Below, piece by piece: positions 1 to 64,000 of a DNA stretch of 64,000 bases. Source of the DNA: Chromatiales bacterium. GTDB taxonomy: Bacteria; Pseudomonadota; Gammaproteobacteria; Steroidobacterales; GCA-2729495. The position numbers and the translations under genes were made by a program. How positions within the stretch are numbered: the stretch's first letter is position 1; the number at the start of each line of letters is the position of its first letter. The notes under the pieces are model-generated. The model saw only the letters and a program-made list of their open reading frames with translations, did no database searches and was not told the origin of the DNA. The stretch covers positions 2,265,253-2,329,252 of the forward strand of contig CP070671.1 in the NCBI GenBank assembly GCA_020351875.1, in the 5' to 3' direction.

Positions 1-1
1 C

Positions 2-961
2 TACCAGGTCAAGCACGATATGGACCAGGCCACTCTCGACGCGCTGCGCGCAAAAATCGCGCTGTACCGAGGCATGACCGACATGGAACTCAACCTGAAC
101 ATGTCGGCGATGGGCCCGAACTACGAGTGGTATGCCAGCGATGTCGCGATGCAGGGCGATATCGGTGTGCTGATTCTTTCACACGGCGTGGGTCAGAACA
201 GCGATCGCATGCTGAAGGATGCGCTCGCGCCGGTGTCCGAGCGCTGGCCGACCGCCATTGGATTCGGCATGGCCATGATGCAGTCGGCTCACCTGCAATC
301 GGCAGTGGACGACCTCCAGGAGCGCGGCGCGACGACCATAGTCCTGGTGCCGAACGGCACGACTACCGAGTACAACACGCTGACGCGACAGTGGAAGTAC
401 ATCTTCGACATCGATGACGAGGAAGCGACCTATCTCGAGGTACCCAAAGTCGAGAGTGATGCTCGCTTCGTCATGACCAACCATTTTGCTGACAGCCAGT
501 TGATCACCGATATCCTCTATGACCATGCGAAGGAAGTCAGCAAGGATCCGGCGAACGAAGTGGTCATCATCGTCGGCCACGGGCCGGAAGATACCGAGGA
601 CAACGGTCCGGACCTCGAGATCCTGCAGGCGCACGTGGACCGTATCGTGGCGAAGAACGAGTTTGCCGACGTCAAGATCATCAACCTGCAGGATGACGCG
701 ATCCCGGCGATTCGTGAATCCAACGTCCGCAAGCTGCGACGCTGGGTGAAACAGGCCAACAAGAAGGGCCAGACGCCGATCGTGGTCGCGCTGGCAGCCG
801 CCAGTCACGGTGTGCAGACCCACATCCGCCAGGATCTGCGCGGTCTGGACTACGTGTTTGCCGACAAGGGCATGTCCGAGAATCCGAAGTATATTGAGTG
901 GATCGCGTCGGTGATCGAACAGGCCATCGACGCGGAGCAGCTTGCACAGGCGCGGCGGTAG
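2..961 (+). CDS. Exported-type class II chelatase-like protein, copy 1 (5' end outside window)
   Basis: Partial gene. The frame is open to the left edge, and the codons before the ATG at 20 still align with the copy at 21071 (YQVKHD here, YGMKHN there), so the true start lies outside. The fold reads as a duplicated alpha/beta chelatase-like unit: a hydrophobic strand ending in SHG (His55 counted from the ATG at 20), an MMQSAHLQ helix (His91), a VLVP strand with a TEYNT loop, then a second strand ending in GHGP (His187) and a LQDDA..IRESN block. These motifs recur in the copies at 21071 and 42697. The resemblance is to CbiX/SirB/CbiK metal chelatases (family knowledge), but substrate and metal are unknown. 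Whether this copy has the signal peptide and Met/His-rich tail of the others cannot be seen. A beta-propeller gene follows 86 bases downstream on the same strand. Confidence 0.75.
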   Translation, partial: YQVKHDMDQATLDALRAKIALYRGMTDMELNLNMSAMGPNYEWYASDVAMQGDIGVLILSHGVGQNSDRMLKDALAPVSERWPTAIGFGMAMMQSAHLQSAVDDLQERGATTIVLVPNGTTTEYNTLTRQWKYIFDIDDEEATYLEVPKVESDARFVMTNHFADSQLITDILYDHAKEVSKDPANEVVIIVGHGPEDTEDNGPDLEILQAHVDRIVAKNEFADVKIINLQDDAIPAIRESNVRKLRRWVKQANKKGQTPIVVALAAASHGVQTHIRQDLRGLDYVFADKGMSENPKYIEWIASVIEQAIDAEQLAQARR

Positions 962-1047
962 TTCGACCAGCACGTCGTGCCAGCGCCCGGGCGCTCGGTG
1001 GAAGGCCGTATAAGCCTCTGATAATAAAAGATAATCAGGAGTCCACG

Positions 1048-2004
1048 ATGACCCGAGAGTCCACGATGCAACCCTTCGCGAAGGGCGACATTTTTATCGC
1101 GTGCACGTTACTGAACGTGCCCGACGACGACCATGCCGGCGAGGGTCGCATCTGGCAGTACGACAAGGACATGAACTTCAAGGGCGAGCTGTGGACCGAA
1201 GGCGGCAATCACTTCGTCGGCGGCCTGGAGTTCGATCCGAACGGCCCTCTCTGGGCTTTCAACGACTTCGCGGTCATCCACGTCGACCCGAAGACCGGCC
1301 GCCAGCTGCCGCTCAGCGACAAGTTCCTGCCGCGCTGTTACCGCAGCGCGAGTTTCGACCAGGACGGCAACGTGTATCTCGGCGAGCACATGAAGGCAAA
1401 GAAGAGACCTGACAACCCGATCGCGAGCCGCACGACGACGAAATTCCCGGTGATTCCGGGCGAGGGCGTGCTCGGCTTCGGCTACGTGTACAAGTACGAC
1501 AAGGACTGGAACCTGGTAAAGGTCTTCCACACCGAGTGCGCGCCGGACATGACACAGTTCAAGGGCGTCACGCATTCCAGCCTGCACCCCAGCGGTGAGT
1601 TCATTATCTACGCCACTGAAACCGGCAAGCGGCTGATGCGCTATGACGTCATCAACGACCGGCAGATGCCCGACCTGGTCACCTACCCCGGCGAAGACAT
1701 CATGGATCGCGTGTGGGTCATCGCGGTGAAGTACCTGCCTGACGGTCGCTTGCTGATCACGCGCGGTGACTTCATGGAAATGCTCGACGAAGACGGCAAT
1801 GTGCTGAAGAGCTACCCGCTGGAAACCTACGGGTGGTCAGATATCGAGATTTGCCACGATGGCGAGCACTGCCTGGTCAGCAACATCTGGGAAGGCACCG
1901 TAGTCAAGGTCAACGTCGAGAGCGGTGACATCGTCGCTACCATCGACACCGGTTTCAAGGCGCCGAACCGCTGCGTGGCCGGCGTGGCCGAATACCCGGG
2001 CTGA
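1048..2004 (+). CDS. SMP-30/gluconolactonase-like beta-propeller protein
   Basis: Predicted 318-residue protein made of repeated beta-propeller blades, visible as recurring patterns of the type GGLEFDPNGPLWAF, SASFDQDGNVYLGEH, SSLHPSGEFIIYAT and VKYLPDGRLLITRG. This is the layout of SMP-30/gluconolactonase/strictosidine-synthase-like propellers, which hydrolyse lactones or simply bind ligands. No signal peptide is apparent, so it is probably cytoplasmic. The frame is open further upstream, but I chose the ATG at 1048 because an AGGAG ribosome site lies just before it and the upstream codons overlap the chelatase-like gene. It lies 86 bases after that gene and may be co-transcribed with it. 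The substrate cannot be inferred. Confidence 0.75.
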   Translation: MTRESTMQPFAKGDIFIACTLLNVPDDDHAGEGRIWQYDKDMNFKGELWTEGGNHFVGGLEFDPNGPLWAFNDFAVIHVDPKTGRQLPLSDKFLPRCYRSASFDQDGNVYLGEHMKAKKRPDNPIASRTTTKFPVIPGEGVLGFGYVYKYDKDWNLVKVFHTECAPDMTQFKGVTHSSLHPSGEFIIYATETGKRLMRYDVINDRQMPDLVTYPGEDIMDRVWVIAVKYLPDGRLLITRGDFMEMLDEDGNVLKSYPLETYGWSDIEICHDGEHCLVSNIWEGTVVKVNVESGDIVATIDTGFKAPNRCVAGVAEYPG

Positions 2005-2038
2005 GGTACGCAGCCTGGCAAATGCCCTTAATACGCTA

Positions 2039-2529
2039 ATGTTCGAATGGGAGATGATCAGTGCGATAGCGGAGATTATCGGCGCCGCTGCCGTCGTCGT
2101 CTCGCTGGTCTATTTGGCGATACAGGTTCGCCAAAACGGAAAAATCGGCAGGTTGGCGGCGCATCAAGGATTGTCTGATTCAATCTCGGCTGCAATGGAG
2201 CCGTTCTATTCCGATCCCGATATGAGTCGAATCTGGCACTTGGCAGCGACGCAACCTGAGGAACTATCGGCGGAAGAACAGGAACGGTTTGGTATCGCGT
2301 TATATCTGATCTTCGGTAAATTCCACAACGCGTACCTTTTGGCCGAGATTGATCCGGTTCTGAGCAGTCGTTATATACATCTGATGGATCGCTTTCTTGT
2401 GCGAAAGGCGGTGCAATCATGGTGGGGCGACAGCGTACTCGTTTCGATCCTGAATACGCAGCGCTTGTGCAGTCACGCCTGGACACGCTAATGGCGAAGG
2501 CGGAAAAAAGCTCCACTCCTGTGAGCTGA
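2039..2529 (+). pseudogene. Frameshifted small membrane-anchored hypothetical protein
   Basis: The frame from the ATG at 2039 (or 2054) gives one N-terminal transmembrane helix (residues about 5-28) ending in YLAIQVRQN, then a soluble helical region. This matches a widespread but uncharacterised family of about 150-residue proteins in marine and soil bacteria. The frame stops at 2491 after a divergent tail. Near the G-run at 2424-2427 the next frame continues with RQRTRFDPEYAALVQSRLDTL up to the TGA at 2527-2529, which is how this family normally ends (WW..RQR..F.PE). Adding one G restores a single frame. It is either a decaying gene or a base-calling error. The stretch also looks less GC-rich than its neighbours. 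Confidence 0.65.
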
Positions 2530-2570
2530 ATACCGAGTGTTTTAGACGCGGCCCACAAGCACTTTCACAG

Positions 2571-3125
2571 CTACCCGGTGCGAATTAACTGGTTGCTGTC
2601 TCGATGATGGAACAGATCTGCCTGATCCCGGATCCGGATCTGCGTGTCCTCTTCATAAGAGAAACTGTCGGCATCGTGAATCGTCATGTTGCACTGGAAG
2701 CGAACCGTACGGAATGCCTGGTCGAGGAACTGGTTGGAGCAGATGCCGTAGGTTGCCGAACCCAGGTCTGCGGCAACCTGGATCCGCGCGGCGTCGCTAT
2801 CGGCCGTGCCGCCGGCCAGCACCGTGTAACCCCTGGGCACGGTGAAGCTGCGCATCACCTGTTGATTGGTGGCGTCCCAGAGCCAGTAACCCACCTCTTC
2901 GTGAAAGGGCTCGTCTTCGCCCGCCGGCCAGACCGTGGTCGCGTACCGCAGGCCGAAGAGGCACTGCTGGTGATTGGACACCTGGCCCACCGGTTCGAAC
3001 ACCATGCGCTCCCGGAACGCCGTGGTCATTTCTCCCAGGTCGGGCCCGGGGGCCACGTCGGTGCCTCGGTCGCCTTCCCAGGTACCGGCGAGAATAGCCA
3101 GTGGTCCCAGTTTGTTGTCGATCAT
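2571..3125 (-). CDS. Heme-binding-like beta-barrel (nitrobindin/DUF1794-type) protein
   Basis: A 184-residue protein that starts with LGPLAILAGTWEGDRG, the Gly-x-Trp-x-Gly signature of the FABP-like heme-binding beta-barrel family (nitrobindin, THAP4 C-terminal domain). The rest is beta-rich, with a YWLWDATNQQVMRSF segment and a C-terminal LFHHRDSNQL that could supply the axial histidine. Family members bind heme and detoxify peroxynitrite or bind NO; activity here is inferred from family only. No signal peptide is visible. The ATG at 3125 is the natural start because the conserved motif begins within 15 residues of it. The gene stands alone, pointing away from the promoter-like region at 3260. 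Confidence 0.7.
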   Translation of the reverse strand: MIDNKLGPLAILAGTWEGDRGTDVAPGPDLGEMTTAFRERMVFEPVGQVSNHQQCLFGLRYATTVWPAGEDEPFHEEVGYWLWDATNQQVMRSFTVPRGYTVLAGGTADSDAARIQVAADLGSATYGICSNQFLDQAFRTVRFQCNMTIHDADSFSYEEDTQIRIRDQADLFHHRDSNQLIRTG

Positions 3126-3259
3126 TGAGCTACCCCGGTATCGGCAGGCCGCAGCCGGCGAGCGCTAGGTTAGCAGCCTTCACCCGTTGGCCCTTGCCGG
3201 CTGGTGGCGGTCCGGCGAGCATGGACCCCGGCCCCGATTTTCCCACCGGGCGAAAGTGG

Positions 3260-3290
3260 TTGACAGACCGGCGTCCCGACCGGATATACT
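3260..3290 (+). promoter_or_regulatory. Possible sigma-70 promoter with GC-rich discriminator
   Basis: TTGACA at 3260-3265 and TATACT at 3285-3290, separated by 19 bases (longer than the usual 17), followed at once by a GC-rich CCGCGCCCCC. A GC-only discriminator is typical of stringently controlled or stable-RNA promoters. It would drive the structured leader and the small exported ORF at 3489. The long spacer lowers confidence. Confidence 0.4.
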
Positions 3291-3488
3291 CCGCGCCCCC
3301 GGTGAGATCGCCGGGCCATTACCGCACGGCCCTGGGTGGCTCTGGCGCCCGGGGCGTTTTGTTGAAACCCCGAATAACTGACACTCAAGGCGTGGAAGCC
3401 GCTTCCGCCGCTGCTCCCGTGACCCTGGTCACGGTAGGAGACCGGCAGGCAGGCTACGCTGCCGCGCGCTCGACCGAGGATAAAAAAA
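3291..3488 (+). other. Structured 5' leader or small RNA region
   Basis: About 200 bases without a convincing ORF between the promoter-like element and the small exported protein. It holds several self-complementary stretches: GGGCC/GGCCC arms at about 3312-3331, a CGCCCGGGGCG hairpin followed by TTTTGTT at about 3348-3364 (terminator-like, short stem), an 8-bp perfect hairpin with CCGTGACC/GGTCACGG arms at 3417-3434, and a GGCAG/CTGCC hairpin after it. This could be a regulated leader with an internal attenuator or an independent small RNA. I could not match it to a known riboswitch or to 6S, 4.5S, tmRNA or RNase P RNA. Confidence 0.35.
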
Positions 3489-3683
3489 ATGAAACTCTTG
3501 CTCGCCGGCATCATTGCAGGATGCGTGATCATGCCGTGCCTGGCTGCCACCAACACCTACCAGCTCCTCTGGGAAGTCTTTGACGGCCCCCGCCAGACGA
3601 CGGTCTGCACCTACCATTCCAACTCCGGCGACCTGATGGTCACGGAGATCGCCGGCCGCGCCCTGTGCCCGCGGGTGGTCTGA
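3489..3683 (+). CDS. Small exported hypothetical protein (64 aa)
   Basis: A 64-residue ORF whose first 20 residues form a clear Sec signal peptide (MKLLLAGII then a hydrophobic core, ending in PCLAA), leaving a mature peptide of about 44 residues with two cysteines. A GAGG ribosome site sits just before an A-rich stretch and the ATG. It follows the structured leader at 3291. Its last 44 bases overlap the 3' end of the convergent membrane-protein gene at 3640. I do not recognise the mature sequence. Signal peptide and ribosome site together make a real gene more likely than not. Confidence 0.5.
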   Translation: MKLLLAGIIAGCVIMPCLAATNTYQLLWEVFDGPRQTTVCTYHSNSGDLMVTEIAGRALCPRVV

Positions 3684-4245
3684 ACCTCAGCCAGACCCAC
3701 TTGATCGCCGCCAGCAGCAGTAGGCCCCAGCCCAGCAGCTGTGCCACGGCCGCCAGCGATAGTTTGCCGAGCTTCGCGTAGACCAGCATCGCGGCGGCGG
3801 TCCGCAGCTCCCGGCCGTGGTTTGCAATCACCGTCAGCGCGAACGCGTTCTCGGCCCAGTCAAACAGCGCCGGCAGCAGCAACAGCACCCACAGGCGCCG
3901 TTCGGTCATCCACTGGTAGCCAGCCGGCCACAGATAGCGAAGCGAGAACGCCGCGATCGCGGCCAGGAACAGGCTCGCAAACAACGGGAACGCAAAGTCG
4001 ATGGCGGAGAACAGGTAGTAGAGCCGCCGCGCTTCGTCCGGGTAGCTCGGCAGTTGCTCGTACACCTGGTTCGCGGTCAGCGCATTCTGCAGGTCGAAGG
4101 GCGGGAAGCCACCGGTCAATGCCGTGAAGCGCGGCCCGATGACGCCGGTAAACAAATAGAGCGACCCGAAGGTGACCAGCGCGGCCAGCAGGAACAGCGG
4201 CCACGAGCGCGAGAAGCGCAGCATCAGGTCATTCAGGCGTTGCAA
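3640..4245 (-). CDS. Multi-pass membrane protein of unknown function
   Basis: A 201-residue protein with about four transmembrane helices: residues 15-36 (LFLLAALVTFGSLYLFTG), about 82-108, about 118-138 and about 155-185. The C-terminus is basic. Between the first two helices lies a soluble segment with PPFDLQNALTANQVYEQLPSYP. This resembles unnamed inner-membrane proteins annotated only as hypothetical. The gene is divergent from the EVE-domain gene at 4309 with 63 bases between the two starts, so the promoters overlap. Function unknown. Confidence 0.65.
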   Translation of the reverse strand: MQRLNDLMLRFSRSWPLFLLAALVTFGSLYLFTGVIGPRFTALTGGFPPFDLQNALTANQVYEQLPSYPDEARRLYYLFSAIDFAFPLFASLFLAAIAAFSLRYLWPAGYQWMTERRLWVLLLLPALFDWAENAFALTVIANHGRELRTAAAMLVYAKLGKLSLAAVAQLLGWGLLLLAAIKWVWLRFRPPAGTGRGRRSP

Positions 4246-4308
4246 GACTGTGCACCCCCAATTTTCCCTAGGTTACTATCATCCGCCAGCCGCAAAGAAC
4301 AGAATTGC

Positions 4309-4761
4309 ATGGCCTATTGGTTGATGAAGTCAGAGCCGGACGTCTACGGCATCGACGACCTGAAGCGCGACCGGCGCGAGTGCTGGGACGGCGTGCGTAA
4401 TTACCAGGTGCGCAACATGATGCGCGACGACATGCGCAAGGGGGATCTCGCGTTCTTCTATCATTCCAACTGCCCCGAACCGGGCATCGTGGGCGTGATG
4501 CGTATCGTGCGCGAGGCCTACCCGGATCACACGCAGTTCGACCCGCAGTCGAAGTACTACGACCCGAAGAGCGACCCGGATGACCCGCGCTGGCTGATGG
4601 TGGACGTGGCCTACAAGCGCAAGCTGAAGCGCACGATCACGCTGGCCGAACTGAAGGCGCATCCCGAGCTCGGCGATCTGCCCCTGGTTCGCCGCGGTAA
4701 CCGCTTGTCGGTAATGCCCGTGACCGACGCGGACTGGGAATTCATCCTGGGGCTGGAGTAA
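4309..4761 (+). CDS. EVE domain-containing protein (PUA-like)
   Basis: A 150-residue protein that is essentially one EVE domain, beginning MAYWLMKSEPDVYGIDDL and containing WDGVRNYQVRNMMRDDMRKGD and AFFYHSNCPEPGIVG, the hallmarks of the family (thymocyte nuclear protein 1 homologue). EVE domains have a PUA-like fold and bind modified nucleotides; the cellular role of the single-domain bacterial protein is not settled. The ATG at 4309 is chosen because the family starts with this motif. A WYL regulator follows 11 bases downstream, probably co-transcribed. Both domains also occur in defence islands, but nothing else nearby supports a defence role. Confidence 0.9.
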   Translation: MAYWLMKSEPDVYGIDDLKRDRRECWDGVRNYQVRNMMRDDMRKGDLAFFYHSNCPEPGIVGVMRIVREAYPDHTQFDPQSKYYDPKSDPDDPRWLMVDVAYKRKLKRTITLAELKAHPELGDLPLVRRGNRLSVMPVTDADWEFILGLE

Positions 4762-4772
4762 CCGGGGGGCAC

Positions 4773-5747
4773 GTGGACCGGACCGAGCGTTTCTACAAGA
4801 TTCATCGCCTGCTGACGCAGCGCCGCTTCGTCAGCCGCGACGACTTCCTGGACGAGCTCGGCGTGTCCCGGGCCACCTTCAAGCGCGACCTCGAATACCT
4901 GCGCGACCGCTTCAACATGCCCATCACCTGGGACCGGGACCGGGGCGCCTACCGGCTCGATGAAGACGCCCCGCAAGCCCACCTGTTCCAGCTGCCCGGG
5001 CTCTGGTTCAGTGCGGAAGAAGTCCACGCGCTGCTCACGATGGAGCAGCTGCTCGAGCGGCTGCAGCCCGGCCTGCTCGGCGCGCAGGTTCGCCCGCTGC
5101 GGGAACGCATACGGCGCATTCTCGACAGCGGCGACTTCCGGGCCGAAGACCTCACGCGGCGCATCCGCATTCTGCAGATGGGTGTTCGGCCCGTGGAACC
5201 GGAGAGCTTCCAGGCCATCTCGTCGGCCCTGCTGTCGCGGCGCCGGCTGCGCATCGAACACTTTCGTCGCGCGGCAAACGAAACGCTGACCCGCGACGTG
5301 TCGCCACAGCGGCTCGTGTTCTATCGCGACAACTGGTACCTGGACGCGTGGTGCCACCTGCGCCAGGGGTTGCGGACCTTTTCCGTGGATGCGATCGGCA
5401 GCGCGGTGGTGCTGGGCAAGCGGGCCCGGGAGATCAAGGACGAAACCCTCGACGAGCATCTCGGTGCGGGTTTCGGGATCTTCTCCGGCCGCGCCGCGCA
5501 TACCGCGGTGCTGCGCTTTTCCCCGTTACGGGCGCGCTGGGTGTCGCGGGAGGTCTGGCATCCCGACCAGGATGGGCAGTATGAACTCGACGGCGCCTAC
5601 GTGCTGAAGGTGCCTTACTCCGACTCGCGTGAACTGATCATGGACATCCTGAAATACGGCCCCGACGTACAGGTGCTGGCACCGGCGGTGCTGCGTGAAC
5701 AGGTGCGCGACCAGCTGGAACAGGTTCGCAAGCTCTATCGCGACTGA
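4773..5747 (+). CDS. WYL domain-containing transcriptional regulator
   Basis: 324 residues from a GTG start. The N-terminus is a DeoR-type winged helix-turn-helix (residues about 5-60: RLLTQRRFVSRDDFLDELGV, SRATFKRDLEYLRD). A linker follows, then the WYL domain at about 150-215 with the diagnostic NWYLDAWCHLRQG, and a WCX-type C-terminal extension that normally helps ligand sensing or oligomerisation. WYL proteins sense nucleotide or nucleic-acid ligands and control DNA-stress, defence or metabolic genes. It sits 11 bases after the EVE gene, and its 3' end faces the convergent DUF2007 gene. The target cannot be read from the sequence. Confidence 0.85.
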   Translation: MDRTERFYKIHRLLTQRRFVSRDDFLDELGVSRATFKRDLEYLRDRFNMPITWDRDRGAYRLDEDAPQAHLFQLPGLWFSAEEVHALLTMEQLLERLQPGLLGAQVRPLRERIRRILDSGDFRAEDLTRRIRILQMGVRPVEPESFQAISSALLSRRRLRIEHFRRAANETLTRDVSPQRLVFYRDNWYLDAWCHLRQGLRTFSVDAIGSAVVLGKRAREIKDETLDEHLGAGFGIFSGRAAHTAVLRFSPLRARWVSREVWHPDQDGQYELDGAYVLKVPYSDSRELIMDILKYGPDVQVLAPAVLREQVRDQLEQVRKLYRD

Positions 5748-5760
5748 CGGGGGTGCCCGG

Positions 5761-6030
5761 TCAGGCGGGGGTGGATACCAGGTATTTGTCGAAGCCGCGC
5801 TCGCGCAGCAGGCTGGCTGCCTGGTCCCGGTCTTCGTCCAGCACTTCGATGTAGTAGCCGTGATCCACGCCAGCGATGGCCACATGGCCGCCGTAGGCAA
5901 GATCCAGCACTCGCACGCCCTCACTTTCCAGCAGCGATTTGATCACTGCAAAGGTGCCGGCGTCGAAGACGAACGCGAGTCGTTGAACCGCCATGTGACG
6001 AATCTGGTCGTTACCGAGACGCACAATCAT
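5761..6030 (-). CDS. DUF2007-type small protein
   Basis: An 89-residue protein with the layout of the DUF2007/'putative signal transducing protein' family: a beta strand, then a helix with FAVIKSLLESEGVRVLDL, a glycine-rich turn (AYGGHVAIAG), a strand with YIEVLDEDRDQAASLL and a short tail. The family resembles the PII fold in size, and its function is not established. The ATG at 6030 gives 89 residues; an in-frame ATG at 5994 (MAVQRLAF) would give 77 and fits the usual family start about as well. It is convergent with the WYL gene, 13 bases apart. Confidence 0.55.
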   Translation of the reverse strand: MIVRLGNDQIRHMAVQRLAFVFDAGTFAVIKSLLESEGVRVLDLAYGGHVAIAGVDHGYYIEVLDEDRDQAASLLRERGFDKYLVSTPA

Positions 6031-6176
6031 AACGCGTAGCAAAATGCCCCGACACTCGCGCCGGGCGCGCGATGGACAGTCAGCTTCGCCAGTTACCGCA
6101 GGCGCTGCACCGGGATTTGTGCAGAAATGTGAGGGAGTCCTTAGCAGTCGCAAGGCTCCTGTGACAGGCTGGTTTG

Positions 6177-6200
6177 CGCTCCCCGCCATGGCGGGGAGCG
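6177..6200. repeat. Perfect 24-bp palindrome
   Basis: Two 12-base arms (CGCTCCCCGCCA and its exact complement) meet at a CCATGG centre with no loop. It lies 44 bases upstream of the methyltransferase gene at 6244. No T-run follows on either side, so it is a poor terminator. A dimeric regulator site or cruciform-forming sequence fits better. Confidence 0.6.
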
Positions 6201-6243
6201 GCCACCTGACATAACAACGGAAATTCTGCAAAAGGTCGCTCAC

Positions 6244-6867
6244 GTGTCTTCCGATACCAGTTTCTCTTGGCGAGGTGTTGGTACTGCCAGCACGAATCTG
6301 TTCCTGGCTCTGCTGTTTCTTGCCTTTGCCTACGCGAATCTGCAGCAGTTCATCGCCACTCCGAGGCTGAGCTTGCTGCTGATCGTGGCGGTGGAGGCCA
6401 TTGTGGCGGTGCTGTTGGTCATTCGTAAGGACCCCGACCGCACGCACCACAGTTGGAAAACGTGGGTGGCCACTTTCGGCGGCACCGTGGCACCGCTGCT
6501 GTTGCGGCCGACGGAAGCGCCCGCGGATCTGCTCGTCGGTCAGGGCCTGCAGCTGGCAGGTTTCACGTTGCAGTTGGCCGCCGTCCTGTCGCTGAACAGG
6601 AGCTTTGGTCTGCTACCCGCGCACCGTGGCGTTAAGTCCGACGGACTCTATCGCTGGGTGCGGCACCCGCTGTACAGCGCGTATCTGTTCGCACACCTTG
6701 GTTACCTGGTAAACAACTTCAGTGGGTACAACCTGGCCATCGTCGTGATCGCGACCGCTTTTCAGGTGCTCCGGATCCTGCAGGAGGAGCAATTGCTGTG
6801 CGAGTATGACGCGTATGCGCTGTACGCCGGCCGGACTCGCTGGCGACTGATCCCCGCCGTCTGGTAA
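6244..6867 (+). CDS. Isoprenylcysteine methyltransferase-like (ICMT/PEMT) membrane protein
   Basis: 207 residues from a GTG start. Transmembrane segments occur at about 17-36, 44-60, 76-90, 97-118 and 146-168. The C-terminal half carries the ICMT/phospholipid-methyltransferase signature: RGVKSDGLYRWVRHPLY (SAM-binding RHP), then EEQLL..YDAYALYAGRTRWRLIP. Bacterial members are membrane-bound SAM-dependent methyltransferases of mostly unknown substrate. It stands alone, with a palindrome just upstream. Base composition looks slightly less GC-rich than its neighbours. The family call is firm; the substrate is not. Confidence 0.75.
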   Translation: MSSDTSFSWRGVGTASTNLFLALLFLAFAYANLQQFIATPRLSLLLIVAVEAIVAVLLVIRKDPDRTHHSWKTWVATFGGTVAPLLLRPTEAPADLLVGQGLQLAGFTLQLAAVLSLNRSFGLLPAHRGVKSDGLYRWVRHPLYSAYLFAHLGYLVNNFSGYNLAIVVIATAFQVLRILQEEQLLCEYDAYALYAGRTRWRLIPAVW

Positions 6868-6896
6868 CGGGTCCAGGTACCGCCTGCTCGCCCTCG

Positions 6897-7121
6897 TCAG
6901 CGTCCCGGCATCGATTTTGCCGTCCTGCGCTGCGCTTGCCGGTAATCGAAGAAAATGAGCACCAGGAACTGGAGCATGCAGAGCAGGCTCAGCCCCAGCC
7001 CCGTCGCGGTCCTGGCAGCGTCGGGTTCCAGTGTCGCGCGATACAGCAGGTAAAGACCGGCGCTCAGAAATGCGAGCCGGTACAAAAAACCACCGAGCTT
7101 GCGGATGGTTGCGGCAATCAC
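6897..7121 (-). CDS. Small two-helix membrane protein
   Basis: A 74-residue protein starting at GTG 7121, preceded at good distance by AAGGA on the minus strand. Two hydrophobic helices (about residues 10-27, LYRLAFLSAGLYLLYRAT, and 36-56, LSLLCMLQFLVLIFFDY) are followed by a basic tail. The longer open frame upstream is not convincing coding sequence. It is convergent with the methyltransferase gene and divergent from the MFS gene at 7278. I do not recognise the family; the case rests on the ribosome site and the coherent membrane topology. Confidence 0.5.
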   Translation of the reverse strand: MIAATIRKLGGFLYRLAFLSAGLYLLYRATLEPDAARTATGLGLSLLCMLQFLVLIFFDYRQAQRRTAKSMPGR

Positions 7122-7184
7122 CGAGACGGCTTCCTTGCGATTGGTATGGACAAGGTTTCGGCGCGCGATGTCGAATGGATCTGC

Positions 7185-7190
7185 TATAGT
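7185..7190 (+). promoter_or_regulatory. Candidate -10 box for the MFS gene
   Basis: TATAGT followed directly by CGCGCCCCCG, nearly the same -10/discriminator arrangement as at 3285-3300. No good -35 hexamer is seen at the proper distance. It would give the MFS gene at 7278 a leader of about 80 bases. Confidence 0.35.
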
Positions 7191-7277
7191 CGCGCCCCCG
7201 CGGCCGATCGTAGGTCGAAAGTGATCGCCGCAGCCGCATCGCGCGGTTCCCCCTTGTCTTTCGCTGGCACAAGTTAG

Positions 7278-8501
7278 ATGAGCGATGCCTCCCGCGCCCG
7301 GCTGATCCTGCTGTTCGGTCTCGTGACCTATGGCATGGGCCAGTCCCTGCTGTACGTGATTTTCGGTCCGCTCGCCCGGGAAATCGGCCTGGCGGAATGG
7401 CAGTTCGGGGTGCTGATCGCCGCGTCGAATGTCGCCATCGTGATTTTCTCGCCGATGTGGGGGCGGGCCAGCGAGTCGCTGGGGCGCAAGGCCGTTTACC
7501 TTCTCGGCATGGTGGGCTACGCGGTGGGTTATGCGGCGCTCGCTTTCGGTATCCAGGCCGGACTCTGGGGCTGGTTCGCGCCGATGCCGCTGTTCCTGGT
7601 CCTGCTCGGTGCGCGACTCGTCTACGGCGTGATGGCGGCGGCGATCCAGCCGGCAGCCACAGCCTATGTGGCCGATACCACCGACGCTGCCGGTCGCGGC
7701 CAGGGCATGGCGCTGATCGCCGCATCCGGGGGCATCGGCACCGTGATCGGCCCTGCTTTCGGTGGCCTGCTGGCCCGCTTCGGCGCAGTGGTGCCCATGT
7801 ACTCGGCGGCCGTGCTTGCCCTCGTCGCGATCGCGGTCACGATGGCGACGCTCGCTGAGCCGGCGCGCCATGTGCACGCGGAAAAGCCGCAGCGGTTGCG
7901 CGTGGGTGACAGCCGCGTGTTTCCGTACCTGCTTGGCTGGTTCGTCGTGTTCATGGTGTTTACCGGCGTGCAGGTCGTCACGCCCTTCGTGATCGAAGAC
8001 CGTTTTGGTGTGTCCGGTCGCGAAGACATCACGCAGGTTGCGATGTTTGCGCTGTTGTCCATGGCGCTGGTCACGCTGGTCGTGCAGATCGTCGTGATGC
8101 AGGTCTGGAAGTTGAGCCCGCGATTCCTGTTGCGCTATTCCTTCTTCCTGTTCGCGGCGTCCCTGGTCTTGCTGGTGCTGGCAAGTCAGCTTTGGCAGCT
8201 TTACGCCGTGTTCGCGCTGATGGGTCTGTCCGTCGCGCTGGCCACGCCGGGGCTGAATGCGGCTGCGAGCCTGAATGTGGAAACACAGGAACAGGGCGCG
8301 GTGGCCGGCCTGCTGGCGGCCGCACCGGCTTTCGGCATGATCTTTGGTCCGGCGATCGGCGGCGCGGTCTACAACCTGTCGCCGGCGACGCCGATGCTTG
8401 GCGGCGCGGCCCTGAGCGCAGCCGTTGGTATCTACTTCCTGTTCATCGCGATCCCGGATCCGCAGTCCGCAGCGCCGCTCGAGTCTGCTGCGACCGACTG
8501 A
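7278..8501 (+). CDS. MFS transporter (drug/metabolite efflux type)
   Basis: 407 residues with about 12 transmembrane helices. Major-facilitator motif A lies between helices 2 and 3 (GRASESLGRKAV), and a weaker copy fits the second half. Glycine-rich helices 4-5 (IAASGGIGTVIGPAFGGLLARFG) match the antiporter motif C region of drug:proton antiporters such as TetA and Bcr, so an efflux role is likely. Substrate unknown. The ATG at 7278 follows a short leader with a candidate -10 at 7185. The convergent gene at 8529 encodes a maleate-isomerase-like enzyme; there is no evidence that the two work together. Confidence 0.85.
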   Translation: MSDASRARLILLFGLVTYGMGQSLLYVIFGPLAREIGLAEWQFGVLIAASNVAIVIFSPMWGRASESLGRKAVYLLGMVGYAVGYAALAFGIQAGLWGWFAPMPLFLVLLGARLVYGVMAAAIQPAATAYVADTTDAAGRGQGMALIAASGGIGTVIGPAFGGLLARFGAVVPMYSAAVLALVAIAVTMATLAEPARHVHAEKPQRLRVGDSRVFPYLLGWFVVFMVFTGVQVVTPFVIEDRFGVSGREDITQVAMFALLSMALVTLVVQIVVMQVWKLSPRFLLRYSFFLFAASLVLLVLASQLWQLYAVFALMGLSVALATPGLNAAASLNVETQEQGAVAGLLAAAPAFGMIFGPAIGGAVYNLSPATPMLGGAALSAAVGIYFLFIAIPDPQSAAPLESAATD

Positions 8502-8528
8502 CCAGGGACCGACGATGCCCCGGACGGG

Positions 8529-9281
8529 CTACAGCGTGTCGACGCGCGCGGTCCAGGCCGCCACGTCCGTCGCTGCGGTTCCATCCAGACCGATGATGTC
8601 GAACAGGCTCGCTGCGAGGCACAGGTTCGACGACACGGCCGGCAGGCCCGTGTCTGCCTGCGCTGCCTGAATGGCGCGCAGCGACGGCATGCCGGTGCCG
8701 CTGAACAACACTGCGTCCACGCCGTCGAGCTCCAGCGATTGCAGTACCTCCAGCGCCTGGTGACTGCCGAGTTCGTAAATCTGGTGCAGATCGGCGCTCG
8801 GCAGGCGCGCGTGGCCGACGGCGCTCACGCGAAAGCCACGCGCGGTCCAGTACTCCACGCCCGGGTTCAGCAGCCACTCCGGGTACGGCGCGATCATCGC
8901 GATGGTTTCCGCGCCCAGCGCGTTGAGGCGAGACTCGATGGCGGCAGCGGCCGTCACCACCGGGTAGCCGAAACGGTCCTGCAGGCGGGCCACCAGGTCT
9001 CGTTCTTCCCGGTGACCGTACAAGTACGTGGAACCGGTGCAGGCGAAACCGAACGCGTCGAGCCGCAACGAGTCGTAGCGTTCGAGCGTCTGCTCGAGGT
9101 CGTTTATATAAGACAGCAATCGCCGCCGGGGGTCGTCGTCCAGGCAGACCAGGCGTGCGCTCACCAGGCCGACGCCGGCCGGCCGCAGGGCCAGCATCTC
9201 CGCTTCCACGGTGGGGTTCGCCTGCGGGGTGCCGACGCCGAGCAGGCCCTTCGACGCGTATTCGGTGGGGCGAATGCTCAT
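8529..9281 (-). CDS. Maleate cis-trans isomerase / arylmalonate decarboxylase family protein
   Basis: 250 residues of the Asp/Glu racemase-like fold. The first active-site cysteine is in FACTGSTYLYG (about residue 80). In maleate isomerases a second cysteine follows in the C-terminal half; here the matching loop reads LFSGTGMPSLRAI, with no cysteine. Family knowledge: isomerases and racemases use two cysteines, whereas arylmalonate decarboxylase has only the second. This protein therefore has the opposite single-cysteine arrangement, and its reaction cannot be assigned. Its ATG overlaps the stop of the upstream hydrolase gene by 4 bases (9278-9281), so the two are translationally coupled. Confidence 0.75.
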   Translation of the reverse strand: MSIRPTEYASKGLLGVGTPQANPTVEAEMLALRPAGVGLVSARLVCLDDDPRRRLLSYINDLEQTLERYDSLRLDAFGFACTGSTYLYGHREERDLVARLQDRFGYPVVTAAAAIESRLNALGAETIAMIAPYPEWLLNPGVEYWTARGFRVSAVGHARLPSADLHQIYELGSHQALEVLQSLELDGVDAVLFSGTGMPSLRAIQAAQADTGLPAVSSNLCLAASLFDIIGLDGTAATDVAAWTARVDTL

Positions 9282-10228
9282 CCGGACGTCAGGAAACCCT
9301 TCATGTCGACCAGTCCGGCGGCCACGGCGTCCGCACCCTCTTCGTGCACGTAATGCCCGACGCCCGGCACTTTCACCGTGCGGTCATTGGGCAGGCCCGC
9401 CTCCAGGCGCGCGAGTTCCTCCGGCGTCTTGCGGCGGTCGAGTTCGCCCCAGACGATGACGGTTGGCAGCTTCGCTTCCGCCAGCAGCGGCTCTTCGTTC
9501 GGTGCTTCATACTGGCCCATCATCGTGGTCATGCCGGCGAGGTAGCCTTCGCTTTGCGACGCGCGCTGCAGGTTATCCATGACTTCGTCGGTGACGATGT
9601 CGGGATTGATGAAGGATCCCTTGATCATGCTTTCCCGGAATTCACGGTTGCCGAGCTGTTTCGCCAGCAGCCGCTGCATCGGAAAAAAGTAGTACTGCGC
9701 AATCGCCGGTACGCCGGAGTTCAGGATGCCCGGGTTCATCAATACCAGGCCGCGCACCTCCGGTTCGCTGACCGCGACCCGCAGCGCAATCGAGCCGCCC
9801 AGCGAATGGCCGCCCACGATCACGTTGTTCAGTCCCAGCGTACGAATGAAATCGCCCATCACGCGCGCCTGGTTCGCATTGCGGTAGTCCCAGTCCGCCG
9901 GCTTGGCGGACAGACCGAAGCCGGGCATGTCCACGGCGATAACGTGATAGTCGTTCGCCAGCAGCGGTGCCAGCAGGCGAAACGACTGCAGTGAATTGCC
10001 GAAGCCATGAATCAACACGAGCGACGGGCGGTTCGGCCCCGCCTGTCCGTATCCCCGGTACCGCAGCTCCAGGCCATCCACCGTCACGAACCGGTCCTCG
10101 GGGCCGGCCAGCTGCCGCGCCGGCACTTCCTCGATGCCGGACGGCCAGTAAGCAAGCGCCACGAGCGCCAGCCACGCAACGGCCACAAAGCCCGCAAGGC
10201 CGATGGTAATTCTGCGCAGTATTTTCAT
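9278..10228 (-). CDS. Membrane-anchored alpha/beta hydrolase
   Basis: 316 residues. An N-terminal hydrophobic helix (about 8-28) acts as a signal anchor, so the enzyme probably faces the periplasm. The hydrolase core has the oxyanion motif HGFGN (His74), the nucleophile elbow GHSLGG (Ser142), the acid in WGELDRR (Asp263) and the catalytic histidine in GVGHYVHEE (His291), a complete triad. MhpC/epoxide-hydrolase-like esterases look like this. It is the first gene of a two-gene operon with the maleate-isomerase-like gene, overlapping it by 4 bases. Substrate unknown. Confidence 0.85.
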   Translation of the reverse strand: MKILRRITIGLAGFVAVAWLALVALAYWPSGIEEVPARQLAGPEDRFVTVDGLELRYRGYGQAGPNRPSLVLIHGFGNSLQSFRLLAPLLANDYHVIAVDMPGFGLSAKPADWDYRNANQARVMGDFIRTLGLNNVIVGGHSLGGSIALRVAVSEPEVRGLVLMNPGILNSGVPAIAQYYFFPMQRLLAKQLGNREFRESMIKGSFINPDIVTDEVMDNLQRASQSEGYLAGMTTMMGQYEAPNEEPLLAEAKLPTVIVWGELDRRKTPEELARLEAGLPNDRTVKVPGVGHYVHEEGADAVAAGLVDMKGFLTSG

Positions 10229-10334
10229 TATGTCGATTCCGCTTTCGTGTGCGGATTCTAGTGCCTGGCGGAAATGGTGTCAGACGCTATTTCCCACCGT
10301 TCAACCCTGCCGGCCGCTGCCCGTTGTACATGCC

Positions 10335-10881
10335 ATGAGCAGTCGAAGCCACAATGCCATTGCGGTGAACCGCTTTGGTCTCGGCGCGCGGCCGGCCGCT
10401 TCCTGGCGGCGCCGGACGGACCGCGGGTTGCCGTACTGGAGTCCACGGGCTGGGATACGCATGCGAACCAGGGCGCGGCGACCGGTCAGCTCGCGAACCG
10501 CCTGCAAGGGCTGGACCGGGGCCTGGAGGCGCTGGCTGGTGCACTGGGCCCGGCCTGGGCCGACACCGCCGTCCTGGTCGTGACCGAGTTCGGCCGTACC
10601 GTGGCCGTCAACGGCACGAACGGCACTGATCACGGCACCGCCAGCTGCGCCTTCCTGCTGGGCGGCGCGGTGGCCGGCGGGCGGGGGAGGTCACCGACTG
10701 GCCCGGGCTCGCTGTCGGCGACCTCCAGGACGGCCGGGACCTGCGGCCCACGATGGATCTGCGACGTCTGTTCAAAGGCGTACTGCACGATCACCTGGGT
10801 GTTGCCCCGGGCCAACTGGAGGACCGCGTATTTCCCGGCAGCCGCGCAGCCGCGCCATTAGGAAATCTCCTTAGCGCGTAG
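10335..10881 (+). pseudogene. Deletion fossil: DUF1800 start fused to DUF1501 C-terminus, plus frameshift
   Basis: From the ATG at 10335 the first codons give AIAVNRFGLGARP, the conserved beginning of DUF1800 proteins. Around 10391-10400 (inside a GGCCGGCCG stretch) the reading jumps frame and becomes the C-terminal part of a DUF1501 protein: FLAAPDGPRVAVLE, GWDTHANQ, VVTEFGRTVAVNGTNGTDHG. At the G-run near 10683-10687 the frame shifts again and continues as EVTDWPGL, RDLRPTMDLRRLF and VFPGS to the TAG at 10879-10881. DUF1800 and DUF1501 genes are normally adjacent in this order and encode large exported proteins of unknown function. About 2.5-3 kb of coding sequence is therefore missing (inferred from usual family sizes). 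Confidence 0.8.
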
Positions 10882-10940
10882 CGCGGACGTCGCCGTCGGA
10901 GGTGGTAGCATCAACAGGAAGGTTTTCCGGAGATCTGTTA

Positions 10941-11345
10941 ATGCGCCGTCTGGTCGTCACGTTCCTGTTGTTCTTGAATTTCGCTCTGGCCGGGCCCGCG
11001 GCAGCACAGAGCTTCGCCGATTATTCGGGCCGCGACCTGTACATGCGGTTTTGCGCCAGTTGTCATGGCGTGACTGGCGCCGGTGACGGCCCGGTTGGCC
11101 AGGGCCTGGCGGTCATGGTGCCCGACCTGACGACCCTGCGGCGTCGGTCCGGCGGGCAGATGAACACCGCGCAGCTGCGGGAGATCATTGACGGGCGCGC
11201 GGTGGTGATTTCGCACGGCACGCGCACGATGCCGGTCTGGGGTTACGAGTTCTGGGTTGAAGAGGGCGCAGACATGGAGGCCGAGGCCGCGGTACGCACC
11301 ATTGTCGATCAGCTGATCGCGTACCTGAGGTCCCTGCAGACCTGA
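10941..11345 (+). CDS. Periplasmic c-type cytochrome
   Basis: 134 residues. A signal peptide (residues 1-22, ending in PAAAQ) is followed by one heme-binding CASCH at residues 38-42 in the context GRDLYMRFCASCHGVTGAGDG, the class I cytochrome c pattern. A distal methionine is probably in TRTMPVWGYEFW. Expected role: a soluble periplasmic electron carrier or the cytochrome subunit of a dehydrogenase. The UbiD-family gene starts 38 bases downstream on the same strand. The start at 10941 follows a GGAGATC ribosome region. The donor enzyme is not identifiable from the window. Confidence 0.85.
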   Translation: MRRLVVTFLLFLNFALAGPAAAQSFADYSGRDLYMRFCASCHGVTGAGDGPVGQGLAVMVPDLTTLRRRSGGQMNTAQLREIIDGRAVVISHGTRTMPVWGYEFWVEEGADMEAEAAVRTIVDQLIAYLRSLQT

Positions 11346-11383
11346 GCCGGGGTGCCCGCGGTTTCCATGACGCGACGATCATC

Positions 11384-12877
11384 ATGACTGGTTCCGCCCC
11401 CGCGCCTTTCGATTCCATTCGCGACTACGTGCGGGCGCTGGAGTCTCGTGGCCGGCTGTTGCGCGTGGAGTCCATGGACCAGGACCGCTACGAACTGACC
11501 GCCTTCGCCTATCGCCTGGTCGATCGTTACGGCAAGGAGAGTGCGCCCGCGTTCCTGGTAGAAAAGCTCAAGATCGGCGGCGAGTGGCGCGACGGACCGG
11601 TGCTCGCGAATCTCTACGGCAGCTGGCCCGATGAGGCCCTGCTGTTCGGGGTGCCCGATATCAACGATGACCAGCACGGGATGTACCGCGCGGTCATCGA
11701 ACAGCTCACCGCCCGGCTGGATGACGCTGGCATGTGGCAGCGTATCCCACCGGTGACGGTGGAACCTGCCGATGCACCGTGTAAGGAAGTGCGACTCACC
11801 GGCGACGACATCGACATCGAGCGTTTCGCGTTTCTGCAAAGCAATCCCGCCGACGCCGGCCGCTATATCAACATGGGCGCCGTTTTCGTCAGCGATCCGG
11901 AATTCGGCAGTAACGTGGGCACCTACCGCTGCCAGATCAAGGGCCCGCGCAAGATCGGCGTGAACCCGGAACCCGGCCAGCACGGCTGGTTGTTGCTGAA
12001 TGAAATGAAGCGCCGCGGCGACAAGGTCGCGAAAGTTGCGGTGGCGGTGGCGCCGGATCCGCTGACCTTCTGCGCAAGCAGTACGAAAATGGCCGGCTAC
12101 AAGGAAGACGAGCTGGAGTTCGTCGGTGGCCTGCGGGGCAGTCCGCTGAAGGTGGTGCGCTGCGAAACCTGCGACATTCACGTGCCGGCCAATTCCGAAT
12201 TCGTGATCGAAGGCGAAATTCCGCTGGACGAGTTTGAGACGGAAGGTCCGTACGGTGAAATGTACGGTTTCCAGGGACCGGAGAAGAAAGACAACTTCTT
12301 CATGCACATCAAGGCGGTGACGCATCGCCGGAATCCGTGGGTACTGAATTCCTTTACCGGACTCACCTGGGACATGCCGAAGGCGCCACAGGTGTCGTCG
12401 AACCTGTTCATGTACAAGCGGCTGATTCCGAACCTGACAGGTCTCTACTCACCCGCCGGCGCGAACGGCGTGATCGTGATCAGCATCCAGAAGCGTTTTC
12501 CCGGGCAGGGTGTGTCGGCGGGCCAGTACGTTGCCGCGAACCCGGCGCTGAACAAGGTGGTGATCGTCGTGGATGACGACGTCGACATCATGGACCCGGG
12601 CGCGGTACTGAAGGCCCTGGGCGCGCGCTGGCAGCCGGCGGCCAGCGTGATGGTGCCGCAGACGCAGATGATGATGCCGGACCCGAGCCGGCAGACGCCG
12701 ATGTTGTCGAGCAAGATCGTGATCGACGCCACGCGCCAGCTGCCGCAGGAGGGCGGTCCGGCCTGGTGGCCGGCCACCAATCGTGAATTGCTGGAGCAGG
12801 GCGCAAAAGACGCCTTCGCATTGGTGGACGAAAACTGGGAGACTTACCTGGAGCGCTGGAAAGAGAGCGACAAGTAA
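11384..12877 (+). CDS. UbiD family decarboxylase (prenylated-FMN dependent)
   Basis: 497 residues, full UbiD length. The N-terminal region holds RDYVRALESRGRLLRVE and the central region SNVGTYRCQIKGPRKIGVNPEPGQH. The UbiD active-site stretch with FETEGPYGEMYGF and the C-terminal region with VVIVVDDDVDIMDP, about 195 residues further on, are both present. UbiD enzymes (de)carboxylate aromatic or unsaturated acids using prenylated FMN made by UbiX. No UbiX gene lies in the window, so the cofactor must come from elsewhere. It is preceded by a cytochrome c gene (38 bases) and followed by a coiled-coil gene (15 bases). The genuine ubiquinone enzyme cannot be excluded, but this context fits a catabolic paralogue better. 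Confidence 0.9.
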   Translation: MTGSAPAPFDSIRDYVRALESRGRLLRVESMDQDRYELTAFAYRLVDRYGKESAPAFLVEKLKIGGEWRDGPVLANLYGSWPDEALLFGVPDINDDQHGMYRAVIEQLTARLDDAGMWQRIPPVTVEPADAPCKEVRLTGDDIDIERFAFLQSNPADAGRYINMGAVFVSDPEFGSNVGTYRCQIKGPRKIGVNPEPGQHGWLLLNEMKRRGDKVAKVAVAVAPDPLTFCASSTKMAGYKEDELEFVGGLRGSPLKVVRCETCDIHVPANSEFVIEGEIPLDEFETEGPYGEMYGFQGPEKKDNFFMHIKAVTHRRNPWVLNSFTGLTWDMPKAPQVSSNLFMYKRLIPNLTGLYSPAGANGVIVISIQKRFPGQGVSAGQYVAANPALNKVVIVVDDDVDIMDPGAVLKALGARWQPAASVMVPQTQMMMPDPSRQTPMLSSKIVIDATRQLPQEGGPAWWPATNRELLEQGAKDAFALVDENWETYLERWKESDK

Positions 12878-12892
12878 AAGGAGGCAAGCGCA

Positions 12893-13510
12893 ATGTCGAA
12901 ACTGAAGGAAATCCGTGAGCGCGCACGCAATCGCGCGGAACGCTGGGAAGACCGTCTCGAGGCCCTCGAAGCGCAGCTGGAAGGCACGGGCGAGCAGGCC
13001 ATGAAGCGTGTGGAAGACACCGCCGGGGCGCTCGTCGACGCCGCCGAGGCCCTGGAGAAGAAACTGGAGCCCGCCACGAACGAGATCCGCCAGACGCTTG
13101 ACGAGCTGCGGGTGAAGATGGCGCTTGGCAAAGCCGAGACGCGGGACGCCTTTGACGCGGAGAGCAAGAAGGTCCATCAACAGTTGCACGCGGCCGAACA
13201 CCTGGTGGAGCAGTGGGGCGACGAGCTGGAAGTGCGCGCCGAAAAAGAGACGGAGCGCTTCGTGCGGGTGGGCGATCGGCTCCGCTCGGAACTTGAAGCT
13301 GCAGAATTGCAGTACGCGCTCGGTCGCGCGGAGGCGCACGACGCGGTGGAAGAAGGTCGCAGGGAACTCCGGGACCTGGTTGCCGACGCACGCCGCGAGC
13401 TGAAGGAAGCCGGTGAAGAGGCCGGTGAGCGTTGGCAGGCCTTCGAAGACCGCATGGGCACGGCTTTGTCAGACCTGCGCGCCGCGTTTCGCGCGTTGGG
13501 AGGCCGCTAG
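12893..13510 (+). CDS. Long coiled-coil protein of unknown function
   Basis: A 205-residue, highly charged, almost entirely helical protein rich in Glu, Arg, Lys and Ala with heptad-like spacing along its whole length (for example RARNRAERWEDRLEALEAQLE and VEEGRRELRDLVADAR). There is no signal peptide and no membrane segment. A strong AAGGAGG ribosome site sits just before the ATG. It lies 15 bases after the UbiD gene and is probably co-transcribed with it. Its 3' end overlaps the convergent MFS gene by 4 bases. No family recognised; a structural or scaffolding role is only a guess. Confidence 0.7.
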   Translation: MSKLKEIRERARNRAERWEDRLEALEAQLEGTGEQAMKRVEDTAGALVDAAEALEKKLEPATNEIRQTLDELRVKMALGKAETRDAFDAESKKVHQQLHAAEHLVEQWGDELEVRAEKETERFVRVGDRLRSELEAAELQYALGRAEAHDAVEEGRRELRDLVADARRELKEAGEEAGERWQAFEDRMGTALSDLRAAFRALGGR

Positions 13511-14871
13511 GCGCTGCCCGCTGCCTCTGCCACTTCAACGGCTACCCGTTCCGCCACCTGTTCCCGGAAGGCCTGGCGTACGAACCACGCCGGCACCAGG
13601 CCGAGGATGCCGAAGATCACGGGGACCGCTGCCATCGAGTAGCGAATCGCCTGTTCGTCGCCGAACACGTTATCGGTGAAAAAGGCGACGGCCGGCGGAC
13701 CGATGCCCGCCCCGATCAGGCTGATCGTGAGGTAGAAGAGTGCAATGGTCTGGCTGCGAATCTGGCCCGGCGCGATCGTGACGATGGCCGACGGGGCAGT
13801 CGCCGTGGCCATCGCAGCGCCGACGATCGTGAACAGGTAGACCAGGAAGCTGCCCGTTGCCGTCGGCATCAGCGGGAAGGCAATGCCGGTGGGTACCATG
13901 ATGAACATGCCGAGCAGCAGCACGATCACCGGGCCGTCCTCCTTGCCGCGATTGCGCAGCCAGTCCGACAGCCAGCCGCCGGAATTCACCGACAGCGGGC
14001 CGACGATCAGCAGCCCGATGCCGTTGTACAGCGCGAATTTCGGCTCGTCCCAGCCCCAGGTGCGCTTGAAGTACGCGGGCAGCCAGAAGTGCGTGTAGGC
14101 GAGCACCGTGATCACCGACATGCAGCCGAAGATGCCGCCGAAGCTCTTCAGCCGCCGCAACAGGTAGCGTAACGCGGTGGGAAAGCCCACACGCTTGCTG
14201 GCCATTTCCGCGGTGACGGCCGTCCCGGTCCGTTGCGGTTCTCGTACCGTGAACATCAGTCCGGCGACCAGCAGGCCCGGTATCCCGACCAGCAGGAACA
14301 CCACCTGCCAGGGCCGCACTTCGCCGACCACCGGCCAGACCAGTTCCGGCTGCCGGGTGGCCCACTGAATGATCTGGCCGCCGACGAGATAGGCGATGCC
14401 TGAGCCGATCGACACGGCACCGGTGTAGAAGGCAATGGCCCGGCCACGCTTGCCCGGGGCGAAGTAATCCGTAATCAGTGACAGGGCGCTGGGGCCGAGG
14501 GCGGCTTCGCCGATACCGACGAGAAACCTGGTGACTGCCAGCTGCAGGAAGTTTCTTGCCAGGCCGGCCGCGGCAGTGGCAGCGCACCACAGTGTAATGC
14601 CCACGCCGATGATGGTGCGCCGGTTGTAGCGGTCCGCCATCCAGCCCAGCGGGATGCCCATGCAGGCGTAAAAGAGCGCAAAGGCGGGACCCAGTAACAG
14701 GCCCATCTGGGTATCGCTGAGGCCGAGGTCCGCCTTGACCAGTTCCGTCAGCAGCGACAGCACCTGGCGATCCAGGTACGACAGGATATAGGCCAGGAAC
14801 AACAGGACGACCACGTACCAGGCATAGCCTGGATTGGGATAGCGGTGTTCGCCGGCGCTGGTCTCGTTCAT
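13507..14871 (-). CDS. MFS transporter, spinster-like
   Basis: 454 residues with 12 predicted transmembrane helices. The N-terminus YAWYVVVLLFLAYILSYLDR, the motif A region GWMADRYNRRTII and LVGIGEAALGPSALSLITDYF match the spinster-type MFS group (sphingolipid or organic-acid/hexuronate transporters). A frame extends 11 codons further upstream, but MNETSAGEH at 14871 is the better start. It is divergent from the VOC/reductase/hydrolase operon starting at 14981 with 109 bases between, so it could import that pathway's substrate. This is inference from position. Confidence 0.85.
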   Translation of the reverse strand: MNETSAGEHRYPNPGYAWYVVVLLFLAYILSYLDRQVLSLLTELVKADLGLSDTQMGLLLGPAFALFYACMGIPLGWMADRYNRRTIIGVGITLWCAATAAAGLARNFLQLAVTRFLVGIGEAALGPSALSLITDYFAPGKRGRAIAFYTGAVSIGSGIAYLVGGQIIQWATRQPELVWPVVGEVRPWQVVFLLVGIPGLLVAGLMFTVREPQRTGTAVTAEMASKRVGFPTALRYLLRRLKSFGGIFGCMSVITVLAYTHFWLPAYFKRTWGWDEPKFALYNGIGLLIVGPLSVNSGGWLSDWLRNRGKEDGPVIVLLLGMFIMVPTGIAFPLMPTATGSFLVYLFTIVGAAMATATAPSAIVTIAPGQIRSQTIALFYLTISLIGAGIGPPAVAFFTDNVFGDEQAIRYSMAAVPVIFGILGLVPAWFVRQAFREQVAERVAVEVAEAAGSA

Positions 14872-14980
14872 GTTGGCGCCATAGGTTGGCAGACCCCGGC
14901 CCACATGTCATCGACCATTGTCCCGGCGACTGTTGGGCGGGTGCTAACATCGCCAGGCCGAAAAAGAACGCTCGGGGGAG

Positions 14981-15454
14981 ATGATGGGCCAGCCAATTCC
15001 TGACACGGGCTTACGCCTGCAACGGGCCAATCTCGTGGTTGCCGACCTGGAGCGGGCGTTGCGCCTTTACCGCGACATCCTCGGCTTTCGCGTGGACTTC
15101 ATCCACGACTCCCCGGATGACTCTTATTCATATCCGGTCTTCGAAATTCCCCGCACCGCCAAACTGCGCTTCGCCGTATTGAGCGCGAATGACGAGCAGC
15201 CGCGCAGCCTCGCGCTGACGGAGATTCGCGGGGCGGGCGTACCGGCACCTGAGCTGCCCCGCCGGAATGCGCTGGTGCTGAACATCGAGACCATCGACGA
15301 GGTATTGGCAGCGCTGGCCGATGAAGGCCTGCACGTCTACCCGGAGGAACGGCTGCAAACCCACGACGGGCGCATCGGCCGCGAGATCGGCTGCGTGGAC
15401 CACGACGGGCACCTGGTGGTGATTTACCGGATCGACCAGGCGCCCGCAGGCTGA
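14981..15454 (+). CDS. VOC family (glyoxalase/dioxygenase-like) protein 1
   Basis: 157 residues forming one VOC unit pair: RANLVVADLERALRLYRDILGFRVDF at the start and EIGCVDHDGHLVVIYRID at the end. Metal ligands of the fold would come from the first strand and the terminal strand, but the usual His/Glu residues are not obvious (Asn in RANLVV, Val at the end), so it may be a binding protein or a metal-poor variant. First gene of the operon 14981-18829. GGGGAG precedes ATGATG; either ATG could be used. The next gene begins 2 bases after the stop. Confidence 0.8.
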   Translation: MMGQPIPDTGLRLQRANLVVADLERALRLYRDILGFRVDFIHDSPDDSYSYPVFEIPRTAKLRFAVLSANDEQPRSLALTEIRGAGVPAPELPRRNALVLNIETIDEVLAALADEGLHVYPEERLQTHDGRIGREIGCVDHDGHLVVIYRIDQAPAG

Positions 15455-15456
15455 CC

Positions 15457-16479
15457 ATGATCAACCGGCAGTGGACCGTGGCCGCGCGCCCGCAGGGCGT
15501 GCCGGTGGCGACAGACTTCGAGCTGCGCGAATCCGAGCTGACCCGTCCGGGAGACGGCGAAATGCTGATCCAGGTGCTGTACCTGTCCGTGGCGCCGGTG
15601 ATGGCCATGTACATGTCGGGGGAATCCATCGCGCAGCGGCCGCCGCTGGCCCTCGGCGACGTGATTCACGGCCGCGGCGTGGGCCGGGTGCTCGTTTCCC
15701 GCCATCAGGACTTCGAGGCGGGTGACATCGTGCACGGCCAGATGGGCTGGCAGACCTACTGCGTGACCGCGGCTCTGCCTGAAGATCGCTTCTATCGTTA
15801 CTCGGCGACGGACCTGCCAGCCCACCTGGCGCTGGGCGCGCTGGGCATGACGGGCTACTCGGCGTACTGCGGGTTTGTCGACGTCGGCGAGCCGCGCGCG
15901 GGGCGGCCGGTGCTGGTCTCCGGCGCGGCGGGCGGTGTCGGGCACATGGTCGTGCAGATTGCGAAGAATCTCGGCTGTGCACCGGTGGTGGGCATCGCCG
16001 GCGGCCCGGAAAAATGCGCCTTCCTGCAGGAACTGGGTTGCGATGCCGCGCTGGATTACCGGCGTGACGACCTGGAGGCGCAGATCCGCGCGGCCTGCCC
16101 CGACGGTGTGGACCTGTATTTCGATAACGTGGGAGGCGAAGTGCTGGACGCGGCGCTGGAAAACCTCGCGTTCGGTGCGCGCATTGTGCTGTGCGGGTCC
16201 ATCGCCGAGTACAACCTCGACGAACCCCGGGGGCCGGCCAATTACACCCGGCTGCGCCGTCACGATGCGAGCATGCGGGGCTTCTATGTCTACAATCACG
16301 AGGCGGGCTTCGCGGCTGCGGAGCGCGCAATGGCGGACTGGATTCGCGCGGGCACACTGCGCCCGGTGCAGCAGATCACCGACGGTTTCGAGCAACTGCC
16401 GGCAGCGCTGATGGGACTGTACTCCGGCGCCAACACCGGCAAACAGGTCGTGCGGGTGCACGACGAAGGGGAGACTTGA
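15457..16479 (+). CDS. NADP-dependent medium-chain oxidoreductase (PTGR/CurA-like)
   Basis: 340 residues, zinc-free medium-chain dehydrogenase/reductase. The substrate half contains LYLSVAPVMAMYMSG. The nucleotide-binding Rossmann motif is GAAGGVGHMVVQIAKNLG (about 150-167). Downstream, DLYFDNVGGEVLDAAL and CGSIAEYN are the signature of the leukotriene-B4 12-hydroxydehydrogenase/prostaglandin reductase/CurA group. These enzymes reduce activated C=C bonds or handle alpha,beta-unsaturated ketones. It sits in the second position of a tightly packed operon, with its stop directly abutting the next ATG. Substrate unknown. Confidence 0.88.
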   Translation: MINRQWTVAARPQGVPVATDFELRESELTRPGDGEMLIQVLYLSVAPVMAMYMSGESIAQRPPLALGDVIHGRGVGRVLVSRHQDFEAGDIVHGQMGWQTYCVTAALPEDRFYRYSATDLPAHLALGALGMTGYSAYCGFVDVGEPRAGRPVLVSGAAGGVGHMVVQIAKNLGCAPVVGIAGGPEKCAFLQELGCDAALDYRRDDLEAQIRAACPDGVDLYFDNVGGEVLDAALENLAFGARIVLCGSIAEYNLDEPRGPANYTRLRRHDASMRGFYVYNHEAGFAAAERAMADWIRAGTLRPVQQITDGFEQLPAALMGLYSGANTGKQVVRVHDEGET

Positions 16480-16950
16480 ATGGCAGACACCATCGTCAGG
16501 CGGACCACTCTCGTGGTCCGCGACATCCAGCGGTCCGTGGCCTTCTACCGGGACGCGCTGGGCCTGAGCGTGTATTACGACAGCGAACTGGAACTCAGTG
16601 GCCGGGTCATGCCCATCGCCAGCGAGGGCGCGAAGTGCCACCTCGTGATCATGCAGGCGGAGGACCCCTGGATCGGCATGATCGGCTTGATGCAGGTCAC
16701 AGACCCGCCGGAACCGGATCCGGGCCCCTACCGCCAGCGCCTCAGCATAGGCGACGTCGCGTTCGTGATGGCCAGCGACGATGCGCGTGCGGTCTTCGAG
16801 CGCGTGCGTGCCAGCGGCGTGCAGCTGATCGCGGAGCCTGAAGAGAGCTCGGTGCCGAAACCGGGTGGCGGCGAGATTCACATGATTACCAGCAGCTTCT
16901 TCGACCCGGACGGTTATTTCATTGAAGTCAATCAACGGCTGTCGGGCTGA
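16480..16950 (+). CDS. VOC family protein 2
   Basis: 156 residues with the VOC pattern RRTTLVVRDIQRSVAFYRDALGLSVYYDSE at the N-terminus and ITSSFFDPDGYFIEVNQ at the end, where the terminal Glu is the expected metal ligand. The family covers glyoxalases, extradiol dioxygenases, methylmalonyl-CoA epimerases and resistance proteins. It starts immediately at the stop of the reductase gene (16479/16480) and is followed after 9 bases by a hydrolase, so all are co-translated parts of one pathway. The exact reaction is not deducible. Confidence 0.85.
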   Translation: MADTIVRRTTLVVRDIQRSVAFYRDALGLSVYYDSELELSGRVMPIASEGAKCHLVIMQAEDPWIGMIGLMQVTDPPEPDPGPYRQRLSIGDVAFVMASDDARAVFERVRASGVQLIAEPEESSVPKPGGGEIHMITSSFFDPDGYFIEVNQRLSG

Positions 16951-16959
16951 GGTGTCATC

Positions 16960-17793
16960 GTGACGACTGCGAGCTTGCAGCTGGCCGCGCCGCGCCGTGC
17001 TTACGCCGACACACGCCTCGGGCAAATGAACCTGCATGTGTGGCCGGGCCCGGCCGAAGGCAGTGCGCTGGCGGTGGTGTGCCTGCACCCGATCCCGTAT
17101 TCCGGCCGCTACTTCGACGCCTTCGCGGCAGAGCTGTCGCAGCACTGCAGCGTGGTGGCGCCCGACCTGATGGGCTACGGCAGCTCCGCGGAGCTGGCGG
17201 AACCGGTGTCCATCGAAGACCATGCGGCGGCGGTGGCAGACGCGCTGCAGGACCAGGGTTTCGCGCGCTACACGCCGCTGGGTTTTCACACCGGCTCTGC
17301 GGTGGCCGGTGAGCTGGCGCTGGCGCGGCCCAAGCGCGTCGAACGGCTGATTTTCATTACCTATCCGTTGCTGAACGACGAAGAACGCGCGAAGCAACTG
17401 CAGGGCCTGGGACGCGGGTCGCTGGCGGGCGAAGACATCCAGTGCCTGGGCCGGCGCTGGCGGTTCACCGTGAACAGCCGCGCCGCCGGCGTGCCGCTGG
17501 AGCGCGCCCTGATCAACTTTACCGAAGAGTTGCGCGCCGGAGACAATGCGTGGATGGGTTTCCACTCCATGTTCAGCTACACACCGGAGGCGCGGTTGCC
17601 GAAGGTCAACCAGCCTGTCCTGGTGCTGAATGTCGAAGGGTCACTGAAAGATGCGACAAGACTGGCCGCCGAGTTGTTGCCGGCGGCCAGTTACAACGAG
17701 TTCACCAGTATGAGCCGCGGCATCTTCGAGTTGCACGCGGCCAAGCTGGCGGGCGCGGTCAGCCAGTTCCTGGAGGCAGATCTCGATGACTAG
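16960..17793 (+). CDS. Alpha/beta-hydrolase fold protein with His in the nucleophile elbow
   Basis: 277 residues from GTG. The fold is clear: CLHPIPYSG at the oxyanion position, VVAPDLMGYGSS after strand 4, and the elbow LGFHTGSAVAGELA after strand 5. The canonical elbow is G-x-S-x-G; here it is G108-F-H110-T-G112, so His replaces the nucleophilic Ser. The C-terminal histidine may be in IFELHAAKLA. It may be a non-hydrolytic fold member (C-C lyase, dehalogenase-like or binding protein) or may use Thr111. Fourth gene of the operon; its end overlaps the next gene by 8 bases. Confidence 0.8.
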   Translation: MTTASLQLAAPRRAYADTRLGQMNLHVWPGPAEGSALAVVCLHPIPYSGRYFDAFAAELSQHCSVVAPDLMGYGSSAELAEPVSIEDHAAAVADALQDQGFARYTPLGFHTGSAVAGELALARPKRVERLIFITYPLLNDEERAKQLQGLGRGSLAGEDIQCLGRRWRFTVNSRAAGVPLERALINFTEELRAGDNAWMGFHSMFSYTPEARLPKVNQPVLVLNVEGSLKDATRLAAELLPAASYNEFTSMSRGIFELHAAKLAGAVSQFLEADLDD

Positions 17794-18829
17794 ATTCTCG
17801 TGCGCCTTGTTGCTGCTGTTGCTGAACGGCGGCGTCGTTCCTGCCGGCGCGGCAACGGAAGATATCGGCGGCTGGCGCGAGGCGGTGCTGAGCGTGTCGG
17901 ACACGGTGGCCTGGGAACAGGTGCTGACCGACATCGGCGGTTGGGAGGTGGTCCGGCGTGGTGCCGGTGATGTCGCGTGGCTGGAGCTGTGGCAGCTGCC
18001 CGCGACGGCCCGTTACAGCGAAGTCCTGATGCGCAATCCGGGTACCGAGACCGGCTACATTCGCCTGGTGGGTTTCCGGGGTGTGCCGCAGGTACAGATC
18101 CGGTCGAACGGCCAGACCTGGGAGACCGGCGGTATCTTCGACCTGAACGTCCGGGTCACGGACGTTGCCACCCGGTTCAACGAATTGCAGGCGCGCGGCT
18201 GGCAGGGATTTGGCGACCCGGTACGGTTCACCTTTGGCCCGTTCGTGGTGCGTGAATGGCTCGGCCGCGGTCCTGACGGCATCGTATTTGCGCTGATCCA
18301 GCGCGAGGAACCGCCGCTGGAGGGCTGGCCGGCACTGCGTCGCTTCAGCCGCAGCTTCAATTCCACCCAGGTGGTCGCCGACCTCGATGCGAGCCTGCGG
18401 TTCTATGTCGACCTGCTCGGTTTCGACATCTACGTGGAAACCGACGGGCCCAGCGATACGCCGGGGCCGAATGTGCTGGGTTTGCCGCACAACCTGGTGA
18501 CGGAAGTCAGCCGGCGTACGGTGATCGTGCATCCCACGGGAGGCAACGACGGTTCCGTGGAGCTGATCCAGTTCGACGGCCTCACAGGTCGCGACTTTTC
18601 GGAGTTGGCGAAACCGCCGAATCTCGGCGTGCTGACGCTGCGCTTCCCGGTTGCCGATCTGCTGGCCGTTGCCGAACGGCTGGCCGCTGGCGGTTTCACG
18701 CCCGTAACCCGCGGTCTGGCGCCGTTGCCGCCCTTCGGGAATGTTGAGGTCCTGACCGTGCGCGGGCCGAACGGCGAGTGGCTGGAGTTTTTCGAGGAGG
18801 CGGCGCCGTGCCTGCCTACCAAATGCTGA
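17786..18829 (+). CDS. Exported two-unit VOC family protein
   Basis: 347 residues with a signal peptide (residues 1-22, hydrophobic core CALLLLLLNGGVV, cleavage near AGAA). The mature part holds two VOC units: a degenerate one at about 28-190 and a clearer one at about 195-345 (STQVVADLDASLRFYVDLLGFDIYVE ... LTVRGPNGEWLEFFEE). It is the last gene of the operon, starting 8 bases before the stop of the preceding hydrolase. VOC enzymes are mostly cytoplasmic, so an exported double-VOC protein is unusual. The 3' end overlaps the convergent M13 peptidase gene by 14 bases. Confidence 0.75.
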   Translation: MTRFSCALLLLLLNGGVVPAGAATEDIGGWREAVLSVSDTVAWEQVLTDIGGWEVVRRGAGDVAWLELWQLPATARYSEVLMRNPGTETGYIRLVGFRGVPQVQIRSNGQTWETGGIFDLNVRVTDVATRFNELQARGWQGFGDPVRFTFGPFVVREWLGRGPDGIVFALIQREEPPLEGWPALRRFSRSFNSTQVVADLDASLRFYVDLLGFDIYVETDGPSDTPGPNVLGLPHNLVTEVSRRTVIVHPTGGNDGSVELIQFDGLTGRDFSELAKPPNLGVLTLRFPVADLLAVAERLAAGGFTPVTRGLAPLPPFGNVEVLTVRGPNGEWLEFFEEAAPCLPTKC

Positions 18830-20849
18830 CCCGTTGTTCCGGCGGCAGGTACATACCCGACGCGTCGGTGACGTCAAAAGCCCGGTAGAAGGCCGGCACG
18901 TTCTGCAGCACACCCATGACCCGGTAACGCGCCGGCGCATGCGGGTCGCTCAGCAGGATTTCCCGCAGCAATTCGTCGCGGTACTGGCTGCGCCAGCTTC
19001 GCGCGTAGCCGATGAACAGCCGCTGCTCCGCCGTAAAGTCCGCGATGATCGGTGCCGGTTGTCCGGCCCGGGAAATTTCGTGGGCGCGGTAGGCCACTGT
19101 CAGGCCGGCCAGGTCGGCGATGTTTTCACCCAGGGTCAGCTCGCCGTTGATGGCGGTGTCGGCTAGCGGTGAGAAAGCTGCGTACTGGTTCACGAGCCCG
19201 CCGGCCCGAGCCTCGTACTCCGCCGCATCCGCTTCGGTCCACCAGTCCCGCAGGCGCCCGTCGCCGTCGAATTTTCTGCCCTGGTCGTCAAAACCGTGAC
19301 TGAATTCGTGCCCGATCACCGCGCCGATCGCGCCGTAATTCACCGCGTCATCCGCGCTGGGGTCGAAAAACGGGGGTTGCAGAATCGCGGCCGGAAAGAC
19401 CACCTCGTTCGACGTGGGTCGGTAGTAGGCATTGACGGTTTGCGGCGTCATGCCCCATTCGCTGCGATCCACGGGTTTGCCAAGCTTCGCGACCTGCCGG
19501 TCGTGTTCGAAGGCGCGAGCGCGCTGCACGTTGCCCACGAGATCATTGGGGCGTATCTCCAGCGTCGAGTAGTCGCGCCACTTGTCCGGGTAGCCGATCT
19601 TGTAGTTGAACTTGGAGAGTTTGTCGCGCGCGGCCTTCCTGGTCGCCGCGCTCATCCAGTCGAGTTCGTCGATGGCCTGGCCGAAGGCGCGACGCAGGTT
19701 TTCCACGATGCCTTCCACGCGGGCCCTGGATTCGGGAGGAAAATGCGCCTCGACGTAGCGCTCGCCGAGCATTTCCCCCAGCGCGCCATTCAGTAGCCTG
19801 ATGCCCCGTTTCCAGCGCGGCTTCATCTCCTGCTGGCCCCGCAGCGTGCGGCGCTGGAAATCGAAATCTTCCGCGACGATTGCCGCGCCCAGGTACGGCG
19901 CGTAGGCCTTCAGCAGCTTGAAGCGCAGGTAGGGGCGCCAGTCCGCCATTGGCGTCTCGCGCAGCAGTGTGCCCAGGGTCTCGAAGTAGTCGGTCTGCGC
20001 GATCACGAATCGGGTCGGCTCACCAAAGCCCCCCGCTTCGAGAAAGTCGCGCCACAGGAATCCGGGCGCCAGTTGGCCGGCACCCGCCAGGTCGTACTGG
20101 CTGCTGTAGATGCGCTCGCGGTCGCGGTTCTGTACCCGGGTCCAGTGGCGCTCGGCCAGGCGTGTTTCGAGTTGGACAATGCTGTCGGCGGCCTCGGTGG
20201 CGCCGTCCCCACCCGCCAGCGCGAACAGCTGTTCGATATGGGCGCGGTACTCGTCCCGCACGCTCGCCAGCCTGGGGTTGTCAGCCAGGTAGTAGTCCCG
20301 GTCGGGCATGCCGAGCCCGCTTTGCCAGAAATACGCCAGCGGCCGGTCGGGGTTTGTGGCGTCTGCGTCGATGTAGAAATCGAGTGGCACCTGCACACCC
20401 TGCCGCAGCGCGTGGCCCAGGTAGCCGATCAGCTCGTCGTGATCCTTCAACGCATCGATGCGCGCGAACTCATCGGCCAGCGGTTCGAGGCCGGCCGCTT
20501 CGATCGCCGTTTCATCGAGGAAGGCGCGGTAGAGATGGCCGAGTTTCTGCGCAGTGCTGCCCGGCGTCGCCTCGCCGTCCGCAAGGCCGTCGACGATGTC
20601 CCGCAGTTGCGCTTCGGTCGTCTCCGCCAGCGCCTGCATCACGCCATAGCTCGACCGGTCGGCCGGGATCTCGTTGCTGGCCAGCCAGTCAGCATTGACG
20701 TAAGCAAAAAAATCGTCGGCCGGAGACGTGGTCGCGCTGAGTTCTGCGGGATCGAAACCGAGCCGGGCAATATCCGCCCGGGTTGGCTCGCCCCGCGGGC
20801 TACAGGCAACCACGGCCCCGGCGACAACGAGAACCAGCCAGTGACGCAT
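18816..20849 (-). CDS. M13 family zinc metallopeptidase (neprilysin-like lipoprotein)
   Basis: 677 residues from the ATG at 20849 (MRHWLVLVVAGAVVAC). I chose it because it gives a lipoprotein signal with a VVAC lipobox; the upstream in-frame ATG at 20879 would bury this. The M13 N-terminal domain (PADDFFAYVNADWLASNEIP) is followed by the catalytic domain with NAYYRPTSNEVVFPAAILQPPFF, the zinc motif HEFSH in IGHEFSHGFDDQG, and GENIADLAGL carrying the third zinc ligand. These are bacterial neprilysin/PepO homologues that cleave oligopeptides in the periplasm. Divergent from the chelatase-like gene at 21071. The call is secure. Confidence 0.95.
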   Translation of the reverse strand: MRHWLVLVVAGAVVACSPRGEPTRADIARLGFDPAELSATTSPADDFFAYVNADWLASNEIPADRSSYGVMQALAETTEAQLRDIVDGLADGEATPGSTAQKLGHLYRAFLDETAIEAAGLEPLADEFARIDALKDHDELIGYLGHALRQGVQVPLDFYIDADATNPDRPLAYFWQSGLGMPDRDYYLADNPRLASVRDEYRAHIEQLFALAGGDGATEAADSIVQLETRLAERHWTRVQNRDRERIYSSQYDLAGAGQLAPGFLWRDFLEAGGFGEPTRFVIAQTDYFETLGTLLRETPMADWRPYLRFKLLKAYAPYLGAAIVAEDFDFQRRTLRGQQEMKPRWKRGIRLLNGALGEMLGERYVEAHFPPESRARVEGIVENLRRAFGQAIDELDWMSAATRKAARDKLSKFNYKIGYPDKWRDYSTLEIRPNDLVGNVQRARAFEHDRQVAKLGKPVDRSEWGMTPQTVNAYYRPTSNEVVFPAAILQPPFFDPSADDAVNYGAIGAVIGHEFSHGFDDQGRKFDGDGRLRDWWTEADAAEYEARAGGLVNQYAAFSPLADTAINGELTLGENIADLAGLTVAYRAHEISRAGQPAPIIADFTAEQRLFIGYARSWRSQYRDELLREILLSDPHAPARYRVMGVLQNVPAFYRAFDVTDASGMYLPPEQRVSIW

Positions 20850-20967
20850 CGTGTTTTCCAGAAGCAACGAGGCCGGCATATTAGCCGCCAGGCAGAGTTC
20901 GCGTCATATGGCCGTTGGCTGCGGGACCGGTCGTGTCGCAGCCTTGCTCGGCGAGCCGGAGGGACAC

Positions 20968-20990
20968 GTTGACTCTCTGTTGACATTGAC
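20968..20990 (+). promoter_or_regulatory. Phased GTTGAC direct repeat upstream of chelatase-like copy 2
   Basis: GTTGAC at 20968-20973 and again at 20979-20984, exactly 11 bases apart, with a third TTGAC at 20986-20990. Hexamer direct repeats one helical turn apart are typical sites for OmpR/PhoB-family response regulators (PhoP, CpxR type). They lie upstream of the likely -10 at 21017, where the -35 hexamer is poor, so activation is plausible. Confidence 0.45.
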
Positions 20991-21016
20991 GGGCTCGCTG
21001 CGGCCTCAAGTCTGTG

Positions 21017-21022
21017 TAATAT
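21017..21022 (+). promoter_or_regulatory. Candidate -10 box for chelatase-like copy 2
   Basis: TAATAT in the context TGTGTAATATC, about 50 bases upstream of the ATG at 21071. The matching -35 position (CTCGCT) is poor, in line with activator dependence through the GTTGAC repeat just upstream. Confidence 0.4.
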
Positions 21023-21070
21023 CAACGCGTTAGGTGGTCTCAGGGCCACGTGAGCGTTTGGAGTCTGCAG

Positions 21071-22222
21071 ATGATCTTGAACAAATTATGGCGCCGCCTG
21101 CTGCCGGGACTGGCGATAGCGGCCGCGCTGAGCCTGGTTGCGCAGGCGGCGCTGGCCGGCGCGCACTCGGCTGGCGAGTCCATGGACCACTCGAAGATGG
21201 ACCACTCTGGCCAAAGCATGATGTCCATGGGCGAGCAGCGCGACGAGAAAGGCCGCCGCCTGTATGGCATGAAGCACAACATCACGCCGGAGATTGCGAA
21301 CGAACTGCGCGAAAACGTGCCGTTGTTTGCGACCTACAGCGACGCCGAACTCAATCTCAGCATGGAGATGATGGGTTCGAACTACGAGTGGTACCTCAGC
21401 GAGGCGAATGTCAGCGGTGACCAGGGCCTGCTGTTGCTGATGCACGGGTTCCGGGAACGTGGCGACGCAGCCTTCAAAAAGAATATGCAGCCGATGGCCA
21501 GCATTTTCCCGACGGCGATGGCCGCGGGCATGAGCATGATGATGTCCGACCATATCCAGTGGGGCGTGAAGGACCTGGAGGCCGCCGGCGTGCAGACCAT
21601 TGTCGTCGTGCCGATCGTGTCGACGCGTTACAACACGATGATGCGCCAGTGGCAGTATATTTTGGGCCAGTATCCCGAGCCGTCATATGCGTCAGTCGCC
21701 CAGGTGCAATCCGACGCCCGGATCCTGATCGCGGACCCGCCCGGCGACGATCCGTTGATCGCGGAGATATTGCTGGACCACGCGATGGACATCAGCGAGG
21801 GCCCCGAGCAGGAAGTGGTGGTCATTGCGGCCCACGGGCCGTCCTTCGACGAAGATAATCAGAAGGTGTTGGCTGAGCTTGCGAACTTGGCGAAAATCGT
21901 GCGCGAGGATGGCGATTTTGCCGACGTGATGGCCATCACCTTGCAGGACGATGCGCCCACGGAAATTCGCGAGCGCAACGTCGCGAAGCTGCGCTCGATG
22001 GTCGAGCAGGCCACGGCCGGCGGCAAGCAGGTGCTGATCGTCACGAACCTGATCGGTACGCGCACGATCCAGGCGAAACTGCGGGACGACCTGAAGGGAC
22101 TGAACTACCGGTTCAACAAGAACGGCATCGTCAGCCACGACAACTTCATGAAGTGGATGGGCGAGACCGTGCGCCAGGAGCTGGAACGCAACAAGTCGGC
22201 GTCCACCGCCGCTGCGAACTGA
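21071..22222 (+). CDS. Exported class II chelatase-like protein with Met/His-rich tail, copy 2
   Basis: 383 residues from the ATG at 21071 (a GTG at 21050 is also in frame). A Sec signal peptide covers residues 1-30. Next comes a metal-binding-type tail with MDHSKMDHSGQSMMSM, like the repeats in periplasmic copper proteins such as CopB/PcoB. The body is a duplicated alpha/beta chelatase-like fold: LLLLMHGF (His125), MMMSDHIQ (His161), VVVP and STRYNT, then VVIAAHGP (His255) and LQDDAPTEIRERN. His spacing is 36 and 94. In CbiX-type chelatases a second metal His lies in the loop after the VxVP strand; here that loop has Tyr (RYNT). A strong bidirectional terminator follows. Likely periplasmic metal binding; enzymatic function unproven. 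Confidence 0.75.
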   Translation: MILNKLWRRLLPGLAIAAALSLVAQAALAGAHSAGESMDHSKMDHSGQSMMSMGEQRDEKGRRLYGMKHNITPEIANELRENVPLFATYSDAELNLSMEMMGSNYEWYLSEANVSGDQGLLLLMHGFRERGDAAFKKNMQPMASIFPTAMAAGMSMMMSDHIQWGVKDLEAAGVQTIVVVPIVSTRYNTMMRQWQYILGQYPEPSYASVAQVQSDARILIADPPGDDPLIAEILLDHAMDISEGPEQEVVVIAAHGPSFDEDNQKVLAELANLAKIVREDGDFADVMAITLQDDAPTEIRERNVAKLRSMVEQATAGGKQVLIVTNLIGTRTIQAKLRDDLKGLNYRFNKNGIVSHDNFMKWMGETVRQELERNKSASTAAAN

Positions 22223-22246
22223 CAGCTATAGCCAGAAACAAAAAAA

Positions 22247-22271
22247 GGGCGGCCAGTGGCCGCCCTTTTTT
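22247..22271 (+). terminator. Strong bidirectional rho-independent terminator
   Basis: An 8-bp GC stem (GGGCGGCC, loop AGT, GGCCGCCC) at 22247-22265 is followed by six T. An A-run precedes it, so it also ends transcripts of the convergent gene at 22291. Confidence 0.92.
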
Positions 22272-22290
22272 ATTAGCCGGCGTAACTCCG

Positions 22291-22698
22291 TCAGATTTCG
22301 GTGCACGCCCCGAAAAGGATGAGGCCAGCCTGTTCCGTAGCCAGCGTGGCGACGAAGCGGCCGGTGTCCTTGCTGACGGAAAGCGTCCAGCCGACGCCAT
22401 CGGGCCGGTTCTCGGAGCCGTCCTCGGCGCCCTGCATGATGAGCCTGTTTTCCACTTCCTCGCTGCGTTCGATGTCTACGCTCTGATCGCCGACTTCGAT
22501 GCGATTTTTTTTCAGATTTAGGCGCATGAAAGTCGGGACACTCACATCTTCCGGCTGCACCTGTTCGCAGCCTCGGGTGACCAGGCAGTCCTGCACTTCG
22601 GTGGTCGCGCAGAGGATGATCTTGTCGGTATCGAAGGCATAGACCGATCCGCTGGCAAGGCCGGCAGCGGCCGTTGCGGCGATGAGTAAGTAACGCAT
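22291..22698 (-). CDS. Exported hypothetical protein
   Basis: 135 residues with a signal peptide (1-21, MRYLLIAATAAAGLASGSVYA). The mature part contains FDTDKIILCATTEVQDCL and four cysteines, three near the N-terminus and one in the C-terminal FGACTEI. The middle is beta-rich (RLNLKKNRIEVGDQ, GWTLSVSKDTGRFVATL). It resembles unnamed exported proteins of environmental Gammaproteobacteria. It is followed by the bidirectional terminator, and the glycine-zipper gene lies 18 bases upstream, so the two probably form a small operon. Function unknown. Confidence 0.7.
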   Translation of the reverse strand: MRYLLIAATAAAGLASGSVYAFDTDKIILCATTEVQDCLVTRGCEQVQPEDVSVPTFMRLNLKKNRIEVGDQSVDIERSEEVENRLIMQGAEDGSENRPDGVGWTLSVSKDTGRFVATLATEQAGLILFGACTEI

Positions 22699-22716
22699 CC
22701 TGGGTTCTCCTGGTTG

Positions 22717-23205
22717 TTAGCGGACGGTGTATCCGCGGCCTTCCATGCAGGCCGCAAAGGCGCGGTTCCAGTTGGAGCGGTTGCGGTTGTACTCGGCCAT
22801 CTGCTGCTGTTCCCACTGCTCCTGGCGGGCATCGTTCTCGCGGTTGCGCCGATTGCTGCGCGCGCCGCCTAACAAACCACCGGCCGCGGCGCCGCGGCCG
22901 ACGTCCGAGCTGCTGCCGCCGATGATTGCACCAGCGGCTGCGCCAAGCACGGCGCCGCGGGCGGCGCCGCCGCCCACGGAGGACGATTCGTCAGGCGGCG
23001 GTGCAGACGAAGCCGTGGGCCGCTGTGAGGGATCGAAGCCCGTGTTCTCGCGTGCCCAGCGCTGGCACTGCACGGTATCCAGGTCCTGCTGGTCCTGGTC
23101 CTGGCCGTCGTTCGGGAAGACGAAGACGTCGCCGGCCTGCTGCGCGTGGGCTGTACCCACCGCCAACAGCAAGGCAGCGGTGATAAATAACATGCGGGCA
23201 ATCAT
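22717..23205 (-). CDS. Exported glycine-zipper (YMGG-like) protein
   Basis: 162 residues from the ATG at 23205, chosen because GGAGAG precedes it and it opens a signal peptide (MIARMLFITAALLLAVGTAHAQ). The mature protein has an acidic, Gln/Asp-rich start, then a glycine zipper (ARGAVLGAAAGAIIGG, then GAAAGGLLGG) that may insert in or contact a membrane. A basic Arg/Asn/Gln-rich helix with two cysteines ends in MEGRGYTV. The family is common in Gammaproteobacteria, probably associated with the outer membrane, without known function. First gene of the pair with 22291. Confidence 0.75.
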   Translation of the reverse strand: MIARMLFITAALLLAVGTAHAQQAGDVFVFPNDGQDQDQQDLDTVQCQRWARENTGFDPSQRPTASSAPPPDESSSVGGGAARGAVLGAAAGAIIGGSSSDVGRGAAAGGLLGGARSNRRNRENDARQEQWEQQQMAEYNRNRSNWNRAFAACMEGRGYTVR

Positions 23206-23415
23206 TGCGCTCTCCATCAGGTAGCGGAAAGTTGGTGTTGTCCGCCAACTGTAAACGCTCCCGCGGAGCGCCTCAACCACGGTCAATACGGATGGCTATC
23301 GTGCTGATCTGGCAGGTTTTCCGCTCGCTGGGCCCGCGCCCCGTATGCTAAGTTTGTGCTGACGGGAGTCCTCGGGAGCAGGGCCGATAACAACCAGAAA
23401 GGTCCCCACCGCCAG

Positions 23416-24546
23416 ATGAGTGCAGCTGCCATTACCGCGAACGACGCCGGCGCCGGTACGGTCCAGGTCGCGCTGTCCGGCGACTGGCTGCTGGGTCACG
23501 GCCTGCCGGGTCCCGACCCGGTGCTGGACCGCCTGCGCAAGGCGCCGAAACCGTCCAGCGTGGCTTTTGATACCGGCAGCCTGGGCGATTGGGATACCGG
23601 CCTGGTGACGGCCCTGGTCGCCATTCACAGGAGTGCCGAGGCCAACGGTGTGCAGGTGGACGATGCCGGCCTCCCGGAGGGCGCCCGCAGGCTGGTGGCG
23701 CTGGCCTTTGCGGTGAAGGAACGGGAAGGGGCTCGCCGCACCGACGAGCGGACTCCGTTCCTGCAGCGAATCGGCGAGAGCACGCTCGACGCGTGGAACG
23801 CGGGCAAGGAATTGCTGGCGTTTGTCGGCGAGATGATTCTGTCGGCGCGGCGTTTCTTCACCGGGAAAGCGACCTACCTGCGCTCGGATATCCTGCTGCA
23901 TATCGAAGAGGCTGGCGCCGATGCGTTGCCGATCGTGACCCTGATCAGTTTCCTGATCGGCATGATCTTCGCCTTTGTCGGCGTGATGCAATTGAACATG
24001 TTCGGCGCCGGCATCTTCACGGCGAACCTGGTCGCATTGGCGATGGTGAGGGAGATGTCCGCCATCATGACGGGGATCATCATGGCCGGGCGCACCGGTG
24101 CGGCCTATGCGGCGCAGATCGGCACAATGAAGGTGAACGAGGAAGTCGATGCGCTGAGCACGCTGGGTATCAACCCGATGGACTTCCTGGTGACGCCGCG
24201 GGTCATTGCACTGATCCTGATGATGCCGCTGCTGAGTCTCTACTCCAGCCTGATGGGCATACTCGGCGGCATGCTGGTTGGACTGATCATGCTGGACGTG
24301 AGCCTGCAGCAGTACGTGCAGCAGACCATCAGCGCGGTCGGGTTGAACAGCCTGTTCGGCGGGCTGTTCAAAAGTCTCGTCTACGGCATACTGGTGGCGC
24401 TGGCCGGTTGTCAGCAGGGCATCGCCTGCGGCAGCAGCGCGATGGCCGTGGGCCAGGCGACTACGCAGGCGGTGGTCAGGGGAATCGTGCTGATCGTGGT
24501 CAGCGCGTCGGTGCTGACGGTGATTTACATCAACCTGGGGATCTGA
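23416..24546 (+). CDS. mlaE: MlaE-family ABC permease with N-terminal STAS (MlaB-like) domain
   Basis: 376 residues. Residues about 1-105 form a STAS-like domain (VQVALSGDWLL, FDTGSLGDWDTGLVTALVAI); the rest is the MlaE/YrbE permease with five or six helices, including MAGRTGAAYAAQIGTMKVNEEVDAL and LGINPMDFLVTPRVIAL, which are diagnostic. MlaE, MlaF and MlaD form an inner-membrane phospholipid or hydrophobic-substrate ABC transporter. In E. coli the STAS protein MlaB is separate; here the fusion takes its place. I chose the ATG at 23416 over an in-frame GTG at 23356 because the STAS domain starts right after it. First gene of a four-gene operon. Confidence 0.9.
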   Translation: MSAAAITANDAGAGTVQVALSGDWLLGHGLPGPDPVLDRLRKAPKPSSVAFDTGSLGDWDTGLVTALVAIHRSAEANGVQVDDAGLPEGARRLVALAFAVKEREGARRTDERTPFLQRIGESTLDAWNAGKELLAFVGEMILSARRFFTGKATYLRSDILLHIEEAGADALPIVTLISFLIGMIFAFVGVMQLNMFGAGIFTANLVALAMVREMSAIMTGIIMAGRTGAAYAAQIGTMKVNEEVDALSTLGINPMDFLVTPRVIALILMMPLLSLYSSLMGILGGMLVGLIMLDVSLQQYVQQTISAVGLNSLFGGLFKSLVYGILVALAGCQQGIACGSSAMAVGQATTQAVVRGIVLIVVSASVLTVIYINLGI

Positions 24547-24547
24547 G

Positions 24548-25324
24548 ATGCCGGAGGGCGGGCCACACATCGTTGCCAAAGACCTGACGATGGCCTATGG
24601 CGATTTCCTGATTCAGCAGAACCTGAATTTCGAGATCCGGCGCGGCGAGGTCTTCATCATCATGGGCGGCAGTGGTTGTGGCAAAAGCACGCTGCTGAAA
24701 ATCATGATCGGTCTGAAGAGCCCCAAGACGGGCGACGTGTTTTACGACGGCAAGGCGTTCTGGGCAAGTTCGAAGCAGGAGCAGGTGGCCGTGAAGCGGA
24801 AATTCGGCACCCTGTTTCAGTCGGGGGCCCTGTGGAGCGGCATGACGCTGGCCGAGAACATCGGGCTTGCGCTGAAGCAGTACACGGACCTGGACGACGC
24901 GGAAATTCGCGAAGTCGCTGCTTACAAGCTGGCCCTGGTGGGGCTGGCCGGTTTCGAGGATTTCTATCCCAGCGAAATCTCCGGCGGCATGAAGAAGCGC
25001 GCCGGGCTGGCTCGCGGCATGGCCATGGACCCGGACATCCTGTTTTTCGACGAGCCGTCGGCCGGGCTGGACCCGATCAGTGCAAAACTGCTGGATGACC
25101 TGATCCTGGAGCTGCGCGACTCGCTGGGCACGACGGTGGTGGTGGTGACCCACGAACTGGAGAGCATTTTTGCGATTGGCGACAACTCCGTATTCCTGGA
25201 CCCGGTCACGAAGACCCAGCTGGCCACCGGCAACCCGAAGGAACTGCGCGACCACAGTCCGAACTTCGACGTGCGCAACTTCCTGATGCGGGGCACCGCA
25301 CCGCAGGAGGCGAGCGCCGCATGA
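24548..25324 (+). CDS. mlaF: MlaF-like ABC transporter ATP-binding protein
   Basis: 258 residues. Walker A is GGSGCGKST (40-48), the signature EISGGMKKRAGLARG and Walker B DPDILFFDEPSAGLDP follow, and the switch histidine is in VVVTHELES. This is the MlaF/Ttg2A type that energises MCE-linked lipid transport. It starts one base after the permease stop and its end overlaps the mlaD ATG by 4 bases, so the three are translationally coupled. Confidence 0.95.
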   Translation: MPEGGPHIVAKDLTMAYGDFLIQQNLNFEIRRGEVFIIMGGSGCGKSTLLKIMIGLKSPKTGDVFYDGKAFWASSKQEQVAVKRKFGTLFQSGALWSGMTLAENIGLALKQYTDLDDAEIREVAAYKLALVGLAGFEDFYPSEISGGMKKRAGLARGMAMDPDILFFDEPSAGLDPISAKLLDDLILELRDSLGTTVVVVTHELESIFAIGDNSVFLDPVTKTQLATGNPKELRDHSPNFDVRNFLMRGTAPQEASAA

Positions 25325-26322
25325 GCAAGAAATCCAATCCGACGGTCATCGGCGCCTTCGTGGTCGGGGCCGTGGTGCTGCTGGCTGTGGGCGTGTCCCT
25401 GTTCGGCGGGGCGCAGCTATTCGCACCCAAGTCGATGGTCGTCGCCTACTTCGAGGGTTCGGTGAAGGGCCTGCGCGTAGGCTCCAACGTATTGTTCCGC
25501 GGCGTGCGCATTGGCTTCGTCAGCGACATCCAGCTGTTGGGGGATGCGGAGTCACTGGAACCGATCGTCCGCACGACGCTGCAGCTCTCGGATGGCGTCT
25601 GGATCCTGTATCGGGATGGGCAGAGGCTGTCGCCGGATGCGGTGGACATGATCAGCGGCGAGGAACTGGTCGATGCCGGCTTGCGCGCCCGGCTGGGCGT
25701 GGAAAGCTTCGTGACCGGTCAGCTGGTGGTCGAACTGGACTTCTACCCCGACTCCAAGCCGGTACTGCGTGCGCTCGTGCCTGAAACCGAGGCATGGACA
25801 GAGATTCCGACCATCCCGTCCACCGTCGCCCAGATTGTCGGCAAGTTCCAGGATTTCGTGTCGCAAATCGACTTTGACCGCCTGCAGGAAAACCTGCAGG
25901 GCACGCTGGAAGGTCTGAACGAACTGGCCAACAACCAGGACGCGCGCGATGCGCTGGCTGGCCTGAATAGCCTGGCCAACAACGACAAGCTGCAGCAGCT
26001 GCCGGCCAACCTGGAGGCCGCCCTCGCGGACGTGCGCGGCGCCGCGCAGAGTTTCGACCAGCTGGCGCAAGATCTCGATACCGAGATCGGTCCCATCGCG
26101 ACGGAACTGAAGTCGGCCCTGCAGAACATGGACGGGGCGCTGGAGTCGGCGCGGTCAGCGCTCGACACGCTTGAACGGCAGGTGGGTGGTGACACCGGGC
26201 TCGAATTCGAACTCACGACGGCGCTGCGCGAGGTCCGCGACGCGGCCCGCTCGCTGCGTGCCCTGACCGATTACCTGCAGAAGAATCCCGAGGCGCTGCT
26301 CCGCGGTAAACGCGAGCGCTAG
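25321..26322 (+). CDS. mlaD: MlaD/MCE-domain lipid-binding protein
   Basis: 333 residues. One N-terminal transmembrane helix (about 9-30, VIGAFVVGAVVLLAVGVSLFG) anchors a periplasmic MCE domain (about 38-130: VAYFEGSVKGLRVGSNVLFRGVRIGFV). A long helical region follows with two near-repeats of ELANNQDARDALAGLNSLANN. Helical tails of this length are typical of MCE proteins that make a tunnel, longer than in E. coli MlaD (about 180 residues). It overlaps mlaF by 4 bases and is followed after 9 bases by the auxiliary lipoprotein. Confidence 0.92.
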   Translation: MSKKSNPTVIGAFVVGAVVLLAVGVSLFGGAQLFAPKSMVVAYFEGSVKGLRVGSNVLFRGVRIGFVSDIQLLGDAESLEPIVRTTLQLSDGVWILYRDGQRLSPDAVDMISGEELVDAGLRARLGVESFVTGQLVVELDFYPDSKPVLRALVPETEAWTEIPTIPSTVAQIVGKFQDFVSQIDFDRLQENLQGTLEGLNELANNQDARDALAGLNSLANNDKLQQLPANLEAALADVRGAAQSFDQLAQDLDTEIGPIATELKSALQNMDGALESARSALDTLERQVGGDTGLEFELTTALREVRDAARSLRALTDYLQKNPEALLRGKRER

Positions 26323-26331
26323 GAGTTACAA

Positions 26332-26916
26332 ATGACTATCAAACGCAGCCTTTGGATCCTGATGGTGCTGTTGGCTGCCGGCTGCGGCTCGTCACCGCCG
26401 GTGGACTATTACCGGCTGCAGCCCATTTCCGGCAGTGCCACCGCGGATCCTGCCGACGCCAAGGTGCTCGGTATCGGCCCGTTGCAGGTGCCAGGCTATC
26501 TCGACCGGCCGCAGCTGGTCACGCAGATGCCCGGCAGCGAGGTGAGAGTCGACGAGTTCAACCGCTGGGCTGAGCCGCTGGACGTTGCGCTGCCCCGCAT
26601 CGTAACGGCGAACGTGGATTACCTGCTGGACTCGGTGATCGTGGTGACCTTTCCCTACAGTTCCAGAGTCCGCACGGACTACCGGCTGTTTGGCCGCGTC
26701 ATCCGTTTCGATGCGAACCAGTCCGGAGAAGCGGTGCTGGAAGTGCAGTGGGGCGTACAGGATGCGGATGCGAACCCGGTGCTGACGCCGCGACGGACCC
26801 GCTATACCGCGCAGGCCAGCCCGGCAACGGATCCCGGTGCCGTCGTGTCGGCGCTGAATGAAACCGTGGTTGCCTTCAGTCGGGACATCGCGGGCGAGAT
26901 TCAAACGCGTCTGTAA
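26332..26916 (+). CDS. ABC-type transport auxiliary lipoprotein (PqiC-like)
   Basis: 194 residues with a lipoprotein signal (LLAAGC, lipidated Cys about 19), then the ABC_trans_aux fold: VDYYRLQP, VLGIGPLQVPGYLDRPQLVTQ and the conserved FNRWAEPLDVALPRIVTANV. The family (PqiC/YmbA) partners with MCE transporters such as Pqi at the outer membrane. It likely completes an MlaE-F-D-PqiC-type trans-envelope system instead of the classical MlaA/MlaC route; neither of those genes is seen here. A ribosome site AGGAG lies just before the ATG. Confidence 0.88.
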   Translation: MTIKRSLWILMVLLAAGCGSSPPVDYYRLQPISGSATADPADAKVLGIGPLQVPGYLDRPQLVTQMPGSEVRVDEFNRWAEPLDVALPRIVTANVDYLLDSVIVVTFPYSSRVRTDYRLFGRVIRFDANQSGEAVLEVQWGVQDADANPVLTPRRTRYTAQASPATDPGAVVSALNETVVAFSRDIAGEIQTRL

Positions 26917-26926
26917 GACTGTCCTG

Positions 26927-27928
26927 ATGCCCGCCAAGATCGACGGTTTGCATGAAGAGCCCGGATGCCTGCGGGGCGTCCAGCGGCTGTCTGCCGCCGC
27001 GCTGCTGCTGTTGCTCGGGGCCTGCGGTGGACCGGACAGCCCCGTCCCGGCGCCGGCGGAGCCGGAGGACACCCGGCTGTCCGTGTACGCGGTGAACTAT
27101 CCGCTGGCGTATTTCGCCGAGCGCATCGGCGGCGACGCGGTGCGCGTCACGCTGCCGGTCCCGGCGGGTGTCGATCCGGCCCACTGGCGGCCGGCACCGG
27201 AAGACATCCTGCCGTTTCAGCAGGCCGACCTGATTCTGCTCAACGGCGCGGGCTATGCGGCCTGGGTGGACACGGCCGCGCTGCCCAACAATCGTATGGT
27301 CGATACATCGCGCAGTTTCCGCGACCGGCTGATCCGGATCGAAGACCAGGCAACCCACAGTCACGGCCCGGAGGGTGAGCACAGCCATGGCACCACCGCC
27401 TCCCACACCTGGCTCGACCCGCTGCTTGCACTGGAACAGGCGCGCGCCATCCTGGTCGCGCTGATCACCTACCGCCCGGAGAACGAAGCAGAATTTCGTT
27501 CGCACTTCATCTTGCTGGAACGCGATTTGCAGGCGCTGGACGAAGAGCTCACCACCGTCTTCAAAGGGCTCGGCGACCAGCCGGTGTTGTTTTCCCACCC
27601 GGTCTACCAGTACCTGGCACGGCGCTTCGTGCCGGACGCGCGCAGCCTGAACTTCGAGCCGGACCAGGTGCCGGACGCAGCCGCACTGGCACAGTTGCGT
27701 GAGTTACTCACCGACGATCCGGCTACGCTGCTGATCTGGGAACGCAAACCCTACGCGGTGACGGTGGAAATGCTGGAGTCTGAGGGTCTTCGCAGCCTCG
27801 CCTTCGTGCCCGGCGCCAACCGGCCGCCTGAGGGTGATTATCTCGACTTGATGCGCTGGAACATTGCCAACCTGTCGCGCGTGTTGCCTGCCGAGCCGCA
27901 ACAGGACCCGCCGGGCGACGGCGCATAG
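26927..27928 (+). CDS. ZnuA-like zinc/manganese-binding lipoprotein (orphan SBP)
   Basis: 333 residues. The signal is followed by a lipobox LLGAC at about residue 28. Cluster A-I substrate-binding protein features: YAVNYPLAYFAERIGGD, GVDPAHWRPAPEDI (first His ligand), the histidine-rich stretch HSHGPEGEHSHG, SHTWLDP (second His), FSHPVYQYLARRF (third His) and WERKPYAVTVEML (Glu). Zn2+ or Mn2+ binding is expected. No ZnuB/ZnuC genes are in the window, and it follows the Mce operon by 10 bases, probably co-transcribed. A lipidated SBP in a Gram-negative organism is uncommon; it may be held on the outer face of the inner membrane. Confidence 0.85.
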   Translation: MPAKIDGLHEEPGCLRGVQRLSAAALLLLLGACGGPDSPVPAPAEPEDTRLSVYAVNYPLAYFAERIGGDAVRVTLPVPAGVDPAHWRPAPEDILPFQQADLILLNGAGYAAWVDTAALPNNRMVDTSRSFRDRLIRIEDQATHSHGPEGEHSHGTTASHTWLDPLLALEQARAILVALITYRPENEAEFRSHFILLERDLQALDEELTTVFKGLGDQPVLFSHPVYQYLARRFVPDARSLNFEPDQVPDAAALAQLRELLTDDPATLLIWERKPYAVTVEMLESEGLRSLAFVPGANRPPEGDYLDLMRWNIANLSRVLPAEPQQDPPGDGA

Positions 27929-27929
27929 G

Positions 27930-29420
27930 CTATTTCTTCCGGCTCTTTTTCTTCAGCGCCTTTTCCAGCGCCTCACAGACGATGGTCAGGACTTCCACGC
28001 GCGCCGAGCGCTTGTCGTTTGCTGCCACCAGGTGCCACGGCGCATCGTCGGGGGATGTCCGCTCGACCATGTCGTTCACCGCGTCGGTGTAGGCGGGCCA
28101 CTTGTCGCGGTTCCGATAGTCCTCGTCCGTGATCTTGTACTTCTTGTAGTCGGTCTTTTCCCGGGCCTTGAACCGGCGCAGCTGTTCGTCGGGATCGATG
28201 TGCAGCCAGAACTTGAGCACCAGCTGGCCGTACTCGGTGATCTGCGCCTCGAAGTCGTTGATCTCGTCATAGGCGCGTTGCCATTCGTCCGGCCGTGCCA
28301 GGCGCTCGATTCTTTCCACCAGCACCCGCCCGTACCAGCTGCGGTCGAAGATCCGCATCTGGCCGGCGCGGGGCAACCGGCGCCAGAAGCGCCACAGGTA
28401 GTGGTGGGCCAGTTCCTCGTCGCTCGGCGCCGCCACCGGGATGACCTTGCAGTCGCGGGCTGACACCGCCTGCGTGATGCGCCGGATCACGCCGCCCTTT
28501 CCGGCCGCGTCCCACCCTTCGAAGGCCATGACGACACCCTGCTTTTGTTCCCGGGCTTTCAGAGACAATTTGTGCAGGCGCAACTGCAGTTTTTCGAGTT
28601 CCTTGCGGTACTCGGCGTACTCCAGCTCTTGCGTGAGGTCCACTTCGGCGAGATGGGCACGGGCAGGTTCCAGCGCTGCCGGGACCGGGGGTCGCGGTGG
28701 GTTGTCGAAGCGCTGCTCCAGTGCCCGCAGCAGGGTTTCGGCCACCGCGAGATCACGCGCGCGTTCATCGCTGCCGTCCAACACGGTCCACGGTACCGCC
28801 TGGCCGGATTCTTCCAGCAGATCCTGGATCACGGGCTGTGCCGCTTCGTAGTGCTCCAGGATCGTATAGTCCAGGTCTTCGACGTAGAGCGCGTGATCGC
28901 CCTCGACCCGTTTCAGGCGTTTCTTCATGGCTTTTCGCGGCAGGTCCAGCCAGAGCTTGACGACGACGGTGCCGTCATCGGTCAGCATCCGGTCCAGCAA
29001 GTTGAAATGCCGGGTGCGGCGATCTCTCTCCTTCTCGTCGATCTGGCCCCGCAGCAGTTCGCCGATGACCTGGGTAATCCACGCACCCACGAAGATCCCG
29101 ATGCGACCGTCCGGGGGCATGGACCGCCAGAAGCGCCAGAAGCGCGGCCGGGTGCGTTCTTCCTCGGTGGCCATGCCGGCGAACCAGGTATCCAGGTGAC
29201 GGCCGTCCATCCACTCGTGCAGCCGGTCCACCACCTGCTCGCAGCCGATCCGGTCAGGGCCGGCCAGCAGCACGATCATGCTGAAACCGGCCTCCCGCAG
29301 CACGTACTGCGCATTGACCAGTTCCACGCGCAGCCCGGGGATCCGCGCCTTGAAGTCGGTTTTTGTCAGCTTCTCGCCAGGCCCTGGGAGGGTTTCAGAA
29401 AGCTCTTTGGAATCAGCCAT
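27930..29420 (-). CDS. pap: Polyphosphate:AMP phosphotransferase (two-domain PPK2)
   Basis: 496 residues from MADSKEL (29420). Two PPK2 domains: an N-terminal one with a degenerate P-loop (LLAGPDRIGCEQV) and a C-terminal one with the intact Walker A GWDAAGKGG, Walker B FDRSWYGRVLVER and lid FKAREKTDYKKYKITDED. The two-domain layout matches Acinetobacter Pap, which makes ADP from AMP and polyphosphate (family knowledge). It stands alone; its stop lies one base from that of the ZnuA-like gene, so the two converge with no room for a terminator. An in-frame start at 29492 would add a non-conserved extension. Confidence 0.9.
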   Translation of the reverse strand: MADSKELSETLPGPGEKLTKTDFKARIPGLRVELVNAQYVLREAGFSMIVLLAGPDRIGCEQVVDRLHEWMDGRHLDTWFAGMATEEERTRPRFWRFWRSMPPDGRIGIFVGAWITQVIGELLRGQIDEKERDRRTRHFNLLDRMLTDDGTVVVKLWLDLPRKAMKKRLKRVEGDHALYVEDLDYTILEHYEAAQPVIQDLLEESGQAVPWTVLDGSDERARDLAVAETLLRALEQRFDNPPRPPVPAALEPARAHLAEVDLTQELEYAEYRKELEKLQLRLHKLSLKAREQKQGVVMAFEGWDAAGKGGVIRRITQAVSARDCKVIPVAAPSDEELAHHYLWRFWRRLPRAGQMRIFDRSWYGRVLVERIERLARPDEWQRAYDEINDFEAQITEYGQLVLKFWLHIDPDEQLRRFKAREKTDYKKYKITDEDYRNRDKWPAYTDAVNDMVERTSPDDAPWHLVAANDKRSARVEVLTIVCEALEKALKKKSRKK

Positions 29421-29611
29421 TTCCGCCGGTTCACCTCGTAAATCCGAATCGCGCGTCGCGACGAATCCTAGTTTACTCAACGGGAAAATCATTCCCCCAT
29501 GGTTTTCTCAAGGGTCTGGCAACCGGGGCGGTCCTTGTGTCGCGATCCCCCCTACCTCCCGAGATCCCCCCTGTTGCGATTCGGGGGTCGCTCCGGAAGC
29601 CAGCAAAAGCG
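29421..29611. other. Non-coding region with inverted repeats
   Basis: Together with the terminator it forms a gap of about 300 bases between pap and the anti-sigma gene. It contains a GCGATCCCCC arm near 29547 and a complementary GGGGGTCGC near 29582-29590 that can pair, with a second ATCCCCCC run between them. No convincing ORF. It is either leader sequence of pap on the minus strand or the body of a small plus-strand RNA ending at 29649. Confidence 0.35.
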
Positions 29612-29649
29612 GAGGCCGGCGTTTTCTCTAAACGCTGGCCTCTTTTTTT
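29612..29649 (+). terminator. Rho-independent terminator
   Basis: A 12-bp stem with one G-T wobble (arms GAGGCCGGCGTT and AACGCTGGCCTC), a 7-base loop and seven T. It is strongest on the plus strand, where no obvious gene lies upstream. Read on the minus strand the hairpin is followed by CGCTTTT, so it may also end the sigma/anti-sigma operon. Confidence 0.8.
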
Positions 29650-29720
29650 GCCCGAGCCGAAATCCACCCGGCCAGGAGGCCGGGCAAACAGCCAGGAAAC
29701 GTAGAGAGAATCTTCTGAGA

Positions 29721-30575
29721 TTAGCCGGCGACGGGCGCGACGACCAGCAGCGGTCCGTCTGATACGACGACGCCGCCCGGTTTCTCCAGCGTGATGGCAA
29801 AGGCTGCGGGCCCGTTCACCTCCAGCTTGGAGTCGATGGGAATAATGACTTCTCGAGTGCCGGCCGGCACGTCGAATACGCCGCCGTCTACAGGCCGCAC
29901 GTCCCGGTCGGGATCGACAATCCACAGCTGGTACTGGGTGGTCGCGGGTTCGTTCGCAACCAGCCCTGACAAACGCATATACCCGGCCTGGCGCTCGTCA
30001 CTCCAGACGACGTCACCGGTGACGTCTTCATAGCCTTCGGCGGCCGCCGACGCGGTCCAGGGGGCAACGATTGCGTCCGCCTGCGCCATCAGCGTGGCGC
30101 GTTGTTCTGCCGGCGCGGCTGGCGAGCCAGGTTCGGGGCCGCCACGCACCACGAAGAAGGCCAGGGCCAGCGCCGCCGCCAGGTACCAGCCCGTCATGCC
30201 CGCGTTGAGCCAGCGCGACTTGCTCGTTGCGGTTGCTTCGCGGGCCCGGCGGGCGCTCTGAATATCGCGCACACTTCCCGCGTCGTCTCTGGCAGAGTCG
30301 TTCCCGGCCGCTGCTCCCTGCGCGAAAAAGTCCTGCGCCTGTTGTTCGAGCTTGGCCCGCAATTCGTCGGGCATCCGCTCCACGCCGCGCTGGTCGCCCA
30401 GCAGGAAACCTACCTGCACGAGGCTCGCTACGCGCATGAACTCGTCGCGTGCCATTTCAGTGTTTGTGCTCATAAGTTCCTCAATTTCAGACGACTCATG
30501 TCGTCCCGGCCCCATGGCGGCCTCTTCGGCGAGCAGCTCGGCGAGCCGCTCATTCGTGGCGCTGGAGTCGGTCAC
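29721..30575 (-). CDS. Anti-sigma factor, RskA/RskA-C type
   Basis: 284 residues. The N-terminal cytoplasmic part (1-125) binds the sigma factor and has low complexity near its end. One transmembrane helix (about 126-146, WYLAAALALAFFVV) follows. The periplasmic C-terminal domain carries GYMRLSGLVANEPATTQYQLWIVDP and FDVPAGTREVIIPID, the RskA-C signature. It holds the ECF sigma factor inactive at the membrane until a periplasmic signal triggers release. The zinc-binding HxxxCxxC of ZAS anti-sigma factors is absent. Its ATG overlaps the sigma gene stop by 4 bases. Confidence 0.9.
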   Translation of the reverse strand: MTDSSATNERLAELLAEEAAMGPGRHESSEIEELMSTNTEMARDEFMRVASLVQVGFLLGDQRGVERMPDELRAKLEQQAQDFFAQGAAAGNDSARDDAGSVRDIQSARRAREATATSKSRWLNAGMTGWYLAAALALAFFVVRGGPEPGSPAAPAEQRATLMAQADAIVAPWTASAAAEGYEDVTGDVVWSDERQAGYMRLSGLVANEPATTQYQLWIVDPDRDVRPVDGGVFDVPAGTREVIIPIDSKLEVNGPAAFAITLEKPGGVVVSDGPLLVVAPVAG

Positions 30576-31228
30576 CCAGTCGTTCCCTCTGCCGGGTTGT
30601 CGAGTTCCTCGGCGAGTTTCAGCTGCTCGCGAACATGCATGAGACCGCGTCGAACCCGGGTCTTCACGGTGCCGAGAGGCATCTCGAGGGTCTCGGCTAT
30701 CTCGCTGTGGCTGTAGCCTTCGTACAAAGACATGGAAAGGATTTCCCGGTGCTTCGGATCCATGTCGGACAGCACGCGTTCCACCTGCGCCACTTCAGCA
30801 TCGTCGTCCAGCGTTGTCGGCACGGCCGGCTGGCTGGCGCCAACCTGCTCGTCGATGGACTCCATACCGGGACGCCGATTGAACTGGCGCAGCCTGTCGA
30901 TGAGCCGCCGCCGGGTAATCGTTGAAATGAACGCGACTTCACTGGCGACATTGCGGTCGTAGCGGCCCGCATTGTTCCAGATCTCGATGAAGATCTCCTG
31001 GACGGCATCTTCCGCCTCCATATGGTTGCCCAGGTAGCGGCGCGCCAGCGACCACACAAGATCGCCGTAGCGGCTGAGAAAGTCGCCCACCGCGGCCTGG
31101 TCGCCGGAGGCGACCCTTTCAAGAATCGGTTGTTCGTCAGACAAGTTTGGTTTACTCGAGGCACTAGTGAGGCGGCGCTTGGGCCTTGGATGCCGGGCCT
31201 CACCGACTGGCTGAGATGCAGTGATCAT
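30572..31228 (-). CDS. ECF RNA polymerase sigma factor (SigK/RpoE-like)
   Basis: 218 residues. Region 2: FLSRYGDLVWSLARRYLGNHMEAEDAVQEIFIEIWNN, divisible into the 2.1-2.2 core and DAVQEIFIEIW. Region 4: LSMSLYEGYSHSEIAETLEMPLGTVKTRVRRGL, a helix-turn-helix that reads the -35 box. The first 30 residues look non-conserved, so an internal start near residue 30 is possible. It is the first gene of the pair with the RskA-type anti-sigma. It is divergent from parA with 123 bases between; an autoregulatory promoter is likely but I cannot fix its sequence. Confidence 0.92.
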   Translation of the reverse strand: MITASQPVGEARHPRPKRRLTSASSKPNLSDEQPILERVASGDQAAVGDFLSRYGDLVWSLARRYLGNHMEAEDAVQEIFIEIWNNAGRYDRNVASEVAFISTITRRRLIDRLRQFNRRPGMESIDEQVGASQPAVPTTLDDDAEVAQVERVLSDMDPKHREILSMSLYEGYSHSEIAETLEMPLGTVKTRVRRGLMHVREQLKLAEELDNPAEGTTG

Positions 31229-31337
31229 ACCTTACCTGCCTGGTTAGTGCCGCGAACGCTGGTTCGACCCGGACTTGCTGAAGAGTAAATTCGGTCGCCA
31301 GTGCCCCATGGATTCAGCGGCGACAGCGTGCGGCGCC

Positions 31338-31343
31338 TATAAT
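31338..31343 (+). promoter_or_regulatory. TATAAT -10 box close to the parA start
   Basis: A perfect TATAAT lies 8 bases upstream of the ATG at 31352. With normal spacing the transcript would begin at or next to the start codon, giving a leaderless or nearly leaderless mRNA. No clear -35 box. Confidence 0.45.
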
Positions 31344-31351
31344 CCGACGTA

Positions 31352-32131
31352 ATGCTCGGGATCATGGCGACCTACAACGTCAAGGGTGGAGTCGGGAAGA
31401 CGACGACGACGGTCAACCTCGCCTGGCTCGCAGCCCGTGACGGTTTTCGTACCCTGGTCTGGGACCTCGACCCGCAGGGTGGTGCGACCTATTGCCTGAA
31501 TATGCTGCCCTCCGGGAGGGCCGGCAGCCGCAAGCTGGTTACGGGTAAGTTGGGCCTGGATGAAGCCGTTCAGCCCACCGCTTTCGAGAAGCTCGACCTG
31601 CTCCCGGCGCATCGCTCTTTTCGCAACATGGACCTGCATCTCGACGCACAGAAGAAGCCGGAAAAGCGCCTGCTGAAAATGATGCGGCCGCTGAGCCGGC
31701 ACTACGATCTGCTGTTGATCGATTGCGCGCCGAGTATTTCGCTGGTCTCGGAAAACATTTTTCGCGCCGCCGACGGACTGCTGATGCCCGTCGTGCCGAA
31801 TCCGCTGTCGCTGCGGGCTGTGCAGCAGGTGCAGGAGTTCCTGTCGCGGCACCAGCTGAAGGGGGTGACGCTGTTGCCGTTCTTTTCAATGGCAGACCGT
31901 CGCAAGCGCCTGCATCGTGAGTTGCTGGACCAGCCGCCGCCCGACCTTGCGGAGTTCATGACCTCCTGGATTCCTTATGCAAGCGAGGTCGAGCAGATGA
32001 CGGTGCGTCGCGCACCGCTGGTGAGTTACTCGCCCGGCAGCCGGCCGGGTCTCGCGTTTCGCCAGCTCTGGGAAGAGACACGGGCGCGGCTCGGCTGGCG
32101 TGAGGCCGGGCCGAAGGCGGCGATGCGATGA
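31352..32131 (+). CDS. ParA-family ATPase (orphan)
   Basis: 259 residues. The deviant Walker A is KGGVGKTT (11-18) after GIMATYNV, and the A' region is LVWDLDPQGGATYCL. Walker B is LLLIDCAPSISLVSENIF. These place it in the ParA/Soj/MinD group of dimerising ATPases that position DNA, plasmids or protein complexes. There is no parB next to it and no plasmid feature, so it is probably a cargo-positioning paralogue. The start MLGIMATYN fits the family. The next gene follows within 11 bases. Confidence 0.88.
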   Translation: MLGIMATYNVKGGVGKTTTTVNLAWLAARDGFRTLVWDLDPQGGATYCLNMLPSGRAGSRKLVTGKLGLDEAVQPTAFEKLDLLPAHRSFRNMDLHLDAQKKPEKRLLKMMRPLSRHYDLLLIDCAPSISLVSENIFRAADGLLMPVVPNPLSLRAVQQVQEFLSRHQLKGVTLLPFFSMADRRKRLHRELLDQPPPDLAEFMTSWIPYASEVEQMTVRRAPLVSYSPGSRPGLAFRQLWEETRARLGWREAGPKAAMR

Positions 32132-32141
32132 CCGCAGGCCG

Positions 32142-33725
32142 ATGGCGTTGAGGCGCCTGGTGCCGATCGTGCTCGCACTGTGGGTGGGCACCGTGCAGGC
32201 CGCCACCGACTCCACCTGCCGTGCCGATCTTGGTCGCCTGGAACGCGGTCAGGCACGCCCGGTACTGATTTGCGGTGCGGCCATCCCGCAGGAGTTCCGG
32301 CTGCGGGGTTTTGCCGGTACCGGCATTCGCGTGACGTATCAGCAATATCTGCGGCGTTGCACGGTGGACGACAAGAGTGGGGGACTGTATCTGTGGCTCG
32401 CCGCCGGCCGCGAGGCCACCAGTGCCGCGATCGAAATCGTGGACAGCACATCCGGTCACCCGGTCTGCGAGCCGATTGCCATCGACGTTGCGCCGCGCGA
32501 GTTGTTGCCGGCCGTGCAGCTCGAGCCGCGCGACGACGAGCGCTGGCGACTGCGCGTGACTGCGCCGCCCGGCACCGATCTGCGCGGCGCTTGTGAAGAG
32601 GCCGTGGAATTTCTGCCCGACCCGATGGCCCCCGAACTGGCTGCGCTGGATCCACCCCAATGCAAGCGCAGCAGGCTCACGCTGGACGTGCGGGCGGCCG
32701 ACCAACAACGCTTCGCATCGGCGCTGGTTTTGCGGAACGTGCGCAGTGAACGGCAACCGGTGCCCCACGACGCGGTCGTTCACGTCGCGCTGCCGGAGCC
32801 GGCCTGGCGCCGCACGATGCCTGACCGGCAGGCGAAGTTCGTCGACGTGAACGGTTACCGCACCCGTTACTTCGAGGCGGGCCGCGGGCCTGACACCCTG
32901 ATCTTCGTGCACGGCGGTCAGCCCAACCCGCTATCGCCTAATGCGCAGAGCTGGCGGGCCAACTTCGCAGCGCTCGCGCGCGAGTTTCGCGTGATTGCTT
33001 TCGACAATCTCGGCCATGGCTACACGGACATACCCCGCAGCGACGAGGACTATGCGGCTTACTACGAGCATGCAGCCGCACACCTGGCCGGGCTGATGGA
33101 CGCGCTGGCGCTCGATCGCGTGCATCTCGTCGGCCATTCCCAGGGTGGCTGGCCGGTGCTGCGCGTGGCACTGGATCAGCCGGAACGTGTGCGCTGCGTG
33201 GTGAGCGCGGCCACTGTGTTGTCTCTTGGCGGTGACTTCGGCAAGCCCGGCAGCCGGCGCTTCGCTTACTCGCTGTTCCAGATGCACCCGAAGTCGGGGC
33301 CGACAGTCCAGAGTCTCACGCGCATGCAGCGTTTCGAGTCGTATTCGTGGAACAACATTCGTACCGACTGGGTCGCGAGCGACATGGCCACTCTCGACCG
33401 GCCGGAACTCGCGCAGGCGCGGGACCGGTTGGTGAAGGTCGGCATGTCACCGGGCCACCCGGCGTTCCGCAAACTGCGCCGGCAGGCACTGGCGGACATG
33501 CAGGCCGGGGGTCTGCGCGACGTGCCGCACCTGGTGCTGTGGGCCAGGCAGGATCGGCTGGCGCCGATGAATGCGGGGCTCGACTTCTTTGCCCGCGCCA
33601 GCGAACGCGGCGGACTGGTCGAGATGCACGTGATCGACGCTGCCGGGCACCGCTTCCTGGTGGAAAGACCGGAGGCATTCAATGCGGCCGTGGCGGGTTT
33701 CTGCGGCCGCTTTCGTAAAGGCTAA
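32142..33725 (+). CDS. Exported alpha/beta hydrolase with novel N-terminal domain
   Basis: 527 residues from the ATG at 32142, which opens a signal peptide (MALRRLVPIVLALWVGTVQAA). About 220 residues follow as beta-rich, Cys-containing sequence I do not recognise. The C-terminal 290 residues are a complete alpha/beta hydrolase: FVHGGQPNPL (oxyanion), DNLGHGYTD, GHSQGG (nucleophile Ser), WARQDRLAP (Asp) and AAGHRFLVERPEAF (His). Expected to act in the periplasm on an ester or amide. It lies 10 bases after parA and ends in a strong hairpin terminator. The pairing with a ParA ATPase is unusual and may be accidental. Confidence 0.8.
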   Translation: MALRRLVPIVLALWVGTVQAATDSTCRADLGRLERGQARPVLICGAAIPQEFRLRGFAGTGIRVTYQQYLRRCTVDDKSGGLYLWLAAGREATSAAIEIVDSTSGHPVCEPIAIDVAPRELLPAVQLEPRDDERWRLRVTAPPGTDLRGACEEAVEFLPDPMAPELAALDPPQCKRSRLTLDVRAADQQRFASALVLRNVRSERQPVPHDAVVHVALPEPAWRRTMPDRQAKFVDVNGYRTRYFEAGRGPDTLIFVHGGQPNPLSPNAQSWRANFAALAREFRVIAFDNLGHGYTDIPRSDEDYAAYYEHAAAHLAGLMDALALDRVHLVGHSQGGWPVLRVALDQPERVRCVVSAATVLSLGGDFGKPGSRRFAYSLFQMHPKSGPTVQSLTRMQRFESYSWNNIRTDWVASDMATLDRPELAQARDRLVKVGMSPGHPAFRKLRRQALADMQAGGLRDVPHLVLWARQDRLAPMNAGLDFFARASERGGLVEMHVIDAAGHRFLVERPEAFNAAVAGFCGRFRKG

Positions 33726-33730
33726 AAAAA

Positions 33731-33754
33731 GCGGCGGGTGGTCCCGCCGCTTTT
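33731..33754 (+). terminator. Bidirectional rho-independent terminator
   Basis: A perfect 8-bp stem (GCGGCGGG, loop TGGT, CCCGCCGC) flanked by a seven-A run and TTTT. It serves the hydrolase gene on the plus strand and the convergent Cys-rich gene at 33783. Confidence 0.9.
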
Positions 33755-33782
33755 CTCGACTCTGTCGCGTGAAAGACTCCGC

Positions 33783-34166
33783 TCAGGGTGTGACCCAGTC
33801 GCCGCCCTGGAAGCCGCAGCCGATTTCCAGGCCACCGAGCTGGTCGTTGTCTTCGTAGTAGATGTACTGGCTGTCGCCGACGTCACACATCGCGACCATG
33901 CCTTCGGTCGGGCAATCGCCGTCGCCGTGCACGGCGTCGCTGTTGTCGTCGGTGCTGCCCAGCGTCGCACAGCCCTCGGCGTTGGCCGGCGCCTGGCAGC
34001 TTTTCATGGTGCCGTCCATCATCAGGTTCTGTAACTGGAACATGCAATGACCGTCACCGGGTTTGCCCTTGGGCAGGTCGTCGCCTTCGCTGTGCAGGCC
34101 GGCTACGGCAATACCGAAAGCCACCAAACCAATCAGCGCAGCCGAATACTTCACAACAATTTTCAT
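33783..34166 (-). CDS. Small exported cysteine-rich protein
   Basis: 127 residues with a signal peptide (1-22). The mature protein is acidic and has six cysteines (contexts DGHCMF, KSCQA, EGCAT, GDCPT, AMCDV, IGCGF), enough for three disulfides. It is also rich in Gly, Asp and Met (LQNLMMDGTMKSC). No known family. The spacing suggests a small disulfide-stabilised periplasmic or secreted protein, and Met/Cys/Asp could bind metal. It stands alone between a terminator and the LysR gene, with its own AT-rich upstream region at about 34190-34260. Confidence 0.65.
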   Translation of the reverse strand: MKIVVKYSAALIGLVAFGIAVAGLHSEGDDLPKGKPGDGHCMFQLQNLMMDGTMKSCQAPANAEGCATLGSTDDNSDAVHGDGDCPTEGMVAMCDVGDSQYIYYEDNDQLGGLEIGCGFQGGDWVTP

Positions 34167-34275
34167 GAATCAGGCCTCGTGTGTCAGGAAAGGAACGCGT
34201 TGTATTCGATATGGGGTTATTCAACGCTTGGAATAGTATAGGGACGAAAGCCACCAGAAAATCAATAGTCCCTGC

Positions 34276-35178
34276 TCACGGCTGCAGTGCGGCCAGCGTT
34301 TCGCGGGTCTCCTCCAGCAGCAGCCGGGCGTCCGGCGACAGCGCTTGAGCGTCCCGATAGACTAGTCCGATCGCGCTCGACCAGTCTGCGGCGGGCACGT
34401 GCAGTTGTGCCAGCTGGCCCGACTCGATCGCGTCGCGAATCGTGCCGATCATCGGCAGCACGGCCACTGTATTGCAGTTGGAGATCAGCTCCAGGAAAAA
34501 CTCGTCCGTGGCCTCGCCGATGGCCGAGCGCGGTGGTGACAGCCCCTCGCTCGCAAAACTGTCTTCCCAGTTGTCGATGACCACCCGCCAGGTGCGTGCG
34601 TACGCGAGCCGGTAATCCATGACCTGCCGCAGGCTCAGCTTGCGCTTGCCCGCCAGCGGGTGCCCGTGGCCGGTGACCAGCGCGTAGCGCAGGCGGAGCA
34701 GGGGTTCCTGCTTGAGGCCCGGGTCCACGTCCGTCATCTCCGTGACCAGGAAATCCAGGTCGCCGGCCACCAGGCGCGGCGACAGGAAGCTGCAGGACCC
34801 CAGCGCGACATGCACGTCCAGGCCCGGGTAGCGATCGCAGAAGCGACCGATCAACCGGCCCATCGCCGACTGAATCCCGTAGGGCAGCACGCCCACGGCC
34901 AGGCGCCCGCTGCCGATGCCCCGCAGCGCGTTCAGCCGGTCGAGCGCAGACTGCATTTCCGCATCCACCCGCTGGGCGCTGTCGTAGAGCGATTGGCCAA
35001 AGGCTGTCGCCCGCACGCGGCCCGGCTTGCGTTCCAGCAGGCTCACGCCCAGCTCTTCTTCCAGTCGCTTGACGGCCAGGCTCAGTGCCGGCGGCGAGAT
35101 GTGCAGGCTGTCCGCGGCCTTGCGGAAGCTGGCCTGGTCGACGATGGCGCAGAACTGGCGCAACTGCTTCAGGTCCAC
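34276..35178 (-). CDS. LysR-type transcriptional regulator
   Basis: 300 residues. The N-terminal winged helix-turn-helix is MDLKQLRQFCAIVDQASFRKAADSLHISPPALSLAVKRLEEELG (in pieces: QASFRKAADSLHIS, PPALSLAVKRLE), then a periplasmic-binding-like effector domain. It is the last gene of the run 37974 to 34276, 19 bases after the TauD gene, so it is probably co-transcribed with its targets. LysR regulators usually sense a pathway intermediate; the inverted repeat at 38030 upstream of the operon is a candidate site. Effector unknown. Confidence 0.92.
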   Translation of the reverse strand: MDLKQLRQFCAIVDQASFRKAADSLHISPPALSLAVKRLEEELGVSLLERKPGRVRATAFGQSLYDSAQRVDAEMQSALDRLNALRGIGSGRLAVGVLPYGIQSAMGRLIGRFCDRYPGLDVHVALGSCSFLSPRLVAGDLDFLVTEMTDVDPGLKQEPLLRLRYALVTGHGHPLAGKRKLSLRQVMDYRLAYARTWRVVIDNWEDSFASEGLSPPRSAIGEATDEFFLELISNCNTVAVLPMIGTIRDAIESGQLAQLHVPAADWSSAIGLVYRDAQALSPDARLLLEETRETLAALQP

Positions 35179-35197
35179 CGGGAGTCCGCACGACGCG

Positions 35198-36088
35198 TCA
35201 GGCGTCGGTGATCCAGTCGCTATTGAACGACACGCGGTGCATCAGCCGGTGCGACTGGCCGAAATCGAAAATGCCCCGGTGCAGCGTGGAGTAGTTGTCC
35301 CACAGGGCTAGGGTTTTAGGCGCCCAGTGCAGCCGGGCCTGGTATTCGGGGCGGGTCTGGTGGGCGAACAGGAAGTCCAGCACTGCGCGGCTTTCGTTGC
35401 GGCTCATGCCGACGATTTCCCGTGCCATCAACTCCGACACGAACAGGAAGCGACGCCTGGACTCCGGGTGCTCGCAGACCACCGGGTGCTCGGTGGGCGG
35501 CAGGAACTTGCGCATGTCGGTGAGCGCCTTGCCGCCGAGCTGGTCGAACACGCGGTAAGGGTTGCGTGTCAGGTTGTCGTGGATACAGCTGAGGCCGGCG
35601 AGAAATGTTCTCCAGGCTGGCGTCAGGTCGTCGTACGCGGCGCACTGGTCGGCCCACACCGTCGCGCCGGCACCGTCCGGCACGTCCAGCGCGTAGAGCA
35701 GGGAGCCGCGCGTCGGTTTGCTGCGAAACGAACTGTCCGCGTGCCAGTTGATGTCGGACACGGGCCCCTCGTACATGGCCGGGTATTCCTGCACCCAGAC
35801 GCCATCGTGGCCTTCCAGGCTGCCGACATAACCCAGTTGCTGAATTTCGCCGAAGCGCCCGCCCAGTTGCAGGTGTTGCTCCGGTGACAGTTCCTGGTCA
35901 CGGAAGAACAACACCTGGTATTTGAGCCACGCGTCGCAGAGTTCCTTGAACAACTCATCGTTTGCCAGCGCGTCGGCTACCTGGATGCCGGTGATCCATG
36001 CGCCGAAAGTGCCGGTGACCGGGCGAGCCTCGAAGTGCTGGTAACGGGTTTGCCCGATCGGGCTGCGTTCCTGGAATGCGGTTTCCAT
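35198..36088 (-). CDS. TauD/TfdA-family Fe(II)/2-oxoglutarate dioxygenase
   Basis: 296 residues. The iron ligands are the HxD in INWHADSSFRSKPTRG and the distal His in LHRGIFDFGQSHRLMHRVSF, followed by the Arg that binds 2-oxoglutarate. The fold and length fit TauD/TfdA (taurine, 2,4-D, clavaminate-type) oxygenases that hydroxylate or desulfonate small acids. Cytoplasmic. It is the third gene of the operon, 18 bases after the cytochrome c gene and before the LysR gene. The substrate cannot be assigned; the LSP-like motif LWDNYSTLHRG is typical of aromatic ether-cleaving TfdA-like members. Confidence 0.88.
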   Translation of the reverse strand: METAFQERSPIGQTRYQHFEARPVTGTFGAWITGIQVADALANDELFKELCDAWLKYQVLFFRDQELSPEQHLQLGGRFGEIQQLGYVGSLEGHDGVWVQEYPAMYEGPVSDINWHADSSFRSKPTRGSLLYALDVPDGAGATVWADQCAAYDDLTPAWRTFLAGLSCIHDNLTRNPYRVFDQLGGKALTDMRKFLPPTEHPVVCEHPESRRRFLFVSELMAREIVGMSRNESRAVLDFLFAHQTRPEYQARLHWAPKTLALWDNYSTLHRGIFDFGQSHRLMHRVSFNSDWITDA

Positions 36089-36106
36089 CGTGGTGCTCCG
36101 CGAATG

Positions 36107-36526
36107 TCAGGTGCCGGAGAAAGACCGGATGTGCGCGACCAGGTCCTTGATGTCCTGGTCGGAGTAGTAGTCGCCCCAGGCGGGCATCACGATCGAGCGG
36201 CCCACGGGTGCTCCGCCGCGGCAGATAGCGAGATACAGGAAGGCATCAGTGAGCGTGCCCATATATGCCGGATCGCTCTGGTCCTTCGGCGGCACGTCCA
36301 TGTGCATCACGATCACGTCGACCTTGCCCGTTTCACCGTGGCACTCGGCACAGTCCTGCAGGTGCAATTCCTTGCCGCGCGCCGGGTCACCCCGCAGCTC
36401 CCCCTGCGGTGTGCAGTCGTTGGCGGCGAGCGCGGTGTCCTGTTCGGTGACTTGCGCGAGCGCGATGCTGCCCGCCAATGTGAGCACTGCGATCAGTGCC
36501 GGTGCAATGCTTCTGCAAGTCGTCAT
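36107..36526 (-). CDS. Periplasmic c-type cytochrome
   Basis: 139 residues. A signal peptide (1-24, ending in IALAQ) is followed by one heme site CAECH at 59-63 in GKELHLQDCAECHGETG, with the distal methionine probably in SIVMPAWGDYYSDQDIKDLV. Class I cytochrome c. Its ATG overlaps the stop of the amidohydrolase gene by 4 bases, so the two proteins are translationally coupled and probably both periplasmic. It may accept electrons from a pathway step or from a partner dehydrogenase not seen here. Confidence 0.85.
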   Translation of the reverse strand: MTTCRSIAPALIAVLTLAGSIALAQVTEQDTALAANDCTPQGELRGDPARGKELHLQDCAECHGETGKVDVIVMHMDVPPKDQSDPAYMGTLTDAFLYLAICRGGAPVGRSIVMPAWGDYYSDQDIKDLVAHIRSFSGT

Positions 36527-37974
36527 GCCGGCACCCAGCCGAAGGCGGTGTCGGTGCGCTGGCCGCCGGATTCGCGATAGGTTTTCTTCACGGCGGCGAG
36601 GCCGTCGGCCGGCAACGCGGAGCGCGCGGCCTCGACATCGACCCCATAAAGTTGCGCGGCGTTGAGCCCGAAGATCTTCTCCCGCACGTCCTCGGTGAGT
36701 GCTGGGTAGCCGCAGCGTTCCTGCAGCGCCTCGGGAATCTGGAAGCGCCGGAACGCTTCGATGATCCATTGCGGCGAGCCCCACCAGATGCAGTCGGTGC
36801 CCCACAGGATCCGGTCCGGCCCAAAGCTGGTCAGCAACTGGCCGAGCAGGTGGCCGGCGATATCCGGGTGCGTGACCACGGAGAACGCAAACACCGTGCC
36901 GAGTTCCGCGTACACGTTCGTGACGTCCGGGTTCGCCCGAACGTCGTTCGCGAGATCGGTGGTCCACTCGATGTAGCCGTCTTCACCGATACCGCTGCGT
37001 CCCGGCGGCAGCGTGGCGAGCATGTTCTTCATGCCGGAGTGATAGACGATGAAGTTCATCTCCGGGAAGATCTTCGCCGCCGGAATCACGTCGTCCGGAA
37101 TCCAGTACCAGCCCTTCGGCTTGCCTTCCGGCTTGCTTTTCGGGTCGCGGCCGGGCAGTGGCAGGCCCTTGTGCATGCTGAGGTTCAGTACGCCGAGGTC
37201 GCGAATCTTTTCCAGGTAGGGCAGGCCCAGTTCTTCGTCGTCCAGCCGCCATGCGCCGAGTGGGTTGCCGGTATAGAACTTCCAGCCGTCGATCTTGAGT
37301 TCCTGCACCTGGTACTCGGCGTCTTCGAAAGCATTGTCTTGCGTCGGGTCGCCCAGACCGTGGCTCAGCATGCGTTGTGAACCGGCCGCCTTATTCATCG
37401 CATTGCGCGTGCCGACCATGTCGACGACAGGAATGGCGTAATGCTCGCGCGGGCCGATGGCCGCACCCGACAACATCGCCATGACGGTGTCGCTGTCGAG
37501 GAAGATTTCCTTCAGGTAGTTGGCCCGGTGCAGGTCACCGGGTTGGGGCGCGACTTCGGCGAGCACCGGGTTCAGACCCAGGCGCCCGGTCTGGCGGCGG
37601 AAGGCCAGCGGGCCCTGGATGCTGTCCTTCACGTGATGTGTCTGTACGTCGAAGATGAACTGGTCCTTCGGCCAGGATTCGCCGAAGGCCGACGCATCCA
37701 GCGCCTCGGCTTCGCTGACCCGGAAGTTGTCCCCCCAGACCTTGTTCATGGCCAGGAAGGCGGCGGCCATGCCGCCGGACGTGCGCAGGAAGTCCCGTCG
37801 CGACAGCCCGAGCCTGCGCCCGTATTCGCCGGCCATGCCGAGCAGCAGTTCTTCGACCCGTTTCTGGTCCCAGGTCTGGGGCATCGGCGCGAACTCGCCG
37901 TTGGAGATCACTTGGGTCGGCAGCGGGGTGCGCTGCCCCGAGAGGCGGTCCTTGCGGCTCTTGCGGATCCACAT
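36523..37974 (-). CDS. Exported amidohydrolase (amidohydrolase-2 type) with internal Tat motif
   Basis: 483 residues from the ATG at 37974, which has a GAGGAG ribosome site. Residues 58-80 carry a Tat motif and hydrophobic stretch (SRRDFLRTSGGMAAAFLAMN) after an unusually long N-region. The catalytic part is a TIM-barrel amidohydrolase-2 domain: FDVQTHHVKD, NLSMHKGLPLPG, FIVYHSGM, GPDRILWGTDCIWWGSPQW. Relatives include decarboxylases (ACMSD, resorcylate decarboxylase) and metal hydrolases. It is the first gene of the operon with cytochrome c, TauD and LysR. An AT-rich inverted repeat lies 56 bases upstream. Confidence 0.82.
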   Translation of the reverse strand: MWIRKSRKDRLSGQRTPLPTQVISNGEFAPMPQTWDQKRVEELLLGMAGEYGRRLGLSRRDFLRTSGGMAAAFLAMNKVWGDNFRVSEAEALDASAFGESWPKDQFIFDVQTHHVKDSIQGPLAFRRQTGRLGLNPVLAEVAPQPGDLHRANYLKEIFLDSDTVMAMLSGAAIGPREHYAIPVVDMVGTRNAMNKAAGSQRMLSHGLGDPTQDNAFEDAEYQVQELKIDGWKFYTGNPLGAWRLDDEELGLPYLEKIRDLGVLNLSMHKGLPLPGRDPKSKPEGKPKGWYWIPDDVIPAAKIFPEMNFIVYHSGMKNMLATLPPGRSGIGEDGYIEWTTDLANDVRANPDVTNVYAELGTVFAFSVVTHPDIAGHLLGQLLTSFGPDRILWGTDCIWWGSPQWIIEAFRRFQIPEALQERCGYPALTEDVREKIFGLNAAQLYGVDVEAARSALPADGLAAVKKTYRESGGQRTDTAFGWVPA

Positions 37975-38029
37975 GTCTTGGTCTCCTCGATCGCTGGGGC
38001 CAAGGTTCCGCCTGGCCAAGCGTTTTGTC

Positions 38030-38061
38030 AATTTTAATATTTTTTCGGAATCGTTAAAATT
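38030..38061 (-). promoter_or_regulatory. AT-rich inverted repeat, candidate operator of the amidohydrolase operon
   Basis: AATTTTAA at 38030-38037 and its exact complement TTAAAATT at 38054-38061, in an AT-rich island within GC-rich DNA. It lies 56-87 bases upstream of the amidohydrolase ATG. It could be promoter DNA plus a LysR-type binding site for the regulator at 34276. Confidence 0.4.
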
Positions 38062-38064
38062 TTG

Positions 38065-38733
38065 TTAATCAGACACCGGCTCGCCGCGCTCCTCATGAGC
38101 AATGGTCTCCGGTTCGTCGGCGGCCGCCGCCACCCACCGCGCCACGGACGCGTGGCTTGCCAGCGTGCCGGCGTAGCGGGCCGCCATGTCCGGCAGCTGC
38201 ACGCCGTAGGTGAGGCACCGCAGCGCCACCGGGGCGAACATCGCATCGGCGATACCGAATTCGCCGAACAGGTACGGGCCCGCAGCCCCATGGCGTTCGC
38301 GGCAGTTGGTCCAGATATCGATCACGCGTTGGATATCCGCCACTGCGGCGGCAGACGGCACCACCCCGGTGCGCCGCGCCCGGCAGTTCATCGGCAGCTC
38401 GCTACGCAGCGCGGCAAACCCGGCATGCATTTCGTGGGCCACGGCCAGTGCCTCGGCCCGCGCGGCGGGCTCCGCGGGCCAGGCCGGCAGCCGGTACTTG
38501 CTGGCGGCGTATTCGCAGATCGCCAGCGCTTCCCAGACCCGCGCCGACCCGTCCAGCAGCACCGGCACGCAGCCGGTGGGCGACAGTTCCGCCATCGTGA
38601 TCCTGAAAGCGGGTGTGTCCAGCGGCACCCGGCGTTCTTCGAAGGCCACGCCCGATGCCTGCAGGAACAGCCACGCGCGCAGCGACCACGACGAGTAGTT
38701 TTTGTTGCCGATCACCAGCGTCGGGACTGTCAC
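38065..38733 (-). CDS. Glutathione S-transferase family protein
   Basis: 222 residues. The N-terminal thioredoxin-like half has LVIGNKNYSSWSLRAWLFL, where Ser in YSSWS is the likely GSH-activating residue, then SPTGCVPVLLDG with the conserved cis-Pro and a WEALAICEYAA helix. The C-terminal half is all-helical (YLFGEFGIADAMFAPVALR). Typical of bacterial zeta/theta-like GSTs involved in detoxification or isomerisation. It lies just upstream of the amidohydrolase operon on the same strand, with the AT-rich operator region between. Whether it belongs to that pathway is open. Confidence 0.9.
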   Translation of the reverse strand: MTVPTLVIGNKNYSSWSLRAWLFLQASGVAFEERRVPLDTPAFRITMAELSPTGCVPVLLDGSARVWEALAICEYAASKYRLPAWPAEPAARAEALAVAHEMHAGFAALRSELPMNCRARRTGVVPSAAAVADIQRVIDIWTNCRERHGAAGPYLFGEFGIADAMFAPVALRCLTYGVQLPDMAARYAGTLASHASVARWVAAAADEPETIAHEERGEPVSD

Positions 38734-38866
38734 TTCAGTGCCTGCGAGCCTTGGCTTTTGGGTCAGGGACTATAGCGCGCAGGTGCTCAGCTTGGGCGCC
38801 GCTGTTCGGGCAGCATAGAATCGCGGGTCCCGCGTGTTGCCGCCTGATGATCCCGGAGACCCTGCA

Positions 38867-39661
38867 ATGCCCCGTCTGTCCCTCCACTTTTCCCTGGTCC
38901 TGTTGCTGCTGGCTGTGGCCCTGCCGGCGGCGGCTGAATTCGACCCGGATCGCCCCACCGTTCTCATCACCGGTTCCAATCGCGGCATCGGCCTGGCCTT
39001 CGCCCAGTACTACGCGGCGGAAGGCTGGAACGTGATCGCCACTGCCCGGCGGCCGGAGCGGGCCGACGAACTGAAGGCCCTGCAGCGGCAGTTCCCGCAG
39101 GTCGCTATCGAGCAGCTCGATGTCACGAATCTCGAGCAGATCGATGCGCTGGCCGAGGCTTATCGGGGCCAACCGATCGACGTGTTGATCAACAACGCCG
39201 CGGTGCTGGGGGACCTGCCGACGCAGAAGGTCGGCGGTCTGGATCGCGACGCGTTTCAGCAGGTGATGCTGGTCAACGTATTTGGCCCGCTCAAAGTGTC
39301 CGAGGCCTTTGCCGAACACGTGGCCATGAGCGAACAGAAAAAGATCGTGGCGCTGACCAGCGGTCTGGGTTCATTGAAACTGATGGGCCAGATGTCGGGC
39401 TTCTACTACTACCGCATGAGCAAGGCCGCGCTGAACATGGGCATGCTCGGCCTGCGCAAGGACCTGAAAGACCGGGGCATCATCGTCGGCCTGGTGGCGC
39501 CCGGCATGGTGGATACTCAGCTGCTCGCCGATTCCGGTTACCGCGGCAAGTCGCTGACGCCGGCCGACAGCGCCGCGGGGGTCGCGCAGAACATTGCGGC
39601 GCTGACCGCCGAAGATCCCGGCAAGCCGATCAACGTCGACGGCAAAGTGCTGCCGTGGTGA
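38867..39661 (+). CDS. Short-chain dehydrogenase/reductase with an N-terminal signal peptide
   Basis: 264 residues. A hydrophobic N-terminus (MPRLSLHFSLVLLLLAVALPAAAEF) looks like a Sec signal peptide with AAA cleavage. The SDR core has the cofactor loop TGSNRGIGLA, NNAA in VLINNAAVLG, a catalytic Ser region and YYYRMSK (YxxxK). Cytoplasmic SDRs normally begin within a few residues of the TGxxxGIG motif, so the added leader is unusual: NAD(P)H is not available in the periplasm. The hydrophobic segment might instead anchor the enzyme facing the cytoplasm. It lies 29 bases upstream of the molybdenum hydroxylase gene. Confidence 0.85.
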   Translation: MPRLSLHFSLVLLLLAVALPAAAEFDPDRPTVLITGSNRGIGLAFAQYYAAEGWNVIATARRPERADELKALQRQFPQVAIEQLDVTNLEQIDALAEAYRGQPIDVLINNAAVLGDLPTQKVGGLDRDAFQQVMLVNVFGPLKVSEAFAEHVAMSEQKKIVALTSGLGSLKLMGQMSGFYYYRMSKAALNMGMLGLRKDLKDRGIIVGLVAPGMVDTQLLADSGYRGKSLTPADSAAGVAQNIAALTAEDPGKPINVDGKVLPW

Positions 39662-39690
39662 GCGCTGCCAGGTCGCGGTAGGGCGTCGCC

Positions 39691-41877
39691 TTGAAGCTCA
39701 CTCGTCGCCGTTTGCTGGCTGGTACCGCAGTGGTCGCCGGCGGCGGCCTTGTGCTCGCGCTGGTGCGCGACGACGACGCGCCGCGGCTGGGCGCTGAGCA
39801 CGACCTGGAGCCGAACGCGTACCTGCAGGTCCGGCCCGATGGCGTGATCGTCCTGCAGGTCGACAAGATCGAGATGGGCCAGGGTGTGATGACGGGCTTC
39901 GTCACGCTGCTGGCCGAGGAACTGGGTGTCCGTCCGGAACAGGTCACGCCGCGGCATGCGCCGGTACTGTCGCTGTTCCAGACGCCGTCGCAGCTGACCG
40001 CCGAGAGCAACAGCATGCGCAGCCGGTGGGACACGGTTCGCGAGACCGGGGCCGCGGCCCGCGAGATGTTGCGCGAAGCGGCGGCCCGACGCTGGGGGGT
40101 GGCCTTCGACCGGGTCGAAGTCGGTGGCGATGCCACGCTGTTGAACGCGGAGACCGGTGAGCGGCTTGCCTACGCGGACCTTGCCAACGCGGCAGCGGAG
40201 CTGTCGGTGCCGTCGTCGCCGCCGCTGACGCCGCCCGAGCGTTATCGATGGATCGGCGGCCGGGTCCCGCGCCCGGATGCACCGGACAAGGTGACCGGCC
40301 GCACCGTGTTCGGCAGCGACGTGCGCCTGCCCGGCATGTTGACCGCTGTCGTCGCGCGTCCGTCTCGAGCCGGTGATCGACTGTTGAGTTTTGATGCCGA
40401 AGCCGTCGCCGGCCTGCCCGGCGTTCGCCATGTTGTGGAGATTTCGTCGGGCGTGGCCGTGGTGGCCGACGGTTACTGGCAGGCGCAGCAAGCCGCGTCG
40501 CGGCTCCGCGCCGAGTGGGCGGACGGTCCGCTGGCGGGCTTCGACGTGGCGGCGCTGCGGGCAGAGCAGCGGGCCCGAATCGCCGCGGGCGACGGCAAGC
40601 GCGCGCGCAACGACGGCGATGTCGACACGGGTCTGGCCGGCGCCGGACATGGCCTGGAAGCCGAGTACCGAACGCCATTCGTCGCGCACGCCACCATGGA
40701 AACCATGAACGCGACGGTGCGGCTGACGGCTGACCATTGCGAAATCTGGGCCCCGGTGCAGGCCCCGGACCTGGCCCGGCAGGTGGCCTGCGACCTGGCG
40801 GGCCTGCGCCGCGACCAGGTCGACGTGCACACGACTTTTGCCGGCGGCGGCTTCGGACGCCGCGCGATGATCGACTTTGTCGAAGAAGCCATGCAGGTCG
40901 CGATGCAGATCGACGCGCCGGTGCAACTCGTCTGGTCGCGAGAAGATGACCTGCGCCACGACTATTACCGGAGCGCGACGCTGCATCGGCTGCGCGGCGG
41001 GATCGATGCCGACGGTCAGCTGGCGGCCTGGGATCACACGCTGGTCGCGCCGGATCATACTTCGGCGATCCTGCCGATCGGGCTGGCGAGCCTCGCCCCC
41101 GAGTCCTGGTCGCGCAGTTTCACGGACCGGATTGCCGGCTGGCTGGGCCCGCTGCAGGTGAAACTGCTGGGGCCCTACCAGGCCCGTGACGGTGCGGTCA
41201 CCCTGCCGTACGCAGCACCGAACTTGCGGGTGACCTTGCACGCGCTGAACCCGCCGCTGCCGGTGGGAATCTGGCGTTCAGTGGCTAATTCCTACAACGC
41301 GTTCGTGGTGGAGTCCTTCATCGACGAACTGGCGCACCTGGCAGGTGCAGATGCGGCGGAATACCGGCGCCGGCACCTGGGCGGCGAACCGCGACACCTC
41401 GCGGTGCTGGAGCGACTGGTCGACGCGTCCGGCTGGGGCAATGCGCCGGCAGGCCGTCACCAGGGTATGGCCATTCATGCGTGCTTCGATTCCGTGGTGG
41501 GGCAGGTGGCCGAGATATCGCTTACGGCCGGGCGTATCCGCGTGCATCGCGTGACCTGCGTGGTCGACTGCGGAATCGCGATCAACCCGGATATCGTCAG
41601 CGCGCAGCTGGAAAGCGGCATCCTGTACGGGTTGAACGCGGCGCTGCACGACGAGGTAGACGTGCTGGACGGGCGCGTGCGGCAAAGCAATTTTCACGAC
41701 TACCCGATGTTGCGCATCGCGGATTCTCCTGCGATCGAAACCCATATCATCGAGTCCGCAACCCACGTGGGAGGCATTGGCGAAGCCGGCACGCCGCCCA
41801 TCGCCCCGGCGGTGGCCAACGCGGTATTTGCGGCCACGGGCCGGCGCCTGCGAGAGTTGCCCCTGCGACTGGCCTGA
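39691..41877 (+). CDS. Molybdopterin-binding aldehyde/isoquinoline oxidoreductase large subunit (IorB-like)
   Basis: 728 residues from a TTG start. A Tat signal is present (MKLTRRRLLAGTAVVAGGG), so it is exported folded with its cofactor. Then come the IorB features: GVIVLQVDKIEMGQGVMTG, PDAPDKVTGRTVFGSDV, TTFAGGGFGRRAMIDF, VGIWRSVANSYNAF and the catalytic-glutamate region GGIGEAGTPPIAPAVANAVF. Family enzymes hydroxylate aldehydes or N-heterocycles and need a small [2Fe-2S] subunit (IorA) and an electron acceptor, usually a cytochrome c; no IorA gene is adjacent. It is preceded by the signal-peptide SDR and followed 10 bases later by the yhhQ-like gene. Confidence 0.88.
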   Translation: MKLTRRRLLAGTAVVAGGGLVLALVRDDDAPRLGAEHDLEPNAYLQVRPDGVIVLQVDKIEMGQGVMTGFVTLLAEELGVRPEQVTPRHAPVLSLFQTPSQLTAESNSMRSRWDTVRETGAAAREMLREAAARRWGVAFDRVEVGGDATLLNAETGERLAYADLANAAAELSVPSSPPLTPPERYRWIGGRVPRPDAPDKVTGRTVFGSDVRLPGMLTAVVARPSRAGDRLLSFDAEAVAGLPGVRHVVEISSGVAVVADGYWQAQQAASRLRAEWADGPLAGFDVAALRAEQRARIAAGDGKRARNDGDVDTGLAGAGHGLEAEYRTPFVAHATMETMNATVRLTADHCEIWAPVQAPDLARQVACDLAGLRRDQVDVHTTFAGGGFGRRAMIDFVEEAMQVAMQIDAPVQLVWSREDDLRHDYYRSATLHRLRGGIDADGQLAAWDHTLVAPDHTSAILPIGLASLAPESWSRSFTDRIAGWLGPLQVKLLGPYQARDGAVTLPYAAPNLRVTLHALNPPLPVGIWRSVANSYNAFVVESFIDELAHLAGADAAEYRRRHLGGEPRHLAVLERLVDASGWGNAPAGRHQGMAIHACFDSVVGQVAEISLTAGRIRVHRVTCVVDCGIAINPDIVSAQLESGILYGLNAALHDEVDVLDGRVRQSNFHDYPMLRIADSPAIETHIIESATHVGGIGEAGTPPIAPAVANAVFAATGRRLRELPLRLA

Positions 41878-41887
41878 CACGAACCTG

Positions 41888-42661
41888 ATGGAAGCGCAGG
41901 ACAAAGCCGGCAAGCTGTTCGTGATCCTGTCCGGGTTTTTCCTGGTCAACGCGGTGCTCGCCGAGTTCGTCGGCATCAAGATCTTCGCGCTCGAGACCGC
42001 GCTGGGCTTCGAGCCCCTGAACTGGACGCTGTTCGGCCAGACCGGGACGCTGAATTTTACGACCGGCGTGCTGTTGTGGCCCTTCGTGTTCGTGATGACG
42101 GACGTCATCAACGAGTACTTCGGGCGCCGCGGCGTGAAGTTCATTACCTGGTTGACGATTATCCTGATCGTCTATGCATTCCTGTTCGCCTTCCTGGCGA
42201 TCAAGGTTGCGCCGGCGGACTGGTGGGTGAGTTCCTACCAGGCGCAGGGGATTCCTGACATGCAGGTGGCCTTCGCCGGTATCTTCGGCCAGGGCCTGTG
42301 GGTGATCGTCGGCTCGCTGGTGGCCTTCCTGATCGGCCAGCTGCTGGATGTCACCGTCTACCACCGTGTGCGGCGGATTACCGGTGAGAGCAAGATCTGG
42401 CTGCGGGCGACGGGTTCCACGCTGGTGTCCCAGTTCGTCGACAGCTACGTGGTGCTGTACATTGCTTTCGTGATCGGCCCGCAGAACTGGCCGCTCGATC
42501 AGTTCCTGGCAGTGGGCACGCTGAACTACAGTTACAAGTTCGCGGCGGCCATCCTGATGACACCGCTGATTTATCTCGCGCACTTCCTGATCGACCGCTA
42601 CTTGGGCGCCGATGCCGATCGCCTGAAGCTTGCGGCCAGCGAGGACCGCGGCCACTGGTAA
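41888..42661 (+). CDS. yhhQ: Queuosine precursor transporter (YhhQ/QPTR family)
   Basis: 257 residues with six transmembrane helices and the DUF165 signatures: ALVFVMTDVINEYFGRR-like VFVMTDVINEYFGRRGVK, FLIGQLLDVTVYHRVRR and TLVSQFVDSYVVLYIAF. YhhQ imports 7-cyano-7-deazaguanine or related queuosine precursors (family knowledge). The ATG at 41888 is preferred over in-frame codons that overlap the upstream gene. It sits between the molybdenum hydroxylase and the third chelatase-like gene; the functional link to either is not evident. Confidence 0.88.
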   Translation: MEAQDKAGKLFVILSGFFLVNAVLAEFVGIKIFALETALGFEPLNWTLFGQTGTLNFTTGVLLWPFVFVMTDVINEYFGRRGVKFITWLTIILIVYAFLFAFLAIKVAPADWWVSSYQAQGIPDMQVAFAGIFGQGLWVIVGSLVAFLIGQLLDVTVYHRVRRITGESKIWLRATGSTLVSQFVDSYVVLYIAFVIGPQNWPLDQFLAVGTLNYSYKFAAAILMTPLIYLAHFLIDRYLGADADRLKLAASEDRGHW

Positions 42662-42696
42662 AATACGCCTCGGCAACGATCACGATGGGAGATGTG

Positions 42697-43716
42697 ATGA
42701 AAACCGGTTTTGTGAAGATATTGATCGGCCTGCCCTTGCTGCTCGGCACGACCGCCGTAGTCAACGCGCAGACCGATCATTCCCAGCACGCGGGCCACCA
42801 CCAGATGACAGCTGAACAGCTCGCGGAGCTGCGGTCGAAGATTCAGCTGTACGACCAGTACAGCGACGAACAGATCATGGCCGGTATGGCTCGCATGAAG
42901 AACTTGTGGGGTTGGGTTGGCGATACGCCGAAGAACGGCCGCGTGGGGGTGCTTGCCCTGGCGCACGGCTTCAAGGAGAAAGGGAACCAGCAGTTCACCA
43001 CCGCCTTCGAGGAGGTCGGTGAGCAATACCCGACCACTTACGCCTTTGGCATGGCGATGATGACGTCGGAGCATATCCAGGCGGCCGTTACGAGCCTCGA
43101 GGAGGCCGGCGCGCAGACCATCATCATCCTGCCCACCACCACCGCGGATCACTCCACGCTGACCCACCAGTGGGACTACATCTTCGGGCTGGAGGAAGAA
43201 TCAGCCTACCTGGACGTGCCGCGGGTACAAACGCAGGCGCGGCTGATCTGGACGGAGACGCCCACCGCGCACCCGATCATGGCGGAGATCATGCTCGACT
43301 ACGCAAGGGAGCTGAGCCGCGACCCCGCGAACGAACTGGTCATCATCATGGGCCACGGCCCGCAAAGTGCGGAAGACAACGCGAAAGAACTCGCGATCCT
43401 GTCACGGCACGCCGACTACATCGCCCGGGAGGGCGGCTTCATGGATGTGAAGTTCGCCAATGTGCAGGACGACGCGCCGACGGAGGTGCGGGCCGGGAAC
43501 GTGGCGGTAATTCGTGGCTGGGCGCAGGACGCGCTGGACCAGGGGCACGAGGTCGTGGTCGTGACCACTGCACTGACGCAGAGCGGTGTGGTGGCAAGAA
43601 TGAAGCAGGACGTCGAAGGCGTGGCGCGCTTCAACGACAAGGGGCTGATGCAGCATCCCCGGTTCGGCGCGTGGATCGACACCGTGATCGAGACCCGGGT
43701 CGCCGACGCGAACTGA
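42697..43716 (+). CDS. Exported class II chelatase-like protein with His-rich tail, copy 3
   Basis: 339 residues from the ATG at 42697 (GGGAG ribosome site; an upstream in-frame ATG at 42685 overlaps it). Signal peptide at 1-25, then DHSQHAGHHQM, a short His/Met metal-binding-type tail. The body repeats the motifs of the other copies: LALAHGF (His90), MMTSEHIQ (His126), IILP and TADHST, then IIMGHGP (His220) and VQDDAPTEVRAGN. His spacing is 36 and 94, identical to copy 2. Unlike copies 1 and 2, the loop after the VxxP strand keeps a His (ADHST), at the place where CbiX-type enzymes have their second metal ligand, so this copy is the best candidate for retained chelation. It starts 35 bases after yhhQ. 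Confidence 0.75.
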   Translation: MKTGFVKILIGLPLLLGTTAVVNAQTDHSQHAGHHQMTAEQLAELRSKIQLYDQYSDEQIMAGMARMKNLWGWVGDTPKNGRVGVLALAHGFKEKGNQQFTTAFEEVGEQYPTTYAFGMAMMTSEHIQAAVTSLEEAGAQTIIILPTTTADHSTLTHQWDYIFGLEEESAYLDVPRVQTQARLIWTETPTAHPIMAEIMLDYARELSRDPANELVIIMGHGPQSAEDNAKELAILSRHADYIAREGGFMDVKFANVQDDAPTEVRAGNVAVIRGWAQDALDQGHEVVVVTTALTQSGVVARMKQDVEGVARFNDKGLMQHPRFGAWIDTVIETRVADAN

Positions 43717-43723
43717 CCGACGC

Positions 43724-43756
43724 GCAGGCCTCGGACAATTCGCGGCCTGCTGGTGG
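43724..43756. terminator. Weak hairpin between convergent genes
   Basis: A 7-bp stem (GCAGGCC at 43724-43730, GGCCTGC at 43744-43750) with a 13-base loop, and no T-run beyond TTATTCTTC. It lies between the convergent genes at 42697 and 43758. Terminator function is weakly supported. Confidence 0.3.
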
Positions 43757-43757
43757 C

Positions 43758-44369
43758 TTATTCTTCGGGGCGATTCGCCGCGCGCACTGACTTCACGAAA
43801 CGCTCGAACTGCGAGTCGAATTCGACGATGAAGGCCTCGTCGGCTTCAGCGCAACCGTTCACCCGTTTCGCGAACAGCGTGACGCCTTCGCCCGTGCCGT
43901 CGTCGTTGACCAGGAAAATCTGGCGGGCATAGACAGCCGGTGTCGGGTCCCAGCCGTTCTTCTGCGCGAACACCAGCAGCGGTTCGTCGCCCGCATCGAT
44001 CTGTTCCTGCGAGATTTCCACGCACCCGCTGCGGCTGGGCAGTTCCAGGCCGGCCATTTCAACCATCGCCATGCCCTCGTAGTTGATGGTTCCGGGGGCA
44101 GCGTCCGTGGTCTCCACCTCGATGATCAGGATCCGGTCCTCGTCGTAGTAACCGCCACGCGAAGTCTTGAGGTTTTCCATGCCAAAAGTGTCGTGCGTGT
44201 GCTCTGTCTTGGCCGGCGTCGCCGGGGGCGGCATCGGTATGACCAGGTTGAAGGGCCCGGTGACCAGCAGGCTGCCGTCGATGTCCAGGGTCAGGTACTG
44301 GTGGTCGGCGAAGGCAGCGGTGGCCATCAGGGCGAGGACAGCGGCGGTGATCGACAGGCGGGTTGTCAT
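43758..44369 (-). CDS. Exported hypothetical protein
   Basis: 203 residues with a signal peptide (1-21, MTTRLSITAAVLALMATAAFA). The mature part starts DHQYLTLDIDGSLLVTGPFNLVI, is acidic and beta-rich, contains a THEHTHD-like patch (KTEHTHDTFGM) and two cysteines (RSGCVE and NGCAEAD). The C-terminus is helical (FERFVKSVRA). The His/Asp patch and the convergent position next to the third chelatase-like gene make a metal-related role conceivable, but no family is recognised. Confidence 0.7.
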   Translation of the reverse strand: MTTRLSITAAVLALMATAAFADHQYLTLDIDGSLLVTGPFNLVIPMPPPATPAKTEHTHDTFGMENLKTSRGGYYDEDRILIIEVETTDAAPGTINYEGMAMVEMAGLELPSRSGCVEISQEQIDAGDEPLLVFAQKNGWDPTPAVYARQIFLVNDDGTGEGVTLFAKRVNGCAEADEAFIVEFDSQFERFVKSVRAANRPEE

Positions 44370-44504
44370 TATTCTTGAACTCCGTCAGGCAGGCAGGGGC
44401 CGCATTTTACAGGAATCCGGTGTGCGTGTTCCGGGGGCCGCAGCGCCGTGGGCTAGACTCGGGGTTTCCGAACAGGCTCACCGGGCAACACGCCCGGTCT
44501 CGAT

Positions 44505-45020
44505 GTGAAACCCGACGTGACCCCGAAGATTCGCATTGCCGAGGATGGCGACGTTCCGGCGATTACCGAGATATACAACCAGGCGGTGGCCATGCGTGCC
44601 GCCACGGCTGATCTCGAGCCGGTGTCCGTCGCCAGCCGCCGTGCATGGCTGCGCGAACACGACCCGGGTCGGTACCCGGTTTTCGTTGCCGACAGCGATG
44701 GCAAGATTATGGGCTGGTGCAGCCTCAGCCCCTATCGTCCCGGACGCATGGCCCTGCGTTACACGGCCGAGATCAGCTATTACGTCCACGAGCAGTGTCG
44801 CGGGCGTGGCGTCGCGTCCGCACTGGTGGCGCGCGCAATCGAGCGAGGCCCGCGACTGGGGCTCAAGACCCTGTTCGCCATCCTGCTCGACATGAACGCG
44901 GACAGTAGTCGCCTGCTGGAAAAATTCGGTTTCGAGCAATGGGGGCATATGCCGAAGGTCGCTGATTTCGGTGGCAGCGAGTGCGGCCACTGGTACTACG
45001 GCCGTCGGCTGGTACCGTGA
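44505..45020 (+). CDS. GNAT acetyltransferase (phosphinothricin acetyltransferase-like)
   Basis: 171 residues from a GTG start (a second GTG follows five codons later). It has GNAT motifs: IRIAEDGDVPAITEIYNQAV at the start, then GWCSLSPYRPGRMALRYTAEISYYV and the acetyl-CoA loop CRGRGVASALVARAI. The C-terminal FEQWGHMPKVADFGG is the PAT/Pat subfamily ending. These enzymes N-acetylate phosphinothricin, methionine sulfone/sulfoximine or similar amino-acid analogues. It is convergent with the DUF255 gene. Confidence 0.88.
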   Translation: MKPDVTPKIRIAEDGDVPAITEIYNQAVAMRAATADLEPVSVASRRAWLREHDPGRYPVFVADSDGKIMGWCSLSPYRPGRMALRYTAEISYYVHEQCRGRGVASALVARAIERGPRLGLKTLFAILLDMNADSSRLLEKFGFEQWGHMPKVADFGGSECGHWYYGRRLVP

Positions 45021-45036
45021 GTCGCCGTTGTGCTGG

Positions 45037-47106
45037 CTAGGTGGCCGGGGTCTTGTCAGCTTCCGACAGGGCTGCCGCGAGTTCGTCGATGGTCGCAACC
45101 GGCGCGCTGCAATGCGTGCCCTGGCAGACGTAGGCGACGGTTTCATCGCGGGGCGCGCGATCGGCCAGAGCGCCGGGCAGTTTTGTCGCATCGGCGGGAA
45201 TCGCGTAAACCAGCTGTCGCGGTGCATACAGTCCATCGAGTTGCCGCGCCCATTGCCGCGCGTCGTCCGCGGCACCCCGAATGACCACGATCACCGGTTC
45301 CTGCAGGTATTCCTCCAACGCGTTGACGAGGCTCGCGTGGCCGTGAGGGAACTCGCTCATCGGTTGCCAGCCGGCACGCAGCGTGCGTTCTGCGGCGTCG
45401 AGGTAGCGCGTGTGTCCGAGTAAGTGGCCCAGGCGATTCAGTGCCAGCGCGGCGACGGCGTTGCCCGCCGGCAGGGATTCGTCGGCAAAGGGCCGGGAGC
45501 GGTGCATCAGGGTCTCGTGATCGTTCGCGGTGAAGAAAAAGCCGCCGCGCGCCTGGTCTTCGAAACGCCCGATCAGCTCGTCGGCGAGCCAGGTGGCGAA
45601 CGCCAGGTGCCCGGCGTCCCAGCGGGCCTGCAGCAGTTCGAGCAACGCGTCGAGCAGGAACGCATGGTCGTCGAGATAGGCGGGGAACCGCGACTGACCA
45701 TCCTTGTGCACGGCCATCAGCTGACCGTCCACGACCATCTCGTTGCGGATGAAGTCAGTTGCATGGGCCGCGATCAGTGCAAGGTCGTCGCGGTTCAGGG
45801 CCCGGGCCGCGATGGCCAGCCCGCGGATCATCAGGCCATTCCAGCTCGCAATGATCTTGTCATCCAGACCGGGCCACACGCGGCCCTCGCGCACGGCCAG
45901 CAGTTTCGACCGCGCCGTGTCCAGCAGGCGCCGGGCGGCCGACTCGCTGACACCGCTTGCCTTCGCAGCGTCGGCCAGCGGACTGTGCACGCGCAGGTGC
46001 CAGTGGCCTTCGAAGTTGGCCGGCTGGTCGAGGCCGAAATGCGCGGCCAGCACCGCGTACTCATCCGCGGCGAGCTGCTTGCGCACCTCATCCGGTGTCC
46101 ACACGTAGAACTTGCCTTCTTCGCCTTCGGAGTCGGCATCCAGCGTGGAATAGAACGCACCACCTGGTGCGTGCATGTCGCGCACGACCCAGTCTGCCGT
46201 TTCGTTGGCCACACGCCGGTAGGCTTCGTCGCCGCTCACGAGCCACATCTGTGCGTACAGCGCGAGCAGTGGGCCGTTGTCGTACAGCATTTTCTCGAAG
46301 TGCGGGATTTCCCAATACGCGTCTACCGAGTAGCGGCAGAAGCCACCACCCAGCTGGTCGTAGATACCGCCTTCGGCCATTCGTGTCAGTGTCAGTGCGA
46401 CGGCATACAGGGCCTGCGTATCGGGTTCGCTCGTGTGCGCGCCGGCCCGCCAGTGGCGCAGCAAGCGCTCCAGGCTCGATGTGTGGGGAAACTTCGGCGC
46501 GGTGCCCATGCCGCCGTTTTCGTGGTCCAGCTGCTGCAGAAAGGTGTCGCGGGCCTGGGCAAGCGGGGCGTCGTTGAGTTCGCCGCTCTCGGGGTTACCG
46601 GCCTCGAGTCGTTCGAACGCGTCGTGCAGGGCTTGCCCGTGCTCCCGGATCTCCTCGCGATTGTCCTGGTAGTAGGCGGCCACTTTGCGCAGCAGGTCCG
46701 GAAAGCCTGGCATGCCGTGGCGCGGGGTGTTCGGGAAATAGGTGCCGCCGAAGAACGGCCGCAGGCTGTCCGGGTCGAGGAACATGGTCAGCGGCCAGCC
46801 ACCCGGCCGCCGCGCGATGAGCTGGTGCGCCGTCTGGTAAATACGGTCGAGATCCGGCCGTTCTTCGCGGTCGACCTTGATGTTCACGAACAGCTCGTTC
46901 ATCAGCGCGCCGATGTCCGGGTCTTCGAAGGACTCGTGGGCCATCACGTGGCACCAGTGGCACGCGGAGTAGCCCACGGACAACAAAATCGGCCGCCCGG
47001 TATCCCGCGCGGCAGCCAGGGCCGCGTCATCCCAAGGCTGCCAGTCCACCGGGTTGTCCGCGTGTTGCAGCAGGTAGGGGCTGGTTTCGCCGGCCAGTCG
47101 GTTCAT
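45037..47106 (-). CDS. Thioredoxin-domain protein of the SPATA20/YyaL (DUF255) family
   Basis: 689 residues, normal for the family. The N-terminal domain has [21 protein letters not shown] and the CxxC of [13 protein letters not shown] (thioredoxin-like active site), then [16 protein letters not shown] and [12 protein letters not shown]. An alpha/alpha-barrel resembling N-acylglucosamine epimerases and glycosidases follows ([51 protein letters not shown]). The family is widely conserved and its activity is not firmly known. No signal peptide, so cytoplasmic. Divergent from lgt with 158 bases between. Confidence 0.92.
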
Positions 47107-47264
47107 GTGTCGTTACCTGCATCTGCCGGGGTCTGGGGCCGGATGGTCAACAATCGTGCCAGGCCTTTGCCGCCAGGGACTGCCAGTCTACCCCTTCGCT
47201 GTGGTGTGGGCCCGCGGCTGGCAGCCGGCTTGGCCGCCTTCCACCGGCCCCGTAGACTTGCCGC

Positions 47265-48059
47265 ATGTGGGAATACTCGGGTTTCGATCCCGTCGCGATA
47301 CAACTGGGTCCGCTGGCCATTCGCTGGTACGGACTGATGTACCTGGTGGGCTTCGTCGGTGGCTGGTGGCTGCTGCGTCGCCGCGCGCTGCGCGGGCGCG
47401 CACCGGTCACGCCCGCGCAGGTCGACGACATCCTGTTCTACATTGCGCTCGGCGTGATTCTCGGCGGGCGCATTGGCTACGTGCTGTTCTACGGTTGGCA
47501 GGATCTCGTCGCAGACCCGTGGAGCCTGTTCAGGATCTGGGAGGGCGGCATGTCCTTCCACGGCGGGTTCCTCGGTGTGCTGGTCGCCGTCACGATATTC
47601 GCGCGCACCCACGGGCTGCGCTTCTGGACCGTGATCGACGCGGTGGCGCCGGTGGTGACCATCGGTCTCGGTGCCGGCCGCCTGGGCAACTTCATCAACG
47701 GCGAGCTGTGGGGCCGGGTGACCGATGTGCCGTGGGCATTCATCGTCGCCGGCCAGCCGCGACACCCGTCCCAGCTCTACGAGGCCTTCCTCGAGGGCGT
47801 GGTGCTGTTCGTGGTGTTGTGGACCTTTTCGGCGAAACCGCGGCCGACTATGGCCGTATCGGCGCTGTTCCTGATCGGCTACGGTACGTTCCGAACGCTG
47901 GTGGAATTCGTGCGCCTGCCCGATGAGCACATCGGCTACCTCGCCTTCGGCTGGCTCACGATGGGGCACGTGCTGACGATACCGATGATTCTTGCCGGCT
48001 GCGTGCTGATGTGGCTTGCTTATCGCAACCCGCAGACGGCGGCGCCTTCGACCACCTGA
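47265..48059 (+). CDS. lgt: Prolipoprotein diacylglyceryl transferase
   Basis: 264 residues with seven membrane helices. Diagnostic motifs are [31 protein letters not shown] (essential His) and the Lgt signature [18 protein letters not shown], followed by [13 protein letters not shown]. It transfers diacylglycerol from phosphatidylglycerol to the lipobox Cys, the first step of lipoprotein maturation needed by the lipoproteins in this window. It is followed by thyA after 20 bases, the usual gammaproteobacterial pairing. Confidence 0.97.
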
Positions 48060-48079
48060 ACCGGAGAATAGGACAGACA

Positions 48080-48874
48080 GTGCAGCAATACCTGGACTTG
48101 ATGCGGCGCGCGCGGGATGCAGGCGCGCGCAAGGATGACCGCACCGGCACCGGTACGCTGAGCGTGTTCGGCCACCAGATGCGTTTCGACCTGCGCCAGG
48201 GTTTCCCGCTGGTGACGACGAAGAAACTCCACTTGCGGTCCATCATTCACGAACTGCTGTGGTTCCTGCGTGGCGACACCAACGTGGCCTACCTGCACGA
48301 GCACAACGTCACCATCTGGGACGAGTGGGCGGACGAGAACGGGAACCTGGGGCCCGTTTACGGTGCGCAGTGGCGCTCGTGGCCAACGCCGGACGGCCGG
48401 CAGGTGGACCAGGTCACCGAGGTGATCGAGATGCTGCGCCGCGATCCGAATTCCCGTCGCATCCTGGTCAGCGCGTGGAACGTGGGCGAACTGGACCAGA
48501 TGGCGCTAATGCCCTGCCACTGCCTGTTCCAGTTCTACGTGGCCGACGGCCGGCTGTCCTGCCAGCTCTATCAACGCAGCGCTGACATCTTTCTCGGTGT
48601 GCCCTTTAACATTGCGTCCTACGCGTTGCTGACGCACCTGGTTGCCCAGCAAACCGATCTGCAGGTCGGGGACTTCATCTGGACCGGCGGCGACTGCCAC
48701 CTGTACCTGAATCACCTCGAGCAGGCCAGCGAACAGCTGCAGCGGGAGCCGTTGCCGCTGCCGCGCCTGGCGATACATCGCCGCCCGCCGTCGATCTTCG
48801 ACTACCGGTTCGACGACTTCGAGATTCTCGGCTACGAGTCGCATCCGCATATCAAGGCGGCGGTGGCGGTTTAG
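48080..48874 (+). CDS. thyA: Thymidylate synthase
   Basis: 264 residues from GTG, the same length as the E. coli enzyme. I chose this start because [15 protein letters not shown] aligns with the usual N-terminus; the frame is open further upstream. Motifs: [30 protein letters not shown], the catalytic cysteine in [34 protein letters not shown] and GDCHLYLNH. It makes dTMP from dUMP with methylenetetrahydrofolate. It ends 8 bases before a REP-type inverted repeat. Confidence 0.97.
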
Positions 48875-48881
48875 GAACCAG

Positions 48882-48963
48882 GAATCGCGGCTGAAGCCGC
48901 TCCTACCATGGCGCCTTCCTGCCTACGGGAACCCACCCGTAGGAGCGGCTTCAGCCGCGATTC
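48882..48963. repeat. REP-type inverted repeat pair (REPIN-like)
   Basis: Two 24-base arms, 48882-48905 and 48940-48963, are perfect reverse complements, separated by 34 bases. The core GTAGGAGCGGCTTCAGCCGC belongs to the well-known gammaproteobacterial REP class (GGAGCGGC-TTC-AGCCGC), each arm itself able to form a hairpin. Such pairs are mobilised by RAYT transposases and often sit at gene ends, where they affect mRNA stability. It lies between thyA and the convergent apaH. No RAYT gene is in the window. Confidence 0.85.
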
Positions 48964-48972
48964 ATTCGCGAT

Positions 48973-49806
48973 TCAATTTGACTTGGGCTTCTTGTAGCCC
49001 TTCGATTCCTCGAAGACGATGCGAATCGGGCCGGTGAGGCGGGCGGCAGTGAGTGTGCCGCCCCAGACGCAACCGGTGTCCAGGCCCAGCAGGCCGGGCC
49101 GCTGCAGCAGGCCCAGCGTGGACCAGTGGCCAAAGACAATGCGCACCGATTCCGTGGCGCGGTCGGGCATTTCAAACCACGGGGTCAGGCCTGCGGGCGC
49201 CGCATCCGGCTTACCCTTCTGGTCAAAGTCCAGCCGGCCGTCCGCCTGCACGAAGCGGATGCGGGTCAGGCAGTTCGTGATGAACCGCAGGCGTTCCAGC
49301 CCGCGCAGGCCCGGGTCCCACAAATTCGGGCGCGAGCCGTACATCGCGGCCAGGAATTTGCCCGCCCCGTCGCTGCGCAACACCTGCTCGACTTCCCGCG
49401 CGCAACGCACCGTTTGCAGCGGGTCCCATTGCGGTGTCACGCCGGCGTGCACCATCAGCGTGTTCAGGTCAGGCCGATAGTGCGCCAGCGGCCGGCGCCG
49501 CAGCCAGTCGACCAGTTCGTCGCAGTCCGGCGCGTCCAGAATCGTGTCGAGATCCCCCCGCGACACCGGCACGTCGCCCGCCAGCGCCAGGGCCAGCAGG
49601 TGCAGGTCGTGGTTCCCGAGCGTGACGACGGCGGTGTCGCCGAGGTCACGAACCAGTCGCAGGGTCTCGAGCGACTTCGGTCCGCGGTTGACGAGATCGC
49701 CGACGAACCAGACTTCATCTTTTCCCGGCTCGAGTTTCAGGCGCTTGAGTAGCCGCGAGAGCTCCTTGTGGCAGCCCTGCACGTCGCCGATCGCATAGAC
49801 CGCCAT
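48973..49806 (-). CDS. apaH: Symmetrical bis(5'-nucleosyl)-tetraphosphatase
   Basis: 277 residues. The calcineurin-type phosphoesterase motifs are AIGDVQGCHKEL, GDLVNRGPKSLETL, LGNHDLHLLAL and a later VHAGVTPQWD and GHWSTLG. ApaH hydrolyses Ap4A to two ADP and also removes Np4 caps from mRNA. It lies 14 bases downstream of apaG in the conserved lptD-surA-pdxA-rsmA-apaG-apaH run; the stop is close to the REP element, which may serve as its 3' boundary. Confidence 0.96.
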   Translation of the reverse strand: MAVYAIGDVQGCHKELSRLLKRLKLEPGKDEVWFVGDLVNRGPKSLETLRLVRDLGDTAVVTLGNHDLHLLALALAGDVPVSRGDLDTILDAPDCDELVDWLRRRPLAHYRPDLNTLMVHAGVTPQWDPLQTVRCAREVEQVLRSDGAGKFLAAMYGSRPNLWDPGLRGLERLRFITNCLTRIRFVQADGRLDFDQKGKPDAAPAGLTPWFEMPDRATESVRIVFGHWSTLGLLQRPGLLGLDTGCVWGGTLTAARLTGPIRIVFEESKGYKKPKSN

Positions 49807-49820
49807 CGGACCGGAGCGCG

Positions 49821-50207
49821 CTAATTCAGGATGCCCGGCACGGCCAGGCGGAAACGCGGAATGGCCGCTTCGAACTGGTCACCGTCGTCGCTGATCATGC
49901 CGTAGCTGCCTTCCATCGTGCCGACAGGCGTTTCGAGCACCGCGCCACTGGAATAACGGTGCATCTTGCCCGGTGGAATCTTCGGCTGCTCACCGACCAC
50001 ACCGTCGCCGCGCACCTCCTGCACCTTGCCGTTCGCATCGGTAATCAACCAGCGTCGCGTCAGCAGCTGCGCCGGCAATGCGCCCTCGTTGTGTATCGAA
50101 ATGGTGTACGAGAACAGGTAACGACTTTCCTCCGGTTCAGACTGATCCGGCAGGTACGCTGTTTGCACCTCGATACGAATTTCGCCGGCTTGGTGTCCGT
50201 CCGTCAT
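49821..50207 (-). CDS. apaG: ApaG protein
   Basis: 128 residues from the ATG at 50207 (a GTG three codons upstream is possible). A fibronectin-III-like beta sandwich: IRIEVQTAYLPDQSEPEESRYLFSYTI in pieces, QLLTRRWLITDANGKVQEVRGDGVVGEQP, and PVGTMEGSYGM. The family contains a phosphate-binding GxGxxG-like loop (RGDGVVGEQP). Its biological role is only partly known (it affects Co2+ resistance and Mg2+ efflux in Salmonella). It sits between rsmA and apaH as usual. Confidence 0.93.
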   Translation of the reverse strand: MTDGHQAGEIRIEVQTAYLPDQSEPEESRYLFSYTISIHNEGALPAQLLTRRWLITDANGKVQEVRGDGVVGEQPKIPPGKMHRYSSGAVLETPVGTMEGSYGMISDDGDQFEAAIPRFRLAVPGILN

Positions 50208-50233
50208 TGGTTCCACATTCTACCCTGCCGGCG

Positions 50234-51013
50234 TCAGGAGTTTTTGCGGGCGCAGTAGTTGGCAATTTTCGTGAACGCCGCAACATCCAGGGTTTCCGGG
50301 CGGCTGGTCGGGTCGATGCCAAGGGTTTGCAGGCCCGCCGCGTCCACCAGCCCCCGCAGGCTGTTGGCCAGCTGCTTGCGGCGCTGGGAGAAAGCGCGCG
50401 TCACGACCTGGTCGAATACCGGTTCCGAATCGATCTGCGCGCGTTTTTCCGGGTCGGGAACCAGGCGGGCGAAGGCCGAGTCCACGCGCGGCGGCGGGGA
50501 AAAGGCGCCGGGGCGGATCACGAACAAGCGTTCAACGCGGCACCGTGCGGCCAGGGCCACGGTCAGGCGCCCGTAGTCGCGCCCGCCGGGCGCCGCGGCC
50601 ATGCGGTCGACGACTTCCTTCTGCAACATCACATGCAGGTCGCGAAAGCAATCGCTCTGTTCCAGCAGGTGAAAGAGCAACGGTGTGGAAATGTTGTAGG
50701 GCAGGTTGCCCACCAGCCGCAGGTCGGTGCCGAGGACCCGAAAATCGAAGCGCAGGGCATCGCCCTGGTGCACATGGAGTCGTGAATCCTGGAGTTCCAC
50801 CTCGAGCCGGGCGGCGAGATCGCGATCCAGCTCCACCACGTCGAGACGCGCGACTCGGCCGAGCAGCGGGCGCGTCAGTGCACCGCGGCCGGGACCGATT
50901 TCCACGACATGGTCGTCGGCCGCCGGATCGATCGCCTGCACGATCCGGTCGAGTACGCTGGGGTCGTGCAGAAAATGCTGGCCAAAGCGCTTGCGGGGCG
51001 GCCCGTAGTTCAC
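50234..51013 (-). CDS. rsmA: 16S rRNA (adenine1518/1519-N6)-dimethyltransferase
   Basis: 259 residues from GTG. Motifs: [19 protein letters not shown], the SAM loop [35 protein letters not shown], the catalytic NLPYNIS and [14 protein letters not shown], and the C-terminal helical domain with [11 protein letters not shown]. It dimethylates two adenines near the 3' end of 16S rRNA during 30S maturation. The GTG overlaps the pdxA stop by 4 bases, so it is coupled to pdxA. Confidence 0.96.
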
Positions 51014-52005
51014 GCCGACTGCCCGGCGCCGATGCCGATGGCGAGATCCAGCGCGGCGATGAAGCTGCCTGCATCGGCACGCCCGGTGCCGGCCAGTTCG
51101 ATCGCCGTGCCGTGGTCGACAGACGTGCGGACGATGGGCAGCCCCAGGGTCACGTTCACCGCGCGCCCGAAACCGCGATGCTTCAGCACCGTCAGTCCCT
51201 GGTCGTGGTACATCGCGAGCACCGCATCGGCCTGCTCCAGTTGCGGTGGCGTGAAGGCGGTATCGGCCGGCAACGGGCCCTGCACGTTGATACCGTCGCG
51301 ACGCAGCTGCGCGACAGCGGGCTCGATGGTGTCCCGCTCTTCGGTGCCCAGGTGACCGGATTCGCCGGCATGCGGGTTCAGGCCCAGCACCAGGATACGC
51401 GGTGCCGCGAAGCCGAAGCGCTCGCGCAGGCCCTGGTCGAGTATCCGGGCCGTGGCCACGATGCTGTCGACGTCGATCGCGTCGGGTACCTGCCGCAACG
51501 GCAGGTGCGTCGTGACCAGCGCGACCCGCAGGGTGTCGGCCACCAGCAGCATGACCGGGCGCGGCGCCTGGCAACGCTGCGCCAGGTACTCCGTGTGGCC
51601 GGAAAAAGGCACGCCCGCGTCGTTGATGATGCCCTTGTGCACCGGGCCGGTGACCATCGCGGCGAATTCACCCTGCCGGCAGCCGTCGCAGGCCCGGTCC
51701 AGCGTGTCCAGCACATAACGGGCATTCGCGGTGCTGAGCCGGCCTGGCGTGACTTCTGCGGCCGGGCCCTGGGCACAGACCTTCAGGCGGCCGGCCCGCG
51801 CGGGCGCAGGCTCGTCTGCCGCATCGTAAGGGCGCAACTCGACCTCCAGGCCGAGTTGCCGGCCCCGGGTCGCGAGCAGGTCTGGATCGGCAACGGCCAC
51901 CAGCTCGGCGGGCCAGTCGCGCCGGGCCAGTGCCAGGCACAGGTCGGGGCCGATCCCGGCCGGCTCACCTGGCGTCAGTGCAATACGTGGAATCGTTGCA
52001 GCCAC
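51010..52005 (-). CDS. pdxA: 4-hydroxythreonine-4-phosphate dehydrogenase
   Basis: 331 residues. Motifs: [20 protein letters not shown] at the N-terminus, the metal ligands in [57 protein letters not shown] and [20 protein letters not shown]. It catalyses the NAD-dependent oxidation step of the deoxyxylulose-5-phosphate-dependent vitamin B6 pathway. It follows surA by 39 bases and overlaps rsmA by 4. Confidence 0.96.
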
Positions 52006-52044
52006 TGGTCGTCGCCCCGGGCGCCCGGCCCGTGCTCCCCCAGC

Positions 52045-53352
52045 CTACATGCGGTACTCGACGAAGGCTTGGTCGCGCAGACGCCGGGCCCAGAGTTCCG
52101 TTTCTTCACCGAGCTTGCTGTTGCGAATGGCCATTGCGGCCTGCTGCAGGCGGACTTCTTCGGTGGTGTCCTTGATGCGGCGGTCCTGCACTTCCACGAT
52201 GTGCCAGCCGAACTGGGTCTTGAACGGCTCGCTCAGTTCACCGATCGGCAGCGTTTCGCATTTCGCCGCAAATTCGGGCACGAACGACCGGGGATTCATC
52301 CACCCCATGTCGCCGCCCTCGATCGCCGAGGTCGGGTCCTCGGATACCGCCGTTGCCACCGCGGCGAAATCGTCGCCGTTCAGGATCTGCCGGCGGATCT
52401 CGCTGAGTTTCTCGCGGGCCGCGTCGTCGTCCAGGACCTCATTCGTCGTGATCAGGATGTGCCGGGCCTTGACCTGGTTCTCCATGATCGGTTCGGCACC
52501 TCGCCGCTCATCGAGACGCACCAGGTGAAAGCCGCTGTTGCTGCGAATGGGATCGGAAATCTCGCCGGCCTGCATGGCGGGTACCGCGCCGGCGAACAGC
52601 GTGGGCAGTTCGTTGCCTTTGCGCCAGCCGAGATCGCCACCTTCCAGTGCCTTCTGCCCATCCGAATAGGCCACGGCCAGTTCACCAAACGACTCGCCTG
52701 CCCGGGCTCTTTGCAGCAGGTCACCAGCCTTGGTCTGGGCGGCTGCCACTTCTTCTGCGGTGGAGGTGGGCGAAGTTGCGATCAGAATCTGGCTCAGCTT
52801 GAACTCTTCGTCGAAGAACTGGCGGTCTTGCTGCCGCTCCATGTATTCGTTGATTTCGCGTTCGGATGCGTCGATTCGCGACATCACGTCGCGTTGCATC
52901 AGCTGGTCGACGGTAATCTGGTTGCGCAGGTCTTCACGAAACACCGAGTAGTCGATGCCCTCGCTGGCCAGCAGGTTCGGCAGCTCGCCCAGGCTGACAC
53001 CGTTGCGCTGGGCGACATTGGCCAGCGCTACGTTCAGGGTTTCGTCCGAGACCTGCAAACCGACCCGTTGGGCGCGCTGTAGCTGGATACGCTGCACGAC
53101 CAGGCGCTCCAGGACCTGCGGCACCAGCTGGCGCATCGGTGGTACCGGCGTGCCCTGTTGTTCCAGTCGCTCGACGATTCGCTGCAGTTCGACCTGCAGT
53201 TCGCTCTTCAGTACGACCCCGTCGTTCACCACCGCGGCAATGCCGTCCAGCAGCTGGCCGGAGCTGCTGAGCTCGCGGGTCTGGGCGTGCAGGGCGTTGC
53301 TGACCGGCAGCAGCAACAGTGCAAACAGAATTGCGGGGGCGTGACGAAACAT
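52045..53352 (-). CDS. surA: Periplasmic chaperone and peptidyl-prolyl isomerase SurA
   Basis: 435 residues. Signal peptide 1-24 (ending in LHAQ), the N-terminal chaperone domain (QLLDGIAAVVNDGVVLKSEL), two parvulin domains (LSQILIATSPTS...GDLGWRKGNELPTLF and VKARHILITTNEVLDDD...GDMGWMNPRSFVPEF) and a short C-terminal helix. It delivers unfolded outer-membrane proteins to BAM, LptD being a major client. It lies 13 bases downstream of lptD in the same operon. Confidence 0.96.
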   Translation of the reverse strand: MFRHAPAILFALLLLPVSNALHAQTRELSSSGQLLDGIAAVVNDGVVLKSELQVELQRIVERLEQQGTPVPPMRQLVPQVLERLVVQRIQLQRAQRVGLQVSDETLNVALANVAQRNGVSLGELPNLLASEGIDYSVFREDLRNQITVDQLMQRDVMSRIDASEREINEYMERQQDRQFFDEEFKLSQILIATSPTSTAEEVAAAQTKAGDLLQRARAGESFGELAVAYSDGQKALEGGDLGWRKGNELPTLFAGAVPAMQAGEISDPIRSNSGFHLVRLDERRGAEPIMENQVKARHILITTNEVLDDDAAREKLSEIRRQILNGDDFAAVATAVSEDPTSAIEGGDMGWMNPRSFVPEFAAKCETLPIGELSEPFKTQFGWHIVEVQDRRIKDTTEEVRLQQAAMAIRNSKLGEETELWARRLRDQAFVEYRM

Positions 53353-53365
53353 GATTCAGTTCTGG

Positions 53366-55582
53366 CTAGTTGTAGCCGAGAATACCACGATCCAGCAATG
53401 ACTCTGCCGCGGTACCGGGGTCACCGAAGCCTTTCAGGACGACCTGGAAACCGATCGACTCGTCCGATTCCCCGTTGCGCCGCGTCAGGTTGCTGCGCCA
53501 CACGGCGCGCACTGCCCAACAGCAGGTTTCGTACTCCAGCGCGGCAAATCGTTCCAGCGGGTCATTGCCCTTCAGAGAGAAATTGAAGCGGCCGACGAAG
53601 TTCCAGTGCTTTGCCAGCGGCCACGCGAGCACGGCGTCGATCTCCTGCAGCAGGCTCTTGCGGTAGCGGTAGGACAGGACACCGATGCGCTTGTCGTCCC
53701 GGCGGTAAGCCAGGCGCCCTTCGGCCTTGCGGGTGTCCGTTTCATCCGTGTTCCACTGGTAGCCCAGGTCCAGGCGCCAGTAGTTCGCGAAACGCGTGCT
53801 CATTTCCGCAAGGTAATCGGAGGAGTTGTCGTCCACCGGTTCACTGCCCGGCAGCGTCACGTTGGAATCCGACAGGTAACGCAGTTGCCCGACGGTGGCG
53901 CTGAGGAATTCCACACCGGTCTCGGCCCGGATCATCCGGGTGGTTACGCCGAGGGCCACCTGGTTCGCGTCGGCCAGCCGGTCGTAGCCCACGAAGCGGT
54001 TGGTGCGATACAGCTGCACGATATTCAGGTCGGCCTCGATCGTGTCGAAGACCGGCAAATCGTCCTGGTTGCGCGACGGTACGTAGGTGTACAGCGCACG
54101 GGGTTCCAGGGTCTGGATAAAGCGATCCTTGTTGAAGAAGCGCTCGAAGACGGTTTTGATATCCAGCGTGGCTATGGGTGCGGTCCGTTCCGGGTCGTCG
54201 GATTCACCCGGCGCGGTGTCGTCCAGCGCGTAACGCGTATGCTCCAGCGCGACGCCGGGTTCGAACTGCACGAAGCCCACGTTGATGTTGCGGGAGATGC
54301 CCGGCCGGATGTGTCCGCGCACACCGGTGACGCCGACATCGCGGTCGAAATAGCCGATCTCGGTGTCCAGCCGGTAGTTGAAACCCAGCCACCCCTGCGG
54401 GGCGTAACCACTGAGCCCGAAGCGGGGCAGCAGCTTGTAGGGCTTGTCGACGGTGCTCACGCTGTCATCGATGACCTGGATGTCCTGCAATCGCAGCAGC
54501 GCGGTCCACGCCCCGTTGAAGAACTCCAGGTCCATGCGCCGGTCGAGGCTCACCTGGCTGGTACTGGCCAGGCCGCTGGACAGGTCTTCGAAGTAGTTCG
54601 AGTCAGACACGTCGATCGCGTCTATCGTGCTGCGCCAGCCCAGCGGCAGCATGGTCTGGTTGGTAATCGCCAGCAGCACGCGATCTTTCTCGGTCTTGTC
54701 GTCATCGCGCAGGTACTCGCCGGTCAGCACACCGTTGGTCCATGGCTGTAAAAAGCGAAACTCGCCGCCCATTTGCAGCCCACGGTCGGTCATCAGGCGC
54801 GGCGTAATCGTCGCGTCGTAGTTCGGCGCGATGTTCCAGTACCAGGGCGCCGCGATGTCGACGCCGCGCCGTTCGCTGTTGCCGACATCCGGAATCAGGA
54901 AGCCCGACTTGCGCTTGTTGCTGACGGGGTAGCTGACAGTGGGTAGCCAGAATACCGGCACGCCCGCGACTTCCATCCGCGCGTTTTTGGCGCGGCCGAC
55001 ACCGGTGGTCTGGTCGATGGTGATCTTCGACGCGCTGAGCAGCCAGTCGTTACTCCCGGGAGGGCACGCGGTGTACGTCACGTCCCGCAGCTTCACTTTG
55101 CCCGTCTGGCGTATCTCTATGCGCCCCGCCGTGCCGCGGGCGGGCACGTTCCAGATGTCGAAGCTCGCGTCATTGATCCTGACGATGCCGTCGTCGCGGC
55201 TGAAGCGTGCCCCGGAACCCGACACCTTGAAGTCTTCGTTGCGGAACTCGGCAGTGCCGGCGATTTCCAGCGTGCCGGTTGCCTGGTCGAAACTGGCGTC
55301 TTCGGCACGCAGGAAACGGTTGCCGCTGCGGAGCAGGATGTCGCCGGTGAATGTGGCGTTACCGTCCAGCTGAAACTCGGCGCGGTCGCTGACAATGCTG
55401 ATTTCGTCTTCGGGTACCGGTGGCCCGGAGAAGGGCAGCGGCGGAGGCTCCACCGGGCAACCGCCCCAGTTCAGCACCCGACCGTCCTGAGCATTTGCCA
55501 ACCCGGGCGACACCGCGCAGCAGAGAAGTAACGTCAGGGTCAGCGGGGATCGGCGCAAGGGGGCAGGTCCGGACGTGGCCAC
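53366..55582 (-). CDS. lptD: LPS-assembly outer-membrane protein LptD
   Basis: 738 residues from a GTG at 55582. A signal peptide (LTLTLLLCCAVSPGLANAQ) leads to an N-terminal jellyroll (ISIVSDRAEFQLDGNATFTGDILLRSGN and repeats) and then the OstA/LptD barrel (GFLIPDVGNSERRGVDIAAPWYW, MGGEFRFLQPW, LGYQWNTDETD). It is the outer-membrane channel that inserts LPS with LptE. Cysteines that normally form the inter-domain disulfides are present near the N-terminus (WGGCPVEP) and C-terminus (YETCCWAVRAV). A TATAAT lies only about 14 bases upstream of the GTG, so an alternative TTG start 21 bases downstream is possible. A longer frame upstream is non-coding. Confidence 0.94.
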   Translation of the reverse strand: MATSGPAPLRRSPLTLTLLLCCAVSPGLANAQDGRVLNWGGCPVEPPPLPFSGPPVPEDEISIVSDRAEFQLDGNATFTGDILLRSGNRFLRAEDASFDQATGTLEIAGTAEFRNEDFKVSGSGARFSRDDGIVRINDASFDIWNVPARGTAGRIEIRQTGKVKLRDVTYTACPPGSNDWLLSASKITIDQTTGVGRAKNARMEVAGVPVFWLPTVSYPVSNKRKSGFLIPDVGNSERRGVDIAAPWYWNIAPNYDATITPRLMTDRGLQMGGEFRFLQPWTNGVLTGEYLRDDDKTEKDRVLLAITNQTMLPLGWRSTIDAIDVSDSNYFEDLSSGLASTSQVSLDRRMDLEFFNGAWTALLRLQDIQVIDDSVSTVDKPYKLLPRFGLSGYAPQGWLGFNYRLDTEIGYFDRDVGVTGVRGHIRPGISRNINVGFVQFEPGVALEHTRYALDDTAPGESDDPERTAPIATLDIKTVFERFFNKDRFIQTLEPRALYTYVPSRNQDDLPVFDTIEADLNIVQLYRTNRFVGYDRLADANQVALGVTTRMIRAETGVEFLSATVGQLRYLSDSNVTLPGSEPVDDNSSDYLAEMSTRFANYWRLDLGYQWNTDETDTRKAEGRLAYRRDDKRIGVLSYRYRKSLLQEIDAVLAWPLAKHWNFVGRFNFSLKGNDPLERFAALEYETCCWAVRAVWRSNLTRRNGESDESIGFQVVLKGFGDPGTAAESLLDRGILGYN

Positions 55583-55595
55583 GCGAGTTGCCCGG

Positions 55596-55601
55596 ATTAT
55601 A
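55596..55601 (-). promoter_or_regulatory. TATAAT -10 box for lptD
   Basis: On the minus strand TATAAT in the context CCCTATATAATCCGGG. Its closeness to the proposed GTG (13 bases) implies a very short 5' leader or a start further downstream. The -35 is not clear. Confidence 0.5.
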
Positions 55602-55735
55602 TAGGGCTCTTGTCCCTTCGAGTGACCAGAGCTGCCAACGCGGTCTTGCGGCTCGTGGGTCCGAGATCTGCCGCGACCACTGTGGCGCAGGCGATATAGT
55701 TGCAGGCCGGATTTCACCAAAGTGTCCACTGCCCG

Positions 55736-56410
55736 ATGAAAGCCATGCTTCTCGCCGCCGGCCGCGGTGAACGAATGCGCCCGTTGACCGACCACATCCC
55801 GAAGCCCCTGCTGGAGGTGGCGGGCCGGCCGCTGCTGGACTATCCGCTGGCGCGTTTGGCGCAGGCCGGAATCGACGAGGTCGTGATCAACCTGGCCTGG
55901 CACGGCAGCCAGGTTCGCGAATTCGTCGGCGACGGCAGCCGCTGGGGACTGCGGGTGCAGTTCAGTGACGAGGGCCCGGAGGCGCTGGAAACCGGGGGTG
56001 GCATCCGCCAGGCACTGCCGCTGCTAGGCACCGAGCCGTTCTGGCTCGTGAACGCCGATGTCTACAGCGACTACACGTTTCGCCCGCGGGGGCTCGCCGA
56101 CGGCGTGCTGGCCCACCTGGTGCTGGTGCCGAACCCCGATCACCATCCGGCCGGCGATTTCGCATTCGCCGCCGGGCAGGTGAGCGACGGCGAAGGCCAG
56201 CGGTTCACTTACTCCGGCCTCGCCGTGGTGGACCCGGGTATCGTCCGTGACCTCGCGCCGGGTCGTTTTCCGCTGGGCCCGTTACTGATCGACGCCGCGA
56301 AGGCAGGCCGGCTCACCGGCGAGCTGCACGAGGGCCTTTGGACCGACGTCGGCACACCCGCGCGCCTGGCGGAGCTGGAGCGAATGCTGGGCGCTCAGAC
56401 GTCCCGATAG
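55736..56410 (+). CDS. murU: Nucleotidyltransferase, MurU-like (N-acetylmuramate-1-P uridylyltransferase)
   Basis: 224 residues. The sugar-nucleotidyltransferase motifs are MKAMLLAAGRGERMRPLTDHIPKPLL (signature loop and Lys), ETGGGIRQALPLL, LVNADVYSDY and EGLWTDVGTPARLAELE. The short length fits MurU, which activates MurNAc-1-phosphate in peptidoglycan recycling and fosfomycin tolerance; GlmU/RmlA-type enzymes are longer. It is divergent from lptD. In Pseudomonas-type chromosomes the kinase gene amgK lies next to murU at this place; it is missing here. The ATG at 55736 begins the conserved motif. The 3' end overlaps the convergent GNAT gene by 16 bases. Confidence 0.85.
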   Translation: MKAMLLAAGRGERMRPLTDHIPKPLLEVAGRPLLDYPLARLAQAGIDEVVINLAWHGSQVREFVGDGSRWGLRVQFSDEGPEALETGGGIRQALPLLGTEPFWLVNADVYSDYTFRPRGLADGVLAHLVLVPNPDHHPAGDFAFAAGQVSDGEGQRFTYSGLAVVDPGIVRDLAPGRFPLGPLLIDAAKAGRLTGELHEGLWTDVGTPARLAELERMLGAQTSR

Positions 56411-56895
56411 CGCGCCACGCCGGTCACCCCGGCCATTGCGGCCGGATCCAGCACGTAGACCATGAAACTTTCCGGGGGCACCTGCCACTGGCAGCGCAGG
56501 CCATGTTTTGCCCCGGGCTCGAAGCCCAGCCGCGGATAGTAGGCGGGCACCCCGACCACGATCACGAAGGGGCAGCCGCGTGCGCCCAGTGCTTCGAGGC
56601 CGGCGCGGGTGAGGGCCGCGCCGATGCCCTGGCGCTGGCAATGCTGTCGCACCGCGAGTTCACCCAGGCCCATGCCGGCCACGGGTGGCGTCGAATCGAT
56701 AGTGACAGGGCTGAAGAACACGTGCCCCAGCACTTCGCCGTCCCGTTCGGCGACCAGCGACACCAGGTCCGGATCCGGCGACTGGCGCAGCCGGTGGAAC
56801 GCCGGGGTGCCGCCGTCGAAGACCTGGGCGTTGATGTCCGCGATGGCGGCAATGTCGGCCCCGCGGTTCTGGGGCCTGATGGTCAACTCGCCCAT
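56395..56895 (-). CDS. GNAT family N-acetyltransferase
   Basis: 166 residues from the ATG at 56895 (MGELTIRPQNRGADIAAI), preferred to the open frame upstream. Motifs: VSLVAERDGEVLGHVFFSPV, LGELAVRQHCQRQGIGAALTRAGL (acetyl-CoA loop) and GVPAYYPRLGFEPG. The small YhbS-like family lacks a defined substrate. It stands alone, convergent with murU by a 16-base overlap. Confidence 0.88.
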   Translation of the reverse strand: MGELTIRPQNRGADIAAIADINAQVFDGGTPAFHRLRQSPDPDLVSLVAERDGEVLGHVFFSPVTIDSTPPVAGMGLGELAVRQHCQRQGIGAALTRAGLEALGARGCPFVIVVGVPAYYPRLGFEPGAKHGLRCQWQVPPESFMVYVLDPAAMAGVTGVARYRDV

Positions 56896-57042
56896 GGTGC
56901 CGGGGATTCTGGGCCCCCGGCCCCGCGGAATAAAGCCCTGCCAGGGCTGAATCCAGTTGGGGACCGGCGCCGAAATTGCTGTTAACGGCGGGCAGAAACA
57001 CATGCCAACGCCGGGGACGGAAGCACGTTGGAGGAATTTGGA

Positions 57043-57366
57043 ATGAACAAAGGCAAACTCATCGCTCTATCACTGGTCGCTGGCCTGATGATTTCCGGTA
57101 CGGCCGCCGCGGCGCCCGCCCAGGACGCCATCAAGGCCTGCAAGATCGCCGTGCAGGAAAGCGTTGGCGAAGGCACCCTGAGCAAGCTCACGAAAGTGAA
57201 GTCTCGCGGTGCGAACTATGAAGTCTGGTTGAACGTCAAGGGCGACGCTGCCACCCAGCGCTCCTACTGCTATCTCCGCCGGGGCGAAGTCCAGCAGCTG
57301 GTGCTGGAAGACGGGCAGTGGGTTGGCCGCAACCCGAGGCGCCCGGAAGCCGCCGAGATCGGCTAA
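57043..57366 (+). CDS. Small exported hypothetical protein
   Basis: 107 residues. GAGGAATTTGGA precedes the ATG, a good ribosome site. Signal peptide 1-24 (ending in GTAAAA). The mature part has [36 protein letters not shown] and a second cysteine in [21 protein letters not shown]: one likely disulfide and a beta-hairpin fold. It matches unnamed small exported proteins of Gammaproteobacteria. It is convergent with lipB, overlapping by 4 bases. Confidence 0.7.
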
Positions 57367-58028
57367 GCCCGCAGTCTTGGGATGAGCCGGGGCCCCAGGG
57401 CCCCGGCCACTTCGTCGAGGTCCCGCGGACCACCCAGGTCCGCGAGCTGAGTGACCGGCAGGGCTTCGAACCCGCAAGGATTGATGCGCGAGTAAGGCGC
57501 TAGGTCCATGGCCACATTCAACGCGAGGCCGTGGTAGCTGGCGCCTTTGCGTATCCGCAGACCCAGGCTGGCGATCTTGGCGCCGGCCGCGTACACGCCC
57601 GGCGCATCGCGCCTGGCGACCGCGTCGATGTCGTAATTCGCCAGCAAGTCGATCACCGCGCTCTCCAGCGCCGTGACCAGTTGCCGAACGTTCAGCCGCG
57701 CGCGGCGGATATCGATCAGCGTGTAGGCCACCAGCTGGCCTGGCCCGTGGTAGGTCACCTGCCCGCCGCGGTCCGCCTGGATCACCGGAATATCACCGGG
57801 GGCGAGCAGGTGCTCCCGCGCTGCATTCAGGCCCAGCGTGAACACCGGTGAATGTTCCAGCAGCCAGATTTCATCCGGCGTGTCGGCGCACCGTTCGGCC
57901 GTGAAGCGCTGCATCGCATTCATCGTGACCGCATAGTCCGCGCGGCCGAGCTGGCGGATGCGCGGCGCGGGAATATCAGAGGACGACGAGGATCCGCTGG
58001 CTGGCGGTGAGTCGGCGGTAGATCTCAT
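57363..58028 (-). CDS. lipB: Octanoyl-[acyl-carrier-protein]:protein octanoyltransferase
   Basis: 221 residues. LipB signatures: [51 protein letters not shown] (catalytic Lys) and [20 protein letters not shown] (catalytic Cys). It moves octanoyl groups from ACP to lipoyl domains, the first step of lipoate synthesis. The start is not certain: the first 20 residues are Ser-rich and overlap the upstream DUF493 gene by 53 bases, so a later start (near MNAMQRF) is possible. Confidence 0.95.
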
Positions 58029-58245
58029 CGAGTTGTTCCCGGCTCGTGGCCGTAAAGGTGACGGTGACGGAGATGTACCGGCCGTCGCGGCTGGGGCGGA
58101 TGCTCACGTCCTCGTGGGCGATGGGCCCGGCGCTCGCTGCCACCAGGTCCATGACATGGGCCGGAAAGCCCTCGGCCTCGCGCCCCATGGCTTTAATGGG
58201 GAAGCTGCACGGAAATTGGAAGACGTCGTCAGTTTCACTGTTCAT
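57976..58245 (-). CDS. DUF493 (YbeD-like) family protein
   Basis: 89 residues from the ATG at 58245. The family begins with a segment like [22 protein letters not shown], then [22 protein letters not shown] and a terminal ILVVL. An ACT-like alpha/beta fold, thought to regulate lipoylation or related metabolism; it is routinely next to lipB, as here. The frame extends upstream to 58326 but the extra part is a shadow of the dat gene. Confidence 0.92.
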
Positions 58246-59080
58246 GTTTGAAGGCTTCGAAGCGCGTCGCCACCCGGTTCCACATGGGACCGGGCCGGCC
58301 GTCGCCGACCTGCCGGCCGTCGACATTCACCACCGCGGCCAGGCCGCGCATCGCGCTCGTCAGCCAGATTTCGTTTGCTGCGTACAGCCGTTCTGGTGTA
58401 ACGACGCTTTCTTGGCAGTCCAGTCCCGATTCGGCCCCCAGGGAAACCACGAGATCCGTCGTGGTACCCGGCAGTATCGCCTCGCTGTTCGGGCGCCGGA
58501 TCATCGTTTCCTGTTCAATCAGGATAACCGAACTGGCCGCGCCCTCGGTGACCTCACCATTCCAGAGCAGGATGGCTTCATCCGCGCCAGCTTCCACGGC
58601 TGCCTGGCGCGCCAGCACATTGGCGAGCAGCGCGGTGGCCTTGATGTCGCAGCGGCCCCAGCGATGGTCCTGCATCGTAATTGCCCGCAGCCCTTCTGGC
58701 TTAGGGCCCGGCGCGGGGCTGGCCATGCCGAACACGGTAGGCACTGCCGATGCGGGGAAGGCATGATCGCGCCCGCTCGTCTTGCCGCGGGTGATCTGCA
58801 GGTACACGCCCAGGTCGCCATTGCCGTTGCGCCTCGCCAGTTCGTTGATCAGCGCGCGCCAGTCGGCCGCCGGCAACGGGTTGTCGATCTGCAAGGCATC
58901 CAGGCTGTTGGCCAGCCGGGTGACATGTTCGTCCAGTAGCAGCGGCCGGCCCTGGTACACCGGGATGACTTCGTACACGGCATCGCCAAACAGGAAGCCC
59001 CGGTCCAGCGGCGATATACGCGCCTCACCAACGGGCAGGAACTCGCCGTCCAGGTAGGCGATGGGCAACACGTCCGCCAT
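58235..59080 (-). CDS. dat: Class IV aminotransferase (D-amino-acid transaminase-like)
   Basis: 281 residues. Motifs: YLDGEFLPVGEARISPLDRGFLFGDAVYEV, the PLP lysine in DIKATALLANVLARQ, EGAASSVILIE and ILPGTTTDLVV. Family IV covers D-alanine transaminase, branched-chain aminotransferase and ADC lyase. The RGFLFGDAVYEVI pattern and the neighbourhood (lipB, dacA) fit D-alanine transaminase, which would supply D-Glu/D-Ala. It overlaps the DUF493 gene by 11 bases. Confidence 0.85.
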   Translation of the reverse strand: MADVLPIAYLDGEFLPVGEARISPLDRGFLFGDAVYEVIPVYQGRPLLLDEHVTRLANSLDALQIDNPLPAADWRALINELARRNGNGDLGVYLQITRGKTSGRDHAFPASAVPTVFGMASPAPGPKPEGLRAITMQDHRWGRCDIKATALLANVLARQAAVEAGADEAILLWNGEVTEGAASSVILIEQETMIRRPNSEAILPGTTTDLVVSLGAESGLDCQESVVTPERLYAANEIWLTSAMRGLAAVVNVDGRQVGDGRPGPMWNRVATRFEAFKHEQ

Positions 59081-59089
59081 TGGGGGGAG

Positions 59090-60220
59090 CTATTCGAACC
59101 AGAGCAGCACGGAGTCGCGAGCCCGCTGCCAGATGGAGCCCTGGGGGACCGCGTTCAGCGCGAAGAGGTTGGCTTCGGCCAGGGTCTGGTCGGCCAGGCT
59201 CACCCGCAACACCCCGAGCTGGTCGGTGGGCTCGACCGGGGCCACGACCTGTTGCGGCAGGTCGAGCTGGGCTTCGAGGCGGTCGTAGGCGCCGCGTGGA
59301 ATCGTCACGTAAATGTCCTGGCGCGTGCCAAGCCCGGTGGTTTCCCGTTCGCCCTTCCAGACCCGGGCTTCCGTGACCGCGTCGCCCGCCGGGTACAGCA
59401 GGCGCGTCTCGAAGAAACGAAAGCCGTAATTCAGCAGTGCCTGGGAATCATTGGCGCGCGCGGTGGGGCTCTTGGTGCCCAGTACGACGGAGATCAGGCG
59501 CATGCCATCGCGCTTGGCCGAGGACACCAGGCAGTAACCGGCGGCGTCGGTCATGCCGGTCTTCATGCCATCCACGCTCGGGTCCCGCCACAATAAAGCA
59601 TTGCGGTTCTTCTGCGTGATGCCGTTGTAGGTGAACTCCCGCTGCGAATACCAGGCGTAGTACTGGGGGTATTCCGTGACGATCACCGACGCCAGGCGCG
59701 CGATGTCGGCGGCAGTGGTCTCGTGGCCGTCGGCGGGCAGCCCGGTGCTGTTCTTGTAGGTCGTGTTGTTCATGCCGAGTTCGCGCGCGTACTGGGTCAT
59801 CAGCTGCGCGAACACCGTTTCGGTCCCGGCAATGTATTCGGCCAGGGCCACGCTCGCGTCGTTGCCCGACTGCACGATCATGCCCTGCAGGAGTTCTTCT
59901 ACACTGACGCGCGTATTCACTTCGATGAACATGCGCGAGCCGGGGGTACGCCAGGCGGTTTCACTGATCTGCACCTGGTCTGCCAGCGTGATCTGCCCGT
60001 CGCTCAGTGCCCGGAACACCGCATAGGCCGTCATCAGCTTCGTAATGCTGGCAGGCTCCAGGGATTCCTGTTCGTTTTTCGAGGCCAGGACCTTGCCGCT
60101 GTGGTGATCCACCAGGATGTAGCCGCGGGCCGCCAGCTCGGGTGCCGATGGCACCTGGGCCAGGACGACCACCGGCGCCAGCAGAAACAGCAACGAGAAC
60201 GCGCGCACGAAAAGATTCAT
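59090..60220 (-). CDS. dacA: D-alanyl-D-alanine carboxypeptidase (PBP5/6 family)
   Basis: 376 residues. Signal peptide 1-21 (ending in VVLAQ). The penicillin-binding triad is SITKLMTAY (SxxK), SGNDASVAL (SxN) and MKTGMTDAAGYCL (KTG). A C-terminal beta domain and an amphipathic membrane-anchoring helix at the very end (RARDSVLLWFE) follow. It trims D-Ala from peptidoglycan stem peptides in the periplasm. It lies 9 bases upstream of the dat gene, in the same run as rlpA, mltB, rodA and mrdA. Confidence 0.95.
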   Translation of the reverse strand: MNLFVRAFSLLFLLAPVVVLAQVPSAPELAARGYILVDHHSGKVLASKNEQESLEPASITKLMTAYAVFRALSDGQITLADQVQISETAWRTPGSRMFIEVNTRVSVEELLQGMIVQSGNDASVALAEYIAGTETVFAQLMTQYARELGMNNTTYKNSTGLPADGHETTAADIARLASVIVTEYPQYYAWYSQREFTYNGITQKNRNALLWRDPSVDGMKTGMTDAAGYCLVSSAKRDGMRLISVVLGTKSPTARANDSQALLNYGFRFFETRLLYPAGDAVTEARVWKGERETTGLGTRQDIYVTIPRGAYDRLEAQLDLPQQVVAPVEPTDQLGVLRVSLADQTLAEANLFALNAVPQGSIWQRARDSVLLWFE

Positions 60221-60268
60221 TTCTGTCTCCGACTCCTTGTGGCCACCTGCCTCAGGCAGCCTCGCCCG

Positions 60269-61102
60269 TCACCCGCCGGGCCGCTCCGTGACCAGCATGG
60301 CATCGTTGATATTCAGTGCCGCGACACGTTCGATCAGCTGATCGTACTCCGCCACGTCCGCGATGGGGCCGAGCCTGACCCGGTACAGCGCCTTGTTGGC
60401 CGCCATGTCCTGCCGGATGCGGACGTTCTGAAACCCGCCCGTTTCCAGCTGCGACTTCAGCCGCTCGGCGTTGCCCGCGTCACCGAAGGCGCCCACCTGC
60501 AGGTACAGCACCGGCTCCGCCGGCGGCGGCGCCGCCGACGCAGTGGCCACCATGCTCGGTATGCGTGGCGGTTTCGCGGCCACTGCCGGTGGCGCGTCGA
60601 AGGGCAGGGCCTCCACCGACACCATCGCGGTGCCGTCGCGAATCATACCCAGTTGCTGGGCCGCTGCGTAGGACATGTCGATCAGGCGGTTGTGGACGAA
60701 CGGGCCGCGATCGTTGACGGTCACGATCACGCTGCGCTGGTTCTTCAGGTTGGTCACCCGCACGCGGGTGGGCAACGGCAGGGTCTTGTGCGCGGCGGTC
60801 ATCGCGTGCATGTCGTAGCGCACGCCGCTGGACGTCAGCCGGCCGTGAAACTTCTTGCCGTACCAGGACGCCACGCCCTTTTCCCGGTAGTCGGCGCTGG
60901 AGGCCAGCACGTAGTAGCGATTGCCGAAGACCTCGTAGAAGGCCGGGTTGCCGCGCTTGCTCCGCGGTGGCTGGCCGGGCTCGTCGATGACCGGCGACGG
61001 CGCCTTGCTGACGGTGGACCGCGTCGGTTCTTCCCAGCGCGAAGCCTTGGAGCACGCGCCCAGTGCGGCGGCCAGCAACAGCAATGCCCACCAGCGCATC
61101 AC
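60269..61102 (-). CDS. rlpA: Septal ring lytic transglycosylase RlpA
   Basis: 277 residues. Lipoprotein signal with lipobox LGAC (about residues 14-17). Then the double-psi beta barrel: GVASWYGKKFHGRLTSSG, MTAAHKTLPLPTRVRVTNL, VTVNDRGPF and RLIDMSYAAAQQLG, which holds the catalytic Asp. The C-terminus is a SPOR domain (YLQVGAFGDAGNAERLKSQLE) that binds denuded peptidoglycan. RlpA acts on naked glycan strands at the division site. It overlaps the mltB stop by 4 bases. Confidence 0.95.
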   Translation of the reverse strand: MMRWWALLLLAAALGACSKASRWEEPTRSTVSKAPSPVIDEPGQPPRSKRGNPAFYEVFGNRYYVLASSADYREKGVASWYGKKFHGRLTSSGVRYDMHAMTAAHKTLPLPTRVRVTNLKNQRSVIVTVNDRGPFVHNRLIDMSYAAAQQLGMIRDGTAMVSVEALPFDAPPAVAAKPPRIPSMVATASAAPPPAEPVLYLQVGAFGDAGNAERLKSQLETGGFQNVRIRQDMAANKALYRVRLGPIADVAEYDQLIERVAALNINDAMLVTERPGG

Positions 61103-62109
61103 GGCGCTGACCGGGCAACCTTGGGCGCAGCCTGCGCGGCGGCCAGTTCGCTCGCCAGCTGATAGACCGCCAGCGCGTACATCTGGCTGCGGTTGTAGCG
61201 CGTGATCACGTAGAAATTGTGCAGTGCCAGCCAGTATTCGTCACCGTCGGCCACTTCGAAACGCAGCAGCATGGCAGGCGTGTCGTCGATCAGCTCAGCG
61301 TCGGTGCTGATGCCCCGTTGCTGCAGTGAGCCGACGGTTTCGGACAGCTTCAGTCGCTTGGTGACCGGCGCCTCGTCGGCATCCGGCACCTGCGCCGGGA
61401 ACGCGACCGGCTCGCCGGCTTTCCAGCGGTGTGCGACAAAGTAGTTGGCCACGCTCGCGATGATGTCGTCCCAGTTGCCCAGCAGGTCACGCTGGCCGTC
61501 ACCGTCGCCGTCCACCGCGTAGGCGCGATAGCTGCTGGGAATGAACTGCGGGGGGCCCATCGCGCCCGCGTAGGAGCCGGTCAGCGCGCCGGCCTCGAAG
61601 CCCTCTTCCTTGACCAGCAGAAAAAACTGTTCGAGCTGCGAGCGGCCGAATTTGGCCCGCGACGGGTAATCGAAACCCTGGGTGACCAGCGCGTCGACCA
61701 CGCGGAAGTTACCGGTAATGCGGCCGTAGAAAGTCTCCACGCCGACGATCGCGGCAATGATCTCCGCGGGCACGCCGGTCTGCTGCGCCACCTCGTCCAG
61801 GCTCGCGGCATGCTCGTCGAGAAACGCCTGGCCCGCCCTGATGCGCTTGTCGGTGATGAAGATGTCGCGGTATTCGAACCAGGGCTTGGTTTTTTCCGCC
61901 GGCCGATCCAGGGCGTCGATGATCTTCTGCTGCGTGCGGCTTTCGGCGAGCACGTTCTCCAGGTACACGGCGTCGAAACCGTGCCGGGCGCTGAGATTGG
62001 CAACGAACGCCCGCACGTCTGCGCGAGTCGTGTCGAGAGCTGGCAGGGGGGCTGAGCCAAGTAGCAGGCACAGGCCGGCAAGCGGGGCGAGGAGCGTCTT
62101 CCGTGTCAT
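61099..62109 (-). CDS. mltB: Lytic murein transglycosylase B
   Basis: 336 residues from the ATG at 62109. Signal peptide 1-25; no lipobox is obvious, so this is a soluble SltB-like version. Conserved: IVGVETFYGRITGNFRVVDAL with the catalytic Glu, GSYAGAMGPPQFIPSSYRAYAVDGDGDG, and YNRSQMYALAVYQLA at the end. It cleaves the glycan between MurNAc and GlcNAc with 1,6-anhydro formation. Coupled to rodA (4-base overlap) and to rlpA. Confidence 0.95.
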   Translation of the reverse strand: MTRKTLLAPLAGLCLLLGSAPLPALDTTRADVRAFVANLSARHGFDAVYLENVLAESRTQQKIIDALDRPAEKTKPWFEYRDIFITDKRIRAGQAFLDEHAASLDEVAQQTGVPAEIIAAIVGVETFYGRITGNFRVVDALVTQGFDYPSRAKFGRSQLEQFFLLVKEEGFEAGALTGSYAGAMGPPQFIPSSYRAYAVDGDGDGQRDLLGNWDDIIASVANYFVAHRWKAGEPVAFPAQVPDADEAPVTKRLKLSETVGSLQQRGISTDAELIDDTPAMLLRFEVADGDEYWLALHNFYVITRYNRSQMYALAVYQLASELAAAQAAPKVARSAP

Positions 62110-63236
62110 CGAGCCAGGAGCTTCCGGTGCGTCTGGATGGACATCAGAATACCGAAACCCGCCAGCAGGGTCACCATGGAGGTGCCGCCAAAACTGATCA
62201 GCGGCAGCGGCACGCCGACCACCGGCAGCAGGCCGGTGACCATCGCGGTATTCACGAATGCGTAGAAAAAGAAGGTCAGGCTGATACTGCCGGCCAACAG
62301 CCGCCCGAAGGTGTCTTGCGCAGTGGCAGCGATGTATAGGCCGCGGCCAACGATCAGCAGGTAGATCAGCAGCACCGCCAGCGCGCCCATCAGGCCGAAT
62401 TCCTCGCCGATTACGGCGAAGATGAAATCCGTCGAGCGCTCCGGCAGGAATTCGAGCTGACTCTGGGTGCCGTTCAGCCAGCCTTTGCCGAACAGCCCGC
62501 CGGAACCAATCGCGATCTTCGACTGGATGATGTGATAACCGGCACCCAGCGGGTCGCTGTCCGGGTCGAACAGGGTCAGCACGCGTTTTTTCTGGTATTC
62601 GTGCATCACGAAATACCAGAGCGCGGGCAGCGACACCAGCGCCACGGTCGCCGCGCCGATCATGTACCAGGCACCGATGCCTGCCAGGAAGATCACCGCG
62701 GCGCCGCTGGCCGTGATCATGATTGCAGTGCCCAGGTCGGGCTGCAGCGCGATCAACGCGACCGGCGCCAGCACCAGCACCAGGGACGTGATGATCATGC
62801 CGAAGGACGGCGGCAGCGGCCGGTCGTGCAGCAGCCACGCGAGCATCATCGGCACCCCCAGTTTCATGATTTCCGACGGCTGAAAACGCACGCCGAGATC
62901 GAGCCAGCGCTGCGCCCCTTTGCCGACGTCACCCGAGAGCAAGACCATCACCAGCAGGCCGAGGCCGGCGCCGTAGATCCACGGTGACACGCGACGCAGC
63001 CAGGCCGGGTCGATCTGCGCGAGCGCCAGCATGGCCACCAGGGCCGCGCCCATGCGCGTGACCTGGTTGACGACCAGCCAGGTGTTCTGGCCGACGGAGC
63101 TGTACAGTGCGAGCAGACCGATCGCCATCACGGCGGCCAGGCTGGTCAGCAACAGGCCGTCCAGGTGCAGGCCGGCGAGAATTCGGGCCAGGCCGGGCAC
63201 ATCGGCGCTGCGCCGGCTGTCGGCGATGACGCTCAC
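62106..63236 (-). CDS. rodA: Rod-shape-determining glycosyltransferase RodA
   Basis: 376 residues, ten membrane helices. The SEDS motifs are RWLDLGVRFQPSEIMKLGVPM, LQPDLGTAIM, YHIIQSKIAIGSGGLFGKGW and FSFVNT-like FFYAFVNTAMVTGLLPVVGVPLPLISFGGTSM. RodA polymerises the glycan chain of peptidoglycan with PBP2 in the elongasome. It overlaps mrdA by 4 bases and mltB by 4. Confidence 0.97.
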   Translation of the reverse strand: MSVIADSRRSADVPGLARILAGLHLDGLLLTSLAAVMAIGLLALYSSVGQNTWLVVNQVTRMGAALVAMLALAQIDPAWLRRVSPWIYGAGLGLLVMVLLSGDVGKGAQRWLDLGVRFQPSEIMKLGVPMMLAWLLHDRPLPPSFGMIITSLVLVLAPVALIALQPDLGTAIMITASGAAVIFLAGIGAWYMIGAATVALVSLPALWYFVMHEYQKKRVLTLFDPDSDPLGAGYHIIQSKIAIGSGGLFGKGWLNGTQSQLEFLPERSTDFIFAVIGEEFGLMGALAVLLIYLLIVGRGLYIAATAQDTFGRLLAGSISLTFFFYAFVNTAMVTGLLPVVGVPLPLISFGGTSMVTLLAGFGILMSIQTHRKLLAR

Positions 63237-64000
63237 AGTGTGCTGCCCAGGTAGGTTTCCATCACCGCGCGGGCCACCGGGGCGGCGACCCGGCTGCCGC
63301 TCTCGCCGTTCTCGATGATCACGGCGACCGCGATGCGCGGCGCTTCCAGGGGTGCAAAGGCGATGAACAACGCGTGGTCACGCATGCGTTCCTCGATCTC
63401 CTCGGAGTCGTATTCTTCGTCCTGCGCCACCGTGAAGACCTGCGCGGTACCGCTCTTGCCCGCCATCGTGAACGGGGCATCCATACCCACCGCGCGGGCC
63501 GTGCCGCGGTCGCTTTGCAGCACCGCGTTCATCGCGCTGATGATCCGGTCCCAGTCGCTGTCGTTGTCGACGCCAACGCGTGGCAGGCGCGTCGGTTCGC
63601 CGGCGGTGGTGGCGCCGGAGCCGGACAGCCGGTAGCCCTTCATCAACGTCGGCTGGAAGCGCTCGCCGCGTGCCGCAATCGTCGCGGTGGCATGTGCCAG
63701 CTGCAACGGCGTGGCCAGCAGGTAACCCTGGCCGATACCGGCGATGACGGTTTCTCCCGGGTACCATGGCTGGTCTTCCCGGCGCGAGAAGGTTGCGCGT
63801 TTCCACTGCGGGTCCGGCACCAGGCCGAATTTTTCTCCCGGCACGTCGATGCCGGTGGTCGCGCCCAGCCCGAAGCGGCGCAGGAATTCGGCCATGCGGT
63901 TAATGCCGAGTTCGTCGGCGAGCTCATAGAAGTACACGTCGCAGGACTCGGCGATCGCGTCGTGCATGTCCACCAGCCCGTGGCCGCCGCGCTTCCAGTC
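63233..64000 (-). CDS. mrdA: Penicillin-binding protein 2, C-terminal part (5' end outside window)
   Basis: About 255 C-terminal residues of PBP2; the frame is open to the right edge. Visible: the motif SCD in DAIAESCDVYFYELADELG (SxN/SxD), GLGATTGIDVPGE, GQGYLLATPLQLAHATATIA, and the KSGT box in FTMAGKSGTAQV. The catalytic SxxK lies beyond the edge. PBP2 is the transpeptidase partner of RodA in rod-shaped growth. It is upstream of rodA in the classic mrdAB order. Confidence 0.96.
   Translation of the reverse strand, partial: DWKRGGHGLVDMHDAIAESCDVYFYELADELGINRMAEFLRRFGLGATTGIDVPGEKFGLVPDPQWKRATFSRREDQPWYPGETVIAGIGQGYLLATPLQLAHATATIAARGERFQPTLMKGYRLSGSGATTAGEPTRLPRVGVDNDSDWDRIISAMNAVLQSDRGTARAVGMDAPFTMAGKSGTAQVFTVAQDEEYDSEEIEERMRDHALFIAFAPLEAPRIAVAVIIENGESGSRVAAPVARAVMETYLGSTL

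Follow-up and report, generated by a model that had tools for sequence, protein, structure and literature searches.

Recent remnant of a DUF1800-DUF1501 gene pair in a Chromatiales bacterium, with a probable separate loss in a sister species

The window, a stretch of 64,000 nucleotides (G000:C1:2265253-2329252) from a genome assembled as a single contig of 3.49 Mb, contains on its forward strand the remains of a DUF1800 gene joined to those of a DUF1501 gene. These remains lie between two genes that served as synteny anchors, a divergent alpha/beta hydrolase gene on the reverse strand (9278..10228) and a cytochrome c gene on the forward strand (10938..11345), the latter followed by a UbiD-family decarboxylase gene (11384..12877, forward strand). 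Beyond the hydrolase are the genes of an Amdase-like protein (8529-9281) and of an MFS transporter (7278-8501), both named from Pfam. Orthologs of the transporter, the Amdase-like protein, the hydrolase and the cytochrome were found in G003, a genome of the same genus, with 76, 55, 65 and 69% identity respectively, the hydrolase ortholog standing beside an intact pair; the cytochrome also has an ortholog (73%) in the sister species G001.

The remnant begins with an ATG at position 10335, the first 20 codons of which match the DUF1800 N-terminus (AIAVNRFGLGARP). This 5′ end, from the start codon to about codon 21 (10335..10395, forward strand), is supported by its translation and by an N-terminal profile, and lines up with the start of the G003 DUF1800 gene. 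Our own N-terminal profile, built from related DUF1800 proteins, recovered it with an E value of 4.2e-7 when a 604-base stretch was scanned alone and of 4.4e-6 in a six-frame scan that covered the window together with three stretches of G001 (2,440 segments); PF08811 itself gave no match to this start at a threshold of 1e-3 or 1. The C-terminal part of DUF1501 follows in a first reading frame (10388..10684, forward strand), identified by its identity to G003 and by a match to positions 236-331 of the PF07394 profile (E value = 7.8e-26, G000:C1:2275649-2275936, that is window 10397-10684; 8.2e-26 in a Pfam repeat). Alignment with G003 traces this frame from 10385-10388 onward, slightly ahead of the profile match. 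The G003 alignment and the reading frames place a further lesion in a G-rich run (10685..10692, forward strand), where the frame shifts by a net +2 (or -1), and beyond it the last 62 codons of DUF1501 and the stop codon at 10879-10881 are found in a shifted frame (10693..10881, forward strand; tail profile E value = 1.4e-24 among the same 2,440 segments). Both halves are thus recognised far above chance.

The first-pass annotation had described positions 10335-10881 as the start of a DUF1800 gene running into the end of a DUF1501 gene. Its coordinates are correct, from the DUF1800 ATG through the DUF1501 stop, and the profiles bear out the junction of the two halves, though these are in different frames; the frameshift at 10685-10692 is an extra lesion absent from that annotation. 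Compared with the DUF1800 (PF08811)-DUF1501 (PF07394) unit, the remnant has the same families in the same order but retains about 21 first codons of the one and about 160 last codons (the last 40%) of the other, distributed over three frames: the DUF1800 start, the DUF1501 part and the DUF1501 tail. Neither gene is complete and open, with about 2.06 kb gone, a frame change at the junction and the second frameshift, and judged from its reading frames the remnant can encode neither the ancestral DUF1800 nor the ancestral DUF1501 protein.

A published study (PMC5122149) places DUF1800 and DUF1501 in one predicted operon, reports a twin-arginine export motif in the DUF1501 protein and describes the pair as co-localised with bacterial chitin synthase genes. 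The N-terminus of the G003 DUF1501 protein likewise has a twin-arginine-like stretch, recognised by eye, and export, as earlier proposed, is a reasonable expectation for the DUF1501 member of the pair. At the 80 loci nearest to the remnant, both genes are adjacent and nearly full length in 72 cases, which agrees with the earlier description of the two genes as normally adjacent; several of the remaining 8 are cut by contig ends. At another of the related loci (L122 3934-6474, MAG C_No_T20_C_bin.38) DUF1800 and DUF1501 each occupy two frames, broken by frame changes, which is perhaps another decaying pair, or a sequencing error. A search of 246 genomes of the order returned a DUF1501 match at an E value of 1e-20 or better in 63, among which, besides the remnant itself, a single genome (G224, two pieces on two contigs) has no near-full-length match, and two others (G236 and G242) have DUF1501 reported in two pieces that jointly span the protein. 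Truncation of DUF1501 is therefore rare among the 246 genomes.

The intact counterpart of the remnant was reached in G003 (contig C86, JASJBD010000019.1, MAG MO_074.B1) by searches of the relatives with PF07394 and with the cytochrome protein. On this contig the MFS transporter, the Amdase-like protein and the alpha/beta hydrolase are followed divergently by DUF1800 and DUF1501, which are open over 469 and 398 aa respectively, so that the two genomes of one genus have the same hydrolase-adjacent site and differ in that both genes are intact in G003. The remnant is 75% identical to the G003 DUF1501 protein over 95 residues. Calculated from the alignment coordinates, a single deletion of 2,061 bp relative to G003 accounts for the window, in which 547 of about 2,609 bases of the pair are kept; we infer that one event made this gap, as the first-pass annotation had suggested in stating that one deletion removed most of both genes. 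The comparison with relatives keeping both genes that it had called for yields an intact ortholog at the same site, as expected of a pseudogene formed in place by deletion.

Synteny is loose on the downstream side: in G003, other genes occupying 4-5 kb separate the cytochrome from DUF1501. The G003 cytochrome ortholog lies at a contig end, separated from DUF1501 by a Rieske protein gene and two others (L062 340-5613), namely one for a 999-aa protein that resembles DUF748 by eye and one that, also by eye, looks lipoprotein-like. These intervening genes, absent from the window and from G001, may reflect either an insertion or a rearrangement. A tree built on 170 kept columns places the remnant, G003 and the Steroidobacteraceae rows in one clade, in which the remnant and G003 do not come out as sisters (SH-aLRT 80, an open fork). 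Because the tree leaves the sister question open, the orthology of the remnant and the G003 copy rests on synteny.

The junction itself (10385..10396, forward strand) can be read from both sides. Taken as DUF1800, positions 10386-10395 encode A-R-P plus the opening base of the G codon that usually follows; taken as DUF1501, the sequence from 10385 or 10388 on corresponds to R-A-A-G in G003. Thus 8-11 bases, assignable to both sides in the G003 alignments, form a possible microhomology; we set the boundaries manually, using the DUF1800 consensus GLGARPG and the RAAG of the G003 DUF1501. Bases that fit both sides are what a deletion between short homologies would leave. A short-homology deletion at a GC-rich GGCCGGCCG-type stretch is accordingly compatible with the junction as it reads. 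The earlier proposal that the GGCCGGCCG stretch could have promoted the deletion is compatible with this dual fit of 8-11 bp, but G003 lacks it, the two break sites there having 5 bases in common, and the relatives show no excess: across 73 of them the mean longest shared run at the two break sites was 5.26, against 5.05 at random sites of the same genes, and a shared run of 10 or more bases was found in 0 of the 73.

The age of the loss was estimated by comparing the remnant with 30 intact DUF1501 genes, that is G003 and 29 of 30 loci fetched with the G003 protein from the 63 matching genomes among the 246 searched, the remnant not being used as query. With conservation in 95% or more of the intact genes as the threshold, 56 columns qualify, and one of them is changed in the remnant. 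Leaving out each intact gene in turn, we found that 19 of the 30 change none (mean 0.77, worst 5), and the end branch of the remnant in the tree measures 0.29, near the median of 0.28 and below the 0.55 of G003. From a single change over some 120 nonsynonymous sites we calculate a 95% upper bound of about 0.04 per site for the neutral change since constraint was lost. By comparison, the proportion of synonymous differences (pS) between the window and its nearest relative, G001, is 0.59-0.76 in 10 flanking genes, so that synonymous sites are close to saturation and a loss predating the split of the two species should show visible decay. Because the remnant is no worse conserved than intact genes, the loss is recent on the scale of the G000/G001 divergence, and the earlier impression of a recent loss with well-kept motifs is upheld. 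An earlier version of this test (0 of 28 conserved columns broken, rank 1 of 68) was discarded: exact peptide matches to the remnant had served to fetch the majority of its rows, so that the choice of conserved columns was biased in favour of the remnant.

Furthermore, we found that the sister species has lost the pair at this site too, with different ends. In G001, a DUF1800-DUF1501 remnant occupies the end of contig C10, immediately before the cytochrome gene (L063 9984-10236, reverse strand). Between the contig end and the cytochrome gene lie 252 bases. They encode DUF1800 codons ~22-68 (E value = 1.8e-12; 1e-11 among the 2,440 segments) and continue in frame into a tail similar to the final 20 codons of DUF1501 (L-Q-T-R-V-F-P-G), after which comes the cytochrome. 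The tail, near the contig end, is a weak match on its own and scores 5.9 bits against 2.8 for the best of 200 shuffles, with an E value of 1.1 among the 2,440 segments, of which an unrelated one from the window scores slightly higher (6.7 bits); it occupies the expected position, before the cytochrome. Elsewhere in G001, which is 94% complete, no DUF1501 and no DUF1800 match was found at the thresholds used, and a copy in the missing sequence is possible. Contig C21 of G001, which carries the hydrolase, also ends at the same place, and the assembly therefore breaks inside the decayed unit. Downstream, in the same species, UbiD is missing from its place after the cytochrome, whose immediate neighbour is the gene that comes next (L063 8921-9984).

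G001 keeps DUF1800 codons that are gone from the window, and the window keeps DUF1501 codons that are absent from G001; neither arrangement can therefore derive from the other. Given these different end points, together with an undecayed remnant against near-saturated synonymous sites, two separate losses in the G000 and G001 lineages are probable and the best reading of the sequences. The first-pass annotation had also raised the prospect of relatives encoding the same short fusion as a functional gene; among the three compared, G001 has other end points, G003 has the intact pair and G002 has neither at this site, and the short joins are not a single functional fusion gene common to the relatives.

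The pair is not gone from the genome as a whole. A second, intact pair at C1:1809791-1812308 (L075) shows ~40% identity across the remnant, has a close relative in G003:C74 and groups in the tree with the second copy of G003; from this identity and this grouping it is a different paralogue. The loss described earlier is thus real for this copy, but concerns one paralogue, and a distant second pair remains. In a survey of the family, 29 of 40 genomes had a hydrolase ortholog at an E value of 1e-60 or better, and in the 29 stretches around it (reaching ~1.5 kb to either side, except where a contig ended sooner) DUF1800/DUF1501 stood beside the hydrolase in G000 and G003 only, the G001 remnant being on another contig end. 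The pair at this site was thus found only in this genus. Several family members have the hydrolase, cytochrome and UbiD genes adjacent without the pair, and in G002 the hydrolase is directly beside UbiD, with neither pair nor cytochrome. The pair may have been gained in the genus or lost elsewhere.

Taken together, we conclude with high confidence that the locus is a recent pseudogene remnant and that the pair was lost in place, most simply by one deletion of ~2.06 kb; G001 probably lost its copy separately. The ancestor of G000, G001 and G003 would have carried DUF1800 followed by DUF1501 between the divergent alpha/beta hydrolase and cytochrome c genes. In the window lineage a single ~2.06 kb deletion, possibly a short-homology event of the slippage or end-joining type in a GC-rich stretch, would have joined DUF1800 codon 21 to the last 40% of DUF1501, with a small frameshift arising before or after it. 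The sister species would have lost the same pair separately, with different end points.

Other origins of the locus are much less probable. An assembler could have dropped or collapsed ~2 kb of a pair that is intact in the genome, and an assembly alone, even one in a single contig, leaves some room for such an error; this is highly improbable, as the sole other pair, at ~40% identity over the remnant, offers no similar copy to collapse with, and G001 is also without the pair at this site. Just as improbable as such an error is a functional small gene, for example a DUF1501 C-terminal domain expressed from an ATG at 10274. The open frame from there to 10861 (195 aa) does include the well-conserved DUF1501 part, a conservation that the youth of the remnant explains equally, but its first ~37 codons cover intergenic sequence and read the DUF1800 start out of frame, its last third has left the frame of the DUF1501 tail, and it is without the first 60% of DUF1501, including the twin-arginine-like N-terminal stretch seen by eye in G003. 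The arrangement in G001 differs as well.

It is very unlikely, too, that one shared first deletion preceded the split of G000 and G001 and that later trimming produced the two different ends. The middle of the pair is absent from both genomes and the retained pieces fit a smaller common gap; however, dead sequence of the age implied by the flanking pS should have decayed far more than one change in 56 conserved columns. Least credible of these origins is the arrival of the remnant by transfer as a partial gene: the tree leaves its sister relation to G003 open, yet site, orientation and divergent hydrolase neighbour are those of the intact G003 pair, and a DUF1800 remnant precedes the same cytochrome gene in G001. 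We regard it as unlikely, though less so than these origins, that this genus acquired the pair at the site separating the hydrolase from the cytochrome-UbiD genes, and that it is being removed repeatedly under selection. On such an account the deletions, by sparing the region of the DUF1800 start and the final DUF1501 codons, would shorten the leader and place the cytochrome-UbiD genes behind the promoter of the pair itself.

As a recent remnant of a pair lost in place, the locus resembles the young bacterial pseudogenes under deletion described by Kuo and Ochman (2010, PMC2916853), in being a recently inactivated gene that is being deleted; it differs in that their study concerns Salmonella, whereas in the present lineage, a different one, a single large deletion runs across two neighbouring genes. 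Among the matches listed for literature on DUF1800, DUF1501 and bacterial pseudogene deletion (titles and abstract beginnings), none concerned this locus, and a literature search combining pseudogene, microhomology, deletion, fusion and parallel loss found nothing.

Collectively, the locus is an ordinary recent gene-loss scar of a well-known kind, to which the repeated loss nearby is a modest addition. For annotation it is a warning, in that the 195-aa open frame should not be recorded as a real gene. It is also a clean and datable case, in which the pair has probably been lost twice at one site while a third member of the genus retains it, and the genus may thereby serve as a small natural comparison for the role of the DUF1800/DUF1501 pair.

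Follow-up and report, generated by a model that had tools for sequence, protein, structure and literature searches.

What does a family of exported proteins with the fold of class II chelatases do in a bacterium that carries several copies of it? This question is raised by a window of 64,000 nucleotides from the genome of a Chromatiales bacterium (bases 2265253-2329252 of a single-contig genome of 3.49 Mb). A preliminary description of the window had reported three homologous open reading frames, and all three are found where it placed them. The features are as follows, with coordinates in the window.

2..961, plus strand: copy 1, with its 5' end cut by the window edge; last-but-one gene of an HrtBA-like operon (sequence)
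21071..22222, plus strand: copy 2, an exported tandem class II chelatase-fold protein of 383 amino acids (sequence, alignment, AlphaFold2 model, Foldseek)
21071..21157, plus strand: signal peptide of copy 2, about 29 amino acids, ending at AQAALA/GAHS (sequence; residues 1-35 have pLDDT<50 and are not modelled as folded)
21158..21229, plus strand: Met/His-rich tail of copy 2, GAHSAGESMDHSKMDHSGQSMMSM, variable across the family (sequence, homologue alignment)
42697..43716, plus strand: copy 3, an exported chelatase-fold protein with a His-rich tail, separated by 36 bp from a preceding Vut_1 transporter gene (sequence, alignment)

Because the three copies can be aligned end to end at 37-39% identity, their likeness is not due to chance. 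The histidine spacing noted earlier is also exact: the distances from the HG histidine to the MMxSxH histidine and onward to the HGP histidine are 36 and 94 in copies 2 and 3, and 36 and 96 in copy 1. The genome carries five copies of the protein in total. Each begins with a signal peptide that is followed by a His-rich stretch, as read from the sequence, and the proposals that these proteins are exported and consist of two halves are both upheld. The full copy 1 gene extends about 156 nt beyond the window edge on its 5' side and encodes a signal peptide and then QDEHAHHHHGGG. Across the family, the tail after the signal peptide takes forms as different as MDHS repeats and simple runs of His. 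Thus, the MDHS tail to which attention had been drawn is real in copy 2 but is not a family-wide trait. We found no relatives on viral contigs.

An AlphaFold2 model of copy 2, computed with 42 homologues as input, has a mean pLDDT of 89.4 and a pTM of 0.84. When this model was compared with structures in the PDB using Foldseek, the best match was SirB from Bacillus subtilis (E 2.4e-10, TM 0.74 by target length), the second-best protein was the periplasmic CbiK-P of Desulfovibrio (E 7e-7), and ferrochelatase was third (E 9e-6). Furthermore, profile-profile comparison with HemH sequences using hhalign returned a probability of 92%. The family scores below the curated cut-offs of all known families, including Pfam CbiX PF01903 (14-19 bits, cut-off 22) and the NCBIfam CfbA profile (21-31 bits, E 3e-7 to 3e-4, cut-off 120 bits). 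Because the model, the Foldseek matches, and the HemH comparison agree, we consider it confirmed at the level of predicted structure that the family belongs to the class II chelatase-fold superfamily, which has two alpha/beta domains with parallel strands and a tetrapyrrole cleft. The fold suggested in the preliminary description is thereby borne out, as is its choice of CbiK-P as the best-known relative.

We then asked whether the residues needed for chelatase chemistry are kept. Because the first 42 homologues had been retrieved partly by motif patterns, conservation was recounted on 31 homologues retrieved by whole-protein search, which carries no motif bias. The most informative positions in copy 2 are the following.

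21443..21445, plus strand: His125, HG histidine of the first half, which corresponds by motif to His9 of CfbA and His10 of SirB (invariant, 42/42 and 31/31)
21530..21553, plus strand: the Met154-His161 segment, in which Met156 aligns with the metal-ligand Glu42 of CfbA (alignment)
21833..21835, plus strand: His255, the second-half HGP histidine, which pairs with the conserved histidine of HemH in the alignment (41/42 and 31/31)

Four methionines (Met98, Met101, Met154, and Met156) and five other residues (Trp194, Gln292, Asp294, Arg300, and Asn303) are likewise present in every member of both sets. Three histidines had previously been described as constant. The first and third are, whereas the middle one, His161, occurs in only 35/42 and 24/31 homologues. 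The conserved histidines and methionines sit at the C-terminal ends of predicted strands, which is the edge that lines the cleft in the chelatase fold, and these strand ends would place the methionines within the cleft.

The metal site of CfbA is built around His9, Glu42, and His75 (PMC11301274). The family described here keeps the His9 equivalent, whereas Met156 stands in place of Glu42 and Ser/Thr189 in place of His75 (Ser or Thr in 40 of the 42). In the alignment with HemH, His255 falls on the conserved histidine, and Gln334 (Gln in 36/42 and 28/31) occupies the position of what we take to be the catalytic residue, Glu264 in B. subtilis numbering. Ordinary metal insertion by these proteins is doubtful, judging from sequence, because the partners of the HG histidines have been replaced by Ser/Thr, Met, and Gln. 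The earlier chelatase reading holds for the fold, and for classical activity it is doubtful. With two cleft-facing histidines, one per half, and the catalytic partners gone, the site looks more like one for binding than for insertion.

The gene neighborhood of copy 1 indicates what might be bound. The preliminary description was mistaken in stating that cobalamin, siroheme, and heme genes are absent from the vicinity, as copy 1 shares an operon with an HrtBA-like ABC exporter located just outside the window. Beyond the left edge, copy 1 is preceded by genes for an RND adaptor and pump, a methyltransferase, an FtsX-type permease, an ABC ATPase, and a TetR regulator. The central part of the operon, given in coordinates of locus L070 except for the last gene, is as follows.

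L070 8610-9752: FtsX-type permease, HrtB-like
L070 9749-10471: ABC ATPase, HrtA-like, overlapping the permease gene
L070 10458-11075: TetR regulator
L070 11099-12214: complete copy 1 gene, 371 amino acids
Window 1048..2004, plus strand: conserved gene on the downstream side of copy 1 in the operon, encoding a predicted cytoplasmic beta-propeller (no family match in Pfam or NCBIfam)

A gap of 23 bp separates the TetR gene from copy 1. The beta-propeller gene, where present, directly follows a copy 1-type gene; its product has no signal peptide, and a structure search returned generic propellers only. The regulator was considered as a counterpart of HrtR, to which it has no special likeness.

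The best solved relative of the permease is HrtB from Corynebacterium diphtheriae (7w78_B), which matches over the full length with E values of 4e-38 and 8e-41 (the next match has 7e-8), and that of the ATPase is HrtA (7w7a_A). HrtBA is a heme efflux pump that extracts its substrate from the membrane, with Glu219 of HrtB serving as the axial heme ligand (PMC11442138). The corresponding column (Glu254 here) holds Glu in 12/12 permease homologues, and L, L, and A in three other FtsX permeases. Full-length likeness to HrtB, retention of this glutamate, and the adjacent ATPase gene identify the partner genes as those of a putative HrtBA-type exporter, for which heme removal is predicted.

This association recurs elsewhere. 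Of 36 loci in an independent collection of contigs, 15 have the permease and/or ATPase gene next to a family member, and several of these 15 also have the TetR and propeller genes (gene starts in these other loci were called with a simple home-made program and may be inaccurate). A Pfam census of the 135 nearest neighbors is headed by ABC_tran (13), FtsX (10), and TetR_N (9). With the exception of one second tandem copy, the HrtBA-adjacent proteins form one well-supported clade that extends from alpha- to gammaproteobacteria. Among 40 relatives of the host, the permease is found in 19/26 genomes with the chelatase-fold protein versus 0/14 without it (Fisher p 6e-6, not corrected for ancestry). 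In 17 of the 19 HrtB-bearing relatives, the two genes share a contig and are no more than about 2.5 kb apart, and seven relatives have the chelatase-fold family and lack HrtB. Likewise, strong HrtB matches among 369 gammaproteobacterial genomes sampled across the class occur only in two that carry the chelatase-fold protein.

On balance, we lean toward the interpretation that the family consists of exported heme-binding and heme-transfer proteins derived from class II chelatases, with copy 1 acting as the periplasmic partner of an HrtBA-type pump. The preliminary description had suggested a periplasmic chaperone or store for copper or another soft metal, built on the chelatase scaffold. The invariant core methionines and histidine, together with the MDHS and HHHH tails, are what such a protein might be expected to have, but the tails vary and the neighborhoods tell against it. 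A copper P-type ATPase occurs in one of the 36 loci, no copper family is among the 25 commonest neighbors, and the linkage is instead to an HrtBA-type exporter and, in distant relatives, to heme and iron genes. A copper-related gene neighborhood is accordingly rejected, and we regard the copper reading itself as quite improbable. The sole copper cluster seen (L065 14964-17195) comprises the copper ATPase, a metal-binding domain protein, and a MerR-type regulator, and is about 4 kb from a copy-3-like gene.

HrtBA adjoins only one of the five copies, and the other four are not near it. Genes for a molybdopterin oxidoreductase-like protein and a Vut_1 transporter of the queuosine-precursor type (window 39730-42661) lie directly upstream of copy 3, which may be co-transcribed with Vut_1 given the 36-bp gap. 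An M13 peptidase gene adjoins the copy-2 orthologue in a sister genome, and beside it is a gene for a CpeT/CpcT family protein (bilin lyase family, 118 bits; L034 5732-6805, minus strand) that was not observed at the corresponding position of the window. The copy 4 gene overlaps one for an MFS transporter, after which come genes for two Rieske oxygenases and an FAD monooxygenase (L071 2271-8166), and the pairing of a chelatase-fold gene with this MFS gene recurs in L031 and L041.

An alternative is that some other hydrophobic compound, such as another porphyrin, a chlorophyll product, a metallophore, or a drug, is what the HrtBA-like pump and the chelatase-fold protein beside it move out or sequester, with heme being incidental. 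Pumps of the FtsX/MacB type do differ in what they transport, the operon is preceded by an RND pump in three cases (G000, L046, and L063), and the genes after copy 4 would also fit a different compound. We nevertheless judge this very unlikely, since the heme-ligand glutamate is invariant here and absent from unrelated FtsX permeases, and the chelatase fold is a tetrapyrrole-binding one.

The inventory of heme genes is relevant to the heme-binding interpretation. Profile searches of the genome found HemB and revealed none of HemE, HemH, or CbiX/SirB. Because HemB is present and HemE and HemH are absent, the host is likely a heme auxotroph. The same two genes are both lacking in 17 of 20 genomes of the host's family that are at least 90% complete, which suggests that members of this group produce uroporphyrinogen or siroheme and depend on an external supply of heme. 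Among the 14 relatives without the chelatase-fold protein, HemH is found in 12/14 and HemE in 11/14, although this comparison is confounded by shared ancestry, as most positives come from one bacterial family. No heme TonB receptor in the genome scores above the curated cut-off. A 2024 survey of heme auxotrophs from natural habitats reported that 60% of the genomes are without a known heme receptor and called for unknown components (PMC11139205). There is also precedent for pairing auxotrophy with efflux, as Streptococcus agalactiae, itself auxotrophic for heme, is reported to counter heme toxicity by means of HrtBA (PMC5238366). Separately, each of two genomes (G009 and G021) has three hemE-like genes in tandem that score above the curated cut-off. 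A biosynthetic role was rejected, as both genomes lack HemB, and the genes may reflect a catabolic use of the HemE fold.

More distant, four-domain relatives occur in other gammaproteobacteria and on plasmids of Candidatus Manganitrophus. They keep both HG histidines, and a search for the Met motif in them found none. These genes adjoin TonB receptor genes in four loci, and the receptor at L106 scores above the cut-off for a heme/hemoglobin family. The L106 locus also includes FTR1 and a bacterioferritin-like gene (the latter assigned by eye), HmuY is encoded beside the relative at L105, PepSY_TM genes are nearby at L107 and L135, and L135 has a ferritin-like gene. Across lineages, heme and iron genes recur near the family and copper genes do not. 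Of the two Manganitrophus plasmids (CP114559 and CP114562; L135 and L136), one carries an intact relative and the other a relative split into pieces.

The same observations frame the main rival, that the proteins are active periplasmic chelatases or dechelatases that work on scavenged tetrapyrroles, either stripping iron from heme or inserting it into imported porphyrins in place of HemH. This possibility draws on the fold with both HG histidines kept, on the absence of HemH and HemE from the host, and on the heme receptor, ferritin-like, and FTR1 iron genes near the distant relatives. In addition, HmuS, a class I chelatase relative, takes part in the heme metabolism of Bacteroidota (PMC13227078). 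However, the second histidine of CfbA and SirB has become Ser/Thr, the metal-ligand Glu has become Met, Gln stands at the position taken for the catalytic Glu of HemH, and no porphyrin importer was identified, so we consider active chelatases unlikely. A fuller version, in which exported chelatases of bacteria lacking HemE and HemH metalate or demetalate scavenged porphyrins in the periplasm while the HrtBA-type pump and TonB receptors move the rings, is a long shot. If true, periplasmic porphyrin metalation or demetalation would mean that heme is remodelled in the cell envelope.

Comparison with known systems places the heme-binding interpretation in context. The proteins share with SirB, CbiX, and CfbA the fold and the HG histidine that ends the first strand, and the histidine found in both halves of the CfbA dimer is here found in both halves of one chain. 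Unlike those enzymes, they are exported and have a His/Met tail and an N-terminal Met helix, in addition to the replacements of His75 and Glu42 noted above. With HemH/CpfC ferrochelatase they have in common the two-domain fold and the second-half histidine, though they differ in export, in the Gln at the presumed catalytic position, and in residing in a host without HemH.

CbiK-P is likewise an exported protein with a class II chelatase fold. This periplasmic protein of Desulfovibrio vulgaris is reported to have turned into a haem-binding protein (Lobo et al. 2017), which provides a precedent for heme binding. It differs from the family described here in sequence (11% identity in the structure alignment) and in operon. 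We know of no Met motif or HrtBA partner for CbiK-P.

The HrtBA systems of Corynebacterium and Staphylococcus resemble the partner genes in having a permease that is about 35% identical over its full length, the Glu219 residue, an adjacent ATPase, and TetR control as in HrtR systems. The present operon differs in its Gram-negative host and in its extra exported chelatase-fold protein and beta-propeller. HmuY and HmuS of Bacteroidota offer a further parallel, as a chelatase relative there handles heme together with a heme-binding protein and a TonB receptor, but HmuS is a large chelatase of class I (CobN-type) with an unrelated fold.

If the heme-binding interpretation is correct, two class II chelatase halves would have been converted from a metal insertase into a protein that binds and delivers heme or a related tetrapyrrole. 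Heme would be drawn from the inner membrane by the HrtB-like permease via Glu254 as the HrtA-like protein hydrolyzes ATP, and would be received by the chelatase-fold protein in the cleft between His125 and His255, along a wall lined with methionines. The His/Met-rich tail may add affinity for metal or heme, and the TetR protein encoded in the operon is probably a load sensor. A host that lacks HemE and HemH probably lives on scavenged heme, and five such proteins would therefore be useful to it.

A 2024 review stated that HrtBA homologues were yet to be identified in Gram-negative bacteria, and this locus is a concrete candidate for an HrtBA-like pump with the heme-ligand residue in such an organism. 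The new exported protein family with a tetrapyrrole fold, in bacteria that are apparently unable to make heme, is likewise a candidate for the unknown components called for in heme auxotrophs, and the locus suggests a novel means of dealing with scavenged heme.
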